Below are positions 1-64,000 of a DNA stretch of 64,000 nt, one piece after another. The notes beneath the pieces were generated by a model. It saw only the letters and a program-made list of their open reading frames with translations. It searched no databases and was not told the DNA's origin. The stretch's first letter is position 1; the number at the start of each line of letters is the position of its first letter. Both the position numbers and the translations under genes were made by a program. The stretch comes from Sporomusaceae bacterium (GTDB lineage: Bacteria; Bacillota; Negativicutes; UBA1444). The stretch spans positions 186,001 through 250,000 of the forward strand of contig JAHDPL010000007.1 of the NCBI GenBank assembly GCA_018434355.1. The letters run 5' to 3'.

Positions 1-479
1 AAAAAATATTGGAACGTAAGTTGTCCTCGCTTGCGACAGAGGACTTCACATCGGCAGGAGGCGTCGATGCCGTGGTCGAAATTCTGAACCGTGTCGACAG
101 AACGACCGAGCGCACGATTGTAGAAAGTCTGGAAGTACAGGACCCCGAATTGGCCGAAGACATCAAGAAACGCATGTTCGTATTTGAAAATATCATCATG
201 CTTGATGACAGAGCTTTGCAGATGGTGTTGCGTGAAGTCGACAGCAAGGAGCTGGGATTGGCGCTCAAAGCGGCGTCTTCCGATGTGGCGAACAAAATTT
301 TCAAGAATATGTCGAAACGTGCAGCCGAAATGTTGCGTGAAGAGATCGACTTTATGGGGCCGGTACGGATACGCGACGTAGAAGAGGCGCAGCAGAAGAT
401 CGTAGCAGTCATCCGCCGTCTCGAAGAATCGGGCGAGATTGTGATTTCCACAGGACGGGGCGACGATGTCCTCGTCTGA
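1..479 (+). CDS. fliG: Flagellar motor switch protein FliG, C-terminal part
   Basis: C-terminal part of FliG, the rotor protein between the MS ring and the FliM/FliY C ring that receives torque from the stator. The frame is already open at the window edge (first full codon at base 3), so roughly 158 of the usual ~335 residues are present. Visible are the end of the middle domain (ILNRVDRTTERTI), the charged torque region (FENIIMLDDRALQMVLREVD) and the last helices. The stop lies 14 bases inside fliH, suggesting coupled translation. It opens the motility run. The gene start and any fliE/fliF lie outside the window. Confidence 0.96.
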   Translation, partial: KILERKLSSLATEDFTSAGGVDAVVEILNRVDRTTERTIVESLEVQDPELAEDIKKRMFVFENIIMLDDRALQMVLREVDSKELGLALKAASSDVANKIFKNMSKRAAEMLREEIDFMGPVRIRDVEEAQQKIVAVIRRLEESGEIVISTGRGDDVLV

Positions 480-1296
480 TAATCGCATCATCAAGGATGC
501 AAAAATTTCTGCCAGCCCCATTGTCATCGTCATGCATGATTTTGCCGATTTGTCTGGCGTAGAAACTGAGTCGACCGATTATGTCGAAGAGGTTGACGAA
601 TCTACTACCCAAGAAGAAGCCGGACAACCGATACTGGATGTTAAACCTCGTTTAGATGAAGAATTGGTGCAGGCGGCCCAAAAACAGGCAACTGAGCTAT
701 TGGCGCAAGCCAGCCAAGAAATTAATGAAATGAAGCTCAGTGCTGACAAAGAGATTGCTCAGGAAGCGGAGCGGGTGAAAGCTGCTGCGGCCGAGGCTGG
801 AAAGCAACAGGGATATGCCGCCGGACTGCAGCAGGGACTCGATGAAGCGAAGCGGCAAATGTCCGAACAATTGAAGCAGACTGCCGATATTTGTAATGCG
901 ATGGTTGCAGCCGCGGAGCAGGATGCGCGGCGGATTTTACGGGAAGCGGAACCGAAAATCATTGAACTCGTGTTGGCAATCAGTCGCAAGATCATTTATG
1001 ACGAAGTGGAAGAGCGGCCTGCAGTGGTGCTGGGGCTCGTGCGCGGCGCGTTGGAACGGGTACGTGACCAGAACCAGATCGTCATCCATGTCAGCCCGGA
1101 AGATTATGAATTTATCCTGCAATCGCGTCAAATATTGCAGTCGGTTGTAGGCGCCGAGCGAAGCTTGACGTTGACGGCGGATGCAGTGCTAGGCAAGGGC
1201 GGTTGTTTGATCGAAACATCGTTTGGCACGGTCGAAGCAGGTATCGATACTCAAATGGAGTCGATTCGTCGTGTGTTGCAAGGGATGCTGCCGTGA
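466..1296 (+). CDS. fliH: Flagellar export ATPase regulator FliH
   Basis: FliH, the stator-like partner that binds the export ATPase FliI and links it to the C ring in the cytoplasmic part of the flagellar type III secretion system. The 276 residues start with an acidic, poorly conserved region (1-60). A long alanine/glutamate/glutamine-rich coiled coil follows (about 65-140), then a C-terminal domain resembling the V-type ATPase E subunit (about 150-276), as expected for the family. It overlaps fliG by 14 bases and fliI by 4. N-terminal divergence is normal for FliH, so position and overall layout carry much of the call. Confidence 0.9.
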   Translation: MSSSDNRIIKDAKISASPIVIVMHDFADLSGVETESTDYVEEVDESTTQEEAGQPILDVKPRLDEELVQAAQKQATELLAQASQEINEMKLSADKEIAQEAERVKAAAAEAGKQQGYAAGLQQGLDEAKRQMSEQLKQTADICNAMVAAAEQDARRILREAEPKIIELVLAISRKIIYDEVEERPAVVLGLVRGALERVRDQNQIVIHVSPEDYEFILQSRQILQSVVGAERSLTLTADAVLGKGGCLIETSFGTVEAGIDTQMESIRRVLQGMLP

Positions 1297-2606
1297 ACTC
1301 TTTTTGCGCCGACCAATATCTGAACGCGATCAACAGCACGGAAACGGTATTGATGAAAGGAAAGATCACCAAGATTATTGGATTGGTGATCGAAGCCGAT
1401 GGGCCCAGCATCAATTTGGGCGAGCTTTGCTATATCTATCCGCGAATCGATGCCCCGTTGTTACCGGCCGAAGTGGTCGGCTTCCGCGAAAACCGGGTTT
1501 TATTGATGCCGTTGGGGGAAATGCAGGGGATCGGTCCCGGCAGTGAAGTGGTTTCATCGCGCAACCTACTGAGGGTTAAAGTTGGGCCAGGCTTGTTGGG
1601 GCGAATTCTTGACGGACTTGGCAATCCGATTGATGGCAAGGGGCCATTGGTTGCGGAATGCGAATATGCGATTCAGAATGCGCCGCCGCCGCCATTATCG
1701 CGCCGCCGGATTTGTGAGCCGGTTTCTGTAGGGATTCGGGCTATCGATGGGTTGATGACTCTGGGGAAAGGCCAGCGGATGGCGATTCTGGCTGGAAGCG
1801 GCGTTGGCAAGAGTACAATGATGGGAATGATTGCTCGCAATACCAGTGCGGATGTCAATGTAATCGCACTGATTGGTGAACGAGGGCGCGAAGTGTTGGA
1901 CTTTATCGAGCGCGACCTGGGTGAAGCGGGGCTGCAAAAATCAGTCGTTATCGTATCCACTTCGGATCAGCCTGCTTTATTGCGTATCAAAGGCGCCAAT
2001 ACCGCGACTGCTGTGGCGGAATATTTTCGTGATCAGGGCAGGGACGTCATGTTGATGATGGATTCTTTAACCCGGGTTGCTATGGCGCAGCGGGAAGTGG
2101 GTCTGACCATCGGCGAACCGCCAGCCACGCGTGGTTATCCCCCCTCGGTTTTTGCGATGATGCCCAAACTGCTCGAACGTTCCGGAACTGGAGAGAAAGG
2201 TTCGATTACTGGTCTTTATGCGGTGCTGGTTGACGGCGACGATATGAATGAACCAATTGCTGATAATGTGCGCAGTATAGTTGACGGGCACGTAGTGCTG
2301 TCAAGACGGTTGGCGACGCAGAATCATTATCCACCGATCGACATTCTGGCAAGCCTCAGTCGTGTAATGACGGAAGTGGCGACTGCGGACCATATCAAAG
2401 CGGCCCAGCGGCTGCGAAGTTTGCAGGCAACTTATCAAGAGGCGGAAGACCTGATTAATATCGGCGCCTATGCCAAAGGCAGCAATCCGGAGATCGACCA
2501 GGCAATCGACCGGAATATCGGCATTCGTGACTTTTTACGACAAGGTGTGATGGAGCAGGCTGATCTGGCTGAAACATTGGTCAGGATGAAGCAATTGGTC
2601 TGTTGA
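1293..2606 (+). CDS. fliI: Flagellum-specific export ATPase FliI
   Basis: Hexameric ATPase related to the F1 beta subunit. It uncouples chaperones and drives entry of rod, hook and filament proteins into the export gate. The Walker A motif GSGVGKS is at about residues 168-174. A Walker B region (VMLMMDSLTR) and the family signature around EPPATRGYPPSVF follow. I chose the GTG at 1293, which overlaps the fliH stop as GTGA and gives 437 residues, the normal family length. An in-frame TTG at 1203 would add 30 unmatched residues deep inside fliH. An AAGGGA ribosome site lies just upstream. Confidence 0.97.
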   Translation: MNSFCADQYLNAINSTETVLMKGKITKIIGLVIEADGPSINLGELCYIYPRIDAPLLPAEVVGFRENRVLLMPLGEMQGIGPGSEVVSSRNLLRVKVGPGLLGRILDGLGNPIDGKGPLVAECEYAIQNAPPPPLSRRRICEPVSVGIRAIDGLMTLGKGQRMAILAGSGVGKSTMMGMIARNTSADVNVIALIGERGREVLDFIERDLGEAGLQKSVVIVSTSDQPALLRIKGANTATAVAEYFRDQGRDVMLMMDSLTRVAMAQREVGLTIGEPPATRGYPPSVFAMMPKLLERSGTGEKGSITGLYAVLVDGDDMNEPIADNVRSIVDGHVVLSRRLATQNHYPPIDILASLSRVMTEVATADHIKAAQRLRSLQATYQEAEDLINIGAYAKGSNPEIDQAIDRNIGIRDFLRQGVMEQADLAETLVRMKQLVC

Positions 2607-2629
2607 TAAAACACTGGAGTTAGAGCGTT

Positions 2630-3073
2630 ATGCAACGATTTCATTTTAAACTGCAAAAATTATTGGATTACCGAAAAATTCGCGAGGAACAGGCTGAGGC
2701 TGAATTTGCCAAAGCCACTCGCGTTTTTTTGCTTGAGAAGGATCGGCTGAAACAGTTGGAGACGACCCTGGTCGAAACGTTCGACCTGCTCAAGGCGGAA
2801 CAGGGAAAGCCAAGTTCATTGCTGATGCTTAAGATGTTTCAGGATTACATCGATAGAACAAGAGAAGGGATAAGGCTGCAAGCGGTAAAAGTCGCGGCAG
2901 CGGCGGACAGACGGCAGACTTGTCTGAGACTGTTTGAAGAAGCCTCTCGTAAACGCAAAGTAGTGGATAATTTGCGGGAAAAAAAGCTGGAACAGTACCA
3001 GGCGGAAGTATTGCAGGAAGAACAGGCATTTTTGGATGATCTGGCAGGTCAACGCTATATACGAAACTCCTGA
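2630..3073 (+). CDS. fliJ: Flagellar export chaperone FliJ
   Basis: FliJ is a small coiled-coil protein that fits in the FliI hexamer like the gamma subunit of F1 ATPase, contacts FlhA and escorts export chaperones. The 147 residues are almost wholly helical and charged, starting with the family-typical MQRFHFKLQKLLDYR and ending in a Lys/Glu-rich coil. It follows fliI after 23 bases. Sequence conservation in FliJ is low, but the start, the size and the place after fliI agree. Confidence 0.92.
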   Translation: MQRFHFKLQKLLDYRKIREEQAEAEFAKATRVFLLEKDRLKQLETTLVETFDLLKAEQGKPSSLLMLKMFQDYIDRTREGIRLQAVKVAAAADRRQTCLRLFEEASRKRKVVDNLREKKLEQYQAEVLQEEQAFLDDLAGQRYIRNS

Positions 3074-3113
3074 TTTCGATGAAATCTCAAATAGAAAGGC
3101 TGTCGTCTGATAT

Positions 3114-3797
3114 ATGGAAAAGAAAAAAGCGAAACCTGCTCCAGCGGTTGTTAAGGGGACTCCGCAAAAGCCAGCGCCGAAAAAGCGTCGACTTTTGTTG
3201 AAGTTTCTTTTCGTTTTTTTTCTTATCGTTGGTTTGGCAGTTGCAGGGCTTTATCAGCGTTGGTTTCCGCTTGATCCGGAACTGGATGCGAAAATCGATC
3301 CCTACCGGGCATATTTGGCGACTGCGATTACTGGTGCAGAAGCTCTGATGAAAAAAGCAGAGCCGCTGCTGGAAAAGGTAGGAATTGGCGCAAAGCCGAA
3401 AGAACCGGAACAAGCGACGAAACCACAAACAAATTTTCCACTGGTTGAGTTGGACAAAGATGGAAAGCCATCGACAACGACGACACAGGGAACTGCGACT
3501 ACTACGCCGGGCGCACCCGCGATTGCATCGGCATCTCCCTTGCAGCCTGCCGGTGTTGCAAAGCCGCCGACTGCTGGTAAATTGGACCCTGAGACAGGCA
3601 AGGTATATAGCAAACTCTCAAAACTTTATGGAGCAATGAAACCGGAAGAAGCGGTTGCTGTTTTCAACAACCTGGAAGACGAGCAAGTTGTGCTCATTTT
3701 GTCACGAATGGAAGAGGAGGCCGCAGCAAAAGTTCTGGCTTCCTTGGAACCCAAACGAGCGGCGCGCCTGACACAGGCGATGATAAAGCGCAAATAG
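3114..3797 (+). CDS. MotE-like / YlxF-type membrane protein with MgtE_N domain
   Basis: Membrane-anchored protein at the position of B. subtilis ylxF, between fliJ and fliK. A Lys/Pro-rich N terminus (1-29) precedes one transmembrane helix (about 30-50). Next comes a Pro/Thr/Ala-rich linker and a C-terminal domain (about 160-227) with the helical MgtE N-terminal fold, seen in YGAMKPEEAVAVFNNLEDEQ and LASLEPKRAARLTQAM. Related proteins (MotE) act as chaperones for stator components or associate with the flagellar base, so that role is inferred here. The ribosome site is weak (AAAGG 14 bases before the ATG). Confidence 0.82.
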   Translation: MEKKKAKPAPAVVKGTPQKPAPKKRRLLLKFLFVFFLIVGLAVAGLYQRWFPLDPELDAKIDPYRAYLATAITGAEALMKKAEPLLEKVGIGAKPKEPEQATKPQTNFPLVELDKDGKPSTTTTQGTATTTPGAPAIASASPLQPAGVAKPPTAGKLDPETGKVYSKLSKLYGAMKPEEAVAVFNNLEDEQVVLILSRMEEEAAAKVLASLEPKRAARLTQAMIKRK

Positions 3798-3829
3798 CGC
3801 CAAAAACCGCGACGAAAGGAGGTGAAAAG

Positions 3830-5527
3830 ATGGAAATGACAACAAGCAAAGAAAACTTTTCCGCAGCTTCCCTAATAGCACCTGCATTTTTCCAGTCAAG
3901 TCCGATTCGTTCATCAAGCCGCCAACAAGTGGAAAAAAATCAACCGCAAATTCCCGAAACTGATTTTTCCGAACGGTTGTCAGCTGCGCTCGATCAATCG
4001 GGTAAAAGAGTTGAAACTGCAGGAAAGTCGCCGGAAAAGCGGTCGCAGAGCAAAGCGGCAGGCAATGAATCTGAACAGACGCTGGCTGTTGGTTTGCCGA
4101 ACCAGACGCCTGTTGCCGCTGAATCCACTGAACAAGCCGTAACTAATGGAACCAACGCATTGGTCGATTTGAAAAATGCGGCGTTGCAAGGACTCGCAGT
4201 GATCGCAGGCCCGGTATTGCCGCTGGTGGCACAAGCGGTATTGCCGACAATCGCTGCCTCACAGGCGGCAACGGCTGTGGCAACCGGTGTTGCAACTGCT
4301 GTGGCCGGGTTATTCAATCCTGATGCTGTAATGACAGCGCAAAACCAACAACAAATGGTGGATTCCCCGGTGATGCAAGGACGCACTGATCTCGGACCAA
4401 CTGTCGACTCAGCGATGCATGCGGCAAAGGAAGCTGCAAAGCCGGTTGTTTCGATGAAACCCGCGACAATCCATGCAGAGATTCCCGCGACGATCCCGAT
4501 GACGACTCCGATGACGATCACGGCAACAAATTCTGCCCTGATTCCGCAACCGACGCAACTGACTGAGGTAACAAGCGATGCAACAGCGGCGCAGGGATTG
4601 ACTGCAACAAATGTGATCGAAACAAATCCCAATCTTGCTTCGCAGCCTCAACAACGACAACAAGTCGGTCAATTTGTGGTAAAACCGGACAATCAACCAG
4701 CATTGAATCCAAATCAGCAGGATGAGTTGTTGCAACGTCAAATCCGGCAAGATTTGCACAATGCAATAATAACTACAGTCTCCGAGACTCCGCAAGTTGC
4801 TGCGGTACTGCCAAAACCGTCCGGCGACCCGGCGATTGCAACAAAACCAGAACCGGTCGATACAGATAATCTGGAGCCTTTGCCAGGAACCGTCGAGCTG
4901 ACGACAGATACCGTAGGTAAACCTTCCGCTGGCCAGGAGTTGACCAAGAGATTCATGTCAGATTCAGATACTGACGTGGAAACCGGCTTATCCGAAAAAA
5001 AGGATGCTTCTTTCTCGGTTCCGATTGGCTTTGACCGTGTGATTGGCTCCATAAATCAATCTGCTGTGATTCCTCCGCCGGTTGCGCAAGCGAGACCGGA
5101 CTTGCACGAAGTCGTCAAGCAGGTCATGGACGGGATGGTTTCTCCCAACCAACAACTGAAAAGCTCACAGGTGATTGTTACCTTGAAACCGGAGCATCTG
5201 GGTGAAGTGACTGTAAAGATCAATGTGGACGGGGATAAGGTAACGGCAGCCTTCCATGCAGCTAGCACCGAGGTGCGGGGAATCCTGGAAAGTTCCATGT
5301 CGCAGTTGAAACAGGAAATGTCGCAGCAAGGCTGGAATTTTGATTCGGACGGCGTATTCGGCGGCATGCAGGAATTCCTCGGACAACAGCAACAACAACA
5401 GGCGCAACAACAACTGCGCGGCATGATGAATCATGCCAGGCCCGATGAGTATGACGATGCACTGGCCTTTTCCAGTAATGGAAACTTGCAGGTCATGTCG
5501 GCTACTGCAGTAGACTATCGAATTTAA
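3830..5527 (+). CDS. fliK: Flagellar hook-length control protein FliK
   Basis: FliK is exported during hook growth and measures hook length, then switches the export gate from hook to filament substrates through FlhB. The 565 residues comprise a long Ala/Thr/Gln-rich, poorly conserved ruler part (1-430) and a C-terminal Flg_hook domain (about 430-525) around VIVTLKPEHLGEVTVKI and LESSMSQLKQEMSQQGWNF. A glutamine tract encoded by CAA/CAG repeats follows at about 5381-5418. A strong ribosome site (AAAGGAGGTG) precedes the ATG. The call rests on the C-terminal domain and on neighbours motE-like and flgD. Confidence 0.93.
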   Translation: MEMTTSKENFSAASLIAPAFFQSSPIRSSSRQQVEKNQPQIPETDFSERLSAALDQSGKRVETAGKSPEKRSQSKAAGNESEQTLAVGLPNQTPVAAESTEQAVTNGTNALVDLKNAALQGLAVIAGPVLPLVAQAVLPTIAASQAATAVATGVATAVAGLFNPDAVMTAQNQQQMVDSPVMQGRTDLGPTVDSAMHAAKEAAKPVVSMKPATIHAEIPATIPMTTPMTITATNSALIPQPTQLTEVTSDATAAQGLTATNVIETNPNLASQPQQRQQVGQFVVKPDNQPALNPNQQDELLQRQIRQDLHNAIITTVSETPQVAAVLPKPSGDPAIATKPEPVDTDNLEPLPGTVELTTDTVGKPSAGQELTKRFMSDSDTDVETGLSEKKDASFSVPIGFDRVIGSINQSAVIPPPVAQARPDLHEVVKQVMDGMVSPNQQLKSSQVIVTLKPEHLGEVTVKINVDGDKVTAAFHAASTEVRGILESSMSQLKQEMSQQGWNFDSDGVFGGMQEFLGQQQQQQAQQQLRGMMNHARPDEYDDALAFSSNGNLQVMSATAVDYRI

Positions 5528-5548
5528 CTTTCAAGGAGGTGAGACATC

Positions 5549-5962
5549 ATGGCGGTAACAGGTGTAAATTATTCAGCAGCAGCATCTTCGAACAACACTT
5601 CATCGACAAAGACCAGTCAGGATCTCGGCAAAGATGATTTTTTAAATCTTTTGGTTACTCAGCTGAAGTACCAAGATCCGTTGAGTCCGATGGAAGACAA
5701 AGAGTTTATTTCGCAAATGGCTCAGTTCACCAGTCTGGAACAGATGAAAAACATGAATAACTCTGTTCAGATCACACAGGCTACATCGTTCATCGGCAAA
5801 CAGGTTACCTGGGCAGATAGTCAGGGCAATGAAATGTCTGGAGTTGTAAAATCAGTCAAGATTGTAAATGGCGAAGCCCGTGTATTGGTTGGCGATCAAA
5901 CGCTGGAGTTGAAACAGATACTGACTGTTAGTGAAGTCGCCACAACCCCTGCGGTTGCATAA
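5549..5962 (+). CDS. flgD: Flagellar hook capping protein FlgD, short form
   Basis: FlgD caps the growing hook and guides FlgE subunits into place outside the cell. The N-terminal export and capping region is clear (DDFLNLLVTQLKYQDPLSPM, then EFISQMAQFTSLEQM). The protein has only 137 residues and lacks the C-terminal FLG/Tudor-like domains of the enterobacterial form, as in B. subtilis. AAGGAGGTGAG precedes the ATG. It stands directly before the other hook genes. Confidence 0.95.
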   Translation: MAVTGVNYSAAASSNNTSSTKTSQDLGKDDFLNLLVTQLKYQDPLSPMEDKEFISQMAQFTSLEQMKNMNNSVQITQATSFIGKQVTWADSQGNEMSGVVKSVKIVNGEARVLVGDQTLELKQILTVSEVATTPAVA

Positions 5963-5981
5963 ACTCCGGAGGTGACCAGGA

Positions 5982-6368
5982 ATGACCGACAATCGGGTGT
6001 ATTTTTCTAACCAGCCGATTCAGCCGATTCAATCGCCAATAGTGAAACCACGTTCGGCCGGAATGGCGAACACGATCGGCAATTTCGACCAAGTCTTGAA
6101 CCAGACGATGGGCGGCGTGAAATTTTCCCAACACGCATCGCAGCGTCTCCAGACCAGAAACATCAATCTGAGCAATGAACAGATGAATCAATTGAAATCA
6201 GCCGTAGACAAGGCGGCGCAAAAGGGAGCAAGGGAATCGTTGATTTTGATGAACAACGATTTGGCGCTTGTAGTGAGTGTGACCAACAGGACGGTCATCA
6301 CGGCCATGGATGGCTCAAGTATCAGGGACAATGTATTCACAAACATTGACAGCGCCGTGATCGTTTAG
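5982..6368 (+). CDS. Flagellar operon protein, TIGR02530 family
   Basis: Small conserved protein (128 residues) found between flgD and flgE in many Firmicutes and often named only flagellar operon protein. The family core is visible as VKFSQHASQRLQTRNI and then LVVSVTNRTVITAMDG near the C terminus. There is no signal peptide or membrane helix. Its function is not settled. The location suggests a role in hook assembly or regulation. A CGGAGGTGA ribosome site precedes the ATG. Confidence 0.88.
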   Translation: MTDNRVYFSNQPIQPIQSPIVKPRSAGMANTIGNFDQVLNQTMGGVKFSQHASQRLQTRNINLSNEQMNQLKSAVDKAAQKGARESLILMNNDLALVVSVTNRTVITAMDGSSIRDNVFTNIDSAVIV

Positions 6369-6439
6369 GACTGGACCTCTCAAGGGAGTCCCCGGCTGCC
6401 GAAGGATTGAAGCAGTCGCACGACGCGTGATCCAGGGCC
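6368..6439 (+). promoter_or_regulatory. Candidate structured RNA in the flgE 5' leader
   Basis: The 99-base gap before flgE can fold into several stems by eye. CTGGA (6371-6375) pairs with TCCAG (6431-6435), with an extra GG/CC pair outside. CGGCTGC (6393-6399) pairs with GCAGTCG (6412-6418) around a 12-base loop. CACG (6419-6422) pairs with CGTG (6426-6429). A further hairpin GGAC/GTCC (6373-6391) competes with the closing stem. I do not recognise the class, and it lacks the conserved core of GEMM-type c-di-GMP riboswitches. It could be a regulatory leader or an mRNA processing site. Confidence 0.35.
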
Positions 6440-6467
6440 ATTTATTTATGAGGGAGGTCATTTCACT

Positions 6468-8795
6468 ATGATGCGTTCAATGTTCTCCGGCGTTGCCGGT
6501 CTGCGTAATCATCAGACCGCTATGGACGTTATCGGAGCCAACATCTCCAACGTCAACACCGTCGGTTATAAAGGCGGACGATCCAATTTTTCCGATGTGA
6601 TCAGCCAGACCATGCAGGGAGCTGCTTCTGCAACCGGTACCCGCGGCGGTACCAATCCGATCCAGATCGGCCTTGGCATGGGCCTGGCCGCGGTTGACAC
6701 GATCATGACCAGCGGTAGCTATCAACCGACAGGCAAACAGACTGACCTGGCAATTCAAAATCAAGGTTTCTTCATCGTCTCTGACGGTCTCAACCAGTAT
6801 TTCACCCGTGCCGGCAATTTCGACTTTGACGGAACCGGCAACTATGTGGTTCCCGGGACCGGTTTGAAAGTAATGGGCTGGCTGGGTGCTGACGGTGTGG
6901 TCGATACCAGCGGTCAGGTCACCGCTATCACGATCCCGTCAGGGATAACGCTTCCGGCAGTGGCGACTACGTCAATGACGTTTATCAACAATCTTTCCGG
7001 GACGGATACGCCAGGTTCTTCGGCACAGACCTCGTTGGAAGTGTATGACTCACTTGGCCGTGTTCAGACGCTGCAACAAAAATTCATCAAAACAGATGAT
7101 TTGACACGTACCTGGCTGACCAAAGCGAGCCTGACCGACGAAACGATTGGTGTTTCGAATCCGCTCACGGAAATCACCTTCGATTCGGCCGGTAAGGTGA
7201 ATACGGTAAAGCAAGTGGTGCTACATGAAGTGCCAAGCAAAAACCTGATTTTTGCTGATGGCCTGCAACTAAATAATACGTTGGCGAGCACCAATACGAT
7301 AACGGGAGTTACGTTGTATGATGCGGCCGGCGCAGCACAAACCTATAGTATCACCTTTACCAATACAGGTGCGTCAGCATGGAACTATACAATTACAGAC
7401 ACATTAGGGGCGCCGGTGCAAACCGGTACGGCGTCCTATGCAGCAGGGCAGTATTCTTTCACTACAGTAGTCGGAACCTTACCGGAATTGACGTTGGGCA
7501 ATTCTATTGGTATTGCCCCCGCGGCCGGAGCAGACCGTGTTGCAATTGCTTCAACCGGGTTGCCGCAGAGCAACATCCGATTCGCATCCGGAATGCAGCT
7601 CGATTCAACTGCGGGTAATATCCATGATGTTGGGTTTACTCTTTATGATGTGGACGGACAAGCCCACAATTACAACATGAGGATCACAACGGCTGCCGGA
7701 CCTTTGTATTCCTACAATATTTATGACGCAGCCGATACGACTTTCTCAACTTCACTTGGCGATGGGACGATAACAGCAGCAATTGCTGCCGGCGATCCGA
7801 ACTATTTTACACCTGGAACAGCCTTTAATCCCTGGGGGACTGGCGGAATCACTCCAATTAGTGTTAACGGCGCTATACCAGCAGCAGGAAGCTTTGTTGG
7901 TACAGTTCCAACAGTATCGCCCGGCACGTCAAACATCGCGATCCCAACACTCCAGATGGACAATACGACTGGATCTGTTCATCAATCTTACTACACGGTG
8001 TTTGACAATGCTCTCACTCCACATGTCTTGAAAATGGAGTTCACGCAGACTGCCGACAATACTTGGTCGTATAAACTTAACGAAGCTGGTGTGACAAATG
8101 CGACGTCATTGCTTTCCGGCACAGTAAAATGGGATACAACTTTAGTGCCTCCCGCGTACGTTTATACTCCTGCATTTAACAATAGTACATTTGATGTAGG
8201 GACTGGCGCGGCCAAAACAACAATCACGTTAGGAAACCCGACAACTGGCGTTGCTCCGGTCGGCACAGCTTTCATCGCTGCCTGTAATCCGACGTATGGA
8301 ACGGCTGCCACTGTCAGCCCGGTAACATTCACTGCGCCGGGAGCAACCCAGTCAACCATCGCGATGGACGTCAGCGCGATTACCCAGTACGGTGGTTCCA
8401 CCACAGTCCAGGCGAACAATCAAAACGGTAATGCTTCAGGTGCGCTTGATACGGTATCCGTCGATACTAGCGGCATGATCGTCGGCAAATTCAGCAATGG
8501 TAAAACGCAGAATCTGGCTAGGGTCGCCCTGGCGACATTCACTAACAATGCCGGTTTGACCCGTGTCGGAGATACTTTGTTTGCCGCATCCAACAACTCC
8601 GGTAATCCGGCCATCGGTACCAGCGGTACCGGTGGACGAGGCACACTGACTCCCGGATCGCTGGAAATGTCCAATATCGATCTGGCCGATCAGTTCAGCA
8701 AGATGATCATCACCCAACGTGGATTCCAGGCCAACTCCAAAATCATCACCACTTCCGATACCATGCTGGAAGAGCTTGTGAATCTGAAACGTTAA
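6468..8795 (+). CDS. flgE: Flagellar hook protein FlgE, enlarged
   Basis: Hook subunit exported through the type III gate and assembled outside the cell. The N terminus (MFSGVAGLRNHQTAMDVIGA, then ISNVNTVGYK) and the C terminus (MIITQRGFQANSKIITTSD) are the D0/D1 coiled-coil parts of all axial proteins. At 775 residues it is far longer than the ~264 of B. subtilis or ~400 of Salmonella. The extra length lies in the surface-exposed middle (about 170-640), which looks like four diverged copies of one module with the pattern LYDxxG...Y...W.Y. GAGGGAGG precedes two adjacent ATGs (6468 and 6471). Confidence 0.96.
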   Translation: MMRSMFSGVAGLRNHQTAMDVIGANISNVNTVGYKGGRSNFSDVISQTMQGAASATGTRGGTNPIQIGLGMGLAAVDTIMTSGSYQPTGKQTDLAIQNQGFFIVSDGLNQYFTRAGNFDFDGTGNYVVPGTGLKVMGWLGADGVVDTSGQVTAITIPSGITLPAVATTSMTFINNLSGTDTPGSSAQTSLEVYDSLGRVQTLQQKFIKTDDLTRTWLTKASLTDETIGVSNPLTEITFDSAGKVNTVKQVVLHEVPSKNLIFADGLQLNNTLASTNTITGVTLYDAAGAAQTYSITFTNTGASAWNYTITDTLGAPVQTGTASYAAGQYSFTTVVGTLPELTLGNSIGIAPAAGADRVAIASTGLPQSNIRFASGMQLDSTAGNIHDVGFTLYDVDGQAHNYNMRITTAAGPLYSYNIYDAADTTFSTSLGDGTITAAIAAGDPNYFTPGTAFNPWGTGGITPISVNGAIPAAGSFVGTVPTVSPGTSNIAIPTLQMDNTTGSVHQSYYTVFDNALTPHVLKMEFTQTADNTWSYKLNEAGVTNATSLLSGTVKWDTTLVPPAYVYTPAFNNSTFDVGTGAAKTTITLGNPTTGVAPVGTAFIAACNPTYGTAATVSPVTFTAPGATQSTIAMDVSAITQYGGSTTVQANNQNGNASGALDTVSVDTSGMIVGKFSNGKTQNLARVALATFTNNAGLTRVGDTLFAASNNSGNPAIGTSGTGGRGTLTPGSLEMSNIDLADQFSKMIITQRGFQANSKIITTSDTMLEELVNLKR

Positions 8796-8806
8796 TGACT
8801 GACAGT

Positions 8807-8837
8807 CCCCTCCGGAGGAGTTGTTTCTCCGGAGGGG
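8807..8837 (+). other. Strong stem-loop between flgE and flbD
   Basis: Perfect 11-bp inverted repeat: CCCCTCCGGAG (8807-8817) pairs with CTCCGGAGGGG (8827-8837) around a 9-base loop. No T tract follows, so it is not a standard intrinsic terminator. A likely role is to protect the 3' end of an abundant flgE message or to set a processing point, lowering expression of the genes downstream. Confidence 0.7.
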
Positions 8838-8864
8838 CATTGATTCCGAAGGGAGAGGTGTGCG

Positions 8865-9062
8865 ATGATTAAGTTGACAAAGTTCAAGACGAAGGATCAT
8901 GAATTTGTCCTGAACGCCGATTTGATCGAAACGGTGGACGAAACACCAGATACAGTGATTACTTTGGTGAATGGCAACAAGGTGCTGGTGGAAGAAAGCA
9001 TGGATGACATTATTCGGCTTGTCATCGCGTATCGACGGGAAATTCAACGGTTTGCCCGCTAA
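8865..9062 (+). CDS. flbD: Flagellar protein FlbD/YlzI family
   Basis: Short cytosolic protein (65 residues) of the FlbD family, equivalent in position to B. subtilis ylzI between flgE and fliL. It opens with the typical MIKLTKFKTKDHEFVLNADL and has the family's VNGNKVLVEESMDDI segment. The molecular function is unknown. Genetic context links it to motility. AAGGGAGAGG lies upstream of the ATG. Despite the name it is unrelated to the Caulobacter FlbD activator. Confidence 0.9.
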   Translation: MIKLTKFKTKDHEFVLNADLIETVDETPDTVITLVNGNKVLVEESMDDIIRLVIAYRREIQRFAR

Positions 9063-9106
9063 TCGGCGGGAGAGCTGTTCAGTGAACAACCAGGGAGGGA
9101 TATGTT

Positions 9107-9592
9107 ATGGCTGATGAAGTAGTGGAAGAAAAAGCAGCGCCGACAAAGAAGCCGATTTTCGTTTATGTTGCTGTTGGGTTGGTTCTGGTGCTGGCATTGG
9201 CCGGCGGAACAGCTTACTATGTTGTGACGAATTATATGGGAGGCGGCAAGGCTGCTGCGCCGCGTGAACCTGGTGTCTTGATGAAGCTGGGCGACCCCAA
9301 GGAAGGGTTCATCGTTAATATCGGAGCGGCGAACAGCGGTCGCTACCTGAAAATCGGCGTAATATTGGAATTAAAGCCGGACAAGAATGCAAAGGCGGCA
9401 GGGAAAACGCTGTCCCCTGAGGAAATAAGGATTCAGGATGCAGTATTGCATGTGTTGCGCTCGCAAAGCATAACAGACTATGATCCGCAAAAGCAGGACC
9501 GGTTGAAAGAACTGATCAAACAAGAAGTGAACAGGGTGGTCGGGCGTGATATCGTAATGGAGGTCTATATTACCAATATCCTGTTGCAGTAA
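9107..9592 (+). CDS. fliL: Flagellar basal body-associated protein FliL
   Basis: FliL is a single-pass membrane protein that surrounds the stator units and supports torque under load. A short cytosolic N terminus (1-17) precedes one transmembrane helix (about 18-43). The periplasmic-side domain follows, with family features such as EGFIVNIG, RYLKIGVILELK and the C-terminal VYITNILLQ. The 161 residues match the family. It lies before fliM with a GGGAGGG ribosome site. No deviation is visible. Confidence 0.94.
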   Translation: MADEVVEEKAAPTKKPIFVYVAVGLVLVLALAGGTAYYVVTNYMGGGKAAAPREPGVLMKLGDPKEGFIVNIGAANSGRYLKIGVILELKPDKNAKAAGKTLSPEEIRIQDAVLHVLRSQSITDYDPQKQDRLKELIKQEVNRVVGRDIVMEVYITNILLQ

Positions 9593-9637
9593 TCCTAAAT
9601 TTTGGACGAAACTTGTTTCGCAAGGTGGTGAGGTCAG

Positions 9638-10636
9638 TTGGCTGATGTACTTTCCCAAAATGAGATAGATGAGCTATTGTCAGCGATTTCCACCGGCGTG
9701 GTAAATGCTGAAAATATCAAGCAGGAACAAAAACAGAAAAAAATAAAGCTATACGATTTTAAACGGCCGGACAAATTTTCCAAAGACCAAATCCGCACAC
9801 TATACATGTTGCATGAAAATTTTGCCCGCCTGCTGAATACTTATCTATCGGCGCATTTGCGCACCATGGTTCAGGTGAGCGTGGCATCAGTCGATCAGCT
9901 GACCTACGAAGAGTTTATCCGTTCAATGCCGAATCCCAGCGTGATCAGCGTTTTTGAAATGCGGCCATTGTCAGGCAACGCATTGATGGAAATCAATCCG
10001 TCGATTGTATTTTCAATTATCGACCGATTATTCGGCGGTGTTGGCACGCCCCCGGCAAAACCGCGAGAACTGACTGATATCGAACAATCGATCGTGGCCC
10101 GTCTGGTAAATAAAGCACTGGAATCACTTTCGGAGGCTTGGCGCCAGGTTGTAAATATCGAACCGCGGCTGGAAATTATCGAAAGCAATCCGCAGTTTAC
10201 GCAGATCGTTCCGCCGAACGATATGGTTGTTATCATTACCTTGCAAACACGTATTGCCCAGACCGAAGGATTTATAAATTTGTGCATTCCTTATCTGGTG
10301 CTGGAACCGATCATGCCGAAGCTGACCACGTCATTTTGGGTTGCCTCGTCGATTGCCAGGGCCGGTTCAAAAACCAATGTGACCCAGATGCAGAAAAAAC
10401 TGGAACGCACCCTGGTCCCGTTAATGGTGGAACTGGGAAAAATCAATGTCACAGTCGGAGAAATGCTGGACTTGACGGTGGGAGATGTGATTCGGCTTGA
10501 TTCCAAAGTTAACGAGGAGTTGCCGATCATCATCGGACAGCATCAAAAATTCAAGTGTAAGCCCGGAAGCTCCAACAACCGTATTGCGGTGCAAATAACT
10601 CAAGTAGTACCAGAGGAGGAAGATGGACGTGAGTGA
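9638..10636 (+). CDS. fliM: Flagellar motor switch protein FliM
   Basis: C-ring protein that binds phosphorylated CheY and sets the rotation sense. The N-terminal CheY-binding peptide LSQNEIDELL is intact. The CheC-like middle domain follows (about 40-230), and the FliN-like SpoA domain is at the C terminus (about 250-325, VTVGEMLDLTVGDVIRL). At 332 residues the length is normal. The start is TTG at 9638 behind AAGGTGGTGAGG. The end overlaps fliY by 14 bases. Confidence 0.97.
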   Translation: MADVLSQNEIDELLSAISTGVVNAENIKQEQKQKKIKLYDFKRPDKFSKDQIRTLYMLHENFARLLNTYLSAHLRTMVQVSVASVDQLTYEEFIRSMPNPSVISVFEMRPLSGNALMEINPSIVFSIIDRLFGGVGTPPAKPRELTDIEQSIVARLVNKALESLSEAWRQVVNIEPRLEIIESNPQFTQIVPPNDMVVIITLQTRIAQTEGFINLCIPYLVLEPIMPKLTTSFWVASSIARAGSKTNVTQMQKKLERTLVPLMVELGKINVTVGEMLDLTVGDVIRLDSKVNEELPIIIGQHQKFKCKPGSSNNRIAVQITQVVPEEEDGRE

Positions 10637-11789
10637 TAGCTTTTTGTCACAAGAAGAAATAGATGCCCTGTTGCGTAACGAATCTCCGGCAGCCCCTTCG
10701 AACACTACGGCTTCAGCCAGTTCAGCCAACTTGTCTGATGTTGAAATCGATGCTCTCGGTGAAATTGGCAACATATCGATGGGTAGTGCAGCTACGACAA
10801 TGTCAGTTTTGCTATCCCGCAAAGTTGAAATCACGACGCCGCGAGTTTCCATCATGTTGCTTGACGACATGCGAAAAGATTATCCAATGCCCTATATCAT
10901 CGTGGAAGTTCGTTTTACCGAAGGGATTAACGGAACGAATTTGCTGGCGATGAAAGAAACCGATGCTGCAATCATCGCCGATTTGATGATGGGCAATGAT
11001 GGCTCAAATCCGCCTACAGGAATGAACGAACTTTATATGAGCGCGGTGGCTGAAGCGATGAACCAGATGATGGGAGCAACCGCCACGTCTCTGTCAAGTA
11101 TTTTCAAGAGTCGGGTCGATTTGGCGCCACCTAAAGTACGGTTGATTGATTTGGCCGGAAATGATAATATTACAGATAGCGTAACCGGTAATGAGGATTT
11201 GGTCCGGATTGCATTCCGCATGGTTGTAGAGGGTTTGATCGACAGCGAGATCATGTTGATTTTGCCGTTGAAAATTGCCCGCGACATGGTGGATGGTCTG
11301 CTTCATTCTTCGGCGCCGGCTCCTGCGCCACAGCCAGCAAAACCCTCAATTCCGTCCGCACCGGTTATGCAGCAATCGGCAGTAGCGCCGCCTGTACAAC
11401 AACAACAGGCTTATATTCCGCCGCAACCTGCGCCGCAAAGGGGTCCTTCGCCGGTGGTGCCGGAGCAGAACGTAATTGTCCAACCGGCTCAGTTTGCTCC
11501 GCTCAAACAGAACATCATGAGCGTATCGGACTCCAACATCGGTATGATCATGGACGTTCCATTGCAAGTTACTGTGGAATTGGGTCGCACCCGCAAATTG
11601 ATCCGCGAAATTTTGGAACTTGCTCCCGGTTCGGTCGTTGAACTGGATAAACTGGCTGGTGAACCGGTAGACATTTTGGTGAATGGAAAAATAGTCGCCA
11701 AAGGGGAAGTGGTCGTTATTGATGAAAACTTTGGTGTGCGTATCACAGGTATCGTCAGTATGCAGGAAAGAGCGAGCACTTTGCAGTAA
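10623..11789 (+). CDS. fliY: Flagellar motor switch phosphatase FliY
   Basis: Firmicute C-ring protein that replaces FliN and also dephosphorylates CheY-P at the switch. The N-terminal SDSFLSQEEIDALLRNE resembles the FliM CheY-binding peptide. Two CheC-type phosphatase sites with the E..N pattern are present (DALGEIGNIS near residue 45 and SAVAEAMNQMM near 145). A Pro/Gln-rich linker (about 225-295) leads to a FliN/SpoA domain (about 305-385). The 388 residues match FliY. Having both sites intact suggests an active phosphatase, which is inferred from family data. Confidence 0.96.
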   Translation: MDVSDSFLSQEEIDALLRNESPAAPSNTTASASSANLSDVEIDALGEIGNISMGSAATTMSVLLSRKVEITTPRVSIMLLDDMRKDYPMPYIIVEVRFTEGINGTNLLAMKETDAAIIADLMMGNDGSNPPTGMNELYMSAVAEAMNQMMGATATSLSSIFKSRVDLAPPKVRLIDLAGNDNITDSVTGNEDLVRIAFRMVVEGLIDSEIMLILPLKIARDMVDGLLHSSAPAPAPQPAKPSIPSAPVMQQSAVAPPVQQQQAYIPPQPAPQRGPSPVVPEQNVIVQPAQFAPLKQNIMSVSDSNIGMIMDVPLQVTVELGRTRKLIREILELAPGSVVELDKLAGEPVDILVNGKIVAKGEVVVIDENFGVRITGIVSMQERASTLQ

Positions 11790-11833
11790 TATACAGTAGA
11801 GATTGTTTTACGAAGTAAGGAAGGGGATTGCTG

Positions 11834-12196
11834 ATGGGATTGCGAGTCTTGGTAGTCGATGACGCGGCATTCATGCGGATGATGATCAAGGATATTCTGT
11901 CCAAGAACGGTTTTGAAGTAGTCGGCGAAGGTGCTAATGGATTGCAGGCTGTTGAGAAGTACAAGGAGCTCAAACCGGATCTGACGACAATGGATATTAC
12001 CATGCCGGAAATGGATGGAATTAGCGCGGTCAAAGAAATCAAAAAGTTTGATCCGCAGGCAAAAATCATCATGTGCAGCGCGATGGGCCAACAGGCAATG
12101 GTTATTGAATCGATTCAATCCGGTGCGCGGGATTTTATCGTCAAGCCTTTCCAACCAGACCGGGTATTGGAAGCGATCCGTAAGGCCGTTGGCTAA
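11834..12196 (+). CDS. cheY: Chemotaxis response regulator CheY
   Basis: Single-domain receiver that CheA phosphorylates and that then binds FliM to change rotation. The acidic pair DD is at residues 9-10, the phospho-acceptor is Asp54 (LTTMDITMPEMDG), and the conserved lysine is in IVKPFQP near the C terminus. I chose the ATG at 11834, six bases after AAGGGGA and giving 120 residues, over an in-frame TTG at 11828. Placement between fliY and fliO matches B. subtilis. Confidence 0.96.
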   Translation: MGLRVLVVDDAAFMRMMIKDILSKNGFEVVGEGANGLQAVEKYKELKPDLTTMDITMPEMDGISAVKEIKKFDPQAKIIMCSAMGQQAMVIESIQSGARDFIVKPFQPDRVLEAIRKAVG

Positions 12197-12197
12197 A

Positions 12198-12770
12198 ATG
12201 CTGGGGTCGTCGAAGCAACTCAAAGTTGCTTGCGCTATCCTCTGGATGGTTTTATTACTATTCGGCTTTTCCGGTCTGACGATGGCTACAGAAACTCCGA
12301 CGACACCAGGTTATCTGCAGTATCAAGAACCGGCCAAGGCGGCTGCGGGATCGACGATGGGGACCTTGGCCTATGTGTTTTCACTGATTGTTTTGTTTAT
12401 CGGCGTTATTGCACTTGCGTATCTGACCTCGCGTTTTCTTGCTGCAAAAATGGGGGGGATTGGCCAGAGCGCCGGTTCCTCAATTCATATGACTCTTGCA
12501 TTAGGACCGAATCGCAATATTCATCTTGTGGAGATGGCGGGGCGGTTTTTTGTCGTAGGGGCAACAGAGCAATCTATTCAACTGCTGTTTGAAATTGATT
12601 CACCGGAACAGATTGAAGCAATTCGCAGCAGTGCCAAAACAAATCAACCAAGTTTTGAAGCGGCATTGGGGAGCCAAATTCTGGCGCTCAAACAAATCCG
12701 CGAACGTTTCCCGACAGTGTTTTCGCCGCCGGGAAGTTCGTCGCGAAATGATGAAAATGAGAAGAGGTAA
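12198..12770 (+). CDS. fliO: Flagellar biosynthesis protein FliO (FliZ of Bacillus)
   Basis: Membrane protein that helps assemble the FliPQR export gate. It begins with a signal-like hydrophobic segment (about 9-30), has a transmembrane helix (about 56-78, LAYVFSLIVLFIGVIALAYL), and then a small cytosolic beta-rich FliO domain (MTLALGPNRNIHLVEMAGRFF). I chose the ATG at 12198, one base after the cheY stop, giving 190 residues. FliO is weakly conserved and the call depends partly on its place before fliP. The ribosome site is poor, so coupling to cheY is likely. Confidence 0.87.
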   Translation: MLGSSKQLKVACAILWMVLLLFGFSGLTMATETPTTPGYLQYQEPAKAAAGSTMGTLAYVFSLIVLFIGVIALAYLTSRFLAAKMGGIGQSAGSSIHMTLALGPNRNIHLVEMAGRFFVVGATEQSIQLLFEIDSPEQIEAIRSSAKTNQPSFEAALGSQILALKQIRERFPTVFSPPGSSSRNDENEKR

Positions 12771-13560
12771 GGCTGAGTTGTCCGTTTGCGGATTGTTTCG
12801 TCCGACAACAGGCATGGGTTTGCTGGTGCTCGGTTGCCTGATTGCTATGGCTGTTCCGGCAGCTGTGCAAGCAGCGCCGCTAGTTCCAGCGCCAAATCTT
12901 AATATTGGTGTTACACCAGCAGGCAAACCGCAAGATGTTGCCTTGAGTTTACAAATCCTATTAATGCTGACCGTATTGTCATTAGCGCCGTCGATAATCA
13001 TCATGATGACGGCGTTTACGCGCATTATTGTCGTGCTGTCCTTTCTGCGCAGCGCGCTCGCAACCCAGCAGATGCCACCCAACCAGGTGATTGTGGGATT
13101 GGCCTTGTTTCTTACCTTTTTTACCATGTCGCCATACTTTGATCAGATTTATAAGAATGCCTGGCAGCCGTTTCTCGCTGGCACGCTTTCGCAAGAAAAC
13201 GCTACAACGGAAGCATTGAAACCTTTACGGGAATTTATGTTCAAGCAGGCGCGTGAAAATGATATCGCGTTATTCGTTAATTTGATGGACGGGCCGCGTC
13301 CAGCGACGCAAAATGATGTTCCAACGACGGTATTAATTCCGGCGTTCATCATCAGTGAACTAAAAACCGCTTTTCAAATTGGCTTTTTAATTTATATTCC
13401 ATTTATCGTGGTCGATATGGTGGTCGCATCCACCCTGATGTCGATGGGGATGATGATGGTGCCGCCGGTAATGATTTCTCTGCCGTTCAAGATTCTGTTG
13501 TTCATTTTGGTCGACGGCTGGCATCTGGTGATACGGTCGTTGTTGATGACATTTAATTAG
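12748..13560 (+). CDS. fliP: Flagellar type III export gate protein FliP
   Basis: Core subunit of the FliPQR export channel in the membrane. A cleavable signal peptide is visible (GLLVLGCLIAMAVPAAVQA), then the FliP domain with ALSLQILLMLTVLSLAPSII, the loop TFFTMSPYFDQIY and the conserved C-terminal MMMVPPVMISLPFKI. The start is uncertain: ATGs at 12748, 12751 and 12757 overlap fliO, while a TTG at 12778 follows AAGG closely and would give a shorter signal peptide. I report the outermost ATG. Confidence 0.95.
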   Translation: MMKMRRGKAELSVCGLFRPTTGMGLLVLGCLIAMAVPAAVQAAPLVPAPNLNIGVTPAGKPQDVALSLQILLMLTVLSLAPSIIIMMTAFTRIIVVLSFLRSALATQQMPPNQVIVGLALFLTFFTMSPYFDQIYKNAWQPFLAGTLSQENATTEALKPLREFMFKQARENDIALFVNLMDGPRPATQNDVPTTVLIPAFIISELKTAFQIGFLIYIPFIVVDMVVASTLMSMGMMMVPPVMISLPFKILLFILVDGWHLVIRSLLMTFN

Positions 13561-13576
13561 CTGGGAGGGACGCAGC

Positions 13577-13846
13577 GTGTCGCAGGATATTGCAATTCAG
13601 CTGGGACGTGAAGCTTTATTCATGGTGATGCTCGTCTCCGCGCCGATGTTGGGTCTGGGACTCATTGTTGGGGTCGCTGTCAGTATTTTCCAGGCAACAA
13701 CACAGATCCAGGAACAGACATTGGTCTTTGTTCCCAAAATCATCGCCACATTTGTGGCGATTCTTATCTTTGGCCCCTGGATTTTGGGCATGGTAGTCGA
13801 TTTTACCCGTGACCTCTTTATGTCCTTCAACAGTGTGATTCGATAG
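13577..13846 (+). CDS. fliQ: Flagellar type III export gate protein FliQ
   Basis: Small export gate subunit (89 residues) with two hydrophobic helices that wraps the FliP/FliR channel. Family signatures are QIQEQTLVFVPKIIA in the loop between helices and MLGLGLIVGVAVSIFQATTQ in the first helix. The start is GTG at 13577 behind GGGAGGGACG. It stands between fliP and fliR as in nearly all flagellar operons. Confidence 0.96.
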   Translation: MSQDIAIQLGREALFMVMLVSAPMLGLGLIVGVAVSIFQATTQIQEQTLVFVPKIIATFVAILIFGPWILGMVVDFTRDLFMSFNSVIR

Positions 13847-13859
13847 AATTGAGGTTGTT

Positions 13860-14651
13860 GTGGATTTTGCGGCGGTGCTTGCCAATCAATTTGTCCAATT
13901 CCTGCTTGTCTTTGCCCGAGTTACCGGGGCGTTGACTTCAGCGCCAGTCTTTGGCAGCAAAGTGATTCCGGTTTATGTACGGGTCGGCCTGGCGATATTA
14001 TTATCTTTGATGTTGATTCCGTTTTCGAGCTGGAACGCCGACCGTCAACCAACATCACTAATGATGCTGGGCTGGTGGGTATTGGTTGAATTGACCTACG
14101 GCTTAGCTTCCGGTTATGTTGCGGCTTTGTTTTTTCAGGCGGTGCAGATGGCGGGGCAATTGATCGATATGCAGGTCGGGTTTGGCATGATCAATGTGTT
14201 TGATCCGCAATACGGCCAACAAGTCCCGCTGGTCGGCAATTTCAAGTTTTTGATGGCATTGGTGGTGTTCCTTGCTTTGCAGGGACATCACGTGATTATT
14301 ACCGGATTGGCGGAGAATTTTCGCACCGTGCCGTTAGGCGTGCAACTTCATCTTGATAATGCGGCGGCCATGATGGTGGACGCAGTGGCCAATATGTTCG
14401 TTCTGTCGCTGCGGATTGCCCTGCCGGTAATGGGAACCGTATTGATGACCGACGTCGCGCTGGGAATACTGGCCAGAATCATGCCGCAGATGAATGTGTT
14501 TGTCGTAGGGATTACCGGTAAACTTGTCGTTGGCATGTTTATGCTTTATCTGATTTTGCCCTTTTATGTTTCGTTTTTGGAGGTCGGCTTTGAAGGAATT
14601 TTTCGGGATTTTTCACGAATGTTTGAAATTCTTGCCAAAGAGACCCGATAA
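13860..14651 (+). CDS. fliR: Flagellar type III export gate protein FliR
   Basis: Export gate subunit that forms the channel with FliP and FliQ. The 263 residues contain about six hydrophobic segments and family motifs such as RVTGALTSAPVFGSKVIPVY and QVGFGMINVFDPQYGQQ. The start is GTG at 13860 shortly after GAGG. Its last 62 bases overlap the start of flhB, which implies tight translational coupling of the gate components. Confidence 0.96.
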   Translation: MDFAAVLANQFVQFLLVFARVTGALTSAPVFGSKVIPVYVRVGLAILLSLMLIPFSSWNADRQPTSLMMLGWWVLVELTYGLASGYVAALFFQAVQMAGQLIDMQVGFGMINVFDPQYGQQVPLVGNFKFLMALVVFLALQGHHVIITGLAENFRTVPLGVQLHLDNAAAMMVDAVANMFVLSLRIALPVMGTVLMTDVALGILARIMPQMNVFVVGITGKLVVGMFMLYLILPFYVSFLEVGFEGIFRDFSRMFEILAKETR

Positions 14652-15735
14652 CAAATTTCGGTTTGACCTGCAACGTTTTGATTCTTCTGAGAAAACGGAA
14701 GAACCGACGCAGCGCAAACAGGAAGAAAGCCGCAAAAAAGGCCAGGTAGCCAAAAGTGCGGAACTGAGTTCGGTTTTTGTCATTTTGGCGGCATTTCTTG
14801 CCCTGAAAACAGCTGGCCCGCATTTATATGAAAAATTGATCGGTTATATGCGGCATATCTTTAATGGCCTGAGTGTTCGCGGGGACTTCACGATTCAGTC
14901 GGTACAACTGGTGATTGCCGAGGCAGGCATGAATTTTTTCGAAGCAGTATTGCCGCTGATGGTTTCTGTGCTGTTGGTTGCAGTTAGCGTATCTATTTTG
15001 CAAGTGGGTTTTTCATTCAACCCTGACACAATCATGCCCCAATTTAGCCGGATTAATCCTATTTCAGGATTTGGCCGGATTTTTTCAAAAAGGTCCCTGG
15101 TGGAACTGATCAAATCCTTGTTGAAAATTACCGTGGTCGGCTATTTCATTTTCCGATTCATTCAGAAAGAGACGCTGCGAATTCCTTCGCTGATGATGGC
15201 TGAGATTTCCGATTCGTTTGCTCTACTTGCCGGGATCATTTATGATTTAGCGTTTCAGATTGCTATGGTTATTCTAGTGCTGGCAATTTTGGATTATGGC
15301 TACCAATGGTGGGAGCATATGCAGAATCTGAAGATGAGTAAGCAGGAAGTCAAGGAGGAAATGAAACAAACTGAAGGAAATCCGCAGATAAAAAGTAAAA
15401 TTCGCGAAAAACAGCGGGCGATTGCCACGCGACGGATGATGGCGGAAGTGCCGAAAGCAGATGTGGTGGTCACCAACCCGACCCATTTTGCCGTAGCGTT
15501 AAAGTATGAATCCGGCATGGAAGCGCCGACCGTGGTTGCCAAAGGCGCCGATTTCATCGCGCAACGGATTCGTGAGATTGCCAAGGAGAATGATGTTGTC
15601 ATTGTAGAAAACAAACCATTGGCTCAGGCGTTGTTTAAGAATGCCGAAGTGGGCGATCCGATTCCGCCGGACCTATATAAGGCGGTTGCCGAAGTTCTGG
15701 CTTATGTATATCGACTGAAGCGAAAGTACTCTTGA
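14590..15735 (+). CDS. flhB: Flagellar export switch protein FlhB
   Basis: Export apparatus protein whose self-cleavage sets substrate specificity after FliK signalling. Four membrane helices (about 60-230) are followed by a cytosolic domain that holds the autocleavage motif NPTH (VVTNPTHFAVALKYE). The N terminus carries the typical FDLQRFDSSEKTEEPT. I favour the TTG at 14590, six bases after GGAGG (14579-14583), which overlaps fliR by 62 bases and gives 381 residues. An ATG at 14566 has no ribosome site. Confidence 0.95.
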   Translation: MKEFFGIFHECLKFLPKRPDNKFRFDLQRFDSSEKTEEPTQRKQEESRKKGQVAKSAELSSVFVILAAFLALKTAGPHLYEKLIGYMRHIFNGLSVRGDFTIQSVQLVIAEAGMNFFEAVLPLMVSVLLVAVSVSILQVGFSFNPDTIMPQFSRINPISGFGRIFSKRSLVELIKSLLKITVVGYFIFRFIQKETLRIPSLMMAEISDSFALLAGIIYDLAFQIAMVILVLAILDYGYQWWEHMQNLKMSKQEVKEEMKQTEGNPQIKSKIREKQRAIATRRMMAEVPKADVVVTNPTHFAVALKYESGMEAPTVVAKGADFIAQRIREIAKENDVVIVENKPLAQALFKNAEVGDPIPPDLYKAVAEVLAYVYRLKRKYS

Positions 15736-15755
15736 GTTCTGGATGGAGATAATTC

Positions 15756-17819
15756 ATGGGCGATAATAATGCCTTGATCAGTAAACTGAATAAATTCAGC
15801 GATGTGATGCTGGCGCTCGGCGTGGTTATGATCGTTATGATGATGATTATTCCATTGCCACCGTTTCTGTTGGATTTGCTTTTGGCACTTAATATCACTT
15901 TGTCTCTGACAATCGTGATGATTTCGATTTATAATGTCGAGCCGCTCCAGTTTTCCGTGTTTCCATCCCTGCTGCTCGTAACCACGCTGTTTCGCTTGGC
16001 GCTGAACGTTTCGGCAACCCGGCTTATTTTGCTGCAAGGCTACGCCGGGGAAGTTATCCTGGCGTTCGGCAGTTTTGTTGTCGGTGGCAATGCCGTGGTC
16101 GGATTTATTGTGTTCATTATCCTGATCCTGATTCAGTTCATTGTCATTACCAAGGGCGCGGAGCGGGTCGCCGAAGTCGCCGCACGATTTACATTGGACG
16201 CAATGCCTGGCAAACAGATGGCGATCGATGCTGATTTGAACGCCGGTCTGATCAATGATAACGAGGCGCGTACCCGTCGGCGCAATATCCAGCGGGAGGC
16301 CGATTTTTACGGTGCTATGGACGGCGCCAGTAAGTTTGTCAAGGGCGATGCGATTGCTGCAATCGTAATCATCGTGGTTAATATTCTGGGCGGCTTCGTC
16401 ATCGGTATGGTCCAACGGGATATGTCGATTTTGCAGGCACTTCAGACATATACGCTGCTGACGGTCGGTGAGGGCCTGGTCAATCAGATTCCGGCGCTGT
16501 TGATTTCTACCGCAACCGGCATTGTGGTGACCCGTGCCGCATCGGAAGACAATCTCGGTCACGATATTGCCGCCCAGCTGCTAGCCTATCCAAGAGTGTT
16601 TTTCCTGGTGGCTGCAGTGTTGGCAGTGTTGTCGGCTGTACCAGGACTGCCGGGGATTCCTTTCCTGTCAATCGCGATCATGATTGCCGGACTGGGATAT
16701 ATTTTACAGAAAACAGCCAAGACCGCACAGGAAACCGCGGTTACCCAGCAGGAAGAAAAAGAACTGGAAGAGGTGCGAAAACCGGAAAATATTGTTTCAT
16801 TGCTGCAGGTTGACCCGATTGAGCTGGAAATCGGTTACAGCCTGATACCGCTTGTCGATGTCGCTCAAGGCGGAAATTTACTGGACCGGGTGGTCATGAT
16901 CCGCCGCCAATGTGCGCTTGAAATGGGGATTGTCGTGCCGACCATCCGCATACGCGATAATATTCAATTAAAACCTAATGCATATGTGATAAAAATAAAG
17001 GGAATTGAGGTTGCCAAGGGCGAATTATTACTTGATCACTTTTTGGCAATGAATCCAGGAACGGTTACCGAAGAAATCCCCGGGGAAGAGACGATGGAAC
17101 CAGCGTTTGGCTTGCCGGCTTTGTGGATTCATGAAGCATATCGGGAACGCGCCGAATTGTCCGGTTATACTGTGGTTGATCCGATTTCCGTATTGGCAAC
17201 CCATTTGACTGAAGTGGTTAAAGGTCATTGCGACGAGCTGCTCGGTCGACAGGATGTCCAGACACTGATCGATTCGGTCAAGCAGGATCATCCGGCCGTC
17301 GTGTCGGAACTTGTGCCGGCGATGCTGTCGGTGGGCGACATTCAAAAAGTGTTGGTTTGTTTACTCAAAGAGCGGGTTTCCGTCCGGGATCTTGTCAGCA
17401 TTATGGAGACGCTTGCTGATACAGCGACCTTTACCAAAGACCCGGAAGTTTTGGCCGAATATGTGCGGCGGACTTTGTCACGCAACATATCCCGCCAGTA
17501 CATCCAAAACAATACGTTGACCTGCATCACGCTTGACCCGCAAACGGAAAACCAGATCGTATCAGGAGTGCAGCATTCCGACCGGGGCAGTTTTGTCAAT
17601 CTCGATCCCGGTTCCATGCAACAGTTTATCAATAGTTTGTCCAACGAGATTCAAAAACTTACGGCGACCGGTTTTCACCCGGTTTTGCTTACCAGTCCGG
17701 CATCACGGCTATATGTGAGGAAATTGACCGAACGAATCGCTCCCAACCTGGTCATCTTGTCCTTTGCGGAATTGGAAAACCAGATTGAAGTCCAGTCTGT
17801 AGGGATGGTGAAAATCTAA
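15756..17819 (+). CDS. flhA: Flagellar export protein FlhA
   Basis: Largest export gate component: eight membrane helices in the N-terminal half and a cytosolic ring domain that docks chaperone-substrate complexes. The family FHIPEP region is represented by TTLFRLALNVSATRLILL, followed by the conserved FAERVAEVAARFTLDAMPGK-like stretch (here GAERVAEVAARFTLDAMPG). The cytosolic part spans about 330-687. At 687 residues the length is normal. It begins with ATG and is followed with no gap by flhF. Confidence 0.97.
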   Translation: MGDNNALISKLNKFSDVMLALGVVMIVMMMIIPLPPFLLDLLLALNITLSLTIVMISIYNVEPLQFSVFPSLLLVTTLFRLALNVSATRLILLQGYAGEVILAFGSFVVGGNAVVGFIVFIILILIQFIVITKGAERVAEVAARFTLDAMPGKQMAIDADLNAGLINDNEARTRRRNIQREADFYGAMDGASKFVKGDAIAAIVIIVVNILGGFVIGMVQRDMSILQALQTYTLLTVGEGLVNQIPALLISTATGIVVTRAASEDNLGHDIAAQLLAYPRVFFLVAAVLAVLSAVPGLPGIPFLSIAIMIAGLGYILQKTAKTAQETAVTQQEEKELEEVRKPENIVSLLQVDPIELEIGYSLIPLVDVAQGGNLLDRVVMIRRQCALEMGIVVPTIRIRDNIQLKPNAYVIKIKGIEVAKGELLLDHFLAMNPGTVTEEIPGEETMEPAFGLPALWIHEAYRERAELSGYTVVDPISVLATHLTEVVKGHCDELLGRQDVQTLIDSVKQDHPAVVSELVPAMLSVGDIQKVLVCLLKERVSVRDLVSIMETLADTATFTKDPEVLAEYVRRTLSRNISRQYIQNNTLTCITLDPQTENQIVSGVQHSDRGSFVNLDPGSMQQFINSLSNEIQKLTATGFHPVLLTSPASRLYVRKLTERIAPNLVILSFAELENQIEVQSVGMVKI

Positions 17820-18947
17820 TTGAAAGTCAAGACTTATCGGGCGCCGACATTGGCAGAAGCCTTGGCGGAAGTGAAAAACGACCTCGGTCGTGAGGCCGTG
17901 ATCGTTCAGACACGACGGCTCAGACAGGGTGGTTTCCTCGGAATGATGGCGACGGAAATAGTCGAAGTAACTGCTGCGGTTGACACCACACTTGCCAAAG
18001 CGAACAAAGCTGCTGCGGCAAGGCCGCCGGAACCGAAGCCAAAGGAAAATGATGCCGATGATGCAAAAATGCTGGCGTTGCACCTAGAGTTGGCCAGTAT
18101 GCGCAAATCATTGGAAAGTGTTTTGGAAGGTCGGGCGACAACGCAAAAAACAACTTCGGAGATGCCGCCGGAAAAAAAGAAAACGTTTTTGCAGGAATGG
18201 TCCCGCAAAAATGACCTCGACCCGGTTGCTGCTGATGCATTGTTCTATGGGATTCCCAATATCAATTCGCTGAGTTCCGAGCTGTTTCAGTCCCGCCTGC
18301 GCGAACGTTTAATCGCTCATTTTCAGGATGTGGCGGGCATTACAGTCCGCCCGGCATATTGCAAGGTCGTTGCCCTGATTGGGCCGACAGGGGTTGGCAA
18401 GACAACAACCGTGGCCAAGCTGGCCGCCAATTTCGCGCTGAAGGAAAAGTATCGCGTTGCTTTGGTTACGGCCGATACCTACCGAATTGCAGCAGTGGAA
18501 CAACTGAAAACATACGCCGATCTTATCGGAATTCCAATTGATGTGGTTTATACGCCGCAAGAAATGCGCAGTGCACTATATCGTCATCAGGATAAGCAAT
18601 TGGTATTGATTGATACGGCGGGGCGGAGTCCGTCGAATCAGCCGCAACTGGCAGAGTTGGAAGCATTGCTGGCGGTGGATGACAATATCGAAAAACATTT
18701 GGTGCTCAGTGCAACAACTAAATTTACCGATTGTCTTGAGGCTGTACAGCGTTTTCAGCCGTCAAAACCACAAAAATATCTGTTCACCAAACTTGATGAA
18801 GCCAGCAATTTAGGGACATTGTTCAACTTGATGTTTCATGCGCCCAAGACGTTGTCGTATATCACGACAGGACAGAATGTGCCGGATGACATTGAATTGG
18901 CTGATCCGAATCGACTGACTACAATGATGTTGCGAGGAAAATCATGA
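17820..18947 (+). CDS. flhF: Flagellar placement GTPase FlhF
   Basis: SRP-type GTPase that sets flagellar position and number at the membrane. An N-terminal variable region (1-110) starts with the family-typical MKVKTYRAPTLAEALAEVK. A helical region follows, then the GTPase NG domain with P-loop GPTGVGKTTT (about 186-195), TADTYRIAAVEQLKTYA and LIDTAGRS. The start is TTG at 17820, abutting the flhA stop. The stop overlaps flhG as ATGA. The 375 residues match Bacillus FlhF. Confidence 0.96.
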   Translation: MKVKTYRAPTLAEALAEVKNDLGREAVIVQTRRLRQGGFLGMMATEIVEVTAAVDTTLAKANKAAAARPPEPKPKENDADDAKMLALHLELASMRKSLESVLEGRATTQKTTSEMPPEKKKTFLQEWSRKNDLDPVAADALFYGIPNINSLSSELFQSRLRERLIAHFQDVAGITVRPAYCKVVALIGPTGVGKTTTVAKLAANFALKEKYRVALVTADTYRIAAVEQLKTYADLIGIPIDVVYTPQEMRSALYRHQDKQLVLIDTAGRSPSNQPQLAELEALLAVDDNIEKHLVLSATTKFTDCLEAVQRFQPSKPQKYLFTKLDEASNLGTLFNLMFHAPKTLSYITTGQNVPDDIELADPNRLTTMMLRGKS

Positions 18948-19825
18948 ACGATCAGGCAAATCGACTGCGCCAGATGAATGAAATGATGGGAGCTTCGCGT
19001 AGCGCTATTCTGAAGCCGATTCAGACGCAAGCGCGGGTTATTACGGTTACCAGCGGCAAAGGCGGTGTCGGTAAAACCAATGTTACCGTTGCTTTGGCGG
19101 TGGCGTTCGCTAGATTGGGCAAGAAAGTTCTTATTTTGGATGCCGACCTGGGTCTATCTAATGTAGATGTGATTTTGGGCGCTTCAGCGCCGGGAAATCT
19201 GTTTCAAGTCATTCACAACGGGCTGGACCTGAACGACGTGGTTGCTGATGGACCTCTGGGAATCAAGTTTATCTCTGGCGGTTCAGGAATTTATGACTTG
19301 TCGAATCTCTCCGATTCACAGATTCAATATTTTCTGCATCAAGTCGGACAGTTTGACAATTGGGCCGATATCATTTTGATCGATACCGGTGCAGGGTTGA
19401 ATCGCATGGTGCTCAATTTCGTCTTGGCGGCAGATGAAGTGGTTGTAGTCACAACACCGGAACCAACAGCAGTTGCCGATGCTTATGCGGTAATCAAGGC
19501 GTATGCCGCTAAAGGCGGACAATCGCCGGTCAGGCTGATTGTAAACCGGGTGAGGGAACTTGCCGAGGGAGAAGGCGTGCTAAATAAGCTCGCGAAGGTG
19601 TCACAGCGCTTTTTGGGTTTGCCGATTTCACATCTGGGTTTCATTTTTGAAGACCGGATGGTACAAAAAGCAGTAACCAGCCAAGTTCCACTAATGGTTG
19701 CATACCCCGACAGCGTCGCAGCGCGCTGTATCGACCGAATTGCCCATTCGTTGCTTTTTGGCGAGGATTTGCCGGTTCCCCGCGGTATCCGTGGATTGTT
19801 CCAGCGATTGCTGGCCCGTGGCTGA
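18944..19825 (+). CDS. flhG: Flagellar number regulator FlhG (YlxH), MinD-like ATPase
   Basis: MinD/ParA-family ATPase that stimulates FlhF GTP hydrolysis and limits the number or spacing of flagella. The deviant Walker A motif SGKGGVGKTN is at about residues 37-46, followed by ILDADLGLSNVDVILG and LIDTGAGLNR. An N-terminal extension with the DQANRLRQMNEMM element matches the FlhF-activating segment of the family. The 293 residues are normal. It overlaps flhF by four bases. Confidence 0.95.
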   Translation: MNDQANRLRQMNEMMGASRSAILKPIQTQARVITVTSGKGGVGKTNVTVALAVAFARLGKKVLILDADLGLSNVDVILGASAPGNLFQVIHNGLDLNDVVADGPLGIKFISGGSGIYDLSNLSDSQIQYFLHQVGQFDNWADIILIDTGAGLNRMVLNFVLAADEVVVVTTPEPTAVADAYAVIKAYAAKGGQSPVRLIVNRVRELAEGEGVLNKLAKVSQRFLGLPISHLGFIFEDRMVQKAVTSQVPLMVAYPDSVAARCIDRIAHSLLFGEDLPVPRGIRGLFQRLLARG

Positions 19826-19870
19826 ACTGTATCGTGTTGAAGTGACTCTGATGCTATGGAGGGATAGCTT

Positions 19871-21025
19871 TTGATCAAGATATTGGTTGTTGATGATTCG
19901 GCATTCATGCGAAAGGTCTTGTCTGATTTGTTCAAGAGCCAGCCCGATTTTGAAGTGGTCGATATTGGCAGGAATGGTGCGGAAGCTTTGGAAAAAGTTA
20001 AGCAACATTCGCCTGATGTGGTGACGCTGGATGTTGAAATGCCGGTAATGGATGGTTTGACGGCTCTGGAACAGATCATGGCTGTGAAACCAACTCCGGT
20101 CGTAATGGTTAGTAGCCTGACCAAGGCGGGCGCCGATGCCACGATCAAGGCTTTGAGTCTGGGCGCGGTCGACTTTGTTGCCAAAAGCGCCGGTTCGATT
20201 TCGCGAATTGACGAGATTGAAAAGGATTTGTTGCAAAAATGCCGTGAAGCGGCAGGGGTCAGTGGTAGCCGGTTGCGTGTGGCTCCCCTGATAGCCGCCA
20301 AGCCGTTAAGAATACCGGAACGAACAACAGCGCCAACTCCGCCGGAAAAGCCGATAATCGTTGAAAAGACACTTGGCGTCGACAAGGCTGCATCGAGTAT
20401 TGTCAGAACTGCCCCTGTTTTTGGCGCGACTTCCGGCGTAGATGACTGGATTGTGGCCATCGGGACTTCGACCGGCGGTCCACGTGCACTTCAGGAAGTC
20501 CTGACCAGATTGCCAGGCAGCCTGCCCTGCCCTACAGTTATTGTTCAGCATATGCCGCCCGGTTTTACCAAATCACTGGCGGAACGACTGAATACACTGA
20601 GCGAGCTAACGGTCAAGGAAGCGTCCGACAATGACCGTTTGGTCGCTGGAACAGTTTATATCGCGCCAGGCGATTTTCATCTCACGCTTCGTCGCGAAGC
20701 AAGCGGTACCTATGTTAAACTTAATAAAGAACCTGCAATCGGTGGATTGCGACCGGCTGTGGATCCGATGATGGTTTCGGTTGCCGAGACTTACGGAACC
20801 AAGGCAGTAGGGGTTATCCTTACAGGAATGGGGCATGACGGGGCAAAGGGAATGCAAGCTATCAAGCGGCTGCAAGGACGTACGATCGCAGAAGATCAAT
20901 CGACATCAGTGGTGTTCGGTATGCCGAAAGCAGCGATTGAGGCAGGAGTGGTCGATACCATTTTGCCGTTGCCACAGGTGGCTGAGGGAATCGTGCAGTG
21001 TCTCAAGAAGGGAGGGCTCAAATAA
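19871..21025 (+). CDS. cheB: Chemotaxis protein-glutamate methylesterase CheB
   Basis: Demethylates and deamidates chemoreceptors when phosphorylated by CheA. The receiver domain has DD at residues 8-9 and phospho-acceptor Asp54 (VTLDVEMPVMDG). A Pro-rich linker follows. The methylesterase domain carries the catalytic triad: Ser in AIGTSTGGPRA (near 200), His in VQHMPPGF (near 225) and Asp in GMGHDGAKGM (near 324). The start is TTG at 19871 after GGAGGG. The 384 residues are normal. No cheR is present in this window. Confidence 0.97.
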   Translation: MIKILVVDDSAFMRKVLSDLFKSQPDFEVVDIGRNGAEALEKVKQHSPDVVTLDVEMPVMDGLTALEQIMAVKPTPVVMVSSLTKAGADATIKALSLGAVDFVAKSAGSISRIDEIEKDLLQKCREAAGVSGSRLRVAPLIAAKPLRIPERTTAPTPPEKPIIVEKTLGVDKAASSIVRTAPVFGATSGVDDWIVAIGTSTGGPRALQEVLTRLPGSLPCPTVIVQHMPPGFTKSLAERLNTLSELTVKEASDNDRLVAGTVYIAPGDFHLTLRREASGTYVKLNKEPAIGGLRPAVDPMMVSVAETYGTKAVGVILTGMGHDGAKGMQAIKRLQGRTIAEDQSTSVVFGMPKAAIEAGVVDTILPLPQVAEGIVQCLKKGGLK

Positions 21026-21026
21026 A

Positions 21027-23084
21027 ATGGATGTGAATCAATATCTTGGTTTATTTTTGGAAGAGGCGCGGGAACATTTGCAGACACTGAATCGTTGTGT
21101 TCTGGATCTGGAACATGACCCCGGCAATCTGCAGATTTTGGACGAGATCTTCCGTAGTGCCCATACGATCAAAGGGATGTCTGCAACGATGGGTTATGCG
21201 GCTATCGCAGAGTTGACGCATGAAATGGAAAATGTGCTGGATTTGCTGCGCAAGGGAACATTGAAAGCCCACGCAGGAATTATCGATACATTATTCCAAT
21301 GTGTGGACCGGTTGGAACAATTGGTGGAAGAAGTGGTCAGTGGGCAGTCCGGTGGAGTAGAAGTCGCAGCGTTGTCGGCGAAACTTGCGGCATTGGCCAA
21401 AGGCGAGGAAGTACCAGTCGTCGTATCTGAAACGGTAGTTCCGGCAGTCGCGGAGGATGCCGTAAAAACGGATATCGCCCTTAATGAGACCGAAGAGCAA
21501 TTGGTTAATTCGGCAATTGCGCAGGGTATGCAGGTATTTCAACTAATAATCGGTATCCGTGAAGGCACTTTGTTAAAGTCGGTGCGGGCTTATATGGCGA
21601 TGAAGGCGCTCGATGAGCTTGGGGATGTCATTAAGACCGATCCGCTGGTCGAAGATCTGGAAAAAGATAATTTTGGTCAGGAATTCAGCGTGGTACTGGT
21701 TACAGAGATTGCTGCGGATAAAGTGAGGGAGACAATTCTATCCATCGCTGAAATAGAAACGGTAATTGCAATTCCCTGCGCCAGTACCGAAGCGAGAGTG
21801 AATAGACCGCAAATCGCAGAAAAAGCCGGTGTCGCGGCAATCGCGGAAACGATTTCGGAACCGGCTCGCGAGGCGATGAAAGAAGCACCCAAAGAAGCCA
21901 AAGCGGTCGATCCGGCTGCGGCAAAAGCAAAGGGGCGCGCGTTATTGCGGGTCGATGCCGAGAAACTCGATTCATTGCTGAATCTGGTTGGCGAATTGGT
22001 CATTAATAAAACACGACTGCAACAGATCGGATTATCGAATCAACTGACGGAACTAAGTGAAGCCATCGAGCAAATGGATCGGGTGACCACGGATTTGCAG
22101 GGTGTGGTCATGAAACTACGGATGGTTCCGGTCGGTCAGGTATTTAACCGCTTTCCGCGGATGGTCCGTGATTTGTCGCATAGCCTGGGCAAAGAGATAA
22201 ACCTGATCATCCAAGGCGAAGAAACCGAACTGGACAGGACCGTGATTGATGAGATCGGCGACCCGTTGGTTCATTTGCTGCGCAACTCGATCGATCACGG
22301 GATTGAAAAGCCGGCGGACCGCACTGCGGCTGGCAAGAACCCGGTAGGGGAAATACGTCTGATAGCCCGCCACGAAGGGAATCATGTGTTGCTGCTGGTG
22401 TCGGATGACGGCAAAGGACTCAAGGCGGAAGCAATCAAGCAAAAAGCGTTGGAAAAAGGACTGGTCAGCAAGGCGGAACTGGATGCCATGGATCCCAGCG
22501 ATATCATGCGTCTGATTTTCATGTCCGGTTTTTCTACAGCGGAAACTGTCACTGATGTTTCGGGCAGGGGAGTCGGAATGGATGTCGTCCGGACCAAGAT
22601 CGAAGCGCTGGGAGGAACACTGGAACTGGATTCTACGCCGGGACAGGGAACGCGGGTACGGATTCGCCTGCCACTGACATTGGCGATTATCCAGGCTCTG
22701 CTGATTCAGGTCCAGGCAGAAACTTATGCGATTCCTCTGGGATCGATCGATAGCACGATCAATATCGTGCCGGCGGATATCCGTACCATCCAACAGCAGG
22801 AAGTGATTCTGCTGCGGGGGCAAATAATTCCTCTGGTAAGACTGGGCCGCCGGTTGGGCATCGAACAGTCGAACGATTTTGGTGAAGAACAGGAACTGTA
22901 TGTTGTCATCGTTCAATCAGGCGACAACAAGATCGGTTTATTGGTTGACTCGCTGGTCGGACAGCAGGAAATCGTTATCAAGTCACTAGGGACGATCCTC
23001 ACCGGAATCAAGCAGATTGCCGGAGCAACGATATTGGGCGACGGGCAGGTCGTTCTGATTCTTGACGTTAACGCCCTGGGATAG
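21027..23084 (+). CDS. cheA: Chemotaxis sensor histidine kinase CheA
   Basis: Kinase that couples receptors to CheY and CheB. The P1 domain has the phospho-accepting His46 (RSAHTIKGM). The P2-like region spans about 160-265, and the dimerisation P3 begins near VDAEKLDSLLNLVGELV. The P4 catalytic domain holds the N box HLLRNSIDHGIEKP, G1 SDDGKGL and G2 GRGVGMDVV, and the CheW-like P5 is at the C terminus. I chose the ATG at 21027, one base after the cheB stop and behind AAGGGAGG, giving 685 residues. The upstream extension in this frame lies inside cheB. Confidence 0.97.
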   Translation: MDVNQYLGLFLEEAREHLQTLNRCVLDLEHDPGNLQILDEIFRSAHTIKGMSATMGYAAIAELTHEMENVLDLLRKGTLKAHAGIIDTLFQCVDRLEQLVEEVVSGQSGGVEVAALSAKLAALAKGEEVPVVVSETVVPAVAEDAVKTDIALNETEEQLVNSAIAQGMQVFQLIIGIREGTLLKSVRAYMAMKALDELGDVIKTDPLVEDLEKDNFGQEFSVVLVTEIAADKVRETILSIAEIETVIAIPCASTEARVNRPQIAEKAGVAAIAETISEPAREAMKEAPKEAKAVDPAAAKAKGRALLRVDAEKLDSLLNLVGELVINKTRLQQIGLSNQLTELSEAIEQMDRVTTDLQGVVMKLRMVPVGQVFNRFPRMVRDLSHSLGKEINLIIQGEETELDRTVIDEIGDPLVHLLRNSIDHGIEKPADRTAAGKNPVGEIRLIARHEGNHVLLLVSDDGKGLKAEAIKQKALEKGLVSKAELDAMDPSDIMRLIFMSGFSTAETVTDVSGRGVGMDVVRTKIEALGGTLELDSTPGQGTRVRIRLPLTLAIIQALLIQVQAETYAIPLGSIDSTINIVPADIRTIQQQEVILLRGQIIPLVRLGRRLGIEQSNDFGEEQELYVVIVQSGDNKIGLLVDSLVGQQEIVIKSLGTILTGIKQIAGATILGDGQVVLILDVNALG

Positions 23085-23099
23085 AGAGGAGGTTTTGTG

Positions 23100-23552
23100 A
23101 TGTCGGAAATCGAAAATGTGAGTAATGAACTGAAGTTGATTATTTTCAAACTGGGTCGTGAAGAATACGGCATGGATATACTCCGGGTCCAGGAAATCAA
23201 GCGGATGATGAGTATCACCCGCGTACCCTCGACACCGTCCTTTATTAAAGGAGTCATTAATCTTCGCGGTAGTGTTTTGCCGGTGATAGATCTGCGCACC
23301 CGACTCGGCCTGCTCGAAGGGGAGTTGCAGGATTCTGCCCGGATTATCGTGGTTCTGGTCAACGAAGCCACAGTGGGTTTTATTGTCGATGAAGTGGTTG
23401 AAGTGACCACCATTGATACGACGCTTGTAGAGAGCGCCCATGCGCTGTCTACCGGACTTTCCACTGAATACATCAGCGGAATTGCCAAAGCGGAAAACAG
23501 ATTGTTCATCATGTTGAATCCTGACTCGATCGTAAATATCCAACAAGCGTGA
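23100..23552 (+). CDS. cheW: Chemotaxis coupling protein CheW
   Basis: Adaptor that joins receptors and CheA into signalling arrays. It is a single CheW domain of about 150 residues with the signatures EYGMDILRVQEIKRM, GVINLRGSVLPVIDLR and GFIVDEVVEV. AGAGGAGG (23085-23092) is seven bases from the ATG at 23100. An in-frame GTG three bases earlier is less well spaced. It lies between cheA and cheC as in B. subtilis. Confidence 0.96.
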   Translation: MSEIENVSNELKLIIFKLGREEYGMDILRVQEIKRMMSITRVPSTPSFIKGVINLRGSVLPVIDLRTRLGLLEGELQDSARIIVVLVNEATVGFIVDEVVEVTTIDTTLVESAHALSTGLSTEYISGIAKAENRLFIMLNPDSIVNIQQA

Positions 23553-23562
23553 GGTGAGTGTT

Positions 23563-24186
23563 TTGGAGAAAGAGGAAGTATTATCGCTTAGCCCCATGCA
23601 GTTGGATGCACTAAGAGAGATTGGCAATATCGGCGCAGGAAATGCGGCAACGGCCTTGTCTCAGATCATCAATCGCAAGATTGATATGTCGGTGCCTCGG
23701 CTCAACATTCTGCCGCTTAGCGAAGTGCCTGATGTTGTAGGCGGCGCTGATACAATGGTTGCCGGCGTATATCTGCGGGTGTTCGGTCCGGCTCCAAGCA
23801 GCATTTTGTTTCTGCTGCCTCGCGATAGCGCATTTTCTCTGGTTGATATGGCAATGGGACGCGATAACGGAACGACCGATGTGCTTAATGCCATGGATGA
23901 ATCTGCATTGATGGAAATTGGCAATATTTTGGCCGGCTCTTTCCTGAATGCACTTTCTTATTTCACAAAAATGACCTTGCTGCCTTCGCTGCCTGCATTG
24001 GCCATGGATATGGCTGGTGCAATTCTTAGCGTTATTCTGATTCAACTAGGACAAGTCGGCGATTATGCACTGGTGATCGAAACCGAATTTGCAACCGAAG
24101 CTAATGACGTGCGGGGACACTTTTTCCTGATTCCGGACCCGGGTTCGCTGGGAGTTATCCTTAATACTTTAGGGGTGAACGAATAA
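23563..24186 (+). CDS. cheC: CheY-P phosphatase CheC
   Basis: Dephosphorylates CheY-P and partners with CheD in adaptation. Two phosphatase sites with the E..N pattern are present: LREIGNIGAGNAAT near the start and LMEIGNILAGSFLN near residue 120. This is the two-site CheC arrangement. I favour the TTG at 23563, which lies four bases after GAGGTGAG. An in-frame GTG at 23554 falls inside that ribosome site. The stop overlaps cheD by one base. With FliY, the cell has two kinds of CheY-P phosphatase and no CheZ here. Confidence 0.95.
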   Translation: MEKEEVLSLSPMQLDALREIGNIGAGNAATALSQIINRKIDMSVPRLNILPLSEVPDVVGGADTMVAGVYLRVFGPAPSSILFLLPRDSAFSLVDMAMGRDNGTTDVLNAMDESALMEIGNILAGSFLNALSYFTKMTLLPSLPALAMDMAGAILSVILIQLGQVGDYALVIETEFATEANDVRGHFFLIPDPGSLGVILNTLGVNE

Positions 24187-24671
24187 TGCCGGAACTTATA
24201 AAGGTGGGTATGGCCGACCTAAAGGCAGGAAAAGCCCCTGACAGCATTATTTCCTACGGACTCGGATCGTGCGTGGGCATCGCTTTATACGATCCACAAA
24301 CCAAAGTGGGCGGCTTGGCTCATATCATGTTGCCGGATAGCACTCAAGCAAGGGCAACTGATAATACGGCAAAGTTTGCCGATACTGCACTGCCGGTTTT
24401 GCTTGATCAGGTGATTGCTTTGGGCGGGTCTCGCAGTCGTCTGACAGCGAAAATTGCCGGTGGATCGCAGATGTTCAGTTTTGCGCAAGCAACTGATGTG
24501 ATGCGTATTGGTGACCGCAATGTGGAAGCAGTAAGAACTGTGTTGAAAGCACTGGCGATCCGGCTGGTTGCTGAGGATGTTGGCGGAAATTACGGGCGGA
24601 CGGTGGAATTGTTGCTGGATTCCGGCGCATTTGTCATCAAGACTGTAAATAAAGGGGAGAACAGACTGTAG
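24186..24671 (+). CDS. cheD: Chemoreceptor glutamine deamidase CheD
   Basis: Deamidates glutamines on chemoreceptors and binds CheC, linking CheY-P level to receptor state. The catalytic Cys29 is in SYGLGSCVGIALYD and His46 in GGLAHIMLP, both intact. The C-terminal domain VGGNYGRTVELLLDSG is typical. The 161 residues match the family. The ATG overlaps the cheC stop, consistent with the known CheC-CheD complex being made together. Confidence 0.96.
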   Translation: MPELIKVGMADLKAGKAPDSIISYGLGSCVGIALYDPQTKVGGLAHIMLPDSTQARATDNTAKFADTALPVLLDQVIALGGSRSRLTAKIAGGSQMFSFAQATDVMRIGDRNVEAVRTVLKALAIRLVAEDVGGNYGRTVELLLDSGAFVIKTVNKGENRL

Positions 24672-24695
24672 CCACGACGGGACTGCAATCTGGAG

Positions 24696-25445
24696 GTGAG
24701 AACAATACAGGCCAAAGATGTGGATGCGTTATGGCAAGCCTATCAAACCGAGCATTCGGCTGATGTCCGCGAAAAACTGGTTCATCATTACCTGCCGCTG
24801 GTTAAAGTGGTCGCCGGACGAATTGCCATGGGAATGCCACAATATGTCGAACGGGAAGAATTGATCAGTAATGGCTATTTTGGCTTGTTGGAGGCCATTG
24901 AACGTTTTGATCCCAAACGGGGGTTCAAGTTTGAAACTTATGCGGTGGTAAGGATTCGCGGCGCCATCCTCGATGCGATACGCGCTCAGGATTGGATTCC
25001 TGTTTCTGTCCGGCAAAAAGCCCGCGGTTATACGCAGGTTTTGGCGGAATTAGAACAACAACTGGGGAGATCGGCGACCGACGAAGAAGTTGCAGCTGCT
25101 ATGAATATGACGCCGCAAGATTTTGGCCAGTTTATCGGACAATTGCAGGCGACGACCGTGATGCCGCTTGAAGATTACACTCATAGCGATTCGATCTCCG
25201 ATTCCGCCGAAAGCCCTAGTGAACAGGCCGAAATCGGTGAAGTCAAGGAAACTCTGGCAATGGCGATTGAAAAATTGCCGGAGAAGGAAAGAATCGTTGT
25301 TTCGCTTTACTATTATGAGGGATTGACATTAAAAGAAATTAGTCTGATCTTGAAATTGTCAGAGGCCCGTATTTCACAACTGCATACGAAAGCGGTATTT
25401 CGGCTGCGCGGGGCGCTCACTCGAATCAAATCCAGTTTGCTGTGA
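24696..25445 (+). CDS. sigD: Flagellar sigma factor (SigD/FliA family)
   Basis: Alternative sigma factor of the FliA/WhiG group that directs RNA polymerase to late flagellar and chemotaxis promoters. Region 2 is seen in HYLPLVKVVAGRI to RFDPKRGFKFETYAVVRIRG, followed by the FliA-type AQDWIPVSVRQKAR. Region 3 lies near 115-150, and region 4 contains LYYYEGLTLKEISLILKLSE. The start is unclear: the GTG at 24696 lies inside the ribosome site GGAGGTGA (24692-24699), and the best-spaced in-frame codon is an ATA at 24705. An alternative GTG is at 24720. It closes the che series as in B. subtilis. Confidence 0.95.
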   Translation: MRTIQAKDVDALWQAYQTEHSADVREKLVHHYLPLVKVVAGRIAMGMPQYVEREELISNGYFGLLEAIERFDPKRGFKFETYAVVRIRGAILDAIRAQDWIPVSVRQKARGYTQVLAELEQQLGRSATDEEVAAAMNMTPQDFGQFIGQLQATTVMPLEDYTHSDSISDSAESPSEQAEIGEVKETLAMAIEKLPEKERIVVSLYYYEGLTLKEISLILKLSEARISQLHTKAVFRLRGALTRIKSSLL

Positions 25446-25471
25446 ATCCTGCGGGGGAAAGGGGCGAATTT

Positions 25472-27055
25472 GTGGACGTGCATAATGAGATGTTTTCAAT
25501 TGAGATTCGCGAAGAAGGGGTCTTTCTTGTTGTTGAGGCTCCGACTAGCGGCGCGACGCCGGTTCAAGTCGGTCAGATCGTAGATGCCTTGAACGCTCAA
25601 AAAGTTGAAGACTATAATCGAGCCGCTGTCGAGGCGGCAGTGCGTTCCATGAGCGGTGAACCGGTTAAGATTGCCGAATCGCAAAAATCGCGTCCCCAGG
25701 CGGAAATTAGCGTACTAGTTTCCCGCGACCGCATGGAAGCTTTTTTACAAATAGATTTGCCGGAAGGTGCACGGAAACCGGATGCGGAGACGGTGATGGA
25801 AAAAATCGATAAGTCGGGCGTCCTTTTCGGTTTGTTGCCAGAATCGATAGACCTTGCAATAAGACAACCTGGCCTGCGAATTCTCTGCGCCAAAGGGCAG
25901 GCGGCCGAAAATGGTCAGGATGCAACGATCGAGTATATGGTCGACTTGGAACGACGGGGAAAACCGGCGGAAACTATCGACGGCGGCGTTGACTTTAAAA
26001 ATCTCGGTTTATATATCAATGTGGAAAAAGGACAGGTATTGGCGGTTAAGCATTTGCCGGGACAAGGCGTGGAAGGCTATGACGTATGTGGAAATTCCAT
26101 CCCGCCAAGGGCAGGCAAGGATCTGGTGCTTCACCCCGGTGCAAATGTCCTGATTGAAGAAGACAGCAAACTGGTTGCAGCCGTTAGTGGTACGGTCACT
26201 GCTGCCGGAGGAAAATTATCAGTTTCACCTGTGCTTAATATCAAAAGCGATGTGGATCTTTCTACAGGCAATATCGATTTTGCCGGCGATGTAGTGATCA
26301 ATGGGTCCGTGCAGGAAGGGTTTTCAGTCCGAGCCGGCGGTAATGTTGATATTGCCGGCATGGTAAGCGGCGGCAACGTCAAGGGGTGCAACGTTACAAT
26401 CCGCCAGGGCATTCTCGGTCTGAACAAAGGCCTGATCGAAGCTTCTGGGACGGTTGTGGCGAAGTTTGTCGAGAATGCCCGCGTGACTGCCGATCAGGAT
26501 ATTTTGATCAATGACGTCGTGTTGCACAGCCAGTTAAGCGCTGGTAAAAAAGTGAGGGTAGAAGGCAAGCGAGGGCAGATTGTCGGCGGGGTTATTTCCG
26601 CAGGCGATGAGATTTTAGCAAAATCAGCCGGCTCATCATCGGCCACGCCAACAGAATTGCAGGCAGGAGTCAATCCCAAATTGAGGGAAGCCTATCTGGC
26701 GATGCGTAAAGATCTGAAAGCCGCCGAAGCAAGCTTGGATCAATTGCAAAAAGGGTTATTTACGTTACGTTCGATTGACAAAGCAAAATTACCGCCGGAA
26801 AAACAGGAATTGTTGCTCAAAATTACCCGAGCTCAGTTTTCTACGATGGGGCAAGTCGAATCAATGCGAAAAAAAATGGCTGAACTGGAGACGGCCTATG
26901 AAGAATTAAAGGGTGGACAAGTGAAAATTTCGGATTACGTATATCCGGGCGTAAAGATCGTAATTGGGTCCTTGGTCAAGCCGATATCGGAAGAGTATCG
27001 TTTTGTGGTGTTTTATGCCGATGCCGGTGAGATAAAATTCCGTCCGTTCAAGTGA
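25472..27055 (+). CDS. FapA-family (DUF342) polymer-forming protein
   Basis: Large protein of the FapA/DUF342 family (about 528 residues). An N-terminal region (to about 175) precedes a right-handed beta-helix-like core. Its glycine/valine repeats read SDVDLSTGNIDFAGDVVING and similar, up to about 390. A coiled coil (about 400-490) and a small C-terminal domain follow. The molecular role is unknown. Related genes often sit beside che/fla genes in Firmicutes. The start is either GTG 25472 (after AAAGGGG) or GTG 25442, which overlaps the sigD stop. Confidence 0.85.
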   Translation: MDVHNEMFSIEIREEGVFLVVEAPTSGATPVQVGQIVDALNAQKVEDYNRAAVEAAVRSMSGEPVKIAESQKSRPQAEISVLVSRDRMEAFLQIDLPEGARKPDAETVMEKIDKSGVLFGLLPESIDLAIRQPGLRILCAKGQAAENGQDATIEYMVDLERRGKPAETIDGGVDFKNLGLYINVEKGQVLAVKHLPGQGVEGYDVCGNSIPPRAGKDLVLHPGANVLIEEDSKLVAAVSGTVTAAGGKLSVSPVLNIKSDVDLSTGNIDFAGDVVINGSVQEGFSVRAGGNVDIAGMVSGGNVKGCNVTIRQGILGLNKGLIEASGTVVAKFVENARVTADQDILINDVVLHSQLSAGKKVRVEGKRGQIVGGVISAGDEILAKSAGSSSATPTELQAGVNPKLREAYLAMRKDLKAAEASLDQLQKGLFTLRSIDKAKLPPEKQELLLKITRAQFSTMGQVESMRKKMAELETAYEELKGGQVKISDYVYPGVKIVIGSLVKPISEEYRFVVFYADAGEIKFRPFK

Positions 27056-27096
27056 AACGGCAAGTAGTCCCGACGTGAATGATGGGGTGAGCGTCG

Positions 27097-27441
27097 ATGT
27101 ACATCAGACCGATGGACTTGCAGGTCATGATTCCGCGCACGATTGATGCAGCAAGAGTTGCTTCGGTTACCGACCAACAAACGGTAACCCAGCAACAGCA
27201 ACTTGCCGCGCAGTTGAAACAGGCTGCGGCAGAAAAGCAACAACAGGTTTTGTCAACAAAGCAGGCGGAGCATGATGGAAAAGTTTCAACCGAAGATTTG
27301 AATAAGGAAAAACCGCAACGGCGTCAACATAAGAAACGGGATGATCAACAACAGACTGACGGTGAAAAAGAAACTGCCGTTAAAGTGCATAGCGAACCCC
27401 AAGATCCTGTACGCGGACATACAATCGACATCAAGACCTGA
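27097..27441 (+). CDS. Hypothetical protein, Gln/Lys-rich
   Basis: Unrecognised 114-residue protein. It starts MYIRPMDLQVMIPRTIDAAR, then a glutamine-rich stretch (about 27-60) and a strongly charged Lys/Glu/Asp tail. No signal peptide or membrane helix is visible, and the charged part is probably disordered or coiled coil. It stands between the FapA-like gene and the DUF6115-type gene with short gaps and a weak GGGGTGAG ribosome site. It therefore belongs to the motility run by context, and I assign no function. Confidence 0.7.
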   Translation: MYIRPMDLQVMIPRTIDAARVASVTDQQTVTQQQQLAAQLKQAAAEKQQQVLSTKQAEHDGKVSTEDLNKEKPQRRQHKKRDDQQQTDGEKETAVKVHSEPQDPVRGHTIDIKT

Positions 27442-27452
27442 CAGGAGGAACC

Positions 27453-28169
27453 ATGCTCAATGTGACATTGACAATTCTGGCGCTCTTCGTTGCCTGTCTG
27501 CTGGTATGGTTTGCCATGCGGCGCAGCAAAATGGTGCAGCGGGTGTCGGAAAATTTATCCGGTCCGGTCGAACAGATGCAGGAACAGATTTTATTGACTG
27601 CGGATACGGCAATAGATCGGCTGGATTCAAAAATTGCCCAGATGGAGATTTTGCTTGCCGAAATCGACCGTCGCAGCAATTTGCTGGCGCAACAAAGTCA
27701 GCAACTGCAAATGCGACAACTGCAATGCGAACAGCAACAGCAACAAATGATGGAGTGGTTGCAAAAACAACGCCAACAAATCGAACAGGAACTGGTTTTG
27801 CGTCAACAGGCTATGGCAAGGTTGCCGCAACCGGCGCCGGTCCTTGAAATCGCTCCGCCGGTTCGGCCCAATTCAGCTCGAACCCAACCACTAACTTCGC
27901 TGAAACCCACCTTAAGGGAAATGCCGACAGAACCGACAAGAAAGAATCATGAACAACAGATAGTTGCGCAACCTCCGATACCGTCTGCAGTGGTAAAACC
28001 TGCAACAAAGACGGTTGCGCAGTCTAAGCCTTTGGTCAAGGATAAACGGACCATGATTCTGGACATGGCGGAACAGGGGTGGTCTGTCACAGATATTGCG
28101 CAAAAAATGGGCATTGGCAAAGGCGAAGTCATGCTGCTTTTAAAACTGCGCAAAAAGACAGTCGAGTGA
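27453..28169 (+). CDS. DUF6115-type membrane coiled-coil protein
   Basis: N-terminal membrane anchor (about residues 2-23, LTILALFVACLLVWFAM) followed by a long coiled coil rich in Gln and Glu (about 30-125). A Pro-rich linker leads to a C-terminal helix-turn-helix-like segment (MAEQGWSVTDIAQKMGIGKG, near 205-225). The protein matches what is called DUF6115 in Firmicutes, and its function is unknown. The place is that of B. subtilis swrB, between the sigD region and rpsB, and the membrane-anchor plus coil plan is similar. AGGAGGAA precedes the ATG. Confidence 0.8.
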   Translation: MLNVTLTILALFVACLLVWFAMRRSKMVQRVSENLSGPVEQMQEQILLTADTAIDRLDSKIAQMEILLAEIDRRSNLLAQQSQQLQMRQLQCEQQQQQMMEWLQKQRQQIEQELVLRQQAMARLPQPAPVLEIAPPVRPNSARTQPLTSLKPTLREMPTEPTRKNHEQQIVAQPPIPSAVVKPATKTVAQSKPLVKDKRTMILDMAEQGWSVTDIAQKMGIGKGEVMLLLKLRKKTVE

Positions 28170-28182
28170 ACCGAACAATTGC

Positions 28183-28211
28183 TTGCTGAAGACGAAGTGG
28201 TGTGGTAAAAT
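28183..28211 (+). promoter_or_regulatory. Predicted promoter of rpsB-tsf
   Basis: TTGCTG (28183-28188) and TAAAAT (28206-28211) are 17 bases apart, a good housekeeping sigma match. It lies directly after the last motility gene and would let the ribosomal genes be expressed apart from the flagellar operon. Confidence 0.6.
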
Positions 28212-28219
28212 GTATTTCG

Positions 28220-28300
28220 ACGTGTTAATGACACACGTGGCAGTCTGCCGCTGATCCTGTGCCGACAATCGGTGCGAGCGGAAACCAGCTGTCACGGAGG
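28220..28300 (+). promoter_or_regulatory. Structured 5' leader of rpsB (candidate autoregulatory element)
   Basis: The 100-base leader folds into clear hairpins. ACGTGT (28220-28225) pairs with ACACGT (28233-28238). CCGCT (28248-28252) pairs with AGCGG (28277-28281), enclosing the 7-bp stem GTGCCGA (28259-28265) and TCGGTGC (28269-28275) with a three-base loop. An alternative GGCAG/CTGCC-type hairpin overlaps the outer stem. Ribosomal leaders often bind the encoded protein to control synthesis. That role for S2 is inferred here, and I know no matching family from this clade. Confidence 0.45.
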
Positions 28301-28319
28301 AAAAAACAGGAGGTGCCTT

Positions 28320-29057
28320 ATGTCCGTTATATCCATGAAACAACTTCTCGAGGCGGGGGTTCATTTCGGTCATCAGACCAGAAGATGGAATCCCAAAATG
28401 GCTCCGTATATCTTTACGGAGCGAAACGGCATCTATATCATTGACCTGCAGAAAACTGTCAGGAAAGTGGAAGATGCTTATAATTTTGTTCGTAGCATTG
28501 CTCAGGAAGGCAAAACCATGTTGTTCGTCGGGACGAAAAAACAAGCGCAGGAAGCGGTTCGCGACGAAGCGCTGCGATGCAACATGTTTTTTGTCAATGA
28601 ACGCTGGTTGGGCGGCATGTTGACCAACTTCCAGACGATTCAGAAACGGGTTGCCCGTTTGCGTAAACTGGAAGACATGGATGCCAATGACGGGTTCGCC
28701 GGCCTGCACAAGAAGGAAGTCTTGCAATTGCGCCACGAAATGGAGCGTTTGCAGAAATTCCTCGGCGGTATCAAAACCATGAATCGTTTACCCGGCGCTT
28801 TGTTCGTCATTGATCCCCGCAAAGAAGAAATTGCGGTTCAAGAAGCCCGCAAACTTGGAATTCCGGTGGTTGGCATCGTGGATACCAACTGCGACCCCGA
28901 CTTGATTGATTATGTGATTCCGGCCAATGATGACGCGATCCGCGCCGTCAAATTGCTCACCGGCAAGATGGCTGATGCCATCCTGGAAGGTCGCCAAGGC
29001 GAGCAAATGGAGATGGAAGAAGCTGCCGCCACCGAAGGAGCATCGGAACAAGAATAG
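28320..29057 (+). CDS. rpsB: Small ribosomal subunit protein uS2
   Basis: Protein S2 of the 30S subunit, which binds on the solvent side near the head-body junction and recruits S1 in bacteria that have it. Family signatures are intact: [20 protein letters not shown] at the start, [18 protein letters not shown] in the centre and [21 protein letters not shown] chose the ATG at 28320 behind CAGGAGGTG, giving 245 residues with a short acidic C-terminal tail. It is followed by tsf, as in nearly all bacteria. Confidence 0.98.
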
Positions 29058-29087
29058 CGTTTTGCGCTGACATAGGAGGAATTGTCA

Positions 29088-29735
29088 ATGATTTCAGCAC
29101 AAATGGTTAAAGAATTGCGTGAAACAACCGGCGCCGGCATGATGGACTGCAAAAAGGCATTGGTTGAAACAAATGGCGATATGGAAAAAGCGGTAGACTA
29201 TCTGCGCGAAAAAGGACTGGCTGCCGCAGCTAAGAAGTCCGGACGGGTTGCCGCTGAAGGCGTGGTTGAATCCTATATTCATGGCGCCGGAAAAATCGGC
29301 GTAATGATTGAAGTGAACTGCGAAACAGATTTTGTTGCCAAGACGCCGGAGTTCCACTCTTTCGTCCGTGATTTGGCGATGCAGGTGGCTGCTGCCAATC
29401 CTCAATACTTATCACGTGCAGAAGTGCCTGCCGCGATTATTGAGCATGAGCGGGAGATTCTGCGGGCACAGGCGCTCAATGAAGGTAAGCCGGAAAAGAT
29501 TGTTGACAAGATGGTTGACGGCCGGGTTGAAAAGTTCTATAAGGACAATTGCCTGCTGGAGCAAACCTTTATCAAGGATCCGGATAAATCTGTCACAGAT
29601 GTTGTCAATGCGCAGATTTCAAAGATTGGCGAAAATATCGTGGTAAGACGGTTTGTCCGCTATCAGATGGGTGAAGGCCTGGAAAAGAAAGTTACGGATT
29701 TTGCGGCTGAAGTCGCTGAAGCAGTCAAAAAATAA
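29088..29735 (+). CDS. tsf: Translation elongation factor Ts
   Basis: Guanine nucleotide exchange factor for EF-Tu. The N-terminal UBA-like domain ([20 protein letters not shown]) and the EF-Tu contact [13 protein letters not shown] are intact. At 215 residues it is the short form typical of Firmicutes rather than the ~283-residue E. coli form. I chose the ATG at 29088, eight bases after TAGGAGGA, over a TTG at 29082. A strong terminator follows, so rpsB and tsf form a two-gene unit. Confidence 0.97.
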
Positions 29736-29757
29736 GTTTAACAAATTATCCAAAGCG

Positions 29758-29788
29758 AAGAGAGAACACAACCGTGTTCTCTCTTTTT
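29758..29788 (+). terminator. Intrinsic terminator after tsf
   Basis: Perfect 12-bp hairpin AAGAGAGAACAC (29758-29769) with GTGTTCTCTCTT (29774-29785), loop AACC, followed by TTT. It ends the rpsB-tsf transcript. Confidence 0.93.
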
Positions 29789-29847
29789 AGGAAGGAATTC
29801 AATTCGCGCCGTAGAATTTTAATAGAGTGACGAACGGAGGTTATGCT

Positions 29848-30570
29848 TTGGAGCCGAAACAGTTTAAACGGGTGGTCCTGAAATTAAGCGGCGAAGCATT
29901 GGCCGGTGAAAAAGGTTATGGTATTGATCCGGCAATTGTCGATTCGGTGGCAAAACAAATCAAAGAGACGGTCAGCAACGGCTTGCAGGTTGCGGTAGTC
30001 GTGGGTGGCGGCAATATCTGGCGCGGTTTGTCCGGCAGTTCACGCGGTATGGACCGGGCTACCGCCGATTATATGGGAATGTTGGCGACAGTGATCAATT
30101 CGCTGGCATTGCAGGATGCTTTGGAACAGTGCGAGGTGGATACCCGGGTGCAAACCGCGATCGAAATGCGTCAGGTGGCTGAACCTTATATTCGACGTCG
30201 GGCCATTCGCCATTTGGAAAAAGGTCGTGTTGTGATATTTGCCGCCGGTACCGGCAATCCCTATTTCTCCACCGACACCACGGCGGCTTTGCGGGCGGCC
30301 GAAATCGAAGCGGATGTCATCCTAATGGCCAAGAAAAATGTCGATGGCGTGTATGACAGCGATCCGCAACTTAATCCGGATGCGGTTAAATTTGAAGAGT
30401 TAAAGTACATTGAAGTGATTCAACGGGGATTGGGTGTGATGGATTCGACAGCCACCTCCCTATGTATGGATAATGACATTCCGATTATTGTATTTGGCAT
30501 TGATGAACCCGGCAATATTGTGAGAGCGGCTCTTGGGCAATCCATCGGCACTGTTGTAGGAGGGAATTGA
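29848..30570 (+). CDS. pyrH: UMP kinase
   Basis: Converts UMP to UDP with ATP in the cytosol, the first step from UMP to UTP and CTP. Amino acid kinase fold motifs are visible: [13 protein letters not shown] near the start, [11 protein letters not shown] and [21 protein letters not shown] chose the TTG at 29848, seven bases after CGGAGG, giving 240 residues. An in-frame GTG at 29827 would place that ribosome site inside the gene. The order pyrH-frr after tsf is widespread. Confidence 0.97.
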
Positions 30571-30572
30571 TT

Positions 30573-31133
30573 ATGCCTATCAAAGATATTTATGCATCTC
30601 ATGAAGACCGAATGAAAAAGGCGATTGAAGTGCTGCGGCGCGAGTATGCTTCCCTCCGGGCAGGTCGGGCGACAACCGGACTGCTGGACAGAATCACCGT
30701 GGATTATTATGGCGCGACATCGCCGATCAATCAGGTGGCTAATATTTCGATTCCGGAACCACGGACGATTGTGATTCAACCATGGGATAAGAAGACATTG
30801 CCGGTGATTGAAAAAGCGATTCTTAAGTCGGACCTTGGGCTGACGCCAAACAACGATGGCATGGTGATCCGGCTGATTTTGCCGCAACTGACCCAGCAAC
30901 GACGGCAGGAATTGACCAAAGGCGTGCATAAAATGGCGGAAGATAGCCGGGTCGCGATTCGCAACCTGCGGCGCGACGCCAATGATGCATTGAAGAAAAT
31001 AGAAAAAGACAAAACCGCCTCAGAAGATGATGTGAAAAAAGCCGTGGAAGAAATCCAAAAACTGACGGACAAATATATCAAGGAAGTTGACCATGTGATG
31101 CAAGCTAAAGAAAAAGAAATCATGGAAGTGTGA
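30573..31133 (+). CDS. frr: Ribosome recycling factor
   Basis: With EF-G it splits post-termination ribosomes. The three-helix-bundle domain and hinge are seen in EVLRREYASLRAGRATTGLL, NISIPEPRTIVIQPWD and the C-terminal KKAVEEIQKLTDKYIKEVD. I chose the ATG at 30573, eight bases after AGGAGGG, giving 186 residues, the usual length. It follows the pyrH stop by two bases, so the two genes are probably coupled. Confidence 0.97.
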   Translation: MPIKDIYASHEDRMKKAIEVLRREYASLRAGRATTGLLDRITVDYYGATSPINQVANISIPEPRTIVIQPWDKKTLPVIEKAILKSDLGLTPNNDGMVIRLILPQLTQQRRQELTKGVHKMAEDSRVAIRNLRRDANDALKKIEKDKTASEDDVKKAVEEIQKLTDKYIKEVDHVMQAKEKEIMEV

Positions 31134-31136
31134 CTT

Positions 31137-31340
31137 TTGCTCGATGTGTTGATGTTGCCGCTCGTTACAGCGGAGAAGATGCTGACGGCAGCAGGGATTC
31201 CATTTGTTGTTGCCCGGTCGGCGCCCCGCTCTAATAAGTTCCAATTGCTTGATGATTGCCAGTATGTCGTGCGCCAAACCATACAGAGCGGCGTTTGTCA
31301 TTTGGTTGTCGCAGCAAAAATGGGAAAGGAGGTGCAGTGA
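31137..31340 (+). CDS. Small conserved-looking hypothetical protein
   Basis: Unrecognised 67-residue protein starting with TTG at 31137, three bases after frr. The pattern (LVTAEKMLTAAGIPFVVA, then CQYVVRQTI and LVVAAKMG) vaguely resembles a single PASTA-like beta-alpha fold in which two acidic or basic loops separate strands. That resemblance is a guess. The ferredoxin ribosome site lies in its last codons, so translation of the two is probably coupled. No signal peptide is seen. Confidence 0.6.
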   Translation: MLDVLMLPLVTAEKMLTAAGIPFVVARSAPRSNKFQLLDDCQYVVRQTIQSGVCHLVVAAKMGKEVQ

Positions 31341-31343
31341 AAA

Positions 31344-31511
31344 GTGTCCTATAAAATTAATGACTCCTGTGTCGCGTGTGGTACTTGCGCATCAACCTGT
31401 CCGGTTGGCGCGATCAAGGAAGGCACTCCGTACGTTATCGAAGAAGACGTTTGTGTAGAGTGTGGAGCATGTGCGGCGGTTTGCCCGGTATCGGCAATCG
31501 AAGCGCCTTGA
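31344..31511 (+). CDS. 2[4Fe-4S] ferredoxin
   Basis: Small electron carrier of the clostridial type, 55 residues. Two clusters are encoded by CxxCxxCxxxCP motifs with Cys at 9, 12, 15, 19 (CVACGTCASTCP) and 37, 40, 43, 47 (CVECGACAAVCP). The start is GTG at 31344, after a very strong ribosome site AAAGGAGGTG (31325-31334). A hairpin terminator follows. The position ahead of uppS-cdsA-dxr-rseP-ispG makes it a plausible electron donor for the iron-sulfur enzyme IspG, which is inference from context. Confidence 0.93.
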   Translation: MSYKINDSCVACGTCASTCPVGAIKEGTPYVIEEDVCVECGACAAVCPVSAIEAP

Positions 31512-31514
31512 TCT

Positions 31515-31538
31515 AAACCCCCTCCCACGAGGGGGTTT
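31515..31538 (+). terminator. Terminator-like hairpin after ferredoxin
   Basis: Perfect 10-bp stem AAACCCCCTC (31515-31524) with GAGGGGGTTT (31529-31538) and loop CCAC. The T run is short (TTT, within the stem), so termination is probably partial and uppS may be reached by read-through. Confidence 0.7.
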
Positions 31539-31573
31539 CCACTTACAGGGAGAACGAAAAGGAGAGAGCAGGC

Positions 31574-32350
31574 TTGGTCACAAAACTTTGGCGCCGACGC
31601 AAAGATGCGGAACCTGGCGCAGTGGGGCCATTGGATTCGACGCGTATCCCCCTGCATATTGCCATCATTATGGATGGTAACGGGCGGTGGGCCCAAAAAA
31701 GAGGCTTGCCGAGAACATTCGGTCACAAGGCCGGCGCCGAGGTATTGCGCGAGATACTGACGGATGCGGCTGAAATCGGTGTAAAGGTATTGACTGCCTA
31801 TGCCTTTTCGACTGAAAACTGGCGCAGGCCGAGCGAAGAAGTCAGTTTCCTGATGGAGTTGTTTTCCACCTACTTGGATAATGAAGTGGATCGTTTGGTT
31901 GAAAAACAAGTCCGGTTGCGTTTTATCGGTAATCGGCAGCGCTTGGGCGCAGAATTGCAGCGCCGGATTGAAAGTGCTGAACAGAAAACCGCGCAGGGAA
32001 CGGGAATTGAGCTGAATCTGGCTGTGGATTATGGCGGGCGGGCCGAGATCGTTCATGCAGCAAGAACTCTTGCCCAGGATGTGCTTGACAAGCAGCTTTG
32101 TATTGATGAAATTGATGAAGCGCAATTGGCAAAGCGCTTATTCACCGGCAATCAACCTGACCCTGACTTATTGATCCGACCAGGCGGCGATATGCGAATC
32201 AGCAACTTTTTACTGTGGCAGCTGGCCTATGCTGAACTCTGGGTAACTGATACCTTGTGGCCTGATTTTACGCCACGACATTTCCGGCAGGCTATTTTTG
32301 CTTATCAACAGCGCGAACGACGGTTTGGTGGCCTGAAAACCTCAAAGTAG
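31574..32350 (+). CDS. uppS: Undecaprenyl diphosphate synthase (isoprenyl transferase)
   Basis: Cis-prenyltransferase that extends farnesyl diphosphate with isopentenyl diphosphate to make the lipid carrier for peptidoglycan and other envelope polymers. The catalytic region is LHIAIIMDGNGRWAQKRGLP with the key Asp near residue 34. TAYAFSTENWRRP and DLLIRPGGDMRISNFLLWQ complete the family signatures. The start is TTG at 31574 behind AAAGGAGAGAG. The 258 residues are normal. It opens the isoprenoid/envelope cluster. Confidence 0.97.
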   Translation: MVTKLWRRRKDAEPGAVGPLDSTRIPLHIAIIMDGNGRWAQKRGLPRTFGHKAGAEVLREILTDAAEIGVKVLTAYAFSTENWRRPSEEVSFLMELFSTYLDNEVDRLVEKQVRLRFIGNRQRLGAELQRRIESAEQKTAQGTGIELNLAVDYGGRAEIVHAARTLAQDVLDKQLCIDEIDEAQLAKRLFTGNQPDPDLLIRPGGDMRISNFLLWQLAYAELWVTDTLWPDFTPRHFRQAIFAYQQRERRFGGLKTSK

Positions 32351-32361
32351 GAGGAATTAGC

Positions 32362-33156
32362 CTGAAAACAAGAATATTGACGGCTCTGGTAGCCACTCCG
32401 ATTGCATTGTATCTGTTTTGGCGGGGCGGCGATTTGTTTGCGGTCGCCATGATTATTCTGGCTTTGGCCGGTTGGTACGAATATGTTGCCATGCTAAAAC
32501 AAAAGAAGGTTTTTCCGCTTGAAACACTTGGCGCCTTATTACTAGTTGCGATGCCTGTAGCGGTCTGGTTTTACGGGATTGCACAAATGACTCCCTATAT
32601 TTTTTTTGCGCTGGCGATCATTCTTTCGATGGTCGTATTGAAGTATCATCAATTTACTTTTTCTGATGCAATGTATAATATGCTTGGCGTATTTTATATT
32701 GGCATTCCGTTTTCCCATTTTATTGCATTGCGATTAATGCCCGACAGTCTTGGAATGCAGTACTTTGCCATGGCCATGATTGGTACATGGGCTTGCGATA
32801 CAACCGCATATTTTGGCGGGACCCGCTGGGGACGGCACAAACTTTGTCCGCCGATCAGCCCGGCTAAGAGCGTGGAAGGCGCGTTATTCGGTTTTTTTGG
32901 TTGCCTTGCGGCAACGTTGATTACAGGGCACTATATGGAGTTGCCGTTAACTGACAGACTGTTTTGCGGTGTGATCGTCGGCGTCTTCTGTCAATTGGGC
33001 GATCTGGTCGAATCAGCGTTGAAACGGCATATGGGTGTGAAAGATTCAGGGCGGTTCTTTCCGGGTCATGGCGGAGTGCTTGACCGGGTCGACAGCCTTT
33101 TGTTTTCAGTTCCTGCGGTGTATTACTATCTGAGTATGGCTGCAGGACGTTTTTAG
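32362..33156 (+). CDS. cdsA: Phosphatidate cytidylyltransferase, likely CTG start
   Basis: Integral membrane enzyme that makes CDP-diacylglycerol from phosphatidate and CTP, the branch point to phospholipids. It has about seven hydrophobic helices and the C-terminal family signature VKDSGRFFPGHGGVLDRVDS. The best start is a CTG at 32362: it lies six bases after AGGAGGA (32349-32355) and restores the conserved N terminus KTRILTALVATPIALY. The next usual start, TTG 32377, is 21 bases from that site and removes five conserved residues. The length with CTG is 264 residues. Confidence 0.95.
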   Translation: MKTRILTALVATPIALYLFWRGGDLFAVAMIILALAGWYEYVAMLKQKKVFPLETLGALLLVAMPVAVWFYGIAQMTPYIFFALAIILSMVVLKYHQFTFSDAMYNMLGVFYIGIPFSHFIALRLMPDSLGMQYFAMAMIGTWACDTTAYFGGTRWGRHKLCPPISPAKSVEGALFGFFGCLAATLITGHYMELPLTDRLFCGVIVGVFCQLGDLVESALKRHMGVKDSGRFFPGHGGVLDRVDSLLFSVPAVYYYLSMAAGRF

Positions 33157-33190
33157 CAAGGCGTTAAATGGTGAAAAGGGGCAGACGCGA

Positions 33191-34354
33191 ATGATAAAGG
33201 TTGCGATTTTAGGCAGTACCGGATCGATTGGTACGCAGGCTTTAGAGGTAATTGCAGCTAATCCTGACATATTCAAGGTTCAGGTACTGACCGCTCATGC
33301 TAATCATCGGTTGTTACGCCAACAAATCGAACGGTTTAGACCGGAAATGGCTGTTCTGACGGATGAACAAGCAGCATATGAGCTTTTGAAACAAGGTGTG
33401 CCGCCGGAAGTCAGGTTTTGCCGGGGAGTAGCTGGATTGGAATTGGCGGCTTCTATGGACGAGACTGATGTCGTTCTCAATGCGCTGGTCGGCTTTGCCG
33501 GTTTAGCGCCGTCGGTAGCCTGCATCAATGCAGGCAGGACACTGGCTATTGCCAACAAGGAAACCTTGGTCGCAGCCGGTGCGTTGGTGATGGAGTTGGC
33601 CCGAAAGAAACAGGTTGCGGTGGTTCCCGTGGACAGTGAGCATAGTGCGATCGCGCAATGTTTGGCAGGCGAGCAGCCCTCTGCAATTAGCCGGTTGCTG
33701 CTCACAGCTTCTGGCGGCCCGCTACGCGGCAAAAAAACCAGCGATTTTGCCGGCGTGACGTTGCAACAATGCCTTAAGCATCCCAACTGGGAGATGGGCC
33801 GAAAAATTACGATCGATTCGGCGACGCTGATGAACAAGGGGCTTGAAGTCATCGAAGCCCGCTGGTTGTTTGATATTGATTACGAACGGATCGATGTGGT
33901 CGTGCATCCGCAAAGCATCGTTCATTCGATGGTCGAATTCTGCGATGGTTCGGTGAAAGCGCAAATGGGTCTGCCGGACATGAAACTGCCAATCCAGTAT
34001 GCGTTGAATCATGCGGAACGATTGCCTGTCGCTTACACGCGTATGGATTTTCGCCAGGCGTTGTCGCTGACGTTTGAGCCGCCGGATACTGACGCTTTCC
34101 GCGCCTTGCCGCTGGCTTACGCCGCCGGAAAACAGGGCGGAACTTATCCGTGCGTGATGAATGCAGCGAATGAAGTGGCAGTGCAGGCTTTTCTTGACGG
34201 GCGAATCAGGTTTGTCGACTTGGTTCCGATTGTTGAAGCCGCCCTGACTGCGCATTCCGGCGCTGCCTCGCCGGAATTGGCCGAATACATTGAAGCGGAC
34301 GCCTGGGCGCGTCTTACTGCAGAGGAATATGTTAACAGGGTGGGAAGCAAATGA
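33191..34354 (+). CDS. dxr: 1-deoxy-D-xylulose 5-phosphate reductoisomerase
   Basis: Converts DXP to MEP with NADPH, the first committed step of the non-mevalonate isoprenoid route. The NADPH-binding loop is GSTGSIGTQALEV at the start, and the metal and substrate site lies around VPVDSEHSAIAQCL and ILTASGGP-like LLTASGGPLRG. The 387 residues match the family. It begins with ATG, and its stop overlaps the rseP start as ATGA. The neighbouring uppS and ispG belong to the same pathway. Confidence 0.97.
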   Translation: MIKVAILGSTGSIGTQALEVIAANPDIFKVQVLTAHANHRLLRQQIERFRPEMAVLTDEQAAYELLKQGVPPEVRFCRGVAGLELAASMDETDVVLNALVGFAGLAPSVACINAGRTLAIANKETLVAAGALVMELARKKQVAVVPVDSEHSAIAQCLAGEQPSAISRLLLTASGGPLRGKKTSDFAGVTLQQCLKHPNWEMGRKITIDSATLMNKGLEVIEARWLFDIDYERIDVVVHPQSIVHSMVEFCDGSVKAQMGLPDMKLPIQYALNHAERLPVAYTRMDFRQALSLTFEPPDTDAFRALPLAYAAGKQGGTYPCVMNAANEVAVQAFLDGRIRFVDLVPIVEAALTAHSGAASPELAEYIEADAWARLTAEEYVNRVGSK

Positions 34355-35379
34355 CGACGATAATCGCCACGATATTGGTTTTTGGCCTGCTTGTGCTGGT
34401 GCATGAGCTGGGTCATTTTATCACTGCGAAGCTGACAGGAATGCGCGTCAGCGAATTTGCCATTGGGTTTGGTCCTAAGCTGTTGTGGAAGAAATCCGGT
34501 GAAACTGAATATTCCGTACGGGCGATACCGCTTGGGGGGTTTAACAAGATTGACGGGATGGACCCGGAAGAAGAACAGGATGAACGGGGGTTTTCCCGCA
34601 AACCGGTATGGGCTAGGGCGGTAGTGATTGCTGCCGGTTCGCTGATGAACTTCGTGCTGCCTGTGCTGCTGTTCACGATTGTGTTTTTTGCCAATGGGAT
34701 TGAAACTGTATCAGACAAGCCGATGATCGGCGCGCTGATTCCCGGCAAGCCGGCGGTACAGTCCGGTTTGTCGGTCGGTGATAAGATTGTGAAAGTCAAT
34801 GGTGCGCCGGTCGGAAATTGGCGGGAAGTGGTGGAAACCATTCGTGTCGCCAAGGATTCTTTGACGCTGGAACTGGTCACAGTGGCCGGAAAACCGAGAA
34901 CAGTAACGATGATCCCTGAGATTGACAGCAAGTCCGGACGGGCCTTGATCGGCATTGTACCGGTGATTGACAAGCAAAAGCTGAGTTTAGCTGAGTCGAT
35001 ATCGCGTGCTGTGTCGCAAACCTTTGCGATTGCCGGCAAAATGTTGACCGGCTTGGGTCAGATGTTTACCGGCAAGGCGGAAGCTGATATTGCCGGGCCA
35101 ATCGGCGTGATGAAACTGACCGGAGAGATGGCGCAACTGGGAATAGTGCCATTACTGCAGTTTGCCGGTTTTTTGAGCATCAATCTCGGCTTGATCAATC
35201 TGTTGCCGGTGCCGCTGCTTGATGGCGGTCATCTGATCACCTTGTTGCTGGAAGCGATTCGGCGCAAACCGCTTAGCGCAAAGCAGATCCATTATACGCA
35301 GATGGTTGGGATTGCGCTATTGGGAACGCTGATGTTGTTTGCGACGTTCAAGGATCTGATTCGGCTCAATCTGTTTTAA
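34351..35379 (+). CDS. rseP: Site-2 metalloprotease RseP/RasP
   Basis: Intramembrane zinc protease that cuts anti-sigma factors and leftover signal peptides inside the membrane. The active site motif HELGH is at residues 18-22 in the first helix. A PDZ domain lies in the middle (about 120-205, IPGKPAVQSGLSVGDKI), and the second metal motif LLDGGHL is near 290. The 342 residues are standard. It overlaps dxr by four bases. Its usual place between dxr and ispG or proS is kept. Confidence 0.96.
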   Translation: MTTIIATILVFGLLVLVHELGHFITAKLTGMRVSEFAIGFGPKLLWKKSGETEYSVRAIPLGGFNKIDGMDPEEEQDERGFSRKPVWARAVVIAAGSLMNFVLPVLLFTIVFFANGIETVSDKPMIGALIPGKPAVQSGLSVGDKIVKVNGAPVGNWREVVETIRVAKDSLTLELVTVAGKPRTVTMIPEIDSKSGRALIGIVPVIDKQKLSLAESISRAVSQTFAIAGKMLTGLGQMFTGKAEADIAGPIGVMKLTGEMAQLGIVPLLQFAGFLSINLGLINLLPVPLLDGGHLITLLLEAIRRKPLSAKQIHYTQMVGIALLGTLMLFATFKDLIRLNLF

Positions 35380-35397
35380 ACCGGGGAGGAAAGATTA

Positions 35398-36483
35398 GTG
35401 GAACAACAGTTTTCCCGCCGGAGAACAAGGACTGTGCAACTGGGTACACTTGCGATTGGCGGCGACAATCCGATTACCGTGCAATCCATGACAACGACCA
35501 AAACGTCTGATGTGGCGGCGACCGTTGCTCAAATAGCAGCACTGCAACAGGCGGGCTGCGAAATCGTCCGGTTGGCGATTCCCGATATGGCTGCCGCGAT
35601 GGCGGTATCTTCGATCAAAGAAGCAACCATTGTTCCCTTGGTCGCTGATATTCATTTCGATTACCGTCTGGCGCTGGAAGTCATCAGCCGCGGTATCGAT
35701 GCACTTCGGTTGAATCCCGGCAATATCAGGGATAGCGAACAAGTCCGCGCAGTCGTGCGGGCTGCGCAGGCAAGGCGAATTCCGATTAGGATCGGCGTTA
35801 ACGCAGGTTCTTTGGATAGAGCGATGTTGGAAAAACATGGCGGGCATGCGACAGCCGAGGCCTTGGTCGAGAGTGCTTTACAACATGTGCGGATTCTGGA
35901 GCAACTTGATTTTCATGACATCAAGATTTCGCTCAAAGCAAACGATGTGCCGCTGACCATTAAGTCTTATCGTTTAATGGCGGAGCAGGTAGATTACCCG
36001 TTGCATCTGGGTGTGACCGAAGCAGGGACGCCGAGGGTTGGAATCATAAAATCCGCAGTAGGCATCGGTGCGCTATTGGCGGAAGGGATCGGCGATACGG
36101 TCCGCGTTTCCCTGACCGCAGACCCTGTCGAAGAAGTCCGGGTCGCTCGCGATATCCTGCAAGCGCTCGGTCTGCGGCGATTCACGCCTATTTTGGTGTC
36201 CTGCCCAACCTGCGGTCGCTGCAATATCGATCTGATTGCGCTAGCCGGCAAGGTAGAGGAACGGCTACAATCGATCAGTCGTCCGATGACGGTTGCGGTG
36301 ATGGGATGCGTGGTCAATGGACCGGGCGAAGCCCGCGAAGCCGATATCGGGATTGCCGGCGGCAAAGGTGAAGGCATTTTGTTCCGCAAAGGCGAGATCA
36401 TCGCCAAGGTTGCCGAAGAGCGGCTGGCGGACGCTTTATTTGAAGAAATGGACCGACTTGACAAGGGGGATTTGATAAAATGA
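35398..36483 (+). CDS. ispG: 4-hydroxy-3-methylbut-2-en-1-yl diphosphate synthase IspG
   Basis: Iron-sulfur enzyme of the MEP pathway that converts MEcPP to HMBPP, using two electrons from ferredoxin or flavodoxin. The TIM-barrel part starts with [20 protein letters not shown]. The cluster-binding cysteines are in [11 protein letters not shown] (near residues 268 and 271) and [12 protein letters not shown] (near 303). The start is GTG 35398 after GGGGAGGAAAG. The 361 residues match the short bacterial form. The stop overlaps proS. Confidence 0.97.
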
Positions 36484-38183
36484 AAATGACGAATTTATAT
36501 GCGCCGACATTACGGGAAGTTCCGGCTGAAGCGGAAGTGCCAAGTCACCAGTTGATGTTTAGGGCCGGCATGATCCGCAAGGCGGCGGGAGGCGTGTATT
36601 CCTATTTGCCTTTGGCTTGGCGCACTTTGCGCAAAATAGAACAAATTGTGCGGGAAGAGATGGATGCCAAAGGCGGTCAGGAAATTGCGATGCCGATCGT
36701 CCAGCCGGCGGAGATATGGCAACAAACCGGTCGCTGGGATGTGTACGGCGATGAAATGTTCCGGCTGAAAGACCGCCACCAGCGAGATTTTTGCCTGGGG
36801 CCGACGCATGAGGAAATGGTGACGACGCTGGTTAAACAGGATGTGCGTTCGTATCGGCAGTTGCCGCTGCTCGTTTATCAGATTCAGAACAAGTATCGTG
36901 ATGAGATTCGGCCGCGGTTCGGTCTGATGCGTGGCCGCGAATTCATCATGAAGGATCTCTATTCGTTCGACCGTGATACGGACGGCTTGGAAATTAGCTA
37001 TAAAAAGATGTATGACGCCTATTCGCAAATATTTAGCCGCTGCGGACTTGAGTTTCGTCCCGTGGAAGCGGACCCCGGCGCAATCGGCGGCAGTGGAACG
37101 CATGAATTTATGGTGATTGCGGATTCTGGCGAGGCGGCGATTGCTTACTGTGACGGCTGCGATTTTGCCGCCAATGTCGAAAAGGCCGAACTGCTGTCGT
37201 TGACATCGGTTGCAGAAGCGGAAAAACCGCTTGAAAAAGTTGCTACTCCTGGCCAAAAAACCATTAATGCTGTTGCCGAGTATTTGTCGCTATCGGCGGA
37301 CCGGTTGATCAAATCACTGGCATTTGTCACGGAAAAGGGGCCGATATTGGCATTGGTCCGCGGCGATCATGAAGTGAATGAAATCAAACTGGCCAACCTG
37401 CTGAACGTGTTGCAACTGGAAATGGCCGGTGAAAAAGAGATACAGTCGCTGTTCCACAGCGAGCCAGGCTACATTGGTCCGGTTGGCCTGTCCAATGTTA
37501 CGATAGTAGCGGATGCAAGCGTTATGAATATGGTTAATGCCGTCTGCGGCGCAAATGCCGCCGATCAGCATCTCACTAACGTAATGCCGCTACGCGACAT
37601 CAAACCCGCCCATGTCGCTGATATCCGGCTGATTCGCGAAGGGGACCCCTGTCCGCGCTGCGGGGCGCCGGTGAAAACTGCCCGCGGCATCGAAGTGGGT
37701 CAGGTGTTCAAACTCCATACAAAGTATTCTCAGGCATTAGACGCCACGTATCTGGATGAAAACGGTCAGGAACGGTTGATGGTCATGGGGTGCTACGGAG
37801 TAGGGGTCAGCCGCACGATGGCGGCGGCGATCGAACAGCATCACGATGCGGACGGAATTATCTGGCCGGCCTCGATTGCGCCTTATCAAGTCGTCATCGT
37901 GCCGATCAATACCAAAGATGAATCGCAAATGACGATGGCGGAGCAGATTTACCGAGAATTGTCGGCTGCAGGAGTGGAAGTGGTGCTCGATGATCGGGAA
38001 GAGCGGTCCGGCGTGAAATTCAAGGATGCCGATCTGATCGGCTATCCTTTGCGGATTACCGTTGGACCGAAAGCGCTGAAGGAAAACAGCGTCGAGTTGA
38101 AGGTGCGCCGGACTAAGGAAAGTTTACTATTGCCTCTCGATGGCTATGTCGAGGGGGTCATCCGTTTGCTGGCGAGTCTGTGA
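36480..38183 (+). CDS. proS: Prolyl-tRNA synthetase, bacterial type
   Basis: Class II aminoacyl-tRNA synthetase that charges tRNA-Pro. Class II motifs are seen in the N-terminal catalytic part ([40 protein letters not shown]). The bacterial insertion (editing) domain lies at about 230-380, the third motif around [17 protein letters not shown], and the anticodon-binding domain at the C terminus (about 465-567). The 567 residues match the bacterial ProS with an editing domain. The ATG at 36480 overlaps the ispG stop. Confidence 0.97.
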
Positions 38184-38223
38184 GGTTGCCTGGAAAGAGA
38201 AATAAGCTTGGGGTGTCTGGAAC

Positions 38224-41200
38224 TTGACCTATTGTATTGCACCATCGGATAAGAATGTCCTGATGAATATTACCCGTGAGTTGCCGCTTTCGGCAGCTTC
38301 GCGTGAAATTCTTCAACGTAGCCGGTTGGATGCGGTGAAGGTTGATTCGCAAGGCGGCAGCTGCCGAATCGTGCTGTTCGTTCCTGCATTGCTGCCGGAG
38401 GCCGATCGGCGTCAGGTGGAACGCTTTTTGCGTCAGGCAACCTGTTTGGATGCCTTGACGATTGAACAGCAGCTGGTTTATGACCCGCAACTGCTTTGTG
38501 CAAAAAAAGAACAGTTGATTGGTGCGATGCCCCAATTGACGCCGATGACCCGCCGTGCTTTGCTATCGGCTGATTGGCAATGGAACGACGGCGTCCTGTC
38601 GATCACATTGGGCAGAGCCTTGGAAATGGAACTGATTCAACGGGAGGGCTTTGAAAAAAGCTTTCCGTTGTTTTTGTACGAACAACTTGGTTTGACGGTC
38701 CAACTGGAAATCGCAGTGGTTGAGAATGCGGTTTGCTTTGACGAGCTGGACTGTTTGCTGCAGGCTTTGCCACAGGATACTGTGGCTACCTCTGCAAACG
38801 CTAGCGGAGATGAGCGGGGCGAAAGGATCATTCTGGGCAGTGCGATTAAAGGGAAATCGCTGGACCTGGGCGACATCAGCGAAGAACAACGCAACGTAGT
38901 CGTACAGGGCAAGGCACGCGCCTTGGAAGTCAAAGATCTGAAGAGCGGTCGGAGTCTGTTGTCGTTTTCCCTTGAAGACTCTACTTGCGCAATCAGTTGC
39001 AAGGCGTTTTTTGAAAACAATGCGGAAGCGAACAAAAAATACGACTTGATCAAAAAAGGCGATCCGCTGATCAAAGTCAAGGGAGCAGTCATGTTTGACC
39101 GCTATGTGCGGGAATTGGTTCTGCAGGCGGATCACATTTCCCGTTCAGAAGCGCCGCCGCTCCAGGACCAATATCCACAAAAACGGGTGGAATTGCATGC
39201 ACACACCCAGATGAGTTCGATGGATTCGGTGGTTTCGGTCGAAGCGCTGATCCGGACTGCTGAGCAATACGGCCACAGCGCGGTGGCGATAACCGACCAC
39301 GGTGTGGTGCAGGCGTTTCCGTTTGCCCAGGAAATTGCTCACAAGAGCAAGGTAAAAGTGATCTATGGCATGGAAGGCTACCTATTTGACCAGGACATCA
39401 GCCAAAGCAATCACATTATTATCTTGGCGAAAAATTCCCAGGGGTTGCGCAACCTCTACCGTTTGGTTTCGCTGGCCCATATCAAGTTTTTCCACCGTAC
39501 GCCGCGGATTCCCCGTGCGGCAATCTGCGAATTTCGTGAAGGGCTGATCTTAGGATCGGCCTGTGAAGCCGGAGAATTGTACCGGGCGATGCTTAACGGG
39601 GCGTCAAATGAAGAATTGCAGGGCATCGCTGAGTTTTATGATTTTCTCGAAATTCAGCCCTGCGCCAACAATCAGTTCCTGATTCGCAACGGCCAGGTTT
39701 CTGACCAGGAGCAATTGCAGGAATACAACCGGCGCATCTGTGAAATCGGTCGGTTGAGCGGCAAACCGGTTGCCGCAACTTGCGACGTGCATTTTTTGCG
39801 ACCGGAAGACGAAGTGTACCGGCGAATCCTGATGAGCGGGCAAAAATATGACGATGCCGATTTGCAGGCGCCGCTTTATTACCGCAATACGGAAGAAATG
39901 TTGGCCGAGTTCGCTTATCTGGGGGAGGAATTGGCAGCAGAAGTCGTGATTCATGCACCACAAAGAATTGCCGAATCGGTTGAACGACTGAAGCCGATTC
40001 CTGATGGCCTCTATTCGCCGGACATCCCCGGCGCCGACGATGAGATCCGCGCGATGTCGTTTAATAAGGCCCGGGAGTGGTATGGCGATCCATTGCCGCA
40101 ACTGGTCGCCGACCGGTTGCAAATGGAACTGGACTCGATCATCAATAACGGGTTTGGCGTGCTTTATCTGATTGCGCATAAACTAGTCAAAAAATCGACG
40201 GATGACGGCTACTTGGTCGGCTCACGCGGTTCTGTCGGTTCTTCGTTTGTAGCAACGATGACCGGCATTACCGAAGTCAATCCTTTGCCGCCGCACTGGC
40301 GTTGCCCTTCCTGCAAGTACAGTGAGTTTGCTGATGAGGGATTGTATGGCGGCGGGTTCGACTTGCCGGACAAGGATTGTCCGCTCTGCGGAACCAGGTT
40401 GACCAAAGATGGGCACAACATTCCATTTGCCGTTTTCATGGGGTTTGAAGGCGATAAGGTGCCTGATATCGATCTGAATTTTTCCGGCGATTATCAGGCG
40501 ACGGCGCACAAATATACCGAAGAATTGTTTGGCCGAGACAACGTGTTTCGTGCCGGGACAATCAGTACGATCGCCGAAAAAACCGCCTACGGTTATGTGG
40601 CGAACTATTTGGAAGAACGAAAATTGCCAGGCACCAATGCCAATATCAACCGTTTGGTCAGAGGCTGCGCCGGCGTGAAGAAGACTACCGGTCAACATCC
40701 CGGCGGCATCATGGTCGTGCCCCGTCATATGGATGTGCATCACTTTACACCGATCCAGCATCCGGCCGATGACCGTACCTCCGGTACGGTTACCACCCAT
40801 TTCGACTACCATTCTATCAGCAGCCGACTGGTCAAGCTGGATATCCTTGGTCATGACGATCCGACCGTTATTAAGATGTTGGAACGACTGACCGGGCTGG
40901 ACGCAAAACAGATCCCCTTCGATGATCAGGCCACGATGAGCTTGTTTTACTCTACCGAGGCGCTCGGCCTGACTGCAGCGCAGCTGAAAAGTCCGGTGGC
41001 TACGTTGGGCGTGCCGGAATTCGGTACGCGGTTTGTGCGGCAGATGCTGGAAGAAACCCGACCCAAACGGTTTAGCGAATTGGTTCGGATCAGCGGATTT
41101 TCGCATGGGACGGATGTGTGGGTCAACAATGCCCAGGATTTGATCCGTGACAAACAGGCGACCTTGTCAGAGGCAATCTCGGCCCGCGATGACATTATGG

Positions 41201-41886
41201 TTACGTTGATTCACAAAGGCGTCGCACCCAAAATGGCGTTCGACATCATGGAGAGCGTGCGTAAGGGGAAGGGCGTAAAACCGAACCAGGTGCAGGCAAT
41301 GCAGGAAAAGGGTGTACCGGAATGGTTCATTGAGTCCTGCCAGAAAATCAAATATATGTTCCCCAAGGCGCATGCCGTAGCGTATGTGATGATGGCGTTC
41401 CGCATCGCCTGGTTCAAGGTGCATTATCCATTGGCCTTCTATGCGGCGTATTTTACAATTCGGGCCGAAGACTTTGACCCGACTGCCGTTATCCGTGGCG
41501 AAGCAGGCATCAATGCAGCGATCAGCGAACTGGAGAGCAAAGGAAATGGCGCCAGCCATAAGGAAAAAGCGATGATCAGCGTGATGGAGACTGCCAGAGA
41601 GATGGTGCTTCGCGGTTTTGCATTTTTGCCGATTGATTTGTATCATTCCGACGCTGCGGAATTCCTGGTCAAAGACCGCGCCTTGCTGCCGCCGCTGGCT
41701 GCTTTGCCTGGCCTTGGCAGCGCGGCTGCGAAGAGCATCGTTGACAGCCGGATAGTAAGGCCGTTTTCTTCGCAAGATGACCTGCGACTTCGCGGGCATG
41801 TGTCGAAAAGTATCATTGAATTGTTGCGGCAGCAAGGTTGTCTCGATTCGCTGCCGGAATCAGACCAGTTGCGCCTGTTTGGTTAA
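38224..41886 (+). CDS. polC: DNA polymerase III PolC lacking the internal exonuclease domain
   Basis: Replicative polymerase of Firmicutes. The order is an N-terminal domain (1-210), an OB-fold (about 215-315), the PHP domain starting at HAHTQMSSMDS (325-335), zinc-binding CPSC and CPLC (near 696 and 719), the palm with PDIDLNFSGDY (near 748-757), fingers, and a C-terminal HhH region. It has 1220 residues against about 1440 in Bacillus. The loss is exact: GMEGYLFDQD runs within a few residues (385-397) into HIIILAKNSQGLRNLYRLVS, where Bacillus PolC carries the ~190-residue DnaQ-like proofreading domain. The start is TTG after GGGGTG. No frameshift is visible. Confidence 0.96.
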   Translation: MTYCIAPSDKNVLMNITRELPLSAASREILQRSRLDAVKVDSQGGSCRIVLFVPALLPEADRRQVERFLRQATCLDALTIEQQLVYDPQLLCAKKEQLIGAMPQLTPMTRRALLSADWQWNDGVLSITLGRALEMELIQREGFEKSFPLFLYEQLGLTVQLEIAVVENAVCFDELDCLLQALPQDTVATSANASGDERGERIILGSAIKGKSLDLGDISEEQRNVVVQGKARALEVKDLKSGRSLLSFSLEDSTCAISCKAFFENNAEANKKYDLIKKGDPLIKVKGAVMFDRYVRELVLQADHISRSEAPPLQDQYPQKRVELHAHTQMSSMDSVVSVEALIRTAEQYGHSAVAITDHGVVQAFPFAQEIAHKSKVKVIYGMEGYLFDQDISQSNHIIILAKNSQGLRNLYRLVSLAHIKFFHRTPRIPRAAICEFREGLILGSACEAGELYRAMLNGASNEELQGIAEFYDFLEIQPCANNQFLIRNGQVSDQEQLQEYNRRICEIGRLSGKPVAATCDVHFLRPEDEVYRRILMSGQKYDDADLQAPLYYRNTEEMLAEFAYLGEELAAEVVIHAPQRIAESVERLKPIPDGLYSPDIPGADDEIRAMSFNKAREWYGDPLPQLVADRLQMELDSIINNGFGVLYLIAHKLVKKSTDDGYLVGSRGSVGSSFVATMTGITEVNPLPPHWRCPSCKYSEFADEGLYGGGFDLPDKDCPLCGTRLTKDGHNIPFAVFMGFEGDKVPDIDLNFSGDYQATAHKYTEELFGRDNVFRAGTISTIAEKTAYGYVANYLEERKLPGTNANINRLVRGCAGVKKTTGQHPGGIMVVPRHMDVHHFTPIQHPADDRTSGTVTTHFDYHSISSRLVKLDILGHDDPTVIKMLERLTGLDAKQIPFDDQATMSLFYSTEALGLTAAQLKSPVATLGVPEFGTRFVRQMLEETRPKRFSELVRISGFSHGTDVWVNNAQDLIRDKQATLSEAISARDDIMVTLIHKGVAPKMAFDIMESVRKGKGVKPNQVQAMQEKGVPEWFIESCQKIKYMFPKAHAVAYVMMAFRIAWFKVHYPLAFYAAYFTIRAEDFDPTAVIRGEAGINAAISELESKGNGASHKEKAMISVMETAREMVLRGFAFLPIDLYHSDAAEFLVKDRALLPPLAALPGLGSAAAKSIVDSRIVRPFSSQDDLRLRGHVSKSIIELLRQQGCLDSLPESDQLRLFG

Positions 41887-41920
41887 CGCTGATTTCCTTT
41901 GCACTTTTGTCTTGTGGCTG

Positions 41921-41949
41921 TTGTAATATCGTTGACAGGGTGCTATAAT
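41921..41949 (+). promoter_or_regulatory. Predicted promoter of the rimP-nusA-infB operon
   Basis: TTGTAA (41921-41926) and TATAAT (41944-41949) are 17 bases apart, and a TG at 41941-41942 makes an extended -10. A consensus TTGACA at 41932-41937 lies inside the spacer and could serve a second, weaker start with TGTAGA (41955-41960) 17 bases on. Confidence 0.75.
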
Positions 41950-41975
41950 CATACTGTAGAATTGCGAAAGCTGGA

Positions 41976-42002
41976 GAAAGAGTGGGTGCTGCCCACTCTT
42001 TC
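41976..42002 (+). other. Hairpin in the rimP leader
   Basis: Perfect 11-bp stem GAAAGAGTGGG (41976-41986) with CCCACTCTTTC (41992-42002), loop TGCTG, between the promoter and the rimP ribosome site. The right arm is T-rich but no long T tract follows. It may act as a weak attenuator responding to NusA, which this operon encodes, or simply stabilise the 5' end. Both roles are inference. Confidence 0.6.
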
Positions 42003-42026
42003 CGCGTAATTTGGAGGTTGTGTCCG

Positions 42027-42500
42027 ATGACACGAACAGAAATTGAAGATAAGGTGACCCTATTGGTCGAACCGCTGTTGGCGGGTACAACGTTGGAACT
42101 TGTCGACGTGGAGTATGTTCAGGAACGTGAATGGTATTTACGGATTTTTATCGATAAACCCGGTGGAGTCGGCATTGAAGATTGTGAACAACTCAGTCGC
42201 ACTGTGGAACCGGTTCTTGATGAAGTCGATTTTCTCAAGCAGGCGTATTATCTCGAAGTATCTTCTCCCGGTCTGGATCGTGTATTGCGGCGGGAAAAGG
42301 ACTTTGTGCGTTATGCAGGAAGATTGGTCGATATCAAGTTTTATCGTCCGCGTGATGGGGTCAAGGCAGTTACGGCAACTTTGAAAGGATTGCAGGATGG
42401 CGTGCTGCTGACAGAAAACCAAGGGAAGGAATTTTCTTATCCACAAGATGAAATCGCTCAGGTCCGATTGCATATCGACATGGGCAAAAGCAAAAAATAG
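42027..42500 (+). CDS. rimP: Ribosome maturation factor RimP
   Basis: Needed for maturation of the 30S subunit. The two-domain family pattern is present: LVDVEYVQEREWYLRIFIDK, GIEDCEQLSRTVEPVLDE and YYLEVSSPGLDRVL in the N-terminal domain, then a small C-terminal SH3-like domain. I chose the ATG at 42027 behind TTGGAGGTTG, giving 157 residues. It leads the nusA-infB operon as in most bacteria. Confidence 0.96.
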   Translation: MTRTEIEDKVTLLVEPLLAGTTLELVDVEYVQEREWYLRIFIDKPGGVGIEDCEQLSRTVEPVLDEVDFLKQAYYLEVSSPGLDRVLRREKDFVRYAGRLVDIKFYRPRDGVKAVTATLKGLQDGVLLTENQGKEFSYPQDEIAQVRLHIDMGKSKK

Positions 42501-42519
42501 ACTTTTAGGAGGCGTCTAG

Positions 42520-43581
42520 GTGAGTACAGAACTTTTATCAGCATTTGAACAGTTGGCACGGGAACGGGGGATTGCGTCCGAGGTCCTGTTTGAAGCTGTT
42601 GAGGCAGCCCTGATTTCTGCATACAAGCGGAATTTTGGCACGTCACAGAATGTGCGGGTGGCAATGGACCGGGAGACCGGCGCAATCAAGGTTTTTGCCC
42701 GCAAGGATGTCGTGGAAACAGTCACAGATAACAAACAGGAAATTTCTTTGGATGCTGCCAAAGAAATCGATATTGCCTATCAAATCGGCGATATCGTCGA
42801 GCAGGAAGTTACGCCGAAGGACTTTGGCCGGATTGCCGCACAAAATGCCAAACAGGTCGTTGTTCAGCGGATTCGCGAGGCAGAACGCAGTCTGGTCTTT
42901 GATGAGTACTCCAATCGCGAAAATGACATTGTGACCGGTGTGGTTCAGCGGATTGAACAGCGCCAGGTATATGTCGATCTCGGCAAAGCCGAAGCGGTGT
43001 TGCCGCCTACCGAACAAATCAGTGGCGAACCATACCGTTATGGCGAGCGAATCAAGGCATTTATCGTTGAAGTCAAGAAATTGCCCAAAGGGCCGCAGAT
43101 TATGTTGTCGCGGACGCATCCCGGCTTGCTGCGCCGCCTGTTTGAACTGGAAGTGCCGGAGATTCATGATGGGATCGTAGAAATAAAATCAGTAGCGCGT
43201 GAACCGGGGCTGCGTTCGAAAATATCGGTGCATTCCGCTGATGAGAATGTCGATCCGGTCGGTTCCTGCGTTGGCCACAAAGGCCTGCGCGTGCAGATGA
43301 TCGTGAACGAGTTGCGCGGCGAAAAAATCGACGTGGTCCGTTGGAGCGAAAATCCGGAAGAGTATATCGCTAATGCGCTAAGCCCGGCGAAAGTCATTGC
43401 GGTGGAAGTGTTTGAAGCCGATAAATCTTCCCGGGTGATCGTGCCGGATTACCAATTGTCGCTGGCAATCGGCCGCGAAGGGCAAAATGCACGTCTGGCG
43501 GCGAAACTGACTGGCTGGAAGATTGATATCAAGAGTGAAACACAGGCGCTGATGATGCAGGGCGAGGCAGATGAGTCATGA
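42520..43581 (+). CDS. nusA: Transcription termination/antitermination factor NusA
   Basis: RNA polymerase-associated factor acting in pausing, termination and antitermination. The N-terminal polymerase-binding domain (1-130) is followed by an S1 domain (about 135-200, [20 protein letters not shown]) and two KH domains (about 205-345, [16 protein letters not shown] and [19 protein letters not shown]). The 353-residue form without the acidic C-terminal repeats of E. coli is normal for Firmicutes. The start is GTG after AGGAGGCG. Its end overlaps rnpM by four bases. Confidence 0.97.
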
Positions 43582-43847
43582 TCAAGCAAAAAAAGACTCC
43601 CCAACGGTTATGCAGCGGTTGTCAGGCTTTTCAAGACAAAAAAGCGATGACGCGGGTTGTACGCAAGCCGGATGGCGAAGTCGCGCTTGATCCGACGGGA
43701 AAGGCGGCCGGTCGCGGCGGTTATGTATGCAGAAATGCTGAATGCATCAAGCGGGCGATGTCAGGAAAAGGCCTTGAAAGAGCCCTGAAGACGGCAGTAC
43801 CTTCAAGTATATATGACCTTTTATTAAAGCAGACGGAATCGTCATGA
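43578..43847 (+). CDS. rnpM: RNase P modulator RnpM (YlxR)
   Basis: Small basic RNA-binding protein of the YlxR family (89 residues), shown in related bacteria to bind the RNase P RNA and lower its activity. The family core is [20 protein letters not shown] and [16 protein letters not shown]. It overlaps nusA (ATGA) and the next gene (ATGA), so it is fully embedded in the operon. The regulatory role is known from homologues and is not visible here. Confidence 0.94.
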
Positions 43848-44158
43848 CAGAAGAAAAAGCATTGGGATTGTTGGGACTGGCGCATCGGGCCGGTGCAATT
43901 GCTTCAGGCGCTATGCAAGTGGAAAAAGCGCTGTTGTCTGGGCGTTGCAAACTACTGCTGGTTGCAGTGGATACAGCTGCCGAGACGAAGAAGCAGCTTG
44001 CTGCGGTCACGTTGCGCACCGGAGTTCCTTCGCTCAGCGCATTGACAAAATTGCAAATGGGAACAGCTGTTGGGAAAAGTCCCAAGGCTGCTCTCGCCGT
44101 TACCGATCAGGGATTTGCCGGCGCCATCAGGCGTATGCTGTGCAAGGACGACGGTTGA
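43844..44158 (+). CDS. rplGA: L7Ae-family ribosomal protein (YlxQ / RplGA)
   Basis: Member of the L7Ae/L30e family that binds kink-turn RNA. The 104 residues show the fold signature [20 protein letters not shown] near the start and [16 protein letters not shown] in the middle. The exact ribosomal or RNA partner in bacteria is not settled. The lysine riboswitch later in this window contains a kink-turn-type P2 helix, a possible but unproven target. The ATG overlaps the rnpM stop. Confidence 0.92.
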
Positions 44159-44183
44159 CGGAGAACGTATTGGAGGCGATGTA

Positions 44184-46934
44184 ATGTCCAAATATCGAGT
44201 GTATGAATTGGCCAAGGAGTTTACCACGACAAGCAAATTAATTCTGGATATTTTGGCCCGCAATAATATGCCGGCGAAAAACCATATGGCGAGCATTGAA
44301 GAAGAGGCCTATCAGGTGTTGGTACGGACTTTTGCGCCTAAACCGGATACTGCCGAAGAAATCCGCGAGCGGCAGCGTAAAAAGGCCGCGGCAGCCATGC
44401 CTGCGCCCAAGGTGGAACCTCCCAAAGCTCCGCCGGCTCCGCCGAAAGTTTTTTATGGCGGCGGCATGCAGCCACGCAATCAGATGAAGCCGCGTTATGA
44501 TCAAAAAGATATGCGTCCCAAACCGATTGAAACGGTTGCGCCGCGTCCGGCAAATGCACCGATGAAACCGCAGCATCCGGCAGCACAACCTCCTGTCGCT
44601 GCAGCGCAAAAGCCGCCGCTAGCGCCGGCAACTCCGGTCGTCGAGACCAAGCCTGTTTCGCCGGTTCCGGTCAAACCACCTGCATCGCCTGCAGCTGCAA
44701 AGACTGTCGATACAACGCCTAAAGCGGTTTCGCAACCGGCAACTCCGGCGCCGCATTATCCGTTTAAAGCGGCTCCACCGTTTAATCCGAATAATGTGAT
44801 TCGCCAACCGGCCCCTGCTTTTGTGCCCCGTTCGTTTGAAAACCGTCCAACGCAAGGCGGCGCAGCGACCAAGAGCGGTTCGGCAGCCAGTCCGGCAGGC
44901 GGCGCCGATCAACAGCGTCCGGCTTTCAACCGCCCGTCGGCCGCAGGGCAATCCCGACCGGCAACTGGCGGCAGACCGATGCCTGGCGGCAATGCGCCAC
45001 AGGGCGCGACTGCTGCGAAACAGGGTCCCGGTCAGAAAAACGATCGTCGCCAGGGTGGCGGAAAACCGACGCCGGGCGGTAACCGGCCAGGATTCAACAA
45101 ACCGCCGATGCAAGGACAACAATCGCGACCAGGCGCGGCGGGAAGGCGTTCAGCCGGACCTGCGCCGGCAGTTGCCAAGCAAGAACCGGTTAGACCGACG
45201 CATATCAAAGTGGGCGAGTCTTTGTCCGTCAAAGAATTGGCGATCAAACTCGGTCGTGAAGTTAATGAAGTAATTAAAAAGCTGATGATGCTCGGCGTCA
45301 TGGCGACAATCAATCAAGAAGTTGATTTTGATACAGCCAGTTTGATTGCCGGCGAATTTGGCGTGACGGTGGAAGAGTTGCCACCGGAAGTCGATCCGAC
45401 TGTAATTCCGGAAATCGAAGACGACCCTGCCAACATGGTGCATCGTTCTCCTGTCGTAACTGTCATGGGGCACGTCGACCATGGTAAAACCTCGTTGCTT
45501 GATGCGATTCGGCAAACCCATGTCACTTCGCAGGAAGCGGGCGGCATCACCCAACATATCGGTGCGTATCAAGTGGTGCAACAGGGCAAGAAAATCGTCT
45601 TTCTCGATACGCCGGGTCATGAAGCGTTTACTTCAATGCGGGCCCGTGGCGCCCAAGTTACTGATATTGCCGTACTGGTCGTTGCTGCCGATGATGGAGT
45701 CATGCCGCAAACGATCGAAGCGCTCAATCATGCCAAAGCTGCCAAAGTGCCAATTATTGTCGCAATTAATAAAATCGACAAGCCCGGCGCCAACCCGGAA
45801 CGTATCCAACAGCAACTGACCGAATACGGTCTGGTTGCCGAGGCCTGGGGCGGCGATACGATCATGGTTCCTGTGTCCGCGATAAAACGTACGGGAATCA
45901 GCGATCTGCTGGAAATGATTTTGCTGGTAGCGGAAGTGCAAGATCTGAAAGCAAACCCCAATCGTCCGGCTCTGGGAACCATTGTCGAAGCAGAACTTGA
46001 TAAAGGCAAAGGACCAGTGGCAACAGTATTGGTCCAAAACGGTACGTTGCGGGTCGGCGATTCAATTATTGCCGGCACGGCCTTCGGAAAAGTGCGCGCC
46101 ATGACCAATGACCGCGGTGAAAAAGTGAAGAAGGCAGGTCCATCGACTCCGGTAGAGGTCATCGGTTTGTCCGACGTGCCGCAGGCTGGTGATATTTTGG
46201 CTGCTGTCGATGAAAAGACGGCCCGTTCGATTGCCGAAAAACGGATGGCAAAAACGAAAGCCGATGCGATTGCCCAGTCGCAAAAAGTCACGTTGGAAGA
46301 CTTGTTCCAACAGATTCAGGCTGGTGAAATCAAGGATCTCAATTTGGTGGTCAAAGCCGATGTCCAAGGCTCGATCGAAGCCTTGAGGCAGGCGCTGGAA
46401 TCTCTGAAAAACAAGGAAGTCCGGGTTATGGTTGTCCATAGCGGCGTCGGTGCTATTAACGAGTCCGATGTCATGCTGGCTTCTGCGGCCAATGCGCTGA
46501 TTATCGGCTTCAATGTCCGTCCGGATGCGAACGCCCGCAAAGCGGCGGAGAATGAAAAAGTCGACATTAAGATGTATCGGGTCATCTATGATGCGATCAA
46601 CGATGTCGAAGCAGCCATGACCGGCATGTTGGCGCCGGAATTCCGCGAAGTTGTTTTGGGACGGGTGGAAATCCGCCAGGTCTTCAACATTCCTAAAGGA
46701 ATCGTCGCCGGTTCCTATGTTTTGGAAGGTAAAATCACCAGTACCGCCCAAGTCCGATTGTTGCGCAACGGGATTGTCGTATTCGAGGGCAAACTGGATT
46801 CACTGCGCCGTTTTAAAGACGATGTCAAAGAAGTTGCTGCCGGTTACGAATGCGGCATTACCCTGGAAAAATATCGCGACATCAAGGAAGGCGACATCGT
46901 GGAAGCCTTTGTCATGGAGCAAATTCCTCGCTGA
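44184..46934 (+). CDS. infB: Translation initiation factor IF-2
   Basis: GTPase that brings initiator tRNA to the ribosome. The N-terminal IF2_N unit ([20 protein letters not shown]) is followed by a Pro/Ala/Gln-rich disordered tract (about 70-335) and a second IF2_N unit ([20 protein letters not shown]). The GTPase domain carries G1 GHVDHGKTS (near 429-437), DTPGHEAF and NKIDKPGA. Domains II to IV follow to residue 916. I chose the ATG at 44184 behind TTGGAGGCG. The 916 residues include an unusually long low-complexity linker. Confidence 0.97.
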
Positions 46935-46974
46935 TTTTTGCAGTTGCAGCATAGGGGAAGAGAGGTGAACTGAT

Positions 46975-47331
46975 ATGGCACAACAACGTGTTGAAAAAAT
47001 ACAGGAATTCATTCAGCAGGAACTAAGCAAGATCATCCTCAACGGGTTGAAAGACCCGCGAGTCGGTTTTGTGACCGTTACCGGCGTGGAAGTCACCGGT
47101 GACTTGCGTTCGGCCAAGGTTTTTGTCAGCCTTATGGGGTCTGAGCAGCAAAAAAAAGATACTTGGGACGGTTTGCAACACTCGTTGGGGTTTTTGCGCA
47201 CAGAAGTCGGCCGACGTCTTGGCATCCGGCACACGCCGGAATTGTCGCTGCATCTCGATAAGTCCCTGGACAACAGCGATCATATCCAAAAACTATTGCT
47301 CGGTTTGCAGACCCCAGAAAGGAAGTCGTAA
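46975..47331 (+). CDS. rbfA: Ribosome-binding factor A
   Basis: KH-fold protein that binds 16S rRNA near helix 1 and helps late 30S assembly. The 118 residues show VEKIQEFIQQELSKIIL, then VGFVTVTGVEVTGDLRSAKV and RTEVGRRLGIRHTPELSLHL, the family pattern. It follows infB after 40 bases, and no ylxP gene stands between them, in contrast to B. subtilis. It begins with ATG after GAGGTG. Confidence 0.96.
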   Translation: MAQQRVEKIQEFIQQELSKIILNGLKDPRVGFVTVTGVEVTGDLRSAKVFVSLMGSEQQKKDTWDGLQHSLGFLRTEVGRRLGIRHTPELSLHLDKSLDNSDHIQKLLLGLQTPERKS

Positions 47332-47333
47332 CC

Positions 47334-48293
47334 ATGCGGGGTACTTCCAGCGATGCGTTGCGTGAACTTGCCCGGGCTCGTTCGGTGGTGCTGACCACCC
47401 ACATCAACCCTGACGGCGATGCGCTGGGCTCGATGATCGCCCTGTATCTGTTCCTGCAGCGACGCGGCATTCAGGTGCAGATGTGGCTAGATGACAACTT
47501 GCCTGTCATGTATTCATTCTTGCCGCATCTGGATAAGATTGCGCGCCCGCCGATTACTCCGCAGCCAGTCGATTTATTTGTCGTGCTTGATGCCGGCGAT
47601 GCAAGTCGCACCGGCAGTTCCGGGCATAATTACCGGGGACGCAGCCTGAATATCGACCATCACCTTTCCAATTCGGACTTTGCCGACCTGACTTTTGTCG
47701 ATGAAACTGCGGCGGCAACCGGCGTCATGATTCTGCGCATGATCGAGGAAGCCGACGGCGGTGTAAGCAAAGAAATGGCAACCTGCCTTTATACAGCGAT
47801 TGCGACCGATTGTGGTTTCTTTCGCTATGCAAATACGGATGCTCATACGCTTCATGCGGCGGCCCGTTTGGTAGGATATGGCGCGGAACCGCATACCATC
47901 TCCGAACAGCTGCAGACGATGCCATTGTCTAGAATTACTGCGCTGTCCAAAGTGTTGGATACACTGGAAGTATCCGGTTGCGGACGAATCGCATCAGTGA
48001 TGGTTCCGCCGGGGATTGCATCGACCGATGTGGAAGATACGGAAGGATTTATTGACTATCCGCGCAACATTGCCGGGGTCGAAGTCGCGATCATGTTCAA
48101 GCCGTCGGCGGAAAAGGAGACTGTCAAACTCAGTTTTCGTTCGCGTCGGCTGAATGTCAGCGATCTGGCCAGGTCGCTAGGCGGCGGTGGCCACGCCCGT
48201 GCTGCCGGTTGCACATTGAAGGGGTCGGTATACGAGGTCAAGCCCCGTGTTCTGACCCGTGTACTTGAAGCACTGAGGGAAGCAGGGTTATGA
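47334..48293 (+). CDS. nrnA: DHH phosphoesterase, oligoribonuclease/pAp phosphatase NrnA
   Basis: Cytosolic DHH-family enzyme that degrades very short RNA and hydrolyses pAp to AMP. Metal-binding motifs are HINPDGDALGSM (near residues 23-33), DAGDASRTGS and NIDHHLSN. The DHHA1 domain ends with SLGGGGHARAAGCT. The 319 residues are normal. It begins with ATG two bases after rbfA, and its stop overlaps truB, so it belongs to the RNA-processing operon. Confidence 0.95.
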   Translation: MRGTSSDALRELARARSVVLTTHINPDGDALGSMIALYLFLQRRGIQVQMWLDDNLPVMYSFLPHLDKIARPPITPQPVDLFVVLDAGDASRTGSSGHNYRGRSLNIDHHLSNSDFADLTFVDETAAATGVMILRMIEEADGGVSKEMATCLYTAIATDCGFFRYANTDAHTLHAAARLVGYGAEPHTISEQLQTMPLSRITALSKVLDTLEVSGCGRIASVMVPPGIASTDVEDTEGFIDYPRNIAGVEVAIMFKPSAEKETVKLSFRSRRLNVSDLARSLGGGGHARAAGCTLKGSVYEVKPRVLTRVLEALREAGL

Positions 48294-49189
48294 TTAGTGC
48301 GGTGCTGAACTTTTTGAAACCGCCGGGGATGACTTCCCACGATGCGGTTTCTTTTGTGCGCCATACTTACCGGCAAAAAAGGGTTGGGCACAGTGGCACA
48401 CTGGATCCGGCTGCGGCAGGCGTCTTGCCGATTTATCTGGGCTACGCCACCCGCTTGGTCGAATATGGCGATTCGTTTGACAAGACCTATCGCGCTGAAG
48501 TATTGTTGGGAATCAAAACAGATACCGGCGACGATACGGGGGCAGTTATGCAGCAAACGACAGTGAACCTGCCGCCGCTGCAACGGATACGTGTAGTCAT
48601 TGAATCGTTTCAGGGCGGCTATGAGCAGGTGCCGCCGATGTATTCGGCGCTTAAGATTGATGGCAAAAAGCTTTATGAACTGGCGAGGGCCGGAAAAATC
48701 GTGCAGCGGCAGGCCCGTCGCATTGAAATACCATCGATAAGCTTGTTGGCGGTGCATGATTGTCGGCTTACCATCGAAGTGAGCTGCTCTAAGGGAACCT
48801 ATATCCGGACGTTGTGCGAAGACATTGGCGAAAGGCTTTCCATGCCGGCCACTATGTCGCTGTTACTGAGGACCCGGGTCGGCCCGTTTGCGGTCAACCA
48901 GTCGGTATCGATGGAAGAAATCGCCGCTGAACCGGAACAAGCATTGATGCCCCCGGAGTTTGCCGTATCCCATTTAGCGGCCTGCAATCTGAGTGAAACA
49001 GAAAGCATAGATTTGCGTCATGGCAGACAGGTTCGCCCCGGGTGTCTGTTGAAAGATGGCGATGACGCGCAGCTTGTCAGGCTGTATGATGCAAAACGGA
49101 CGTTTTTCGGCATGGGGCGGTTCGACTCCGCCGACGGGATCTTAAAACCGATAAAAATCTTTTCAGGTGGAATGGATGAACTATGTTGA
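48290..49189 (+). CDS. truB: tRNA pseudouridine-55 synthase
   Basis: Makes the universal pseudouridine at position 55 in the T loop of tRNAs. The nucleophile is Asp39 in GHSGTLDPAAAGVLPI. FLKPPGMTSHDAVSFVR near the start and SCSKGTYIRTLCEDIG are family signatures, and a C-terminal PUA-like region follows. The 299 residues match the bacterial form. It overlaps nrnA by four bases and ribF by seven. Confidence 0.96.
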   Translation: MISAVLNFLKPPGMTSHDAVSFVRHTYRQKRVGHSGTLDPAAAGVLPIYLGYATRLVEYGDSFDKTYRAEVLLGIKTDTGDDTGAVMQQTTVNLPPLQRIRVVIESFQGGYEQVPPMYSALKIDGKKLYELARAGKIVQRQARRIEIPSISLLAVHDCRLTIEVSCSKGTYIRTLCEDIGERLSMPATMSLLLRTRVGPFAVNQSVSMEEIAAEPEQALMPPEFAVSHLAACNLSETESIDLRHGRQVRPGCLLKDGDDAQLVRLYDAKRTFFGMGRFDSADGILKPIKIFSGGMDELC

Positions 49190-50106
49190 TCATCACTAAT
49201 CTGGATCAATTGCACTGTCAGTTTGAAAAAGTCGCGATGGCATTGGGGACGTTTGACGGTGTCCACCTTGCCCATCAATTTGTCATTGGTCGCGCGGTCG
49301 AATGGAGTCGCCAGCATGCGGGAACCAGCATGGTATTTACGTTCGCCAATCATCCATTATCCTTGATCAATCCGCATCGGGTGCCGCCGCAATTGCAGAC
49401 CTTATCCGGCAAAACGACGCAGATAAAAAATCAGGGCGTCACCGTATTGGTACGCATCCCGTTTACCAAAGCGTTGTTGCATTTGCCGCCGGAAGATTTT
49501 GTCCATCTGCTGGCGACGAAAATCAAGCCGAAGCATATCGTTGTCGGACCGAACTATTCATTTGGCGACAAAGGGGCCGGCAATCCGGCAATGCTGACCG
49601 GATTATGCGAACGTTACGGCATCGGAACCGAGATTTGTCCCGAGATCCACGAACAGGGTGTAATGGTAAGCAGTACGGTCATCAGGGGATTGTTGGCTGC
49701 AGGAGAAGTAGCGGCTGCATCGCGTTTGTTGGGGCGACCTTTTGAATTGCGCGGGCGGGTCGTGCATGGCGATCAACGCGGCCGCTCCTTGGGGTTCCCG
49801 ACGGCAAACATGCAGCCGGCGCCGCAAATTTTGATTCCCGGTAAAGGCGTTTACGCTGTAAAGGTCAAGGTCGGCGCTCATTATTACAATGGATTGTGCA
49901 ATATCGGCACCAATCCCACCTTTGTGCAGGGACCGCTGCGGGTGGAAACGCATATTCTTGACTTTGACCGTGAGATTTACGGCAAGCCGATCACCACGTT
50001 GTTCCTCGGTCGACTTCGCGGGGAAAAAACCTTTGGATCGGCTGCAGAGCTTGTCGTCCAGATGAATCGCGATTTGCAACAGGCGCAGCAACAATACTTC
50101 TATTAA
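49183..50106 (+). CDS. ribF: Bifunctional riboflavin kinase / FAD synthetase
   Basis: Makes FMN from riboflavin and then FAD. The N-terminal adenylyltransferase domain has the GTFDGVHLAHQ motif and VVGPNYSFGDKGAG. The C-terminal kinase domain shows GRSLGFPTANM and NIGTNPTFVQG. The 307 residues are normal. The ATG lies before the truB stop. A terminator overlaps the stop codon region, so ribF ends the operon that began at rimP. Confidence 0.96.
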   Translation: MLIITNLDQLHCQFEKVAMALGTFDGVHLAHQFVIGRAVEWSRQHAGTSMVFTFANHPLSLINPHRVPPQLQTLSGKTTQIKNQGVTVLVRIPFTKALLHLPPEDFVHLLATKIKPKHIVVGPNYSFGDKGAGNPAMLTGLCERYGIGTEICPEIHEQGVMVSSTVIRGLLAAGEVAAASRLLGRPFELRGRVVHGDQRGRSLGFPTANMQPAPQILIPGKGVYAVKVKVGAHYYNGLCNIGTNPTFVQGPLRVETHILDFDREIYGKPITTLFLGRLRGEKTFGSAAELVVQMNRDLQQAQQQYFY

Positions 50107-50133
50107 GCCAATGCGAATATTGGCTGCTTTTTT
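50106..50133 (+). terminator. Intrinsic terminator after ribF
   Basis: Stem AGCCAAT (50106-50112) with ATTGGCT (50119-50125), loop GCGAAT, then GC and six Ts (50128-50133). It ends the rimP-ribF operon. Confidence 0.85.
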
Positions 50134-50135
50134 GC

Positions 50136-50164
50136 TTTACATCACCAGCGCATTCTGATAGAAT
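50136..50164 (+). promoter_or_regulatory. Predicted promoter of rpsO
   Basis: TTTACA (50136-50141) and TAGAAT (50159-50164) are 17 bases apart with an extended TG element at 50156-50157. It lies directly after the ribF terminator. Confidence 0.7.
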
Positions 50165-50170
50165 ACATTT

Positions 50171-50250
50171 TGCAACGATTGCCGTCTCCTTGGCTAGGAT
50201 GATCGACCCTCCGGCGTTCTTCTTGGCTAATGGAAAGTGAGCAAATTTGA
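50171..50250 (+). promoter_or_regulatory. Candidate S15-binding leader of rpsO
   Basis: The leader between promoter and ribosome site holds two copies of CTTGGCTA (50189-50196 and 50222-50229) and possible pairing of GCCG (50181-50184) with CGGC near 50211. rpsO leaders in several bacterial groups bind protein S15 to stop their own translation, with different structures in each group. The assignment here is by analogy and position, and the fold was not computed. Confidence 0.4.
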
Positions 50251-50261
50251 GGAGGAAAAAC

Positions 50262-50528
50262 ATGATTACTTCAGAGAAAAAGCAGGAACTGATTCTGATC
50301 CATCGTCGTCACGAAGGGGATACCGGATCGCCGGAAGTTCAGATCGCGATTCTTACCGATCGGATCAATGAGCTGACCACGCACCTCAAGGAACACAAAA
50401 AAGACCATCATTCCCGCCGCGGTCTGTTGAAAATGGTCGGCAACCGCCGTAGCCTGCTCAACTATCTCAAAGCTTCCGACCTGGAGCGTTACCGGGCGAT
50501 TTTGGCCAAACTGAATCTGCGCAAATAG
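50262..50528 (+). CDS. rpsO: Small ribosomal subunit protein uS15
   Basis: Primary 30S assembly protein that binds the central domain of 16S rRNA. Family signatures are [39 protein letters not shown] and [10 protein letters not shown] chose the ATG at 50262 behind GAGGAGG, giving 88 residues. It stands alone between its own promoter and terminator, and pnp follows with a separate promoter, the usual order. Confidence 0.98.
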
Positions 50529-50540
50529 TCAAACGTCTTT

Positions 50541-50565
50541 AAAGCGGGGAAACCCGCTTTTATTT
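50541..50565 (+). terminator. Intrinsic terminator after rpsO
   Basis: Stem AAAGCGGG (50541-50548) with CCCGCTTT (50553-50560), GAAA tetraloop, followed by TATTT. Strong by shape. Confidence 0.9.
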
Positions 50566-50587
50566 ATGCCTTGATGCAGAAATAACA

Positions 50588-50616
50588 TTTTCTTTTCCTG
50601 ATGAATAGGATATAAT
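50588..50616 (+). promoter_or_regulatory. Predicted promoter of pnp
   Basis: Perfect TATAAT (50611-50616) with a weak -35 TTTTCT (50588-50593) 17 bases upstream. It lies between the rpsO terminator and pnp. Confidence 0.55.
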
Positions 50617-50661
50617 TTGTAACGTGAATGAACAGAAGGAAATATGAGGAGGAAAAGGTGT

Positions 50662-52773
50662 ATGCAGACTTTTCAATTTGAACTGGGGGGCCGCCAGCTT
50701 GTCGTAGAAACCGGCAAGTATGCAAAACAGGCCAATGGAGCGGTATTGATCCGTTATGGGGAGACGGCTCTGGTTGTAGCGGCGACTGCTTCGGCAGGTC
50801 CGCGTGAAGGAATCGATTTTTTCCCGCTGACGGTGGATTATGAAGAGAGAATGTATTCTGTCGGCAAGATTCCCGGCGGCTTTATCAAACGGGAAGGCCG
50901 TCCGACTGAAACGGCGATTTTGAGCGCCCGGATGATTGACCGACCGATTCGTCCGCTGTTCGCCGACGGGTTCCGCAATGATGTGCATATCGTGGCGACC
51001 GTCGTTTCGGTGGATCAGGACAATACACCGGATGTCATTGCAATGGTTGGCGCTTCCTGCGCGCTGTCGATTTCCGATATTCCGTTCAACGGACCGATTG
51101 CCGGGGTGCGGATCGGCTATATCAACGAGGAATATGTGGTAAATCCCACGGTAAAACAAATGGAAGAAAGCCAACTGGATCTGATTGTCGCCGGAACAAA
51201 GGACGCCGTCCTGATGGTCGAAGCTGGCGCCAATGAATTGTCGGAGCAAGTGATTCAAGAGGCGATTCTCTATGGTCATGCGATCATCAAAGATATAATT
51301 GCGTTCCAGGACACAATCGTAGCTGCAGTTGGCCTGCCGAAGCGCGAAATCAAGATGTATGCCCCGCCGGCCGACCTGGAAGAGAATGTTCGCGCCCATG
51401 TAACCGAAGCGATGCGCGAAGCGGTGGTTAATGCCGACAAATTAGAAAGAGAAGCCAAGATTGACGAGGTCAAGAAACAGGCGGTCGAACATTTTGCCAC
51501 GATTTATCCCGACAACAAAAAAGATGTATCTTATGTTTTATACAAGGTGTTGAAAGAAACCGTACGCCGGATGATCACCGTCGATAAAGTACGTCCGGAT
51601 GGTCGGCAGCTGGATGAAATCCGCCCGATTGCCTGTGAAGTCGGCGTGTTGCCGCGCGTGCACGGGTCCGGTCTGTTTACCCGCGGTCAGACGCAAGTCC
51701 TCAACGTAACCACGCTGGGCGCGATCGGCGACAAACAAAAATTGGACGGTCTGGGCGTCGAAGACCACAAACGCTATATTCACCACTATAACTTTCCGCC
51801 TTACAGCACTGGAGAAACCCGTCCGATGCGCGGTCCCGGCCGGCGTGAAATCGGCCATGGTCATTTGGCGGAGCGGGCGTTGATCCCGGTGTTGCCGTCT
51901 GAAAGCGAATTTCCATACACCCTGAGATTGGTATCGGAAGTTCTCGAGTCCAATGGCTCCTCCTCGATGGCCAGCGTCTGCGGCAGCACTTTGTCGCTGA
52001 TGGATGCCGGCGTACCGATCAAAGCACCGGTATCCGGCGTAGCAATGGGCCTGGTTACCGATGGTGAGAATTTCTCGATTTTGACTGATATTCAGGGCAT
52101 GGAAGATGCGCTCGGCGATATGGACTTCAAAGTGGCCGGAACCGCCAAAGGTATTACCGCGATCCAGATGGACATGAAAGTCGGCGGCATCAGCCGCGAG
52201 ATTTTGTCCAGCGCTCTGGAACAGGCGCTGAAAGGTCGTTTGTTCATCCTGGATAAGATGACCCAGACGATTGCGGCGCCGCGACCGGAGATGTCGCCTT
52301 ATGCACCGCGCATGATCACTATGCAGATCAATCCGGACAAGATCCGCGACGTCATCGGACCAGGCGGCAAGATTATCAAGAAGATCGTCGAAGATACCGG
52401 CGTACAGATCGATATCGAAGACGACGGAAAAATCTTTATCATGGCTGTCGATATGGAAGCCGGCAATAAAGCCGTCAAAATCATCGAGGGCTTGGTTCGC
52501 GAAGTGGAAGTCGGCGCGATTTACACCGGTAAAGTCACCCGCCTGATGAACTTCGGTGCTTTTGTCGAGATCCTGCCAGGCAAAGATGGACTGGTCCATA
52601 TTTCGCAACTGGCCCGTACCCGGGTGGCAAAAGTCGAAGATGTGGTCAAGATCGGCGATGAGGTTACCGTCAAGGTCACTGAGATTGACCGTCAAGGCCG
52701 TATCAATCTGTCGCGCAGCATTTTGCTGAAGGATGAACCTGCGGTGGTAGCATCGGCGCCGGCCAAAGAGTAA
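50662..52773 (+). CDS. pnp: Polynucleotide phosphorylase
   Basis: Phosphorolytic 3'-5' exoribonuclease that degrades RNA and can add nucleotides in reverse. Two RNase PH domains are separated by a helical domain (first from [18 protein letters not shown], second around [18 protein letters not shown]). A KH domain ([20 protein letters not shown]) and an S1 domain ([20 protein letters not shown]) follow. I chose the ATG at 50662 behind GAGGAGGAAAAGG, giving 703 residues. An in-frame ATG at 50644 overlaps that site. Confidence 0.97.
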
Positions 52774-52791
52774 ACAGAGGAGAGACTGTCA

Positions 52792-54030
52792 TTGTATCAG
52801 AAGACTACTCTTGCTAATGGACTCCGGATTGTCTCGGAGTCCATTCCCTATATGAGTTCGATTAGCCTCGGAATTTTCGCCGGTACCGGTTCCCGCCATG
52901 AAACTCCGGCCGAACAGGGAGTGTCCCATTTTATCGAACACTTGATGTTCAAAGGAACGCATCGACGTTCAGCCAAGGATATCGCTGAAATGGTCGACGA
53001 TGTAGGGGGACAGTTGAACGCCGCCACGGACAGGGAAAACACCTGTTATTACATCAAGGTGTTGCCGGAACATTTGTCGCTTGGCATGGATATCCTAAGT
53101 GACATGCTGTTGAACTCGAAATTTGCTGACGTCGATGTGGAAAAAGAACGACAGGTAGTGTTGGAAGAGATCAGCCTTTACGAGGATTCGCCTGACGAAC
53201 TGATTCACGATTTGCACATGAACTCATTGTGGCCCGGACATGCTCTGGGGCGCAATATTTTGGGCACCCGCGAAACGATTGCAGCAATGGATCGGCAGGC
53301 TATCCTTGATTACCGAACTCGACACTATGTGCCGGACAATTTGGTTATTGCAGCGGCCGGCAATCTGACTCACGAACAACTCGTCGAACTGAGTCAGCTT
53401 TATTGGGCTGATGTCCGTGGCAAAAGCCAGATACTCGTGGACCCGACGCCGACCTTTGTCGCGGCGCGGCTGTTGCAGGAGAAAGATATCGAACAGCTGC
53501 ATGTCTGCCTGGGCACCCCGGGTGTGGCGCATGACTCTTCTCAGTATTATGCATCGCATGTGCTGAATACCATACTGGGCGGCGGCGTCAGCTCGCGGCT
53601 GTTTCAGAGCATCCGCGAAGATCGTGGACTGGCTTATTCAGTTTGTTCCTATCCCTCGAGTTTCCGCGATACCGGCCTGATGACGATTTATGCCGGGGTA
53701 TCGCCGGAAAATTCGCGCGAGGTCATTGAGATCACCAATGCGATTTTGGCCGATATCCGAGTGAACGGCGTACGGCCTGATGAAATAAAACGGGCCAAAG
53801 AACAACTGAAAGCCGGTCTGATGTTCAGTATGGAGAGCTCTGCCAGCCGGATGTCGCGCGTCGGTCGGGCTGAAATTTCCTCTCGTGAATACCTTTCGCC
53901 GGAAAAATTGGCGGCAAAAGTTGATGCGGTCAGCCTGGAACAATTGTTCGACCTGGCGCAACCGCTTTATCAACCGGAGAATACCTGTATGACGGCGCTC
54001 GGTCCGGTCGAAGCTGCGGGATTGGTATGA
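52792..54030 (+). CDS. M16 family zinc peptidase (MlpA/YmxG-like)
   Basis: Insulinase-family peptidase of the processing-peptidase type. The inverted zinc motif HFIEH has His46, Glu49 and His50, followed by MFKGTHRRSAKDIAE. The second half (about 200-412) is the inactive M16 lobe with GGGVSSRLFQSIREDRGLAY. The 412 residues match B. subtilis MlpA/YmxG, the same position after pnp. The natural substrate is unknown. The start is TTG 52792 behind AGAGGAGAG. The stop overlaps dut. Confidence 0.93.
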   Translation: MYQKTTLANGLRIVSESIPYMSSISLGIFAGTGSRHETPAEQGVSHFIEHLMFKGTHRRSAKDIAEMVDDVGGQLNAATDRENTCYYIKVLPEHLSLGMDILSDMLLNSKFADVDVEKERQVVLEEISLYEDSPDELIHDLHMNSLWPGHALGRNILGTRETIAAMDRQAILDYRTRHYVPDNLVIAAAGNLTHEQLVELSQLYWADVRGKSQILVDPTPTFVAARLLQEKDIEQLHVCLGTPGVAHDSSQYYASHVLNTILGGGVSSRLFQSIREDRGLAYSVCSYPSSFRDTGLMTIYAGVSPENSREVIEITNAILADIRVNGVRPDEIKRAKEQLKAGLMFSMESSASRMSRVGRAEISSREYLSPEKLAAKVDAVSLEQLFDLAQPLYQPENTCMTALGPVEAAGLV

Positions 54031-54485
54031 TGCGAGTGCGAGGGTTTGAGCATGTCAGTGGATACGAGTCGTCAGGGTTGCCGCTTCCGGTCCGTAGTAC
54101 GCCTGGCAGCGCTGGCTATGACTTCGTTGCAGCTGAGAACGTTTGTTTGCCGGCGGGGGGGCGGGCGCTGATTCCGACCGGAGTCAAGTCGTATATGCTG
54201 CAAGATGAATATCTAGGCATTCACATCCGTTCCAGCCTGGCGGTCAAACAAGGCTTGCACTTGGCCAATGCGCAGGGGATCATCGATGCGGATTACTACA
54301 ACAATCCTGATAATGAAGGCCATATCCTGATCGCTCTCGTTAACGGCGGCAAACAGGATATTATTATTGAACGTGGCACGCGGATCGCCCAGGGAATATT
54401 TTATAAATTTCTGCTGGCTGATGCCGATACGGCTGCAGAAAAGGCCGGGCGCAGTGGTGGAATCGGCAGTACCGGCGTTGTTTGA
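54027..54485 (+). CDS. dut: dUTP diphosphatase
   Basis: Trimeric enzyme that hydrolyses dUTP to dUMP, keeping uracil out of DNA and supplying dTMP synthesis. The five motifs are visible: STPGSAGYDFVA, RSSLAVKQGLHLANAQGIID, NPDNEGHILIALVN, RGTRIAQGIF and the C-terminal RSGGIGSTG. The 152 residues are normal. The ATG overlaps the peptidase stop as ATGA. A new promoter begins 30 bases after its stop. Confidence 0.96.
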   Translation: MMRVRGFEHVSGYESSGLPLPVRSTPGSAGYDFVAAENVCLPAGGRALIPTGVKSYMLQDEYLGIHIRSSLAVKQGLHLANAQGIIDADYYNNPDNEGHILIALVNGGKQDIIIERGTRIAQGIFYKFLLADADTAAEKAGRSGGIGSTGVV

Positions 54486-54515
54486 AGCCAATCCGATCAA
54501 GAGTAAAAGATTTGT

Positions 54516-54544
54516 TTGACAGGATATGACTGCTGAGTTACAAT
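54516..54544 (+). promoter_or_regulatory. Promoter of the dapB-asd-dapG-dapA operon
   Basis: Consensus TTGACA (54516-54521) and TACAAT (54539-54544) at exactly 17 bases, one mismatch overall. Transcription is expected to begin near 54551, ahead of the riboswitch. Confidence 0.9.
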
Positions 54545-54580
54545 GTATACAAAATTATATATGGCTGACCCCTTACGAAG

Positions 54581-54754
54581 GGACAGAGTAGAGGCGCAAC
54601 CTGCAATAGTATGGCTGACGAGATCGTGCATCGATGACGCAGCAGGAAAGGGCATGTTGCCGAAGCGTTGATACAGGCACACTGTATGGCGCTGGTTTCA
54701 TGTCGAACAGGCATGTGACTGTCACCAAGCGATTGGTGGAGCGCTATCTCATCC
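54581..54754 (+). promoter_or_regulatory. Lysine riboswitch (L box) aptamer
   Basis: Conserved L-box elements occur in order: GAGTAGAGGCGC (J1/2 region, from 54586), AGTA near 54608, GGAAAGGGC then GTTGCCGAAGC (54655-54666), GGCGCTGG, and GGTGGAGCGCTATCTC (54735-54750). P1 pairs GGA..GAGTAG (54581-54591) with CTATCTCATCC (54744-54754). Bound lysine should stabilise P1. The right arm of P1 (54745-54754) can instead pair with GGTGAGATA (54815-54823) of the terminator stem. So lysine leads to termination and lack of lysine to read-through into dapB. A small CCCTT/AAGGG hairpin (54570-54582) overlaps P1. Confidence 0.95.
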
Positions 54755-54809
54755 AAAGCTGACGATGCGACGCAGGTGTTGCATTTGCAGCGGAGCCGCA
54801 GCTTTTCAG

Positions 54810-54846
54810 CAGCCGGTGAGATAACTCTCATTGGCTGTGTTTTTTA
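54810..54846 (+). terminator. Riboswitch-controlled intrinsic terminator before dapB
   Basis: Twelve-base-pair stem (CAGCCGGTGAGA, 54810-54821, with TCTCATTGGCTG, 54826-54837; two G-U pairs), loop TAAC, followed by TG and TTTTTT (54840-54845). The left arm is the part that can be captured by the released P1 strand of the lysine aptamer. The dapB ribosome site AGGAGGTG (54852-54859) follows directly. Confidence 0.93.
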
Positions 54847-54865
54847 TTATCAGGAGGTGTAATAG

Positions 54866-55663
54866 ATGATTAGAGTATTGGTTTCCGGCGCAAACGGCAG
54901 AATGGGCAGAGAGGTGCTGAAGGCGATCTCTCAGGATGCTGAATGCGAGATTGTTGCTACGGTCGATATCAAAGCGGCCTGGGAAGATGTTGGTGAAATT
55001 TTGGGATTGGGAAAATCCGGCGTCAAAATGGAATCGGACCTGGAGGCGGCGATCAAAAGCCACCGACCGCAGGTCATGGTCGACTTTACCCACCCCAAAT
55101 CGGTGGTTGGCAATGTGATGACTGCGCTGCGAAACGGAGTCATCCCGGTCGTGGGGACTACCGGCATCAGCGAAGCCGATTTGGCGATGATCCGCCAGTT
55201 TTGCCAGGACAACAAGGCTACCTGTTTCATCTGTCCCAATTTTTCGATCGGTGCGGTGTTGATGATGCGCTTCGCGCGTGAAGCGGCCCAATACTTGCCG
55301 CATTGCGAGATTATCGAACTGCATCACGACCAGAAGCTGGATGCGCCATCAGGAACTGCACTGCTGACCGCCAAGATGATTGCCGAAGTGCGTGCAAGTC
55401 ACCAGCAGGGGCACCCAGACGAAGAAGAGAAAATAATCGGCGCCCGTGGCGCGGATTTCGAAGGCATGCGGATTCACAGTGTCCGCCTGCCCGGGTATGT
55501 AGCGCATCAGGAAGTGATCTTCGGCGATGTGGGGCAAACCCTGACGATCCGTCATGATTCCTTGGCGCGTGAATCCTTTATGCCGGGCGTTGTGCTGGCC
55601 TGTAAAAAAATTATCCATCGTCAGGGTCTGATTGTTGGTCTGGACCTATTGATGGGAGAGTAA
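54866..55663 (+). CDS. dapB: 4-hydroxy-tetrahydrodipicolinate reductase
   Basis: Reduces the DapA product to tetrahydrodipicolinate with NAD(P)H. The nucleotide-binding loop is GANGRMGREVLKA at the N terminus, the active-site motif is ELHHDQKLDAPSGTAL and the C-terminal part follows to residue 265, all normal. It begins with ATG behind AGGAGGTG and is the first gene after the lysine riboswitch, so its expression is directly under that control. Confidence 0.97.
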   Translation: MIRVLVSGANGRMGREVLKAISQDAECEIVATVDIKAAWEDVGEILGLGKSGVKMESDLEAAIKSHRPQVMVDFTHPKSVVGNVMTALRNGVIPVVGTTGISEADLAMIRQFCQDNKATCFICPNFSIGAVLMMRFAREAAQYLPHCEIIELHHDQKLDAPSGTALLTAKMIAEVRASHQQGHPDEEEKIIGARGADFEGMRIHSVRLPGYVAHQEVIFGDVGQTLTIRHDSLARESFMPGVVLACKKIIHRQGLIVGLDLLMGE

Positions 55664-55675
55664 GGGGAGAATTCA

Positions 55676-56707
55676 ATGAAAAAATACAATGTGGCAATCC
55701 TTGGCGCGACCGGCGCGGTCGGGCAGGAATTTATCAACCTGATTGAAGAGCGAAACTTCCCGTTTTCCGGGATGAAATTATTGGCGTCTGCCCGCTCGGC
55801 CGGAAAAAAACTGATGGTGGCCGGCAAGGAATATACTGTGGAAGAAGCTACCGCCGATTCGTTCGCCGGAATCGATATTGCGCTGTTCGCTGGCGGAGCA
55901 GCCAGTAAAGAGTTTGCGCCGCATGCGGTGAAAGCGGGCGCTGTGGTGATTGACAATTCCAGCGCATTCCGCATGGACCCGAATGTGCCGCTGGTGGTGC
56001 CGGAAGTCAATCCGGCGGCGGTCCGCGATCATCAGGGGATCATCGCCAATCCCAACTGTTCGACGATTATCATGGTGATGGCGCTGAAACCGATTCATGA
56101 CCGGGCCAGGATCAAGCGGGTGGTCGTATCGACCTATCAAGCTGTCTCCGGCGCAGGCAAAGAGGGAATCGATGAGTTGACGGAACAGGTCAAGGCGGTT
56201 AGCGAGGGGCGTCCGGTGGAAGCGAAGATTTTGCCGTCGGCCAGTCTGGACAAGCATTACCAGATCGCGTTCAATCTGTTGCCGCAGATCGATGTGTTCC
56301 TGGCTGATGGTTACACCAAGGAAGAAATGAAGATGGTGCATGAGACCCGCAAAATCATGGGCGAACCGGCGATGGCGATCACGGCGACGACCGTCAGAGT
56401 ACCGGTTTACCGCAGCCACTCCGAATCGGTCAATCTCGAACTCGAACAGCCGTTGTCGGTTGTGGAGGCCAAACAACTGTTGACCGCTTTCCCCGGCGTA
56501 ATCGTCCAGGACGATCCGGCGGCGATGGAGTACCCGATGCCGTTGTTCACTTCCAGTCGCGACGAAGTGTTTGTCGGACGAATCCGTCAGGATGACAGCG
56601 TGAAACATGGCCTGAATCTGTGGGTTGTCGGCGATCAGATCCGCAAAGGCGCCGCCCTCAACGCCTTGCAGATCGCAGAACTGATGATTGCTGAAAACTT
56701 GCTGTAG
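55676..56707 (+). CDS. asd: Aspartate-semialdehyde dehydrogenase
   Basis: Reduces aspartyl phosphate to aspartate semialdehyde with NADPH, the common precursor of lysine, DAP, threonine and methionine. It has the nucleotide loop ILGATGAVGQEFINLI and catalytic Cys128 in NPNCSTIIMVMA. The C-terminal region includes RVPVYRSHSESVNLELE. The 343 residues are standard. It lies 12 bases after dapB and before the aspartate kinase, so the riboswitch controls the upper pathway too. Confidence 0.97.
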   Translation: MKKYNVAILGATGAVGQEFINLIEERNFPFSGMKLLASARSAGKKLMVAGKEYTVEEATADSFAGIDIALFAGGAASKEFAPHAVKAGAVVIDNSSAFRMDPNVPLVVPEVNPAAVRDHQGIIANPNCSTIIMVMALKPIHDRARIKRVVVSTYQAVSGAGKEGIDELTEQVKAVSEGRPVEAKILPSASLDKHYQIAFNLLPQIDVFLADGYTKEEMKMVHETRKIMGEPAMAITATTVRVPVYRSHSESVNLELEQPLSVVEAKQLLTAFPGVIVQDDPAAMEYPMPLFTSSRDEVFVGRIRQDDSVKHGLNLWVVGDQIRKGAALNALQIAELMIAENLL

Positions 56708-56717
56708 GAGAGAGAAA

Positions 56718-57938
56718 ATGCGAATTTTGGTCCAGAAATTTGGCGGCACTTCGGTGGCTACGCCGGAAAACCGTCAGTGCGCGGTCGAAAAAATCCGCAA
56801 CGCTATCCGCGAAGGATTTCAGCCGGTCGTTGTGATTTCGGCGATGGGCAGAAATGGCCAGCCCTACGCCACCGATACGCTGATCGGCGTGGCGCGGGAA
56901 CCGAACCCGCTATTGTCCAAGCGCGAACTGGACATCATGATGAGCTGCGGCGAGATTATTTCGGCGGTTGTCATGGTTTCGACCCTGCAGGCGGCCGGGA
57001 TTGACGCTACGTTGTTCACCGGCGGACAGGCGGGGATCATCACAGATAACCAGTATGGCAACTCGCGGATTCTGCGCGTCGACCCGGTTCGTATCCATGC
57101 CGCGCTGGCAAATGGGAAGACTCCGGTAGTCTGCGGTTTTCAGGGTGTGACCGTAGAAGGCGACATGACGACGCTGGGCCGTGGCGGCAGCGATACTACC
57201 GCATCGGCGCTGGGGGCGGCGTTGCCGGCCGAAGCGATTGAAATCTATACCGATGTTGACGGAATCATGACAGCGGACCCCCGCATAGTTCCGTCGGCGC
57301 AAATTCTGGACCGGATCAGCTATGCCGAAGTCTCCCAACTGGCGTATCAGGGGGCGAAGGTTATCCATCCGCGCGCCGTTGAGTTCGCAATGCAGAAGAG
57401 CATTCCGCTTATCGTGAAATCGACGTTTTCCGATGCACCCGGCACGTTGATCACAACCAGCGCCCAAGTCGAAGAAACCTGCGACGCTCCGGTATCGGAC
57501 CGGGTCGCAACCGGCGTGACCTACGTCAAAAACATTGCCCAGATTTCGGTGGAACCGATCAATGAAGTCGCCAGTTTCGACAGTTCCCGCGTGTTCAAGA
57601 TCCTTGCCGCCAGTGGAATCAACGTCGACCTGATCAACGTGTTGCCCCGGCAGGTATTATTTACGGTTCAGGCGCATGATGCCAATGAAACGCAGCAACG
57701 TCTGACTGCGGCGGGCTACTGTATGACAGCTTTGCATGGTTGCGCCAAAGTTTCGGTGGTTGGCGGCGGGATGGGAGACGTGCCCGGTGTCATGGCCAGC
57801 TTTGTCGAAGCACTGACTGCCAGCGCGATTCCGATTTTACAGACGGTGGATTCCCAGACCTCAATATCGGCGCTGATCGAAGGCTGTTATATGGAAACGG
57901 CGGTCAGCGTATTGCACAGCAAGTTTGGCCTTGATTGA
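56718..57938 (+). CDS. dapG: Aspartate kinase, DapG type
   Basis: Phosphorylates aspartate, the first step of the pathway. It has kinase motifs QKFGGTSVATPENR near the start and the amino acid kinase core. Two C-terminal ACT domains (about 265-406) usually bind an allosteric effector. In B. subtilis DapG the effector is DAP, and that is only inferred here from synteny (asd-dapG-dapA). I chose the ATG at 56718 behind GGAGAGAG, giving 406 residues. Confidence 0.95.
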   Translation: MRILVQKFGGTSVATPENRQCAVEKIRNAIREGFQPVVVISAMGRNGQPYATDTLIGVAREPNPLLSKRELDIMMSCGEIISAVVMVSTLQAAGIDATLFTGGQAGIITDNQYGNSRILRVDPVRIHAALANGKTPVVCGFQGVTVEGDMTTLGRGGSDTTASALGAALPAEAIEIYTDVDGIMTADPRIVPSAQILDRISYAEVSQLAYQGAKVIHPRAVEFAMQKSIPLIVKSTFSDAPGTLITTSAQVEETCDAPVSDRVATGVTYVKNIAQISVEPINEVASFDSSRVFKILAASGINVDLINVLPRQVLFTVQAHDANETQQRLTAAGYCMTALHGCAKVSVVGGGMGDVPGVMASFVEALTASAIPILQTVDSQTSISALIEGCYMETAVSVLHSKFGLD

Positions 57939-57972
57939 CAATCGTAAGTAGAAATAACGGGAGGAAACGGAA

Positions 57973-58863
57973 ATGAAAAGTTTTGGTCGAGTATTGACAG
58001 CAATGGTGACTCCGTTTCATGAAGATTTCAGCGTAGACTATACAGCTGCGGCCGAACTGGCCAAATATCTGGTGGCGCACGGCAACGACGGGTTGGTCGT
58101 GGCTGGCAGCACCGGTGAATCAGCCACTCTGAGCAACGAGGAAAAATTGCGCCTGTTCAGCACGGTGCTTGATGCAGTCGGCGACAAGGCGGTGGTGGTG
58201 GCCGGAACTGGTTCCAATGATACGTTGGCCTCGATAAAGTTGACCCAGGAAGCCGAAAAATTAGGCGTTCATGCGGCTATGCTGGTCGGTCCCTATTACA
58301 ACAAGCCGCCCCAGGAAGGATTTTACCAGCATTTCAAAATGATTGCCGAGGCGACGAAGTTGCCGATTATTCTTTATAATGTGCCGGGGCGGACCGCGTC
58401 CAACGTTTTGCCGCCGACCATCGCCAAATTGTCGCAGATTCCCAATATCGTGGCGGTAAAAGAGGCCAGCGGCAGTCTGGAGCAGGTATCAGAAATCGTA
58501 CGCACTGCAGCGCCTGGTTTCCAGGTGTATAGCGGAGACGACAGCTTGACGCTGCCGATCCTGTCGGTAGGCGGTTGCGGCATCATTAGCGTGGCCGGCC
58601 ATGTCGTGGCGGAAAGAATGCAACAAATGATTGCCGCCTATTTTGCCGGCGATGTGAAAAAAGCTCGCGATATCCATCTGGAATTGACGCCGTTCTTCAA
58701 AGTGATTTTTGTCACGACCAACCCGATCCCGATCAAGACGGCGGTAACGTTGATGGGATTAAAAGGCGGTACACTGAGACCGCCGATGATTCCGCCGACA
58801 GCGTCGGAAACCGAGCAACTGCGTGCAGTGATGCAAAGTCTGAACGTTGCAATGAAAGGATAG
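57973..58863 (+). CDS. dapA: 4-hydroxy-tetrahydrodipicolinate synthase
   Basis: Condenses pyruvate with aspartate semialdehyde. The TIM barrel has the Schiff-base lysine near residue 162 (IVAVKEASGS), the tyrosine in LYNVPGRTASN near 134, and the GSTGESATLS loop. The 296 residues are normal. It is the last gene of the riboswitch operon and is followed by a strong terminator. GGGAGGAAA precedes the ATG. Confidence 0.97.
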   Translation: MKSFGRVLTAMVTPFHEDFSVDYTAAAELAKYLVAHGNDGLVVAGSTGESATLSNEEKLRLFSTVLDAVGDKAVVVAGTGSNDTLASIKLTQEAEKLGVHAAMLVGPYYNKPPQEGFYQHFKMIAEATKLPIILYNVPGRTASNVLPPTIAKLSQIPNIVAVKEASGSLEQVSEIVRTAAPGFQVYSGDDSLTLPILSVGGCGIISVAGHVVAERMQQMIAAYFAGDVKKARDIHLELTPFFKVIFVTTNPIPIKTAVTLMGLKGGTLRPPMIPPTASETEQLRAVMQSLNVAMKG

Positions 58864-58885
58864 GTCGCGCATTGGATGATGCAGG

Positions 58886-58917
58886 GCGGTCGGGGCAAGG
58901 CTCTGGCCGCTTTTCTT
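58886..58917 (+). terminator. Intrinsic terminator after dapA
   Basis: Eleven-base-pair stem (58886-58896 with 58900-58910; three G-U pairs), three-base loop AAG, then TTTTCTT (58911-58917). It separates the lysine-controlled genes from dapF-dapL. Confidence 0.85.
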
Positions 58918-58927
58918 CCGCCTGTAG

Positions 58928-58956
58928 TGGACTTTGCCCGGCTTTTTGGATATAAT
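58928..58956 (+). promoter_or_regulatory. Predicted promoter of dapF-dapL
   Basis: TATAAT (58951-58956) with TGGACT (58928-58933) 17 bases upstream. The -35 is weak (4 of 6), but the region is AT-rich and follows a terminator. Confidence 0.5.
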
Positions 58957-58996
58957 TCATATATTATAGCGAACTAGCCGGCAGGAGGAAGCGCGA

Positions 58997-59830
58997 ATGA
59001 AATTTACCAAGTGGCAGGGGATCGGCAACGATTTTGTCATCATCGATGGTTTTAAAGAAAAGATTGATGATTTCGCCAGTAAAGCGATTGAAGTTTGCGA
59101 CCGGCATTTTGGGATTGGCGCTGACGGGTTGGTTATTGCATTGCCGTCTGATGTCGCCGATTTTCGGATGCGAATTTTCAACTCCGATGGCAGCGAAGCG
59201 GAGATGTGCGGTAATGTGACTCGTTGTTTCGCCCGTTACGTTTATGAAAACGGCCTCACAACAAAAACAGAACTGACGATTGAGACGCTGGCCGGAATCA
59301 TCAAACCTAAACTGATTTTCGAGAATGGCATAGTGACTTCGGTTTGTGTCGACATGGGCGAACCGCGCCTAAAACGGGGTGAAATTCCGATGGTCGGCGA
59401 TCCGGAAGCGAAGGCGGTAAATGTTCCATTACTTGTAGGTGATTCTACCTATTCCGTTACTTGCGTCAGTATGGGCAATCCGCACTGCATCATATTCGTC
59501 GATGATGTGGAATCTTTGGACCTGGAGAAATTTGGCCGACCAATCGAAGTGCATCCGGCGTTCCCGCGCAAAACCAATGTGGAGTTTGTTCAGGTGGTAG
59601 ACCGTCAGACTTTGCGGATGAGGGTATGGGAACGCGGCGCAGGAGTGACGCTGGCCTGTGGCACCGGCGCTTGCGCCGTAATTGTCGCCGCCGTGTTGAA
59701 TGATAAAACCGACCGCAAGGCGTTATTAAAACTCGACGGCGGTGAATTGCTGCTGGACTGGCGTGATGACAACCATATCTACAAGACCGGTCCGGCAGTG
59801 GAAGTGTTTCGCGGCGAATATATCGCCTAA
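58997..59830 (+). CDS. dapF: Diaminopimelate epimerase
   Basis: Converts LL-DAP to meso-DAP for lysine and for peptidoglycan, using two cysteines as acid/base. Cys71 is in EMCGNVTRCFARY and Cys221 in LACGTGACAVIVA, both intact. The start is KFTKWQGIGNDFVIIDGF. The 277 residues are normal. GGAGGAAG precedes the ATG. It lies outside the riboswitch operon, with its own promoter. Confidence 0.97.
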   Translation: MKFTKWQGIGNDFVIIDGFKEKIDDFASKAIEVCDRHFGIGADGLVIALPSDVADFRMRIFNSDGSEAEMCGNVTRCFARYVYENGLTTKTELTIETLAGIIKPKLIFENGIVTSVCVDMGEPRLKRGEIPMVGDPEAKAVNVPLLVGDSTYSVTCVSMGNPHCIIFVDDVESLDLEKFGRPIEVHPAFPRKTNVEFVQVVDRQTLRMRVWERGAGVTLACGTGACAVIVAAVLNDKTDRKALLKLDGGELLLDWRDDNHIYKTGPAVEVFRGEYIA

Positions 59831-59859
59831 GCTTATTTAACGGATGGAGGATGAATAAT

Positions 59860-61026
59860 TTGGAAAGAGCGGAAAGAATTAAAAAAGTACCCCCTTATTT
59901 GTTTGCAACGATTGACAAGAAAAAACGGGAAGCAATCGAACGCGGCGTTGATATCATCAGTTTCGGCATTGGCGACCCCGATCAACCGACCCCGCCGCAA
60001 ATCGTCGAGAAAATGTGTGAAGCGGTACGGACGCCGAAAAATCATCGCTATCCCGACTATGAAGGTTCACTGGAGTTTCGTAGCGCCGTCAGCGCCTGGT
60101 ATAAAAAGCGGTTTGACGTCACGCTGAACCCGGCGAATGAAGTGATGACCCTGATTGGGTCCAAAGAAGGAATCGCGCATATTTTCCTCGCCTTTGTCGA
60201 CCCCGGTGATTATACGTTGATTCCCGATCCGGCCTATCCGGTATATAAACTGGGAACAATGTTTGCTAACGGCGAAGCGCATTATATGCCACTGACGGCC
60301 GAGAATAAGTTCCTGCCTGATTTTGCGGCGATTCCGACCGATGTGGCGAAAAAGGCCAAGATCATGTTCCTCAACTACCCGAACAATCCCACAGCAGCGG
60401 TGGCGGACCTCAAGTTCTTTGCCGAGGCGGTGGCGTTCTGCAAACAGTATGACATCATCCTCTGCCACGACAACGCTTACTCGGAAATGGCGTTCGACGG
60501 TTTCCAGCCGCCCAGCATTCTTCAGGTTCCCGGCGCGATGGACATTGCTGTGGAATTCGGTTCCCTGTCGAAGCCGTTCAACATGACTGGCTGGCGGATG
60601 GGCTTTGCGGTCGGTTGTTCGGAAGTGATCGGCGGCTTGGGAATCATCAAGACCAATGTTGACTCAGGTCAGTTCACCGCTGTACAGGATGCAGGCATCG
60701 AAGCCCTGTTGAATATCGATCCCAAGTTTATCCCCGCAATGAACGATCTTTATCAGGCGCGGCGAGATGTGCTGATTGACGGACTGAACTCGATGGGCTG
60801 GAATCTGGAAAAGACAAAGGCGACCTTCTATGTCTGGGCGCCGGTCCCCAAAGGCTACGACTCGATGAGCTTTTGTGCCGCCATGCTGGAGAAATGCGGC
60901 ATCATTGTCGTACCTGGCGTAGGCTACGGGCCGGCTGGCGAAGGCTATGTGCGGTTTGCGCTGACCCTCGATGAAAGCCGTATCAAAGAAGCCCTGCAAC
61001 GGATGAAGCAGCAACTGGCGCTGTAA
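59860..61026 (+). CDS. dapL: LL-diaminopimelate aminotransferase
   Basis: PLP enzyme that converts tetrahydrodipicolinate to LL-DAP in one step, bypassing the succinylase/acetylase route. The PLP lysine is near residue 238 in GSLSKPFNMTGWRMGF. ISFGIGDPDQPTPP and FLNYPNNPTAA are class I aminotransferase signatures close to DapL. I favour TTG 59860, nine bases after GGAGG. An ATG at 59851 abuts that site. Pairing with dapF supports DapL over a generic aspartate aminotransferase. Confidence 0.92.
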   Translation: MERAERIKKVPPYLFATIDKKKREAIERGVDIISFGIGDPDQPTPPQIVEKMCEAVRTPKNHRYPDYEGSLEFRSAVSAWYKKRFDVTLNPANEVMTLIGSKEGIAHIFLAFVDPGDYTLIPDPAYPVYKLGTMFANGEAHYMPLTAENKFLPDFAAIPTDVAKKAKIMFLNYPNNPTAAVADLKFFAEAVAFCKQYDIILCHDNAYSEMAFDGFQPPSILQVPGAMDIAVEFGSLSKPFNMTGWRMGFAVGCSEVIGGLGIIKTNVDSGQFTAVQDAGIEALLNIDPKFIPAMNDLYQARRDVLIDGLNSMGWNLEKTKATFYVWAPVPKGYDSMSFCAAMLEKCGIIVVPGVGYGPAGEGYVRFALTLDESRIKEALQRMKQQLAL

Positions 61027-61056
61027 GCTGCGACAAAGCGTGAAGGGGGAGTCCAA

Positions 61057-61944
61057 TTGTTCAAAAGCATGACTGGATTTGGTCGCGGTGAATTCCACGA
61101 CAAGGATCATCGGTTTACGGTGGAGATCCGTGCGGTAAACCACCGGTTCAATGATATCGTGATCAAGGTCCCCAAAAACCTGGCGGCGCTTGAGGATCGC
61201 GCCCGTAAAAGCATTGCCGGTACTTTGGCCAGAGGCCGGATTGATGTGATCGTGACAGCCGACGATTATTTGGAACGGCAACGCAAAATCCGTGTCGATA
61301 AGGGCCTAGCCAGCGGTTACTTTCAAGCGGTCAAAGATGTCGCTGATGCGTGTGGCCTTGACATTCAGGCAGTCAGTGCCTATGATATCGCCAAATTTCC
61401 CGAAGTTCTGAAAGTGGAAGAAACGGCCGAGGACTTGGAAACTCTTTGGCCCAAGCTGGCTGAGGCGATTGACAAGGCCTTGGCCAACCTGATGGAAATG
61501 CGTATTGCCGAAGGCGAGAATATCCATCGTGATTTGACGAACCGGATAGCAAAAATCCGTGAACTGGGCGCTGCGATCGCCACCAGGGCGCCGGCGATCG
61601 TCGAGGCGTACCGTGAGCGATTGCGGGAGCGATGCCGGGAGATTCTTAGCGAAGTTAATGCGACGCCTGACGAGGCAAGATTGCTGCAGGAAGTGGCGAT
61701 CATGGCCGATCGGACCAATATTACCGAGGAACTGGTGCGGCTGGACAGCCATCTGGACCAGTTTACCCAGGCGATGAACGGTGATGCCGCTGTCGGTCGC
61801 AAGTTGGATTTCATTCTGCAGGAATTGAACCGCGAAGCGAATACCATCGGTTCCAAGGCCAACGACATGGTGGCCGGCGCCTTGATGGTCGAATTGAAAA
61901 GCGAGATTGAGAAAGTCCGGGAACAGATACAGAATATTGAATGA
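61057..61944 (+). CDS. YicC-family endoribonuclease
   Basis: YicC family, members of which are shown or proposed to be endoribonucleases. The N terminus [20 protein letters not shown] and the C-terminal DUF1732 segment ([19 protein letters not shown], then [13 protein letters not shown]) are typical. The 295 residues are normal. The start is TTG 61057 after GGGGGAG. The order yicC-remA-gmk-rpoZ is a conserved Firmicute block, but the substrate RNAs here are unknown. Confidence 0.94.
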
Positions 61945-61957
61945 CGGAGGGGTTCCC

Positions 61958-62224
61958 GTGGAAATCAAGCTGTTGAACATCGGTTTTGGCAATGTTGTCT
62001 TCAGCCATCGCATCGTTGCGATCGTGTCGCCGGAATCAGCGCCGATCAAGCGGATGGTGTCGGATGCGAAGGACAAGGGACGCCTGATTGATGCGACTTA
62101 CGGACGCCGAACCCGTTCCGTGGTTATTACTGACAGCGATCATATCATATTGTCCGCCGTGCAGGCGGACACGATAGCCCATCGGATGAACGACAAAGAG
62201 TTGGAGGAACAATGTGAAGAATGA
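61958..62224 (+). CDS. remA: RemA-family (DUF370) DNA-binding regulator
   Basis: Small DNA-binding protein of the RemA family that in B. subtilis activates matrix and osmotic genes by wrapping DNA on a ring. The family pattern is [18 protein letters not shown] and [21 protein letters not shown] chose the GTG at 61958 behind ACGGAGGGG, giving 88 residues. It overlaps the gmk start by 11 bases. The targets in this organism cannot be read from the window. Confidence 0.93.
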
Positions 62225-62885
62225 CGCGGATAGACCGGAGTGCATCACCGGCAATCCGAACGGCAACCTGATCGTAATTTCCGGCCCGTCGGGCGCTGGT
62301 AAAGGTACGATTGTCAAAGCGCTGTTGGATCAATACGCATCGATTCATTATTCCGTTTCCGCCACGACCCGTGCGCCGCGGGAAGGCGAAGTGAACGGAG
62401 TCAACTATTGGTTTGTGTCGCGCGAGGAATTTTTGCTGATGCGCGAGCAGGATGAGTTGTTGGAATGGGCCGAGGTCTATGGAAACTTTTACGGTACGCC
62501 ACGTCGCCGCGTAATCGAAGCGATCAACCGCGGCCATGATATTATTCTTGAGATCGATCCCCAGGGCGCGATGAAAGTAAAGAAAGGTTTTCCTGCTGCC
62601 GTTTTTGTCTACATCATGCCGCCTTCGCCGCGTGAACTGTCGCGGCGGATTGTCGGCAGGGGCACCGAAACCCAGGATGCGATCCGGCAAAGACTGAATT
62701 CGGTTGTTACTGAGCTAGGCTATATTCACGAATATGACTATCTGGTCATCAACGATGAATTGACAGAAGCTACCGCTGATGTAGCGGCAATCATCCGGGC
62801 TGAAAAATGGCGGGTCAAGCGAAATGCTCACCTGGTCGGCCTCGTTTGGGGCGTCAATCTAAAAAATGCACAGGAAAGGGGTTAA
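62214..62885 (+). CDS. gmk: Guanylate kinase
   Basis: Phosphorylates GMP to GDP. The P-loop [10 protein letters not shown] is at about residues 23-32, followed by the GMP-binding part [20 protein letters not shown] and the lid. The 223 residues include a ~20-residue N-terminal tail before the fold. The start is GTG 62214 after TTGGAGGAAC, inside the end of remA, so translation is coupled. Confidence 0.96.
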
Positions 62886-62890
62886 GGATT

Positions 62891-63097
62891 TTGATTTATC
62901 CCTCATTGGACCATTTGTTAAAAAAAGTCGACAGCAAATACACCCTGGTCGTTCTTACCGCCCGGCGCGCTCGCGAAGTCGTAGCCGGAGACCGTGTATT
63001 GGTGACCAGTAGGTCGAACAAGGCAGTCACGATTGCCCTGGAGGAAATCGGCGCGGACAAGGTGACTTTTGAACGCGTCAAACCGATTGGCGGCTGA
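62891..63097 (+). CDS. rpoZ: RNA polymerase omega subunit
   Basis: Small subunit that stabilises the beta-prime subunit of RNA polymerase. The 68 residues show YPSLDHLLKKVDSKYTLVVL, RRAREVVAG and KAVTIALEEI, the family pattern. I chose the TTG at 62891 shortly after TAAGGA. Longer readings in this frame run back into gmk. It lies between gmk and coaBC, its usual place. Confidence 0.94.
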   Translation: MIYPSLDHLLKKVDSKYTLVVLTARRAREVVAGDRVLVTSRSNKAVTIALEEIGADKVTFERVKPIGG

Positions 63098-63101
63098 GTA
63101 G

Positions 63102-64000
63102 ATGTTGAAGGGCAAGACGGTTGTTTTGGGCGTATGCGGCGGAATCGCCGCGTACAAGGCGGTTGAGGTCGTTAGCAGGTTGGTGAAGTGCGGCGCTGCC
63201 GTTCATGTGATCATGACCGCTGCGGCTGCTCAGTTTGTCACGCCGTTGACGTTTCGCGAGATTTCCGGTCAACCGGTTTACACTACGATGTGGGAAGAAC
63301 CGAAACTCTGGAATGTCGAGCATATCGCTCTGGCCCGGCGCGCTGACCTGTTTGTGATTGCTCCGGCGACAGCCAATATGATCGGCAAGATCGCCAATGG
63401 GATTGCCGATGATTTTCTCAGCACTACAGTAATGGCTACGACTGCGCCGGTTTTGATTGTGCCGGCGATGAATACGGAGATGTATCTCAGTGCGGCAACC
63501 CAGACCAACTTGAAAATACTGGCAGACCGAGGGTTTCATCTTATGAAGCCTGAATCCGGGCCGCTTGCCTGCGGTACCGCAGGTATCGGTCGTTTGCCGG
63601 AGCCGGCGGCAATTGTCGGGCAGGTTGCGGCGCATTTTGCAATAGCAAAATCGCTGCAAGGAGTCCGTTTGCTTGTAACGGCTGGCGGAACCCGCGAAGC
63701 GATCGATCCGGTGCGGTACATCGGTAATCGTTCCAGCGGCAAGATGGGCTATGCGATTGCGGCAGTTGCAGCGGAACGTGGCGCCGAAGTCACTTTGATC
63801 TCGGGGCCGGTCGCATTGGCAGCGCCGTCTGGTGTGACCAGGATATCGGTTGAGAGTGCTTTGGAAATGCGCGATGCGGTACTCGCAGCTTTTCCGACTG
63901 TCGATATCGTGATCAAAGCGGCTGCTGTGGCGGATTACCGTCCGGAAGTAGTTGCCGACCAAAAAATAAAAAAGCAGTCGGCCAGTATGACGATTGATTT
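63102..64000 (+). CDS. coaBC: Bifunctional phosphopantothenoylcysteine decarboxylase/synthetase CoaBC, partial
   Basis: Coenzyme A pathway enzyme that joins 4'-phosphopantothenate to cysteine and then decarboxylates the product. The CoaC domain (1-185) has the flavin-site start VVLGVCGGIAAYKAVEVV, catalytic His74 (NVEHIALARRADLFVIAPAT) and Cys157 (GPLACGTAGIGRLPEP). The CoaB domain begins around LLVTAGGTREAIDPVRYIGN. The frame is open to the window end with about 299 codons, so ~100 residues are missing. It begins with ATG four bases after the rpoZ stop. Confidence 0.96.
   Translation, partial: MLKGKTVVLGVCGGIAAYKAVEVVSRLVKCGAAVHVIMTAAAAQFVTPLTFREISGQPVYTTMWEEPKLWNVEHIALARRADLFVIAPATANMIGKIANGIADDFLSTTVMATTAPVLIVPAMNTEMYLSAATQTNLKILADRGFHLMKPESGPLACGTAGIGRLPEPAAIVGQVAAHFAIAKSLQGVRLLVTAGGTREAIDPVRYIGNRSSGKMGYAIAAVAAERGAEVTLISGPVALAAPSGVTRISVESALEMRDAVLAAFPTVDIVIKAAAVADYRPEVVADQKIKKQSASMTID

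Follow-up and report, generated by a model that had tools for sequence, protein, structure and literature searches.

What occupies the gap ahead of the hook gene in this flagellar operon, and could it act on the translation of that gene? In the 64,000-nt stretch of DNA analyzed here (the window), the hook gene flgE was assigned to 6468-8795 (+) from the list of open reading frames and a profile match, and its ribosome-binding site, GAGGGAGGUC, lies at 6450-6459 (+). The gene upstream, named flgD in a preliminary description of this locus, turned out to be flg_new (TIGR02530/PF12611; 5982-6368, +), with a TIGR02530 match of 118.4 bits at a cut-off of 83.2, and flgD (5549-5962) is situated one gene further upstream. 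The gap between flg_new and flgE comprises 99 nt (6369-6467).

The preliminary description had placed an unassigned structured RNA at 6368-6439, drawn as a closing stem around inner hairpins, with a rival hairpin at 6373-6391 competing as in a switch. Folded alone, this stretch reached a minimum free energy of -22.2 kcal/mol (z +0.60), and 135 of 200 shuffled sequences did as well; the folding energy was therefore dropped as evidence, and what had been put forward initially was insufficient by itself. The fold that is conserved in relatives scores -16.8 within the same stretch compared to -22.2 for the most stable one, and it becomes dominant (hairpin 1 at about 0.7, hairpin 2 at about 0.97) only after truncation of the stretch at 6420.

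Conservation and covariation

The gene flg_new was present in 77 of 150 relatives, and the loci returned first, which stem from 29 other genomes, all carried the same two-hairpin sequence right after the flg_new stop codon. RNAalifold, supplied with no structure and run on 30 rows including the window (out of 79 candidate rows), predicted two hairpins, with changes on both sides in eight of nine pairs. As alignments fitted to a model lean towards the structure of that model, it is this run that provides the independent prediction. The covariance model R1, built from the same 30 rows, matched 78 of 85 sources, namely the window and 84 flg_new loci. The seven loci without a match are extra flg_new copies from second clusters, all belonging to one family (f12), and in each of these genomes the other flg_new is accompanied by the element. 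Behind these seven paralogues, which are found in second flagellar clusters (L072, L078, L080, L082-L085), the gap is mostly short and holds no element.

Among 77 distinct flgE-type copies picked only for their adjacency to flg_new, 98.0% of cells were paired, and 190 cells were changed on both sides compared to 45 in shuffled alignments. A set of 88 flgE and flgG copies, hand-chosen for variety, had 94.1% of cells paired (30-48% in slid controls) and both-side changes in 13 of 14 pairs; the 240 cells changed on both sides compare to 73.5 in shuffles, with none of 500 shuffles as high. For 93 copies from multiple phyla, taken from 92 of 118 loci found by pattern, 232 such cells were counted compared to 71 in shuffles, a result that bears mainly on hairpin 2 since the scan pattern largely fixes hairpin 1. 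Covariation thus establishes the fold, and it is nearly certain that the RNA element is real. The intergenic regions of relatives had been named as the place to check the original candidate, and both conservation and covariation were found there.

Anatomy of the element

Hairpin 1 (6368-6391, +), derived from RNAalifold and the pair counts, starts at the final nucleotide of the flg_new stop codon. Its lower stem (6368-6372/6387-6391) is followed by an asymmetric internal loop, in which GGA (6373-6375) faces one purine (6386), and by an inner stem (6376-6378/6383-6385) with the loop 6379-6382; the inner stem reads CC/GG or, in 25 of 253 parsed copies, CU/AG. Hairpin 2 (6393-6418, +), for which the loop letters complement RNAalifold and the pair counts, is composed of a stem (6393-6399/6412-6418) and a 12-nt loop (6400-6411) containing three GA dinucleotides at 4-nt spacing. 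The form of this loop is YGA-NYGA-YNGA-N, from which the window deviates by one letter. The unpaired letters were found as GGA in 251 and as GA-GA-GA in 247 of the 253 parsed copies, about a third of which had been fetched by a pattern demanding these very letters. In the loop of hairpin 2, GA stands at either side, which by its letters fits a kink-turn or k-loop; tandem G.A pairs of the kink-loop kind could form from these GA letters. From the loop end to the start codon, the median distance is 38 nt.

A structured gap before flgE was hence confirmed, with the hairpins in the first half of its 99 nt, but not the architecture that had been drawn for it. Within 6368-6439, the two conserved hairpins end at 6418 and the remainder (6419-6439) lies outside them. 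In 5 of 68 hook loci, compared to 6.3 expected from shuffled linkers, the 5' arm and the 3' linker share a run of at least six pairs, as the closing stem would need, and the rival hairpin 6373-6391 can be formed in 2 of 68 hook loci.

Position in flagellar operons

A search of the window's own genome with R1 revealed two strong copies, the hook-gene copy and a second one between flgF and flgG (G000:C23:90115-90184, E 3.0e-10). When 47 further matches were examined, this second copy included, 36 were situated directly before flgG; of the other 11, two precede flgE, one precedes a FlgE-like paralogue and eight have no recognised flagellar gene nearby. One of these eight (L157, 501-565) lies near a non-flagellar gene and has an intact hairpin 1 and a broken hairpin 2, perhaps as a relic. 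Weak model matches off recognised flagellar genes (L161-L166 and L168; E 8.6e-4 to 6e-3) were treated as chance. For 128 instances found by exact pattern (loci L175-L342, with some genomes represented twice), the start of a gene of the FlgE/FlgG family lay within 400 nt downstream in 123; of the remaining five, two lie ahead of divergent FlgE-like genes, one lies ahead of flagellin and two are near the end of the stretch. The gene upstream of 283 model matches, among which some genomes are repeated, was flg_new in 187 and flgF in 56 cases.

In six Negativicutes genomes (L059, L064-L068), the element still follows flg_new, although the next gene is one other than flgE. Here, the genes that follow are flbD/swrD-like, fliL and fliM-like (names by sequence reading), and in most of these loci a terminator-like hairpin comes after the element, which perhaps also serves flg_new itself. 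An Armatimonadetes genome (G534) contains four copies, at flagellin, between FliJ-like and FliK-like genes, between flg_new and a FliM-like gene, and between FlgM-like and FlgN-like genes (L374 1561 and 4204, L375 1732-1802, L296 4169; names again by sequence reading), an arrangement that looks like a regulon. In Geobacter-type genomes, extra copies were observed beside a small repetitive protein, MSIS...DFQDISTALKSGDMTDAQQAY... (L376 1245-1316 (-), L380 1556-1628).

Distribution and relation to known RNA families

The model R2, built from flgE- and flgG-type copies, was run on an even sample of 398 genomes from the phylum and matched 268 of them at a threshold of E 0.001. A scan of named GTDB representatives with the exact pattern returned at least 118 stretches from at least 10 further phyla, a lower bound that rests on record titles and is biased by a pattern fixing part of hairpin 1. 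Bacillota among the matches listed include Moorella, Sporomusa, Brevibacillus, Paenibacillus, Cohnella, Halanaerobium and Bacillus timonensis. Also listed are Geobacter and other Desulfuromonadales, Bdellovibrio-like bacteria, Phycisphaeraceae, Hydrogenedentota, Calditrichota, KSB1, Zixibacteria, Latescibacteria, Omnitrophota, Cloacimonadota, Gemmatimonadetes, Neomarinimicrobiota, Myxococcota, Armatimonadetes and one Actinomycetota MAG. The model matched all 40 multi-phylum pattern genomes searched, mostly once each, which indicates that it is specific. A model search of the flgA-flgJ region of E. coli K-12 detected no element (best E 1.9); the flgF-flgG gap of E. coli (L343, 6059-6229) measures 171 nt and contains a palindromic repeat, without the element.

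Scans against Rfam 15 assigned no family at the gathering cut-off over the element in the window, and nothing above cut-off on it in 11 Negativicutes, 10 phylum and 18 multi-phylum loci. Membership of any Rfam family was accordingly rejected for these copies, and the element is new to Rfam, in keeping with the preliminary description, which had called this RNA unassigned. The sole match on the element below cut-off, in the 11 Negativicutes loci, was TtnuCD16 with 22.5 bits at a cut-off of 75, and the aptamer models of c-di-GMP riboswitch classes I and II remained unmatched in the whole-library scans. In the open-access literature searched, including passages of PMC6429828, PMC8632094 and PMC4033198, no account of the element was recognised, which may differ for print elsewhere.

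Several known systems invite comparison. RNA leaders of motility genes are also formed by the c-di-GMP riboswitches, from which the element differs in its lack of an Rfam match and in its place between operon genes before flgE or flgG. The Termite-flg and flg-Rhizobiales motifs of Rfam, which are structured RNAs near flagellar genes, differ likewise, as the copies tested match no Rfam model. With the CsrA-FliW-flagellin system the element would share, as proposed here, a structured leader by which a flagellar polymer gene is controlled post-transcriptionally; it is, however, another RNA, stands before other genes (hook and distal rod) and is not tied to the presence of CsrA. Overall, the finding is far wider than the preliminary description had held, as it extends to flgG copies, to many phyla and to a tight link with flg_new.

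Co-occurrence with flg_new and CsrA

In the same 398 genomes, flg_new was detected in 280, FliG in 328 and CsrA in 281. Among the 328 FliG-bearing genomes, 263 of the 278 with flg_new carried the element, compared to 1 of 50 without flg_new (Fisher p 1e-43, computed without phylogenetic correction). A local unfiltered search in the 15 flg_new genomes without an R2 match revealed a divergent element right after flg_new in each of them (E 2e-7 to 0.45), the weakest four being convincing mainly by their place. Conversely, three genomes (G413, G473 and G485) have the element after flgF without flg_new; two of them are incomplete (84% and 79%) and also without FliG, and G485 (95% complete), with a flgG copy and no detected flg_new, is either a real exception or a gap. 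The multi-phylum genomes with the element contained flg_new in 40 of 40 cases, 37 of them over the family cut-off, and the control genomes in 0 of 14 (FliG in 4 of 14). As element and flg_new are adjacent, a single deletion could remove both; the absence of flgG copies as well, where flg_new is missing, argues against the simple loss of one neighboring pair. This co-occurrence makes flg_new a strong lead as the putative partner of the element.

CsrA shows no such relation. The element was present in 228 of 278 FliG-bearing genomes with CsrA and in 36 of 50 without (Fisher p 0.12), and 39 of the 268 element-bearing genomes had no CsrA match, so that CsrA is disfavored and was rejected as an obligatory partner.

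The flg_new protein

Three residues (H51, R55 and K81) are invariant and R59 is nearly so in 63 flg_new proteins. An AlphaFold model (mean pLDDT 83.7, from residue 51 mostly about 90 or more) consists of helices at 34-42, 50-58 and 65-80 followed by four strands. Foldseek returned no match for this model at E 0.001 or better. The structural alignment (VIA-align) was led by HigB2 (Z 5.9), ParE, RelE1, RelE and YafQ, with pantothenate kinases interspersed, and toxins of the HigB2, ParE, RelE or YafQ type filled 14 of the top 17 rows; the best HigB2/ParE/RelE rows, at Z 5.0-5.9, are weak since they stay under 8. DUF4258 matched 38 of the 63 members weakly (best 0.0016) through its start, the HAxxR stretch, and a PDB sequence search gave no relative (best E 2.9). 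Pfam side matches below cut-off, for instance PF07951, PF19014 and PF04830, were taken as chance. The RelE/ParE/HigB toxins and DUF4258 are the closest comparison for flg_new, by the leading structural rows and the weak DUF4258 matches, but the scores are weak and the flg_new gene is embedded in flagellar operons. These comparisons tentatively point to a RelE/ParE-like fold, and suggest, equally tentatively, a RelE-like and possibly RNA-binding protein.

No paper on the function of flg_new was recognised in the open-access literature searched, and absence there does not mean absence in print. FlgV (BB0268) is another broadly conserved and little-known protein of flagellar operons that was once thought to bind RNA and does not; it has two predicted membrane helices and is encoded beside flhF/flhG (PMC11607428). 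FlgV, set apart by these features, was dropped as the identity of flg_new.

A predicted alternative pairing with the flgE ribosome-binding site

When the ribosome-binding site was included in the fold of the window, the most stable structure paired 6374-6381 (GACCUCUC), an arm of hairpin 1, with 6452-6459 (GGGAGGUC). In this predicted alternative state, hairpin 1 would thus find its rival in the flgE ribosome-binding site. The fraction of arm-site pairing was 0.334 in 63 Negativicutes hook copies compared to 0.084 with a shuffled site, and 0.167 compared to 0.053 in 95 other hook copies, whereas 46 flgG copies (0.052 compared to 0.030) showed no clear pairing. From this difference, the flgE copies look bistable and the flgG copies do not. 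The letter after GGAGGU was C in 44, U in 15, A in 7 and G in 1 of the 67 hook sites with this motif, and A in 11 and U in 5 flgG copies, the permutation test on this letter taking no account of relatedness. The copies at flgE and flgG may therefore differ in their mode of action. The switch proposed at the outset survives in this other form, in which the arm of hairpin 1 is complementary to the ribosome-binding site beyond shuffled controls; the version with the hairpin 6373-6391 does not.

A possible mechanism and its rivals

The reading that we favor, to which we give an even chance, is that flg_new, encoded just upstream, binds a cis-acting two-hairpin element and controls the translation of hook and rod genes. 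The stretch 6368-6418 would be transcribed within the flagellar operon, as a cis-acting mRNA element between flg_new and flgE, and both of its hairpins would be bound by the flg_new protein. At flgE, a bound hairpin 1 would stay closed and its arm would be kept off the ribosome-binding site, so that hook translation would rise with free flg_new; at flgG, bound flg_new would act by its position beside the ribosome site. Hook and distal rod would thereby be made by the cell in response to one and the same signal. Several observations count against this reading: the flgG copy of G485 without a detected flg_new, the seven f12 paralogues without an element, the six genomes in which flgE does not follow, and the weak fold match with its Z under 8 and the empty Foldseek search. 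Moreover, with no clear pairing to the ribosome site in flgG copies, one mechanism may not cover both genes.

A layout of two compact hairpins whose loops are conserved is typical of ligand or protein binding in general, and the element might be recognised by a different factor, be it a small ligand or a general RNA-binding protein, while flg_new merely co-travels in the operon. The element adjoins flg_new in most genomes, so co-loss could be passive, and the G485 copy would fit as well; however, passive co-loss of one neighboring pair does not predict the loss of the distant flgG copies, which are also missing from FliG-bearing genomes without flg_new (any copy: 1 of 50), and we regard this explanation as rather unlikely. 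The partner might also cut instead of only binding: if flg_new were a RelE-like endoribonuclease acting at the element, the processing site could set separate stabilities for the flgE and flgG messages. The toxin rows heading the structural comparison, the invariant basic residues and the location between two operon genes are consistent with cleavage, but the fold score is tentative, which leaves this a distinctly unlikely option.

Subunits encoded downstream of such gaps are needed in many copies, and hairpins in these gaps might do no more than stabilize the message that follows or insulate it, with no specific factor involved. This is very improbable, as conservation of the unpaired letters equals that of the stems, the pattern-selected third of the parsed copies notwithstanding, and flagellated genomes without flg_new are also without the element. 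In several bacteria, flagellin translation is under the control of CsrA, and the almost invariant GGA in hairpin 1 could suggest a CsrA site as in flagellin leaders. But this GGA is part of the asymmetric internal loop, none is required in the loop of hairpin 2, and the element is retained in CsrA-less genomes as noted above, so that the chance of a CsrA site appears close to negligible.

A broader version of the flg_new reading, in which a RelE/DUF4258-like, RNA-binding or RNA-cutting flg_new and the element together form an ancient, bacteria-wide post-transcriptional checkpoint for the synthesis of rod and hook that is absent in model organisms such as E. coli and has become a regulon in some lineages, is held tentatively, at somewhat below an even chance. 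The ordered assembly of rod and hook is textbook material, and its control has mostly been studied in E. coli and Salmonella. If true, a control layer missing from the best-known flagellar models would be added, and flg_new, a protein of unknown function nearly always paired with the element, would gain a testable role as part of a new RNA-protein pair.

Apart from the element, the window contains a lysine riboswitch at 54581-54754 (+), which was matched with 104.4 bits.
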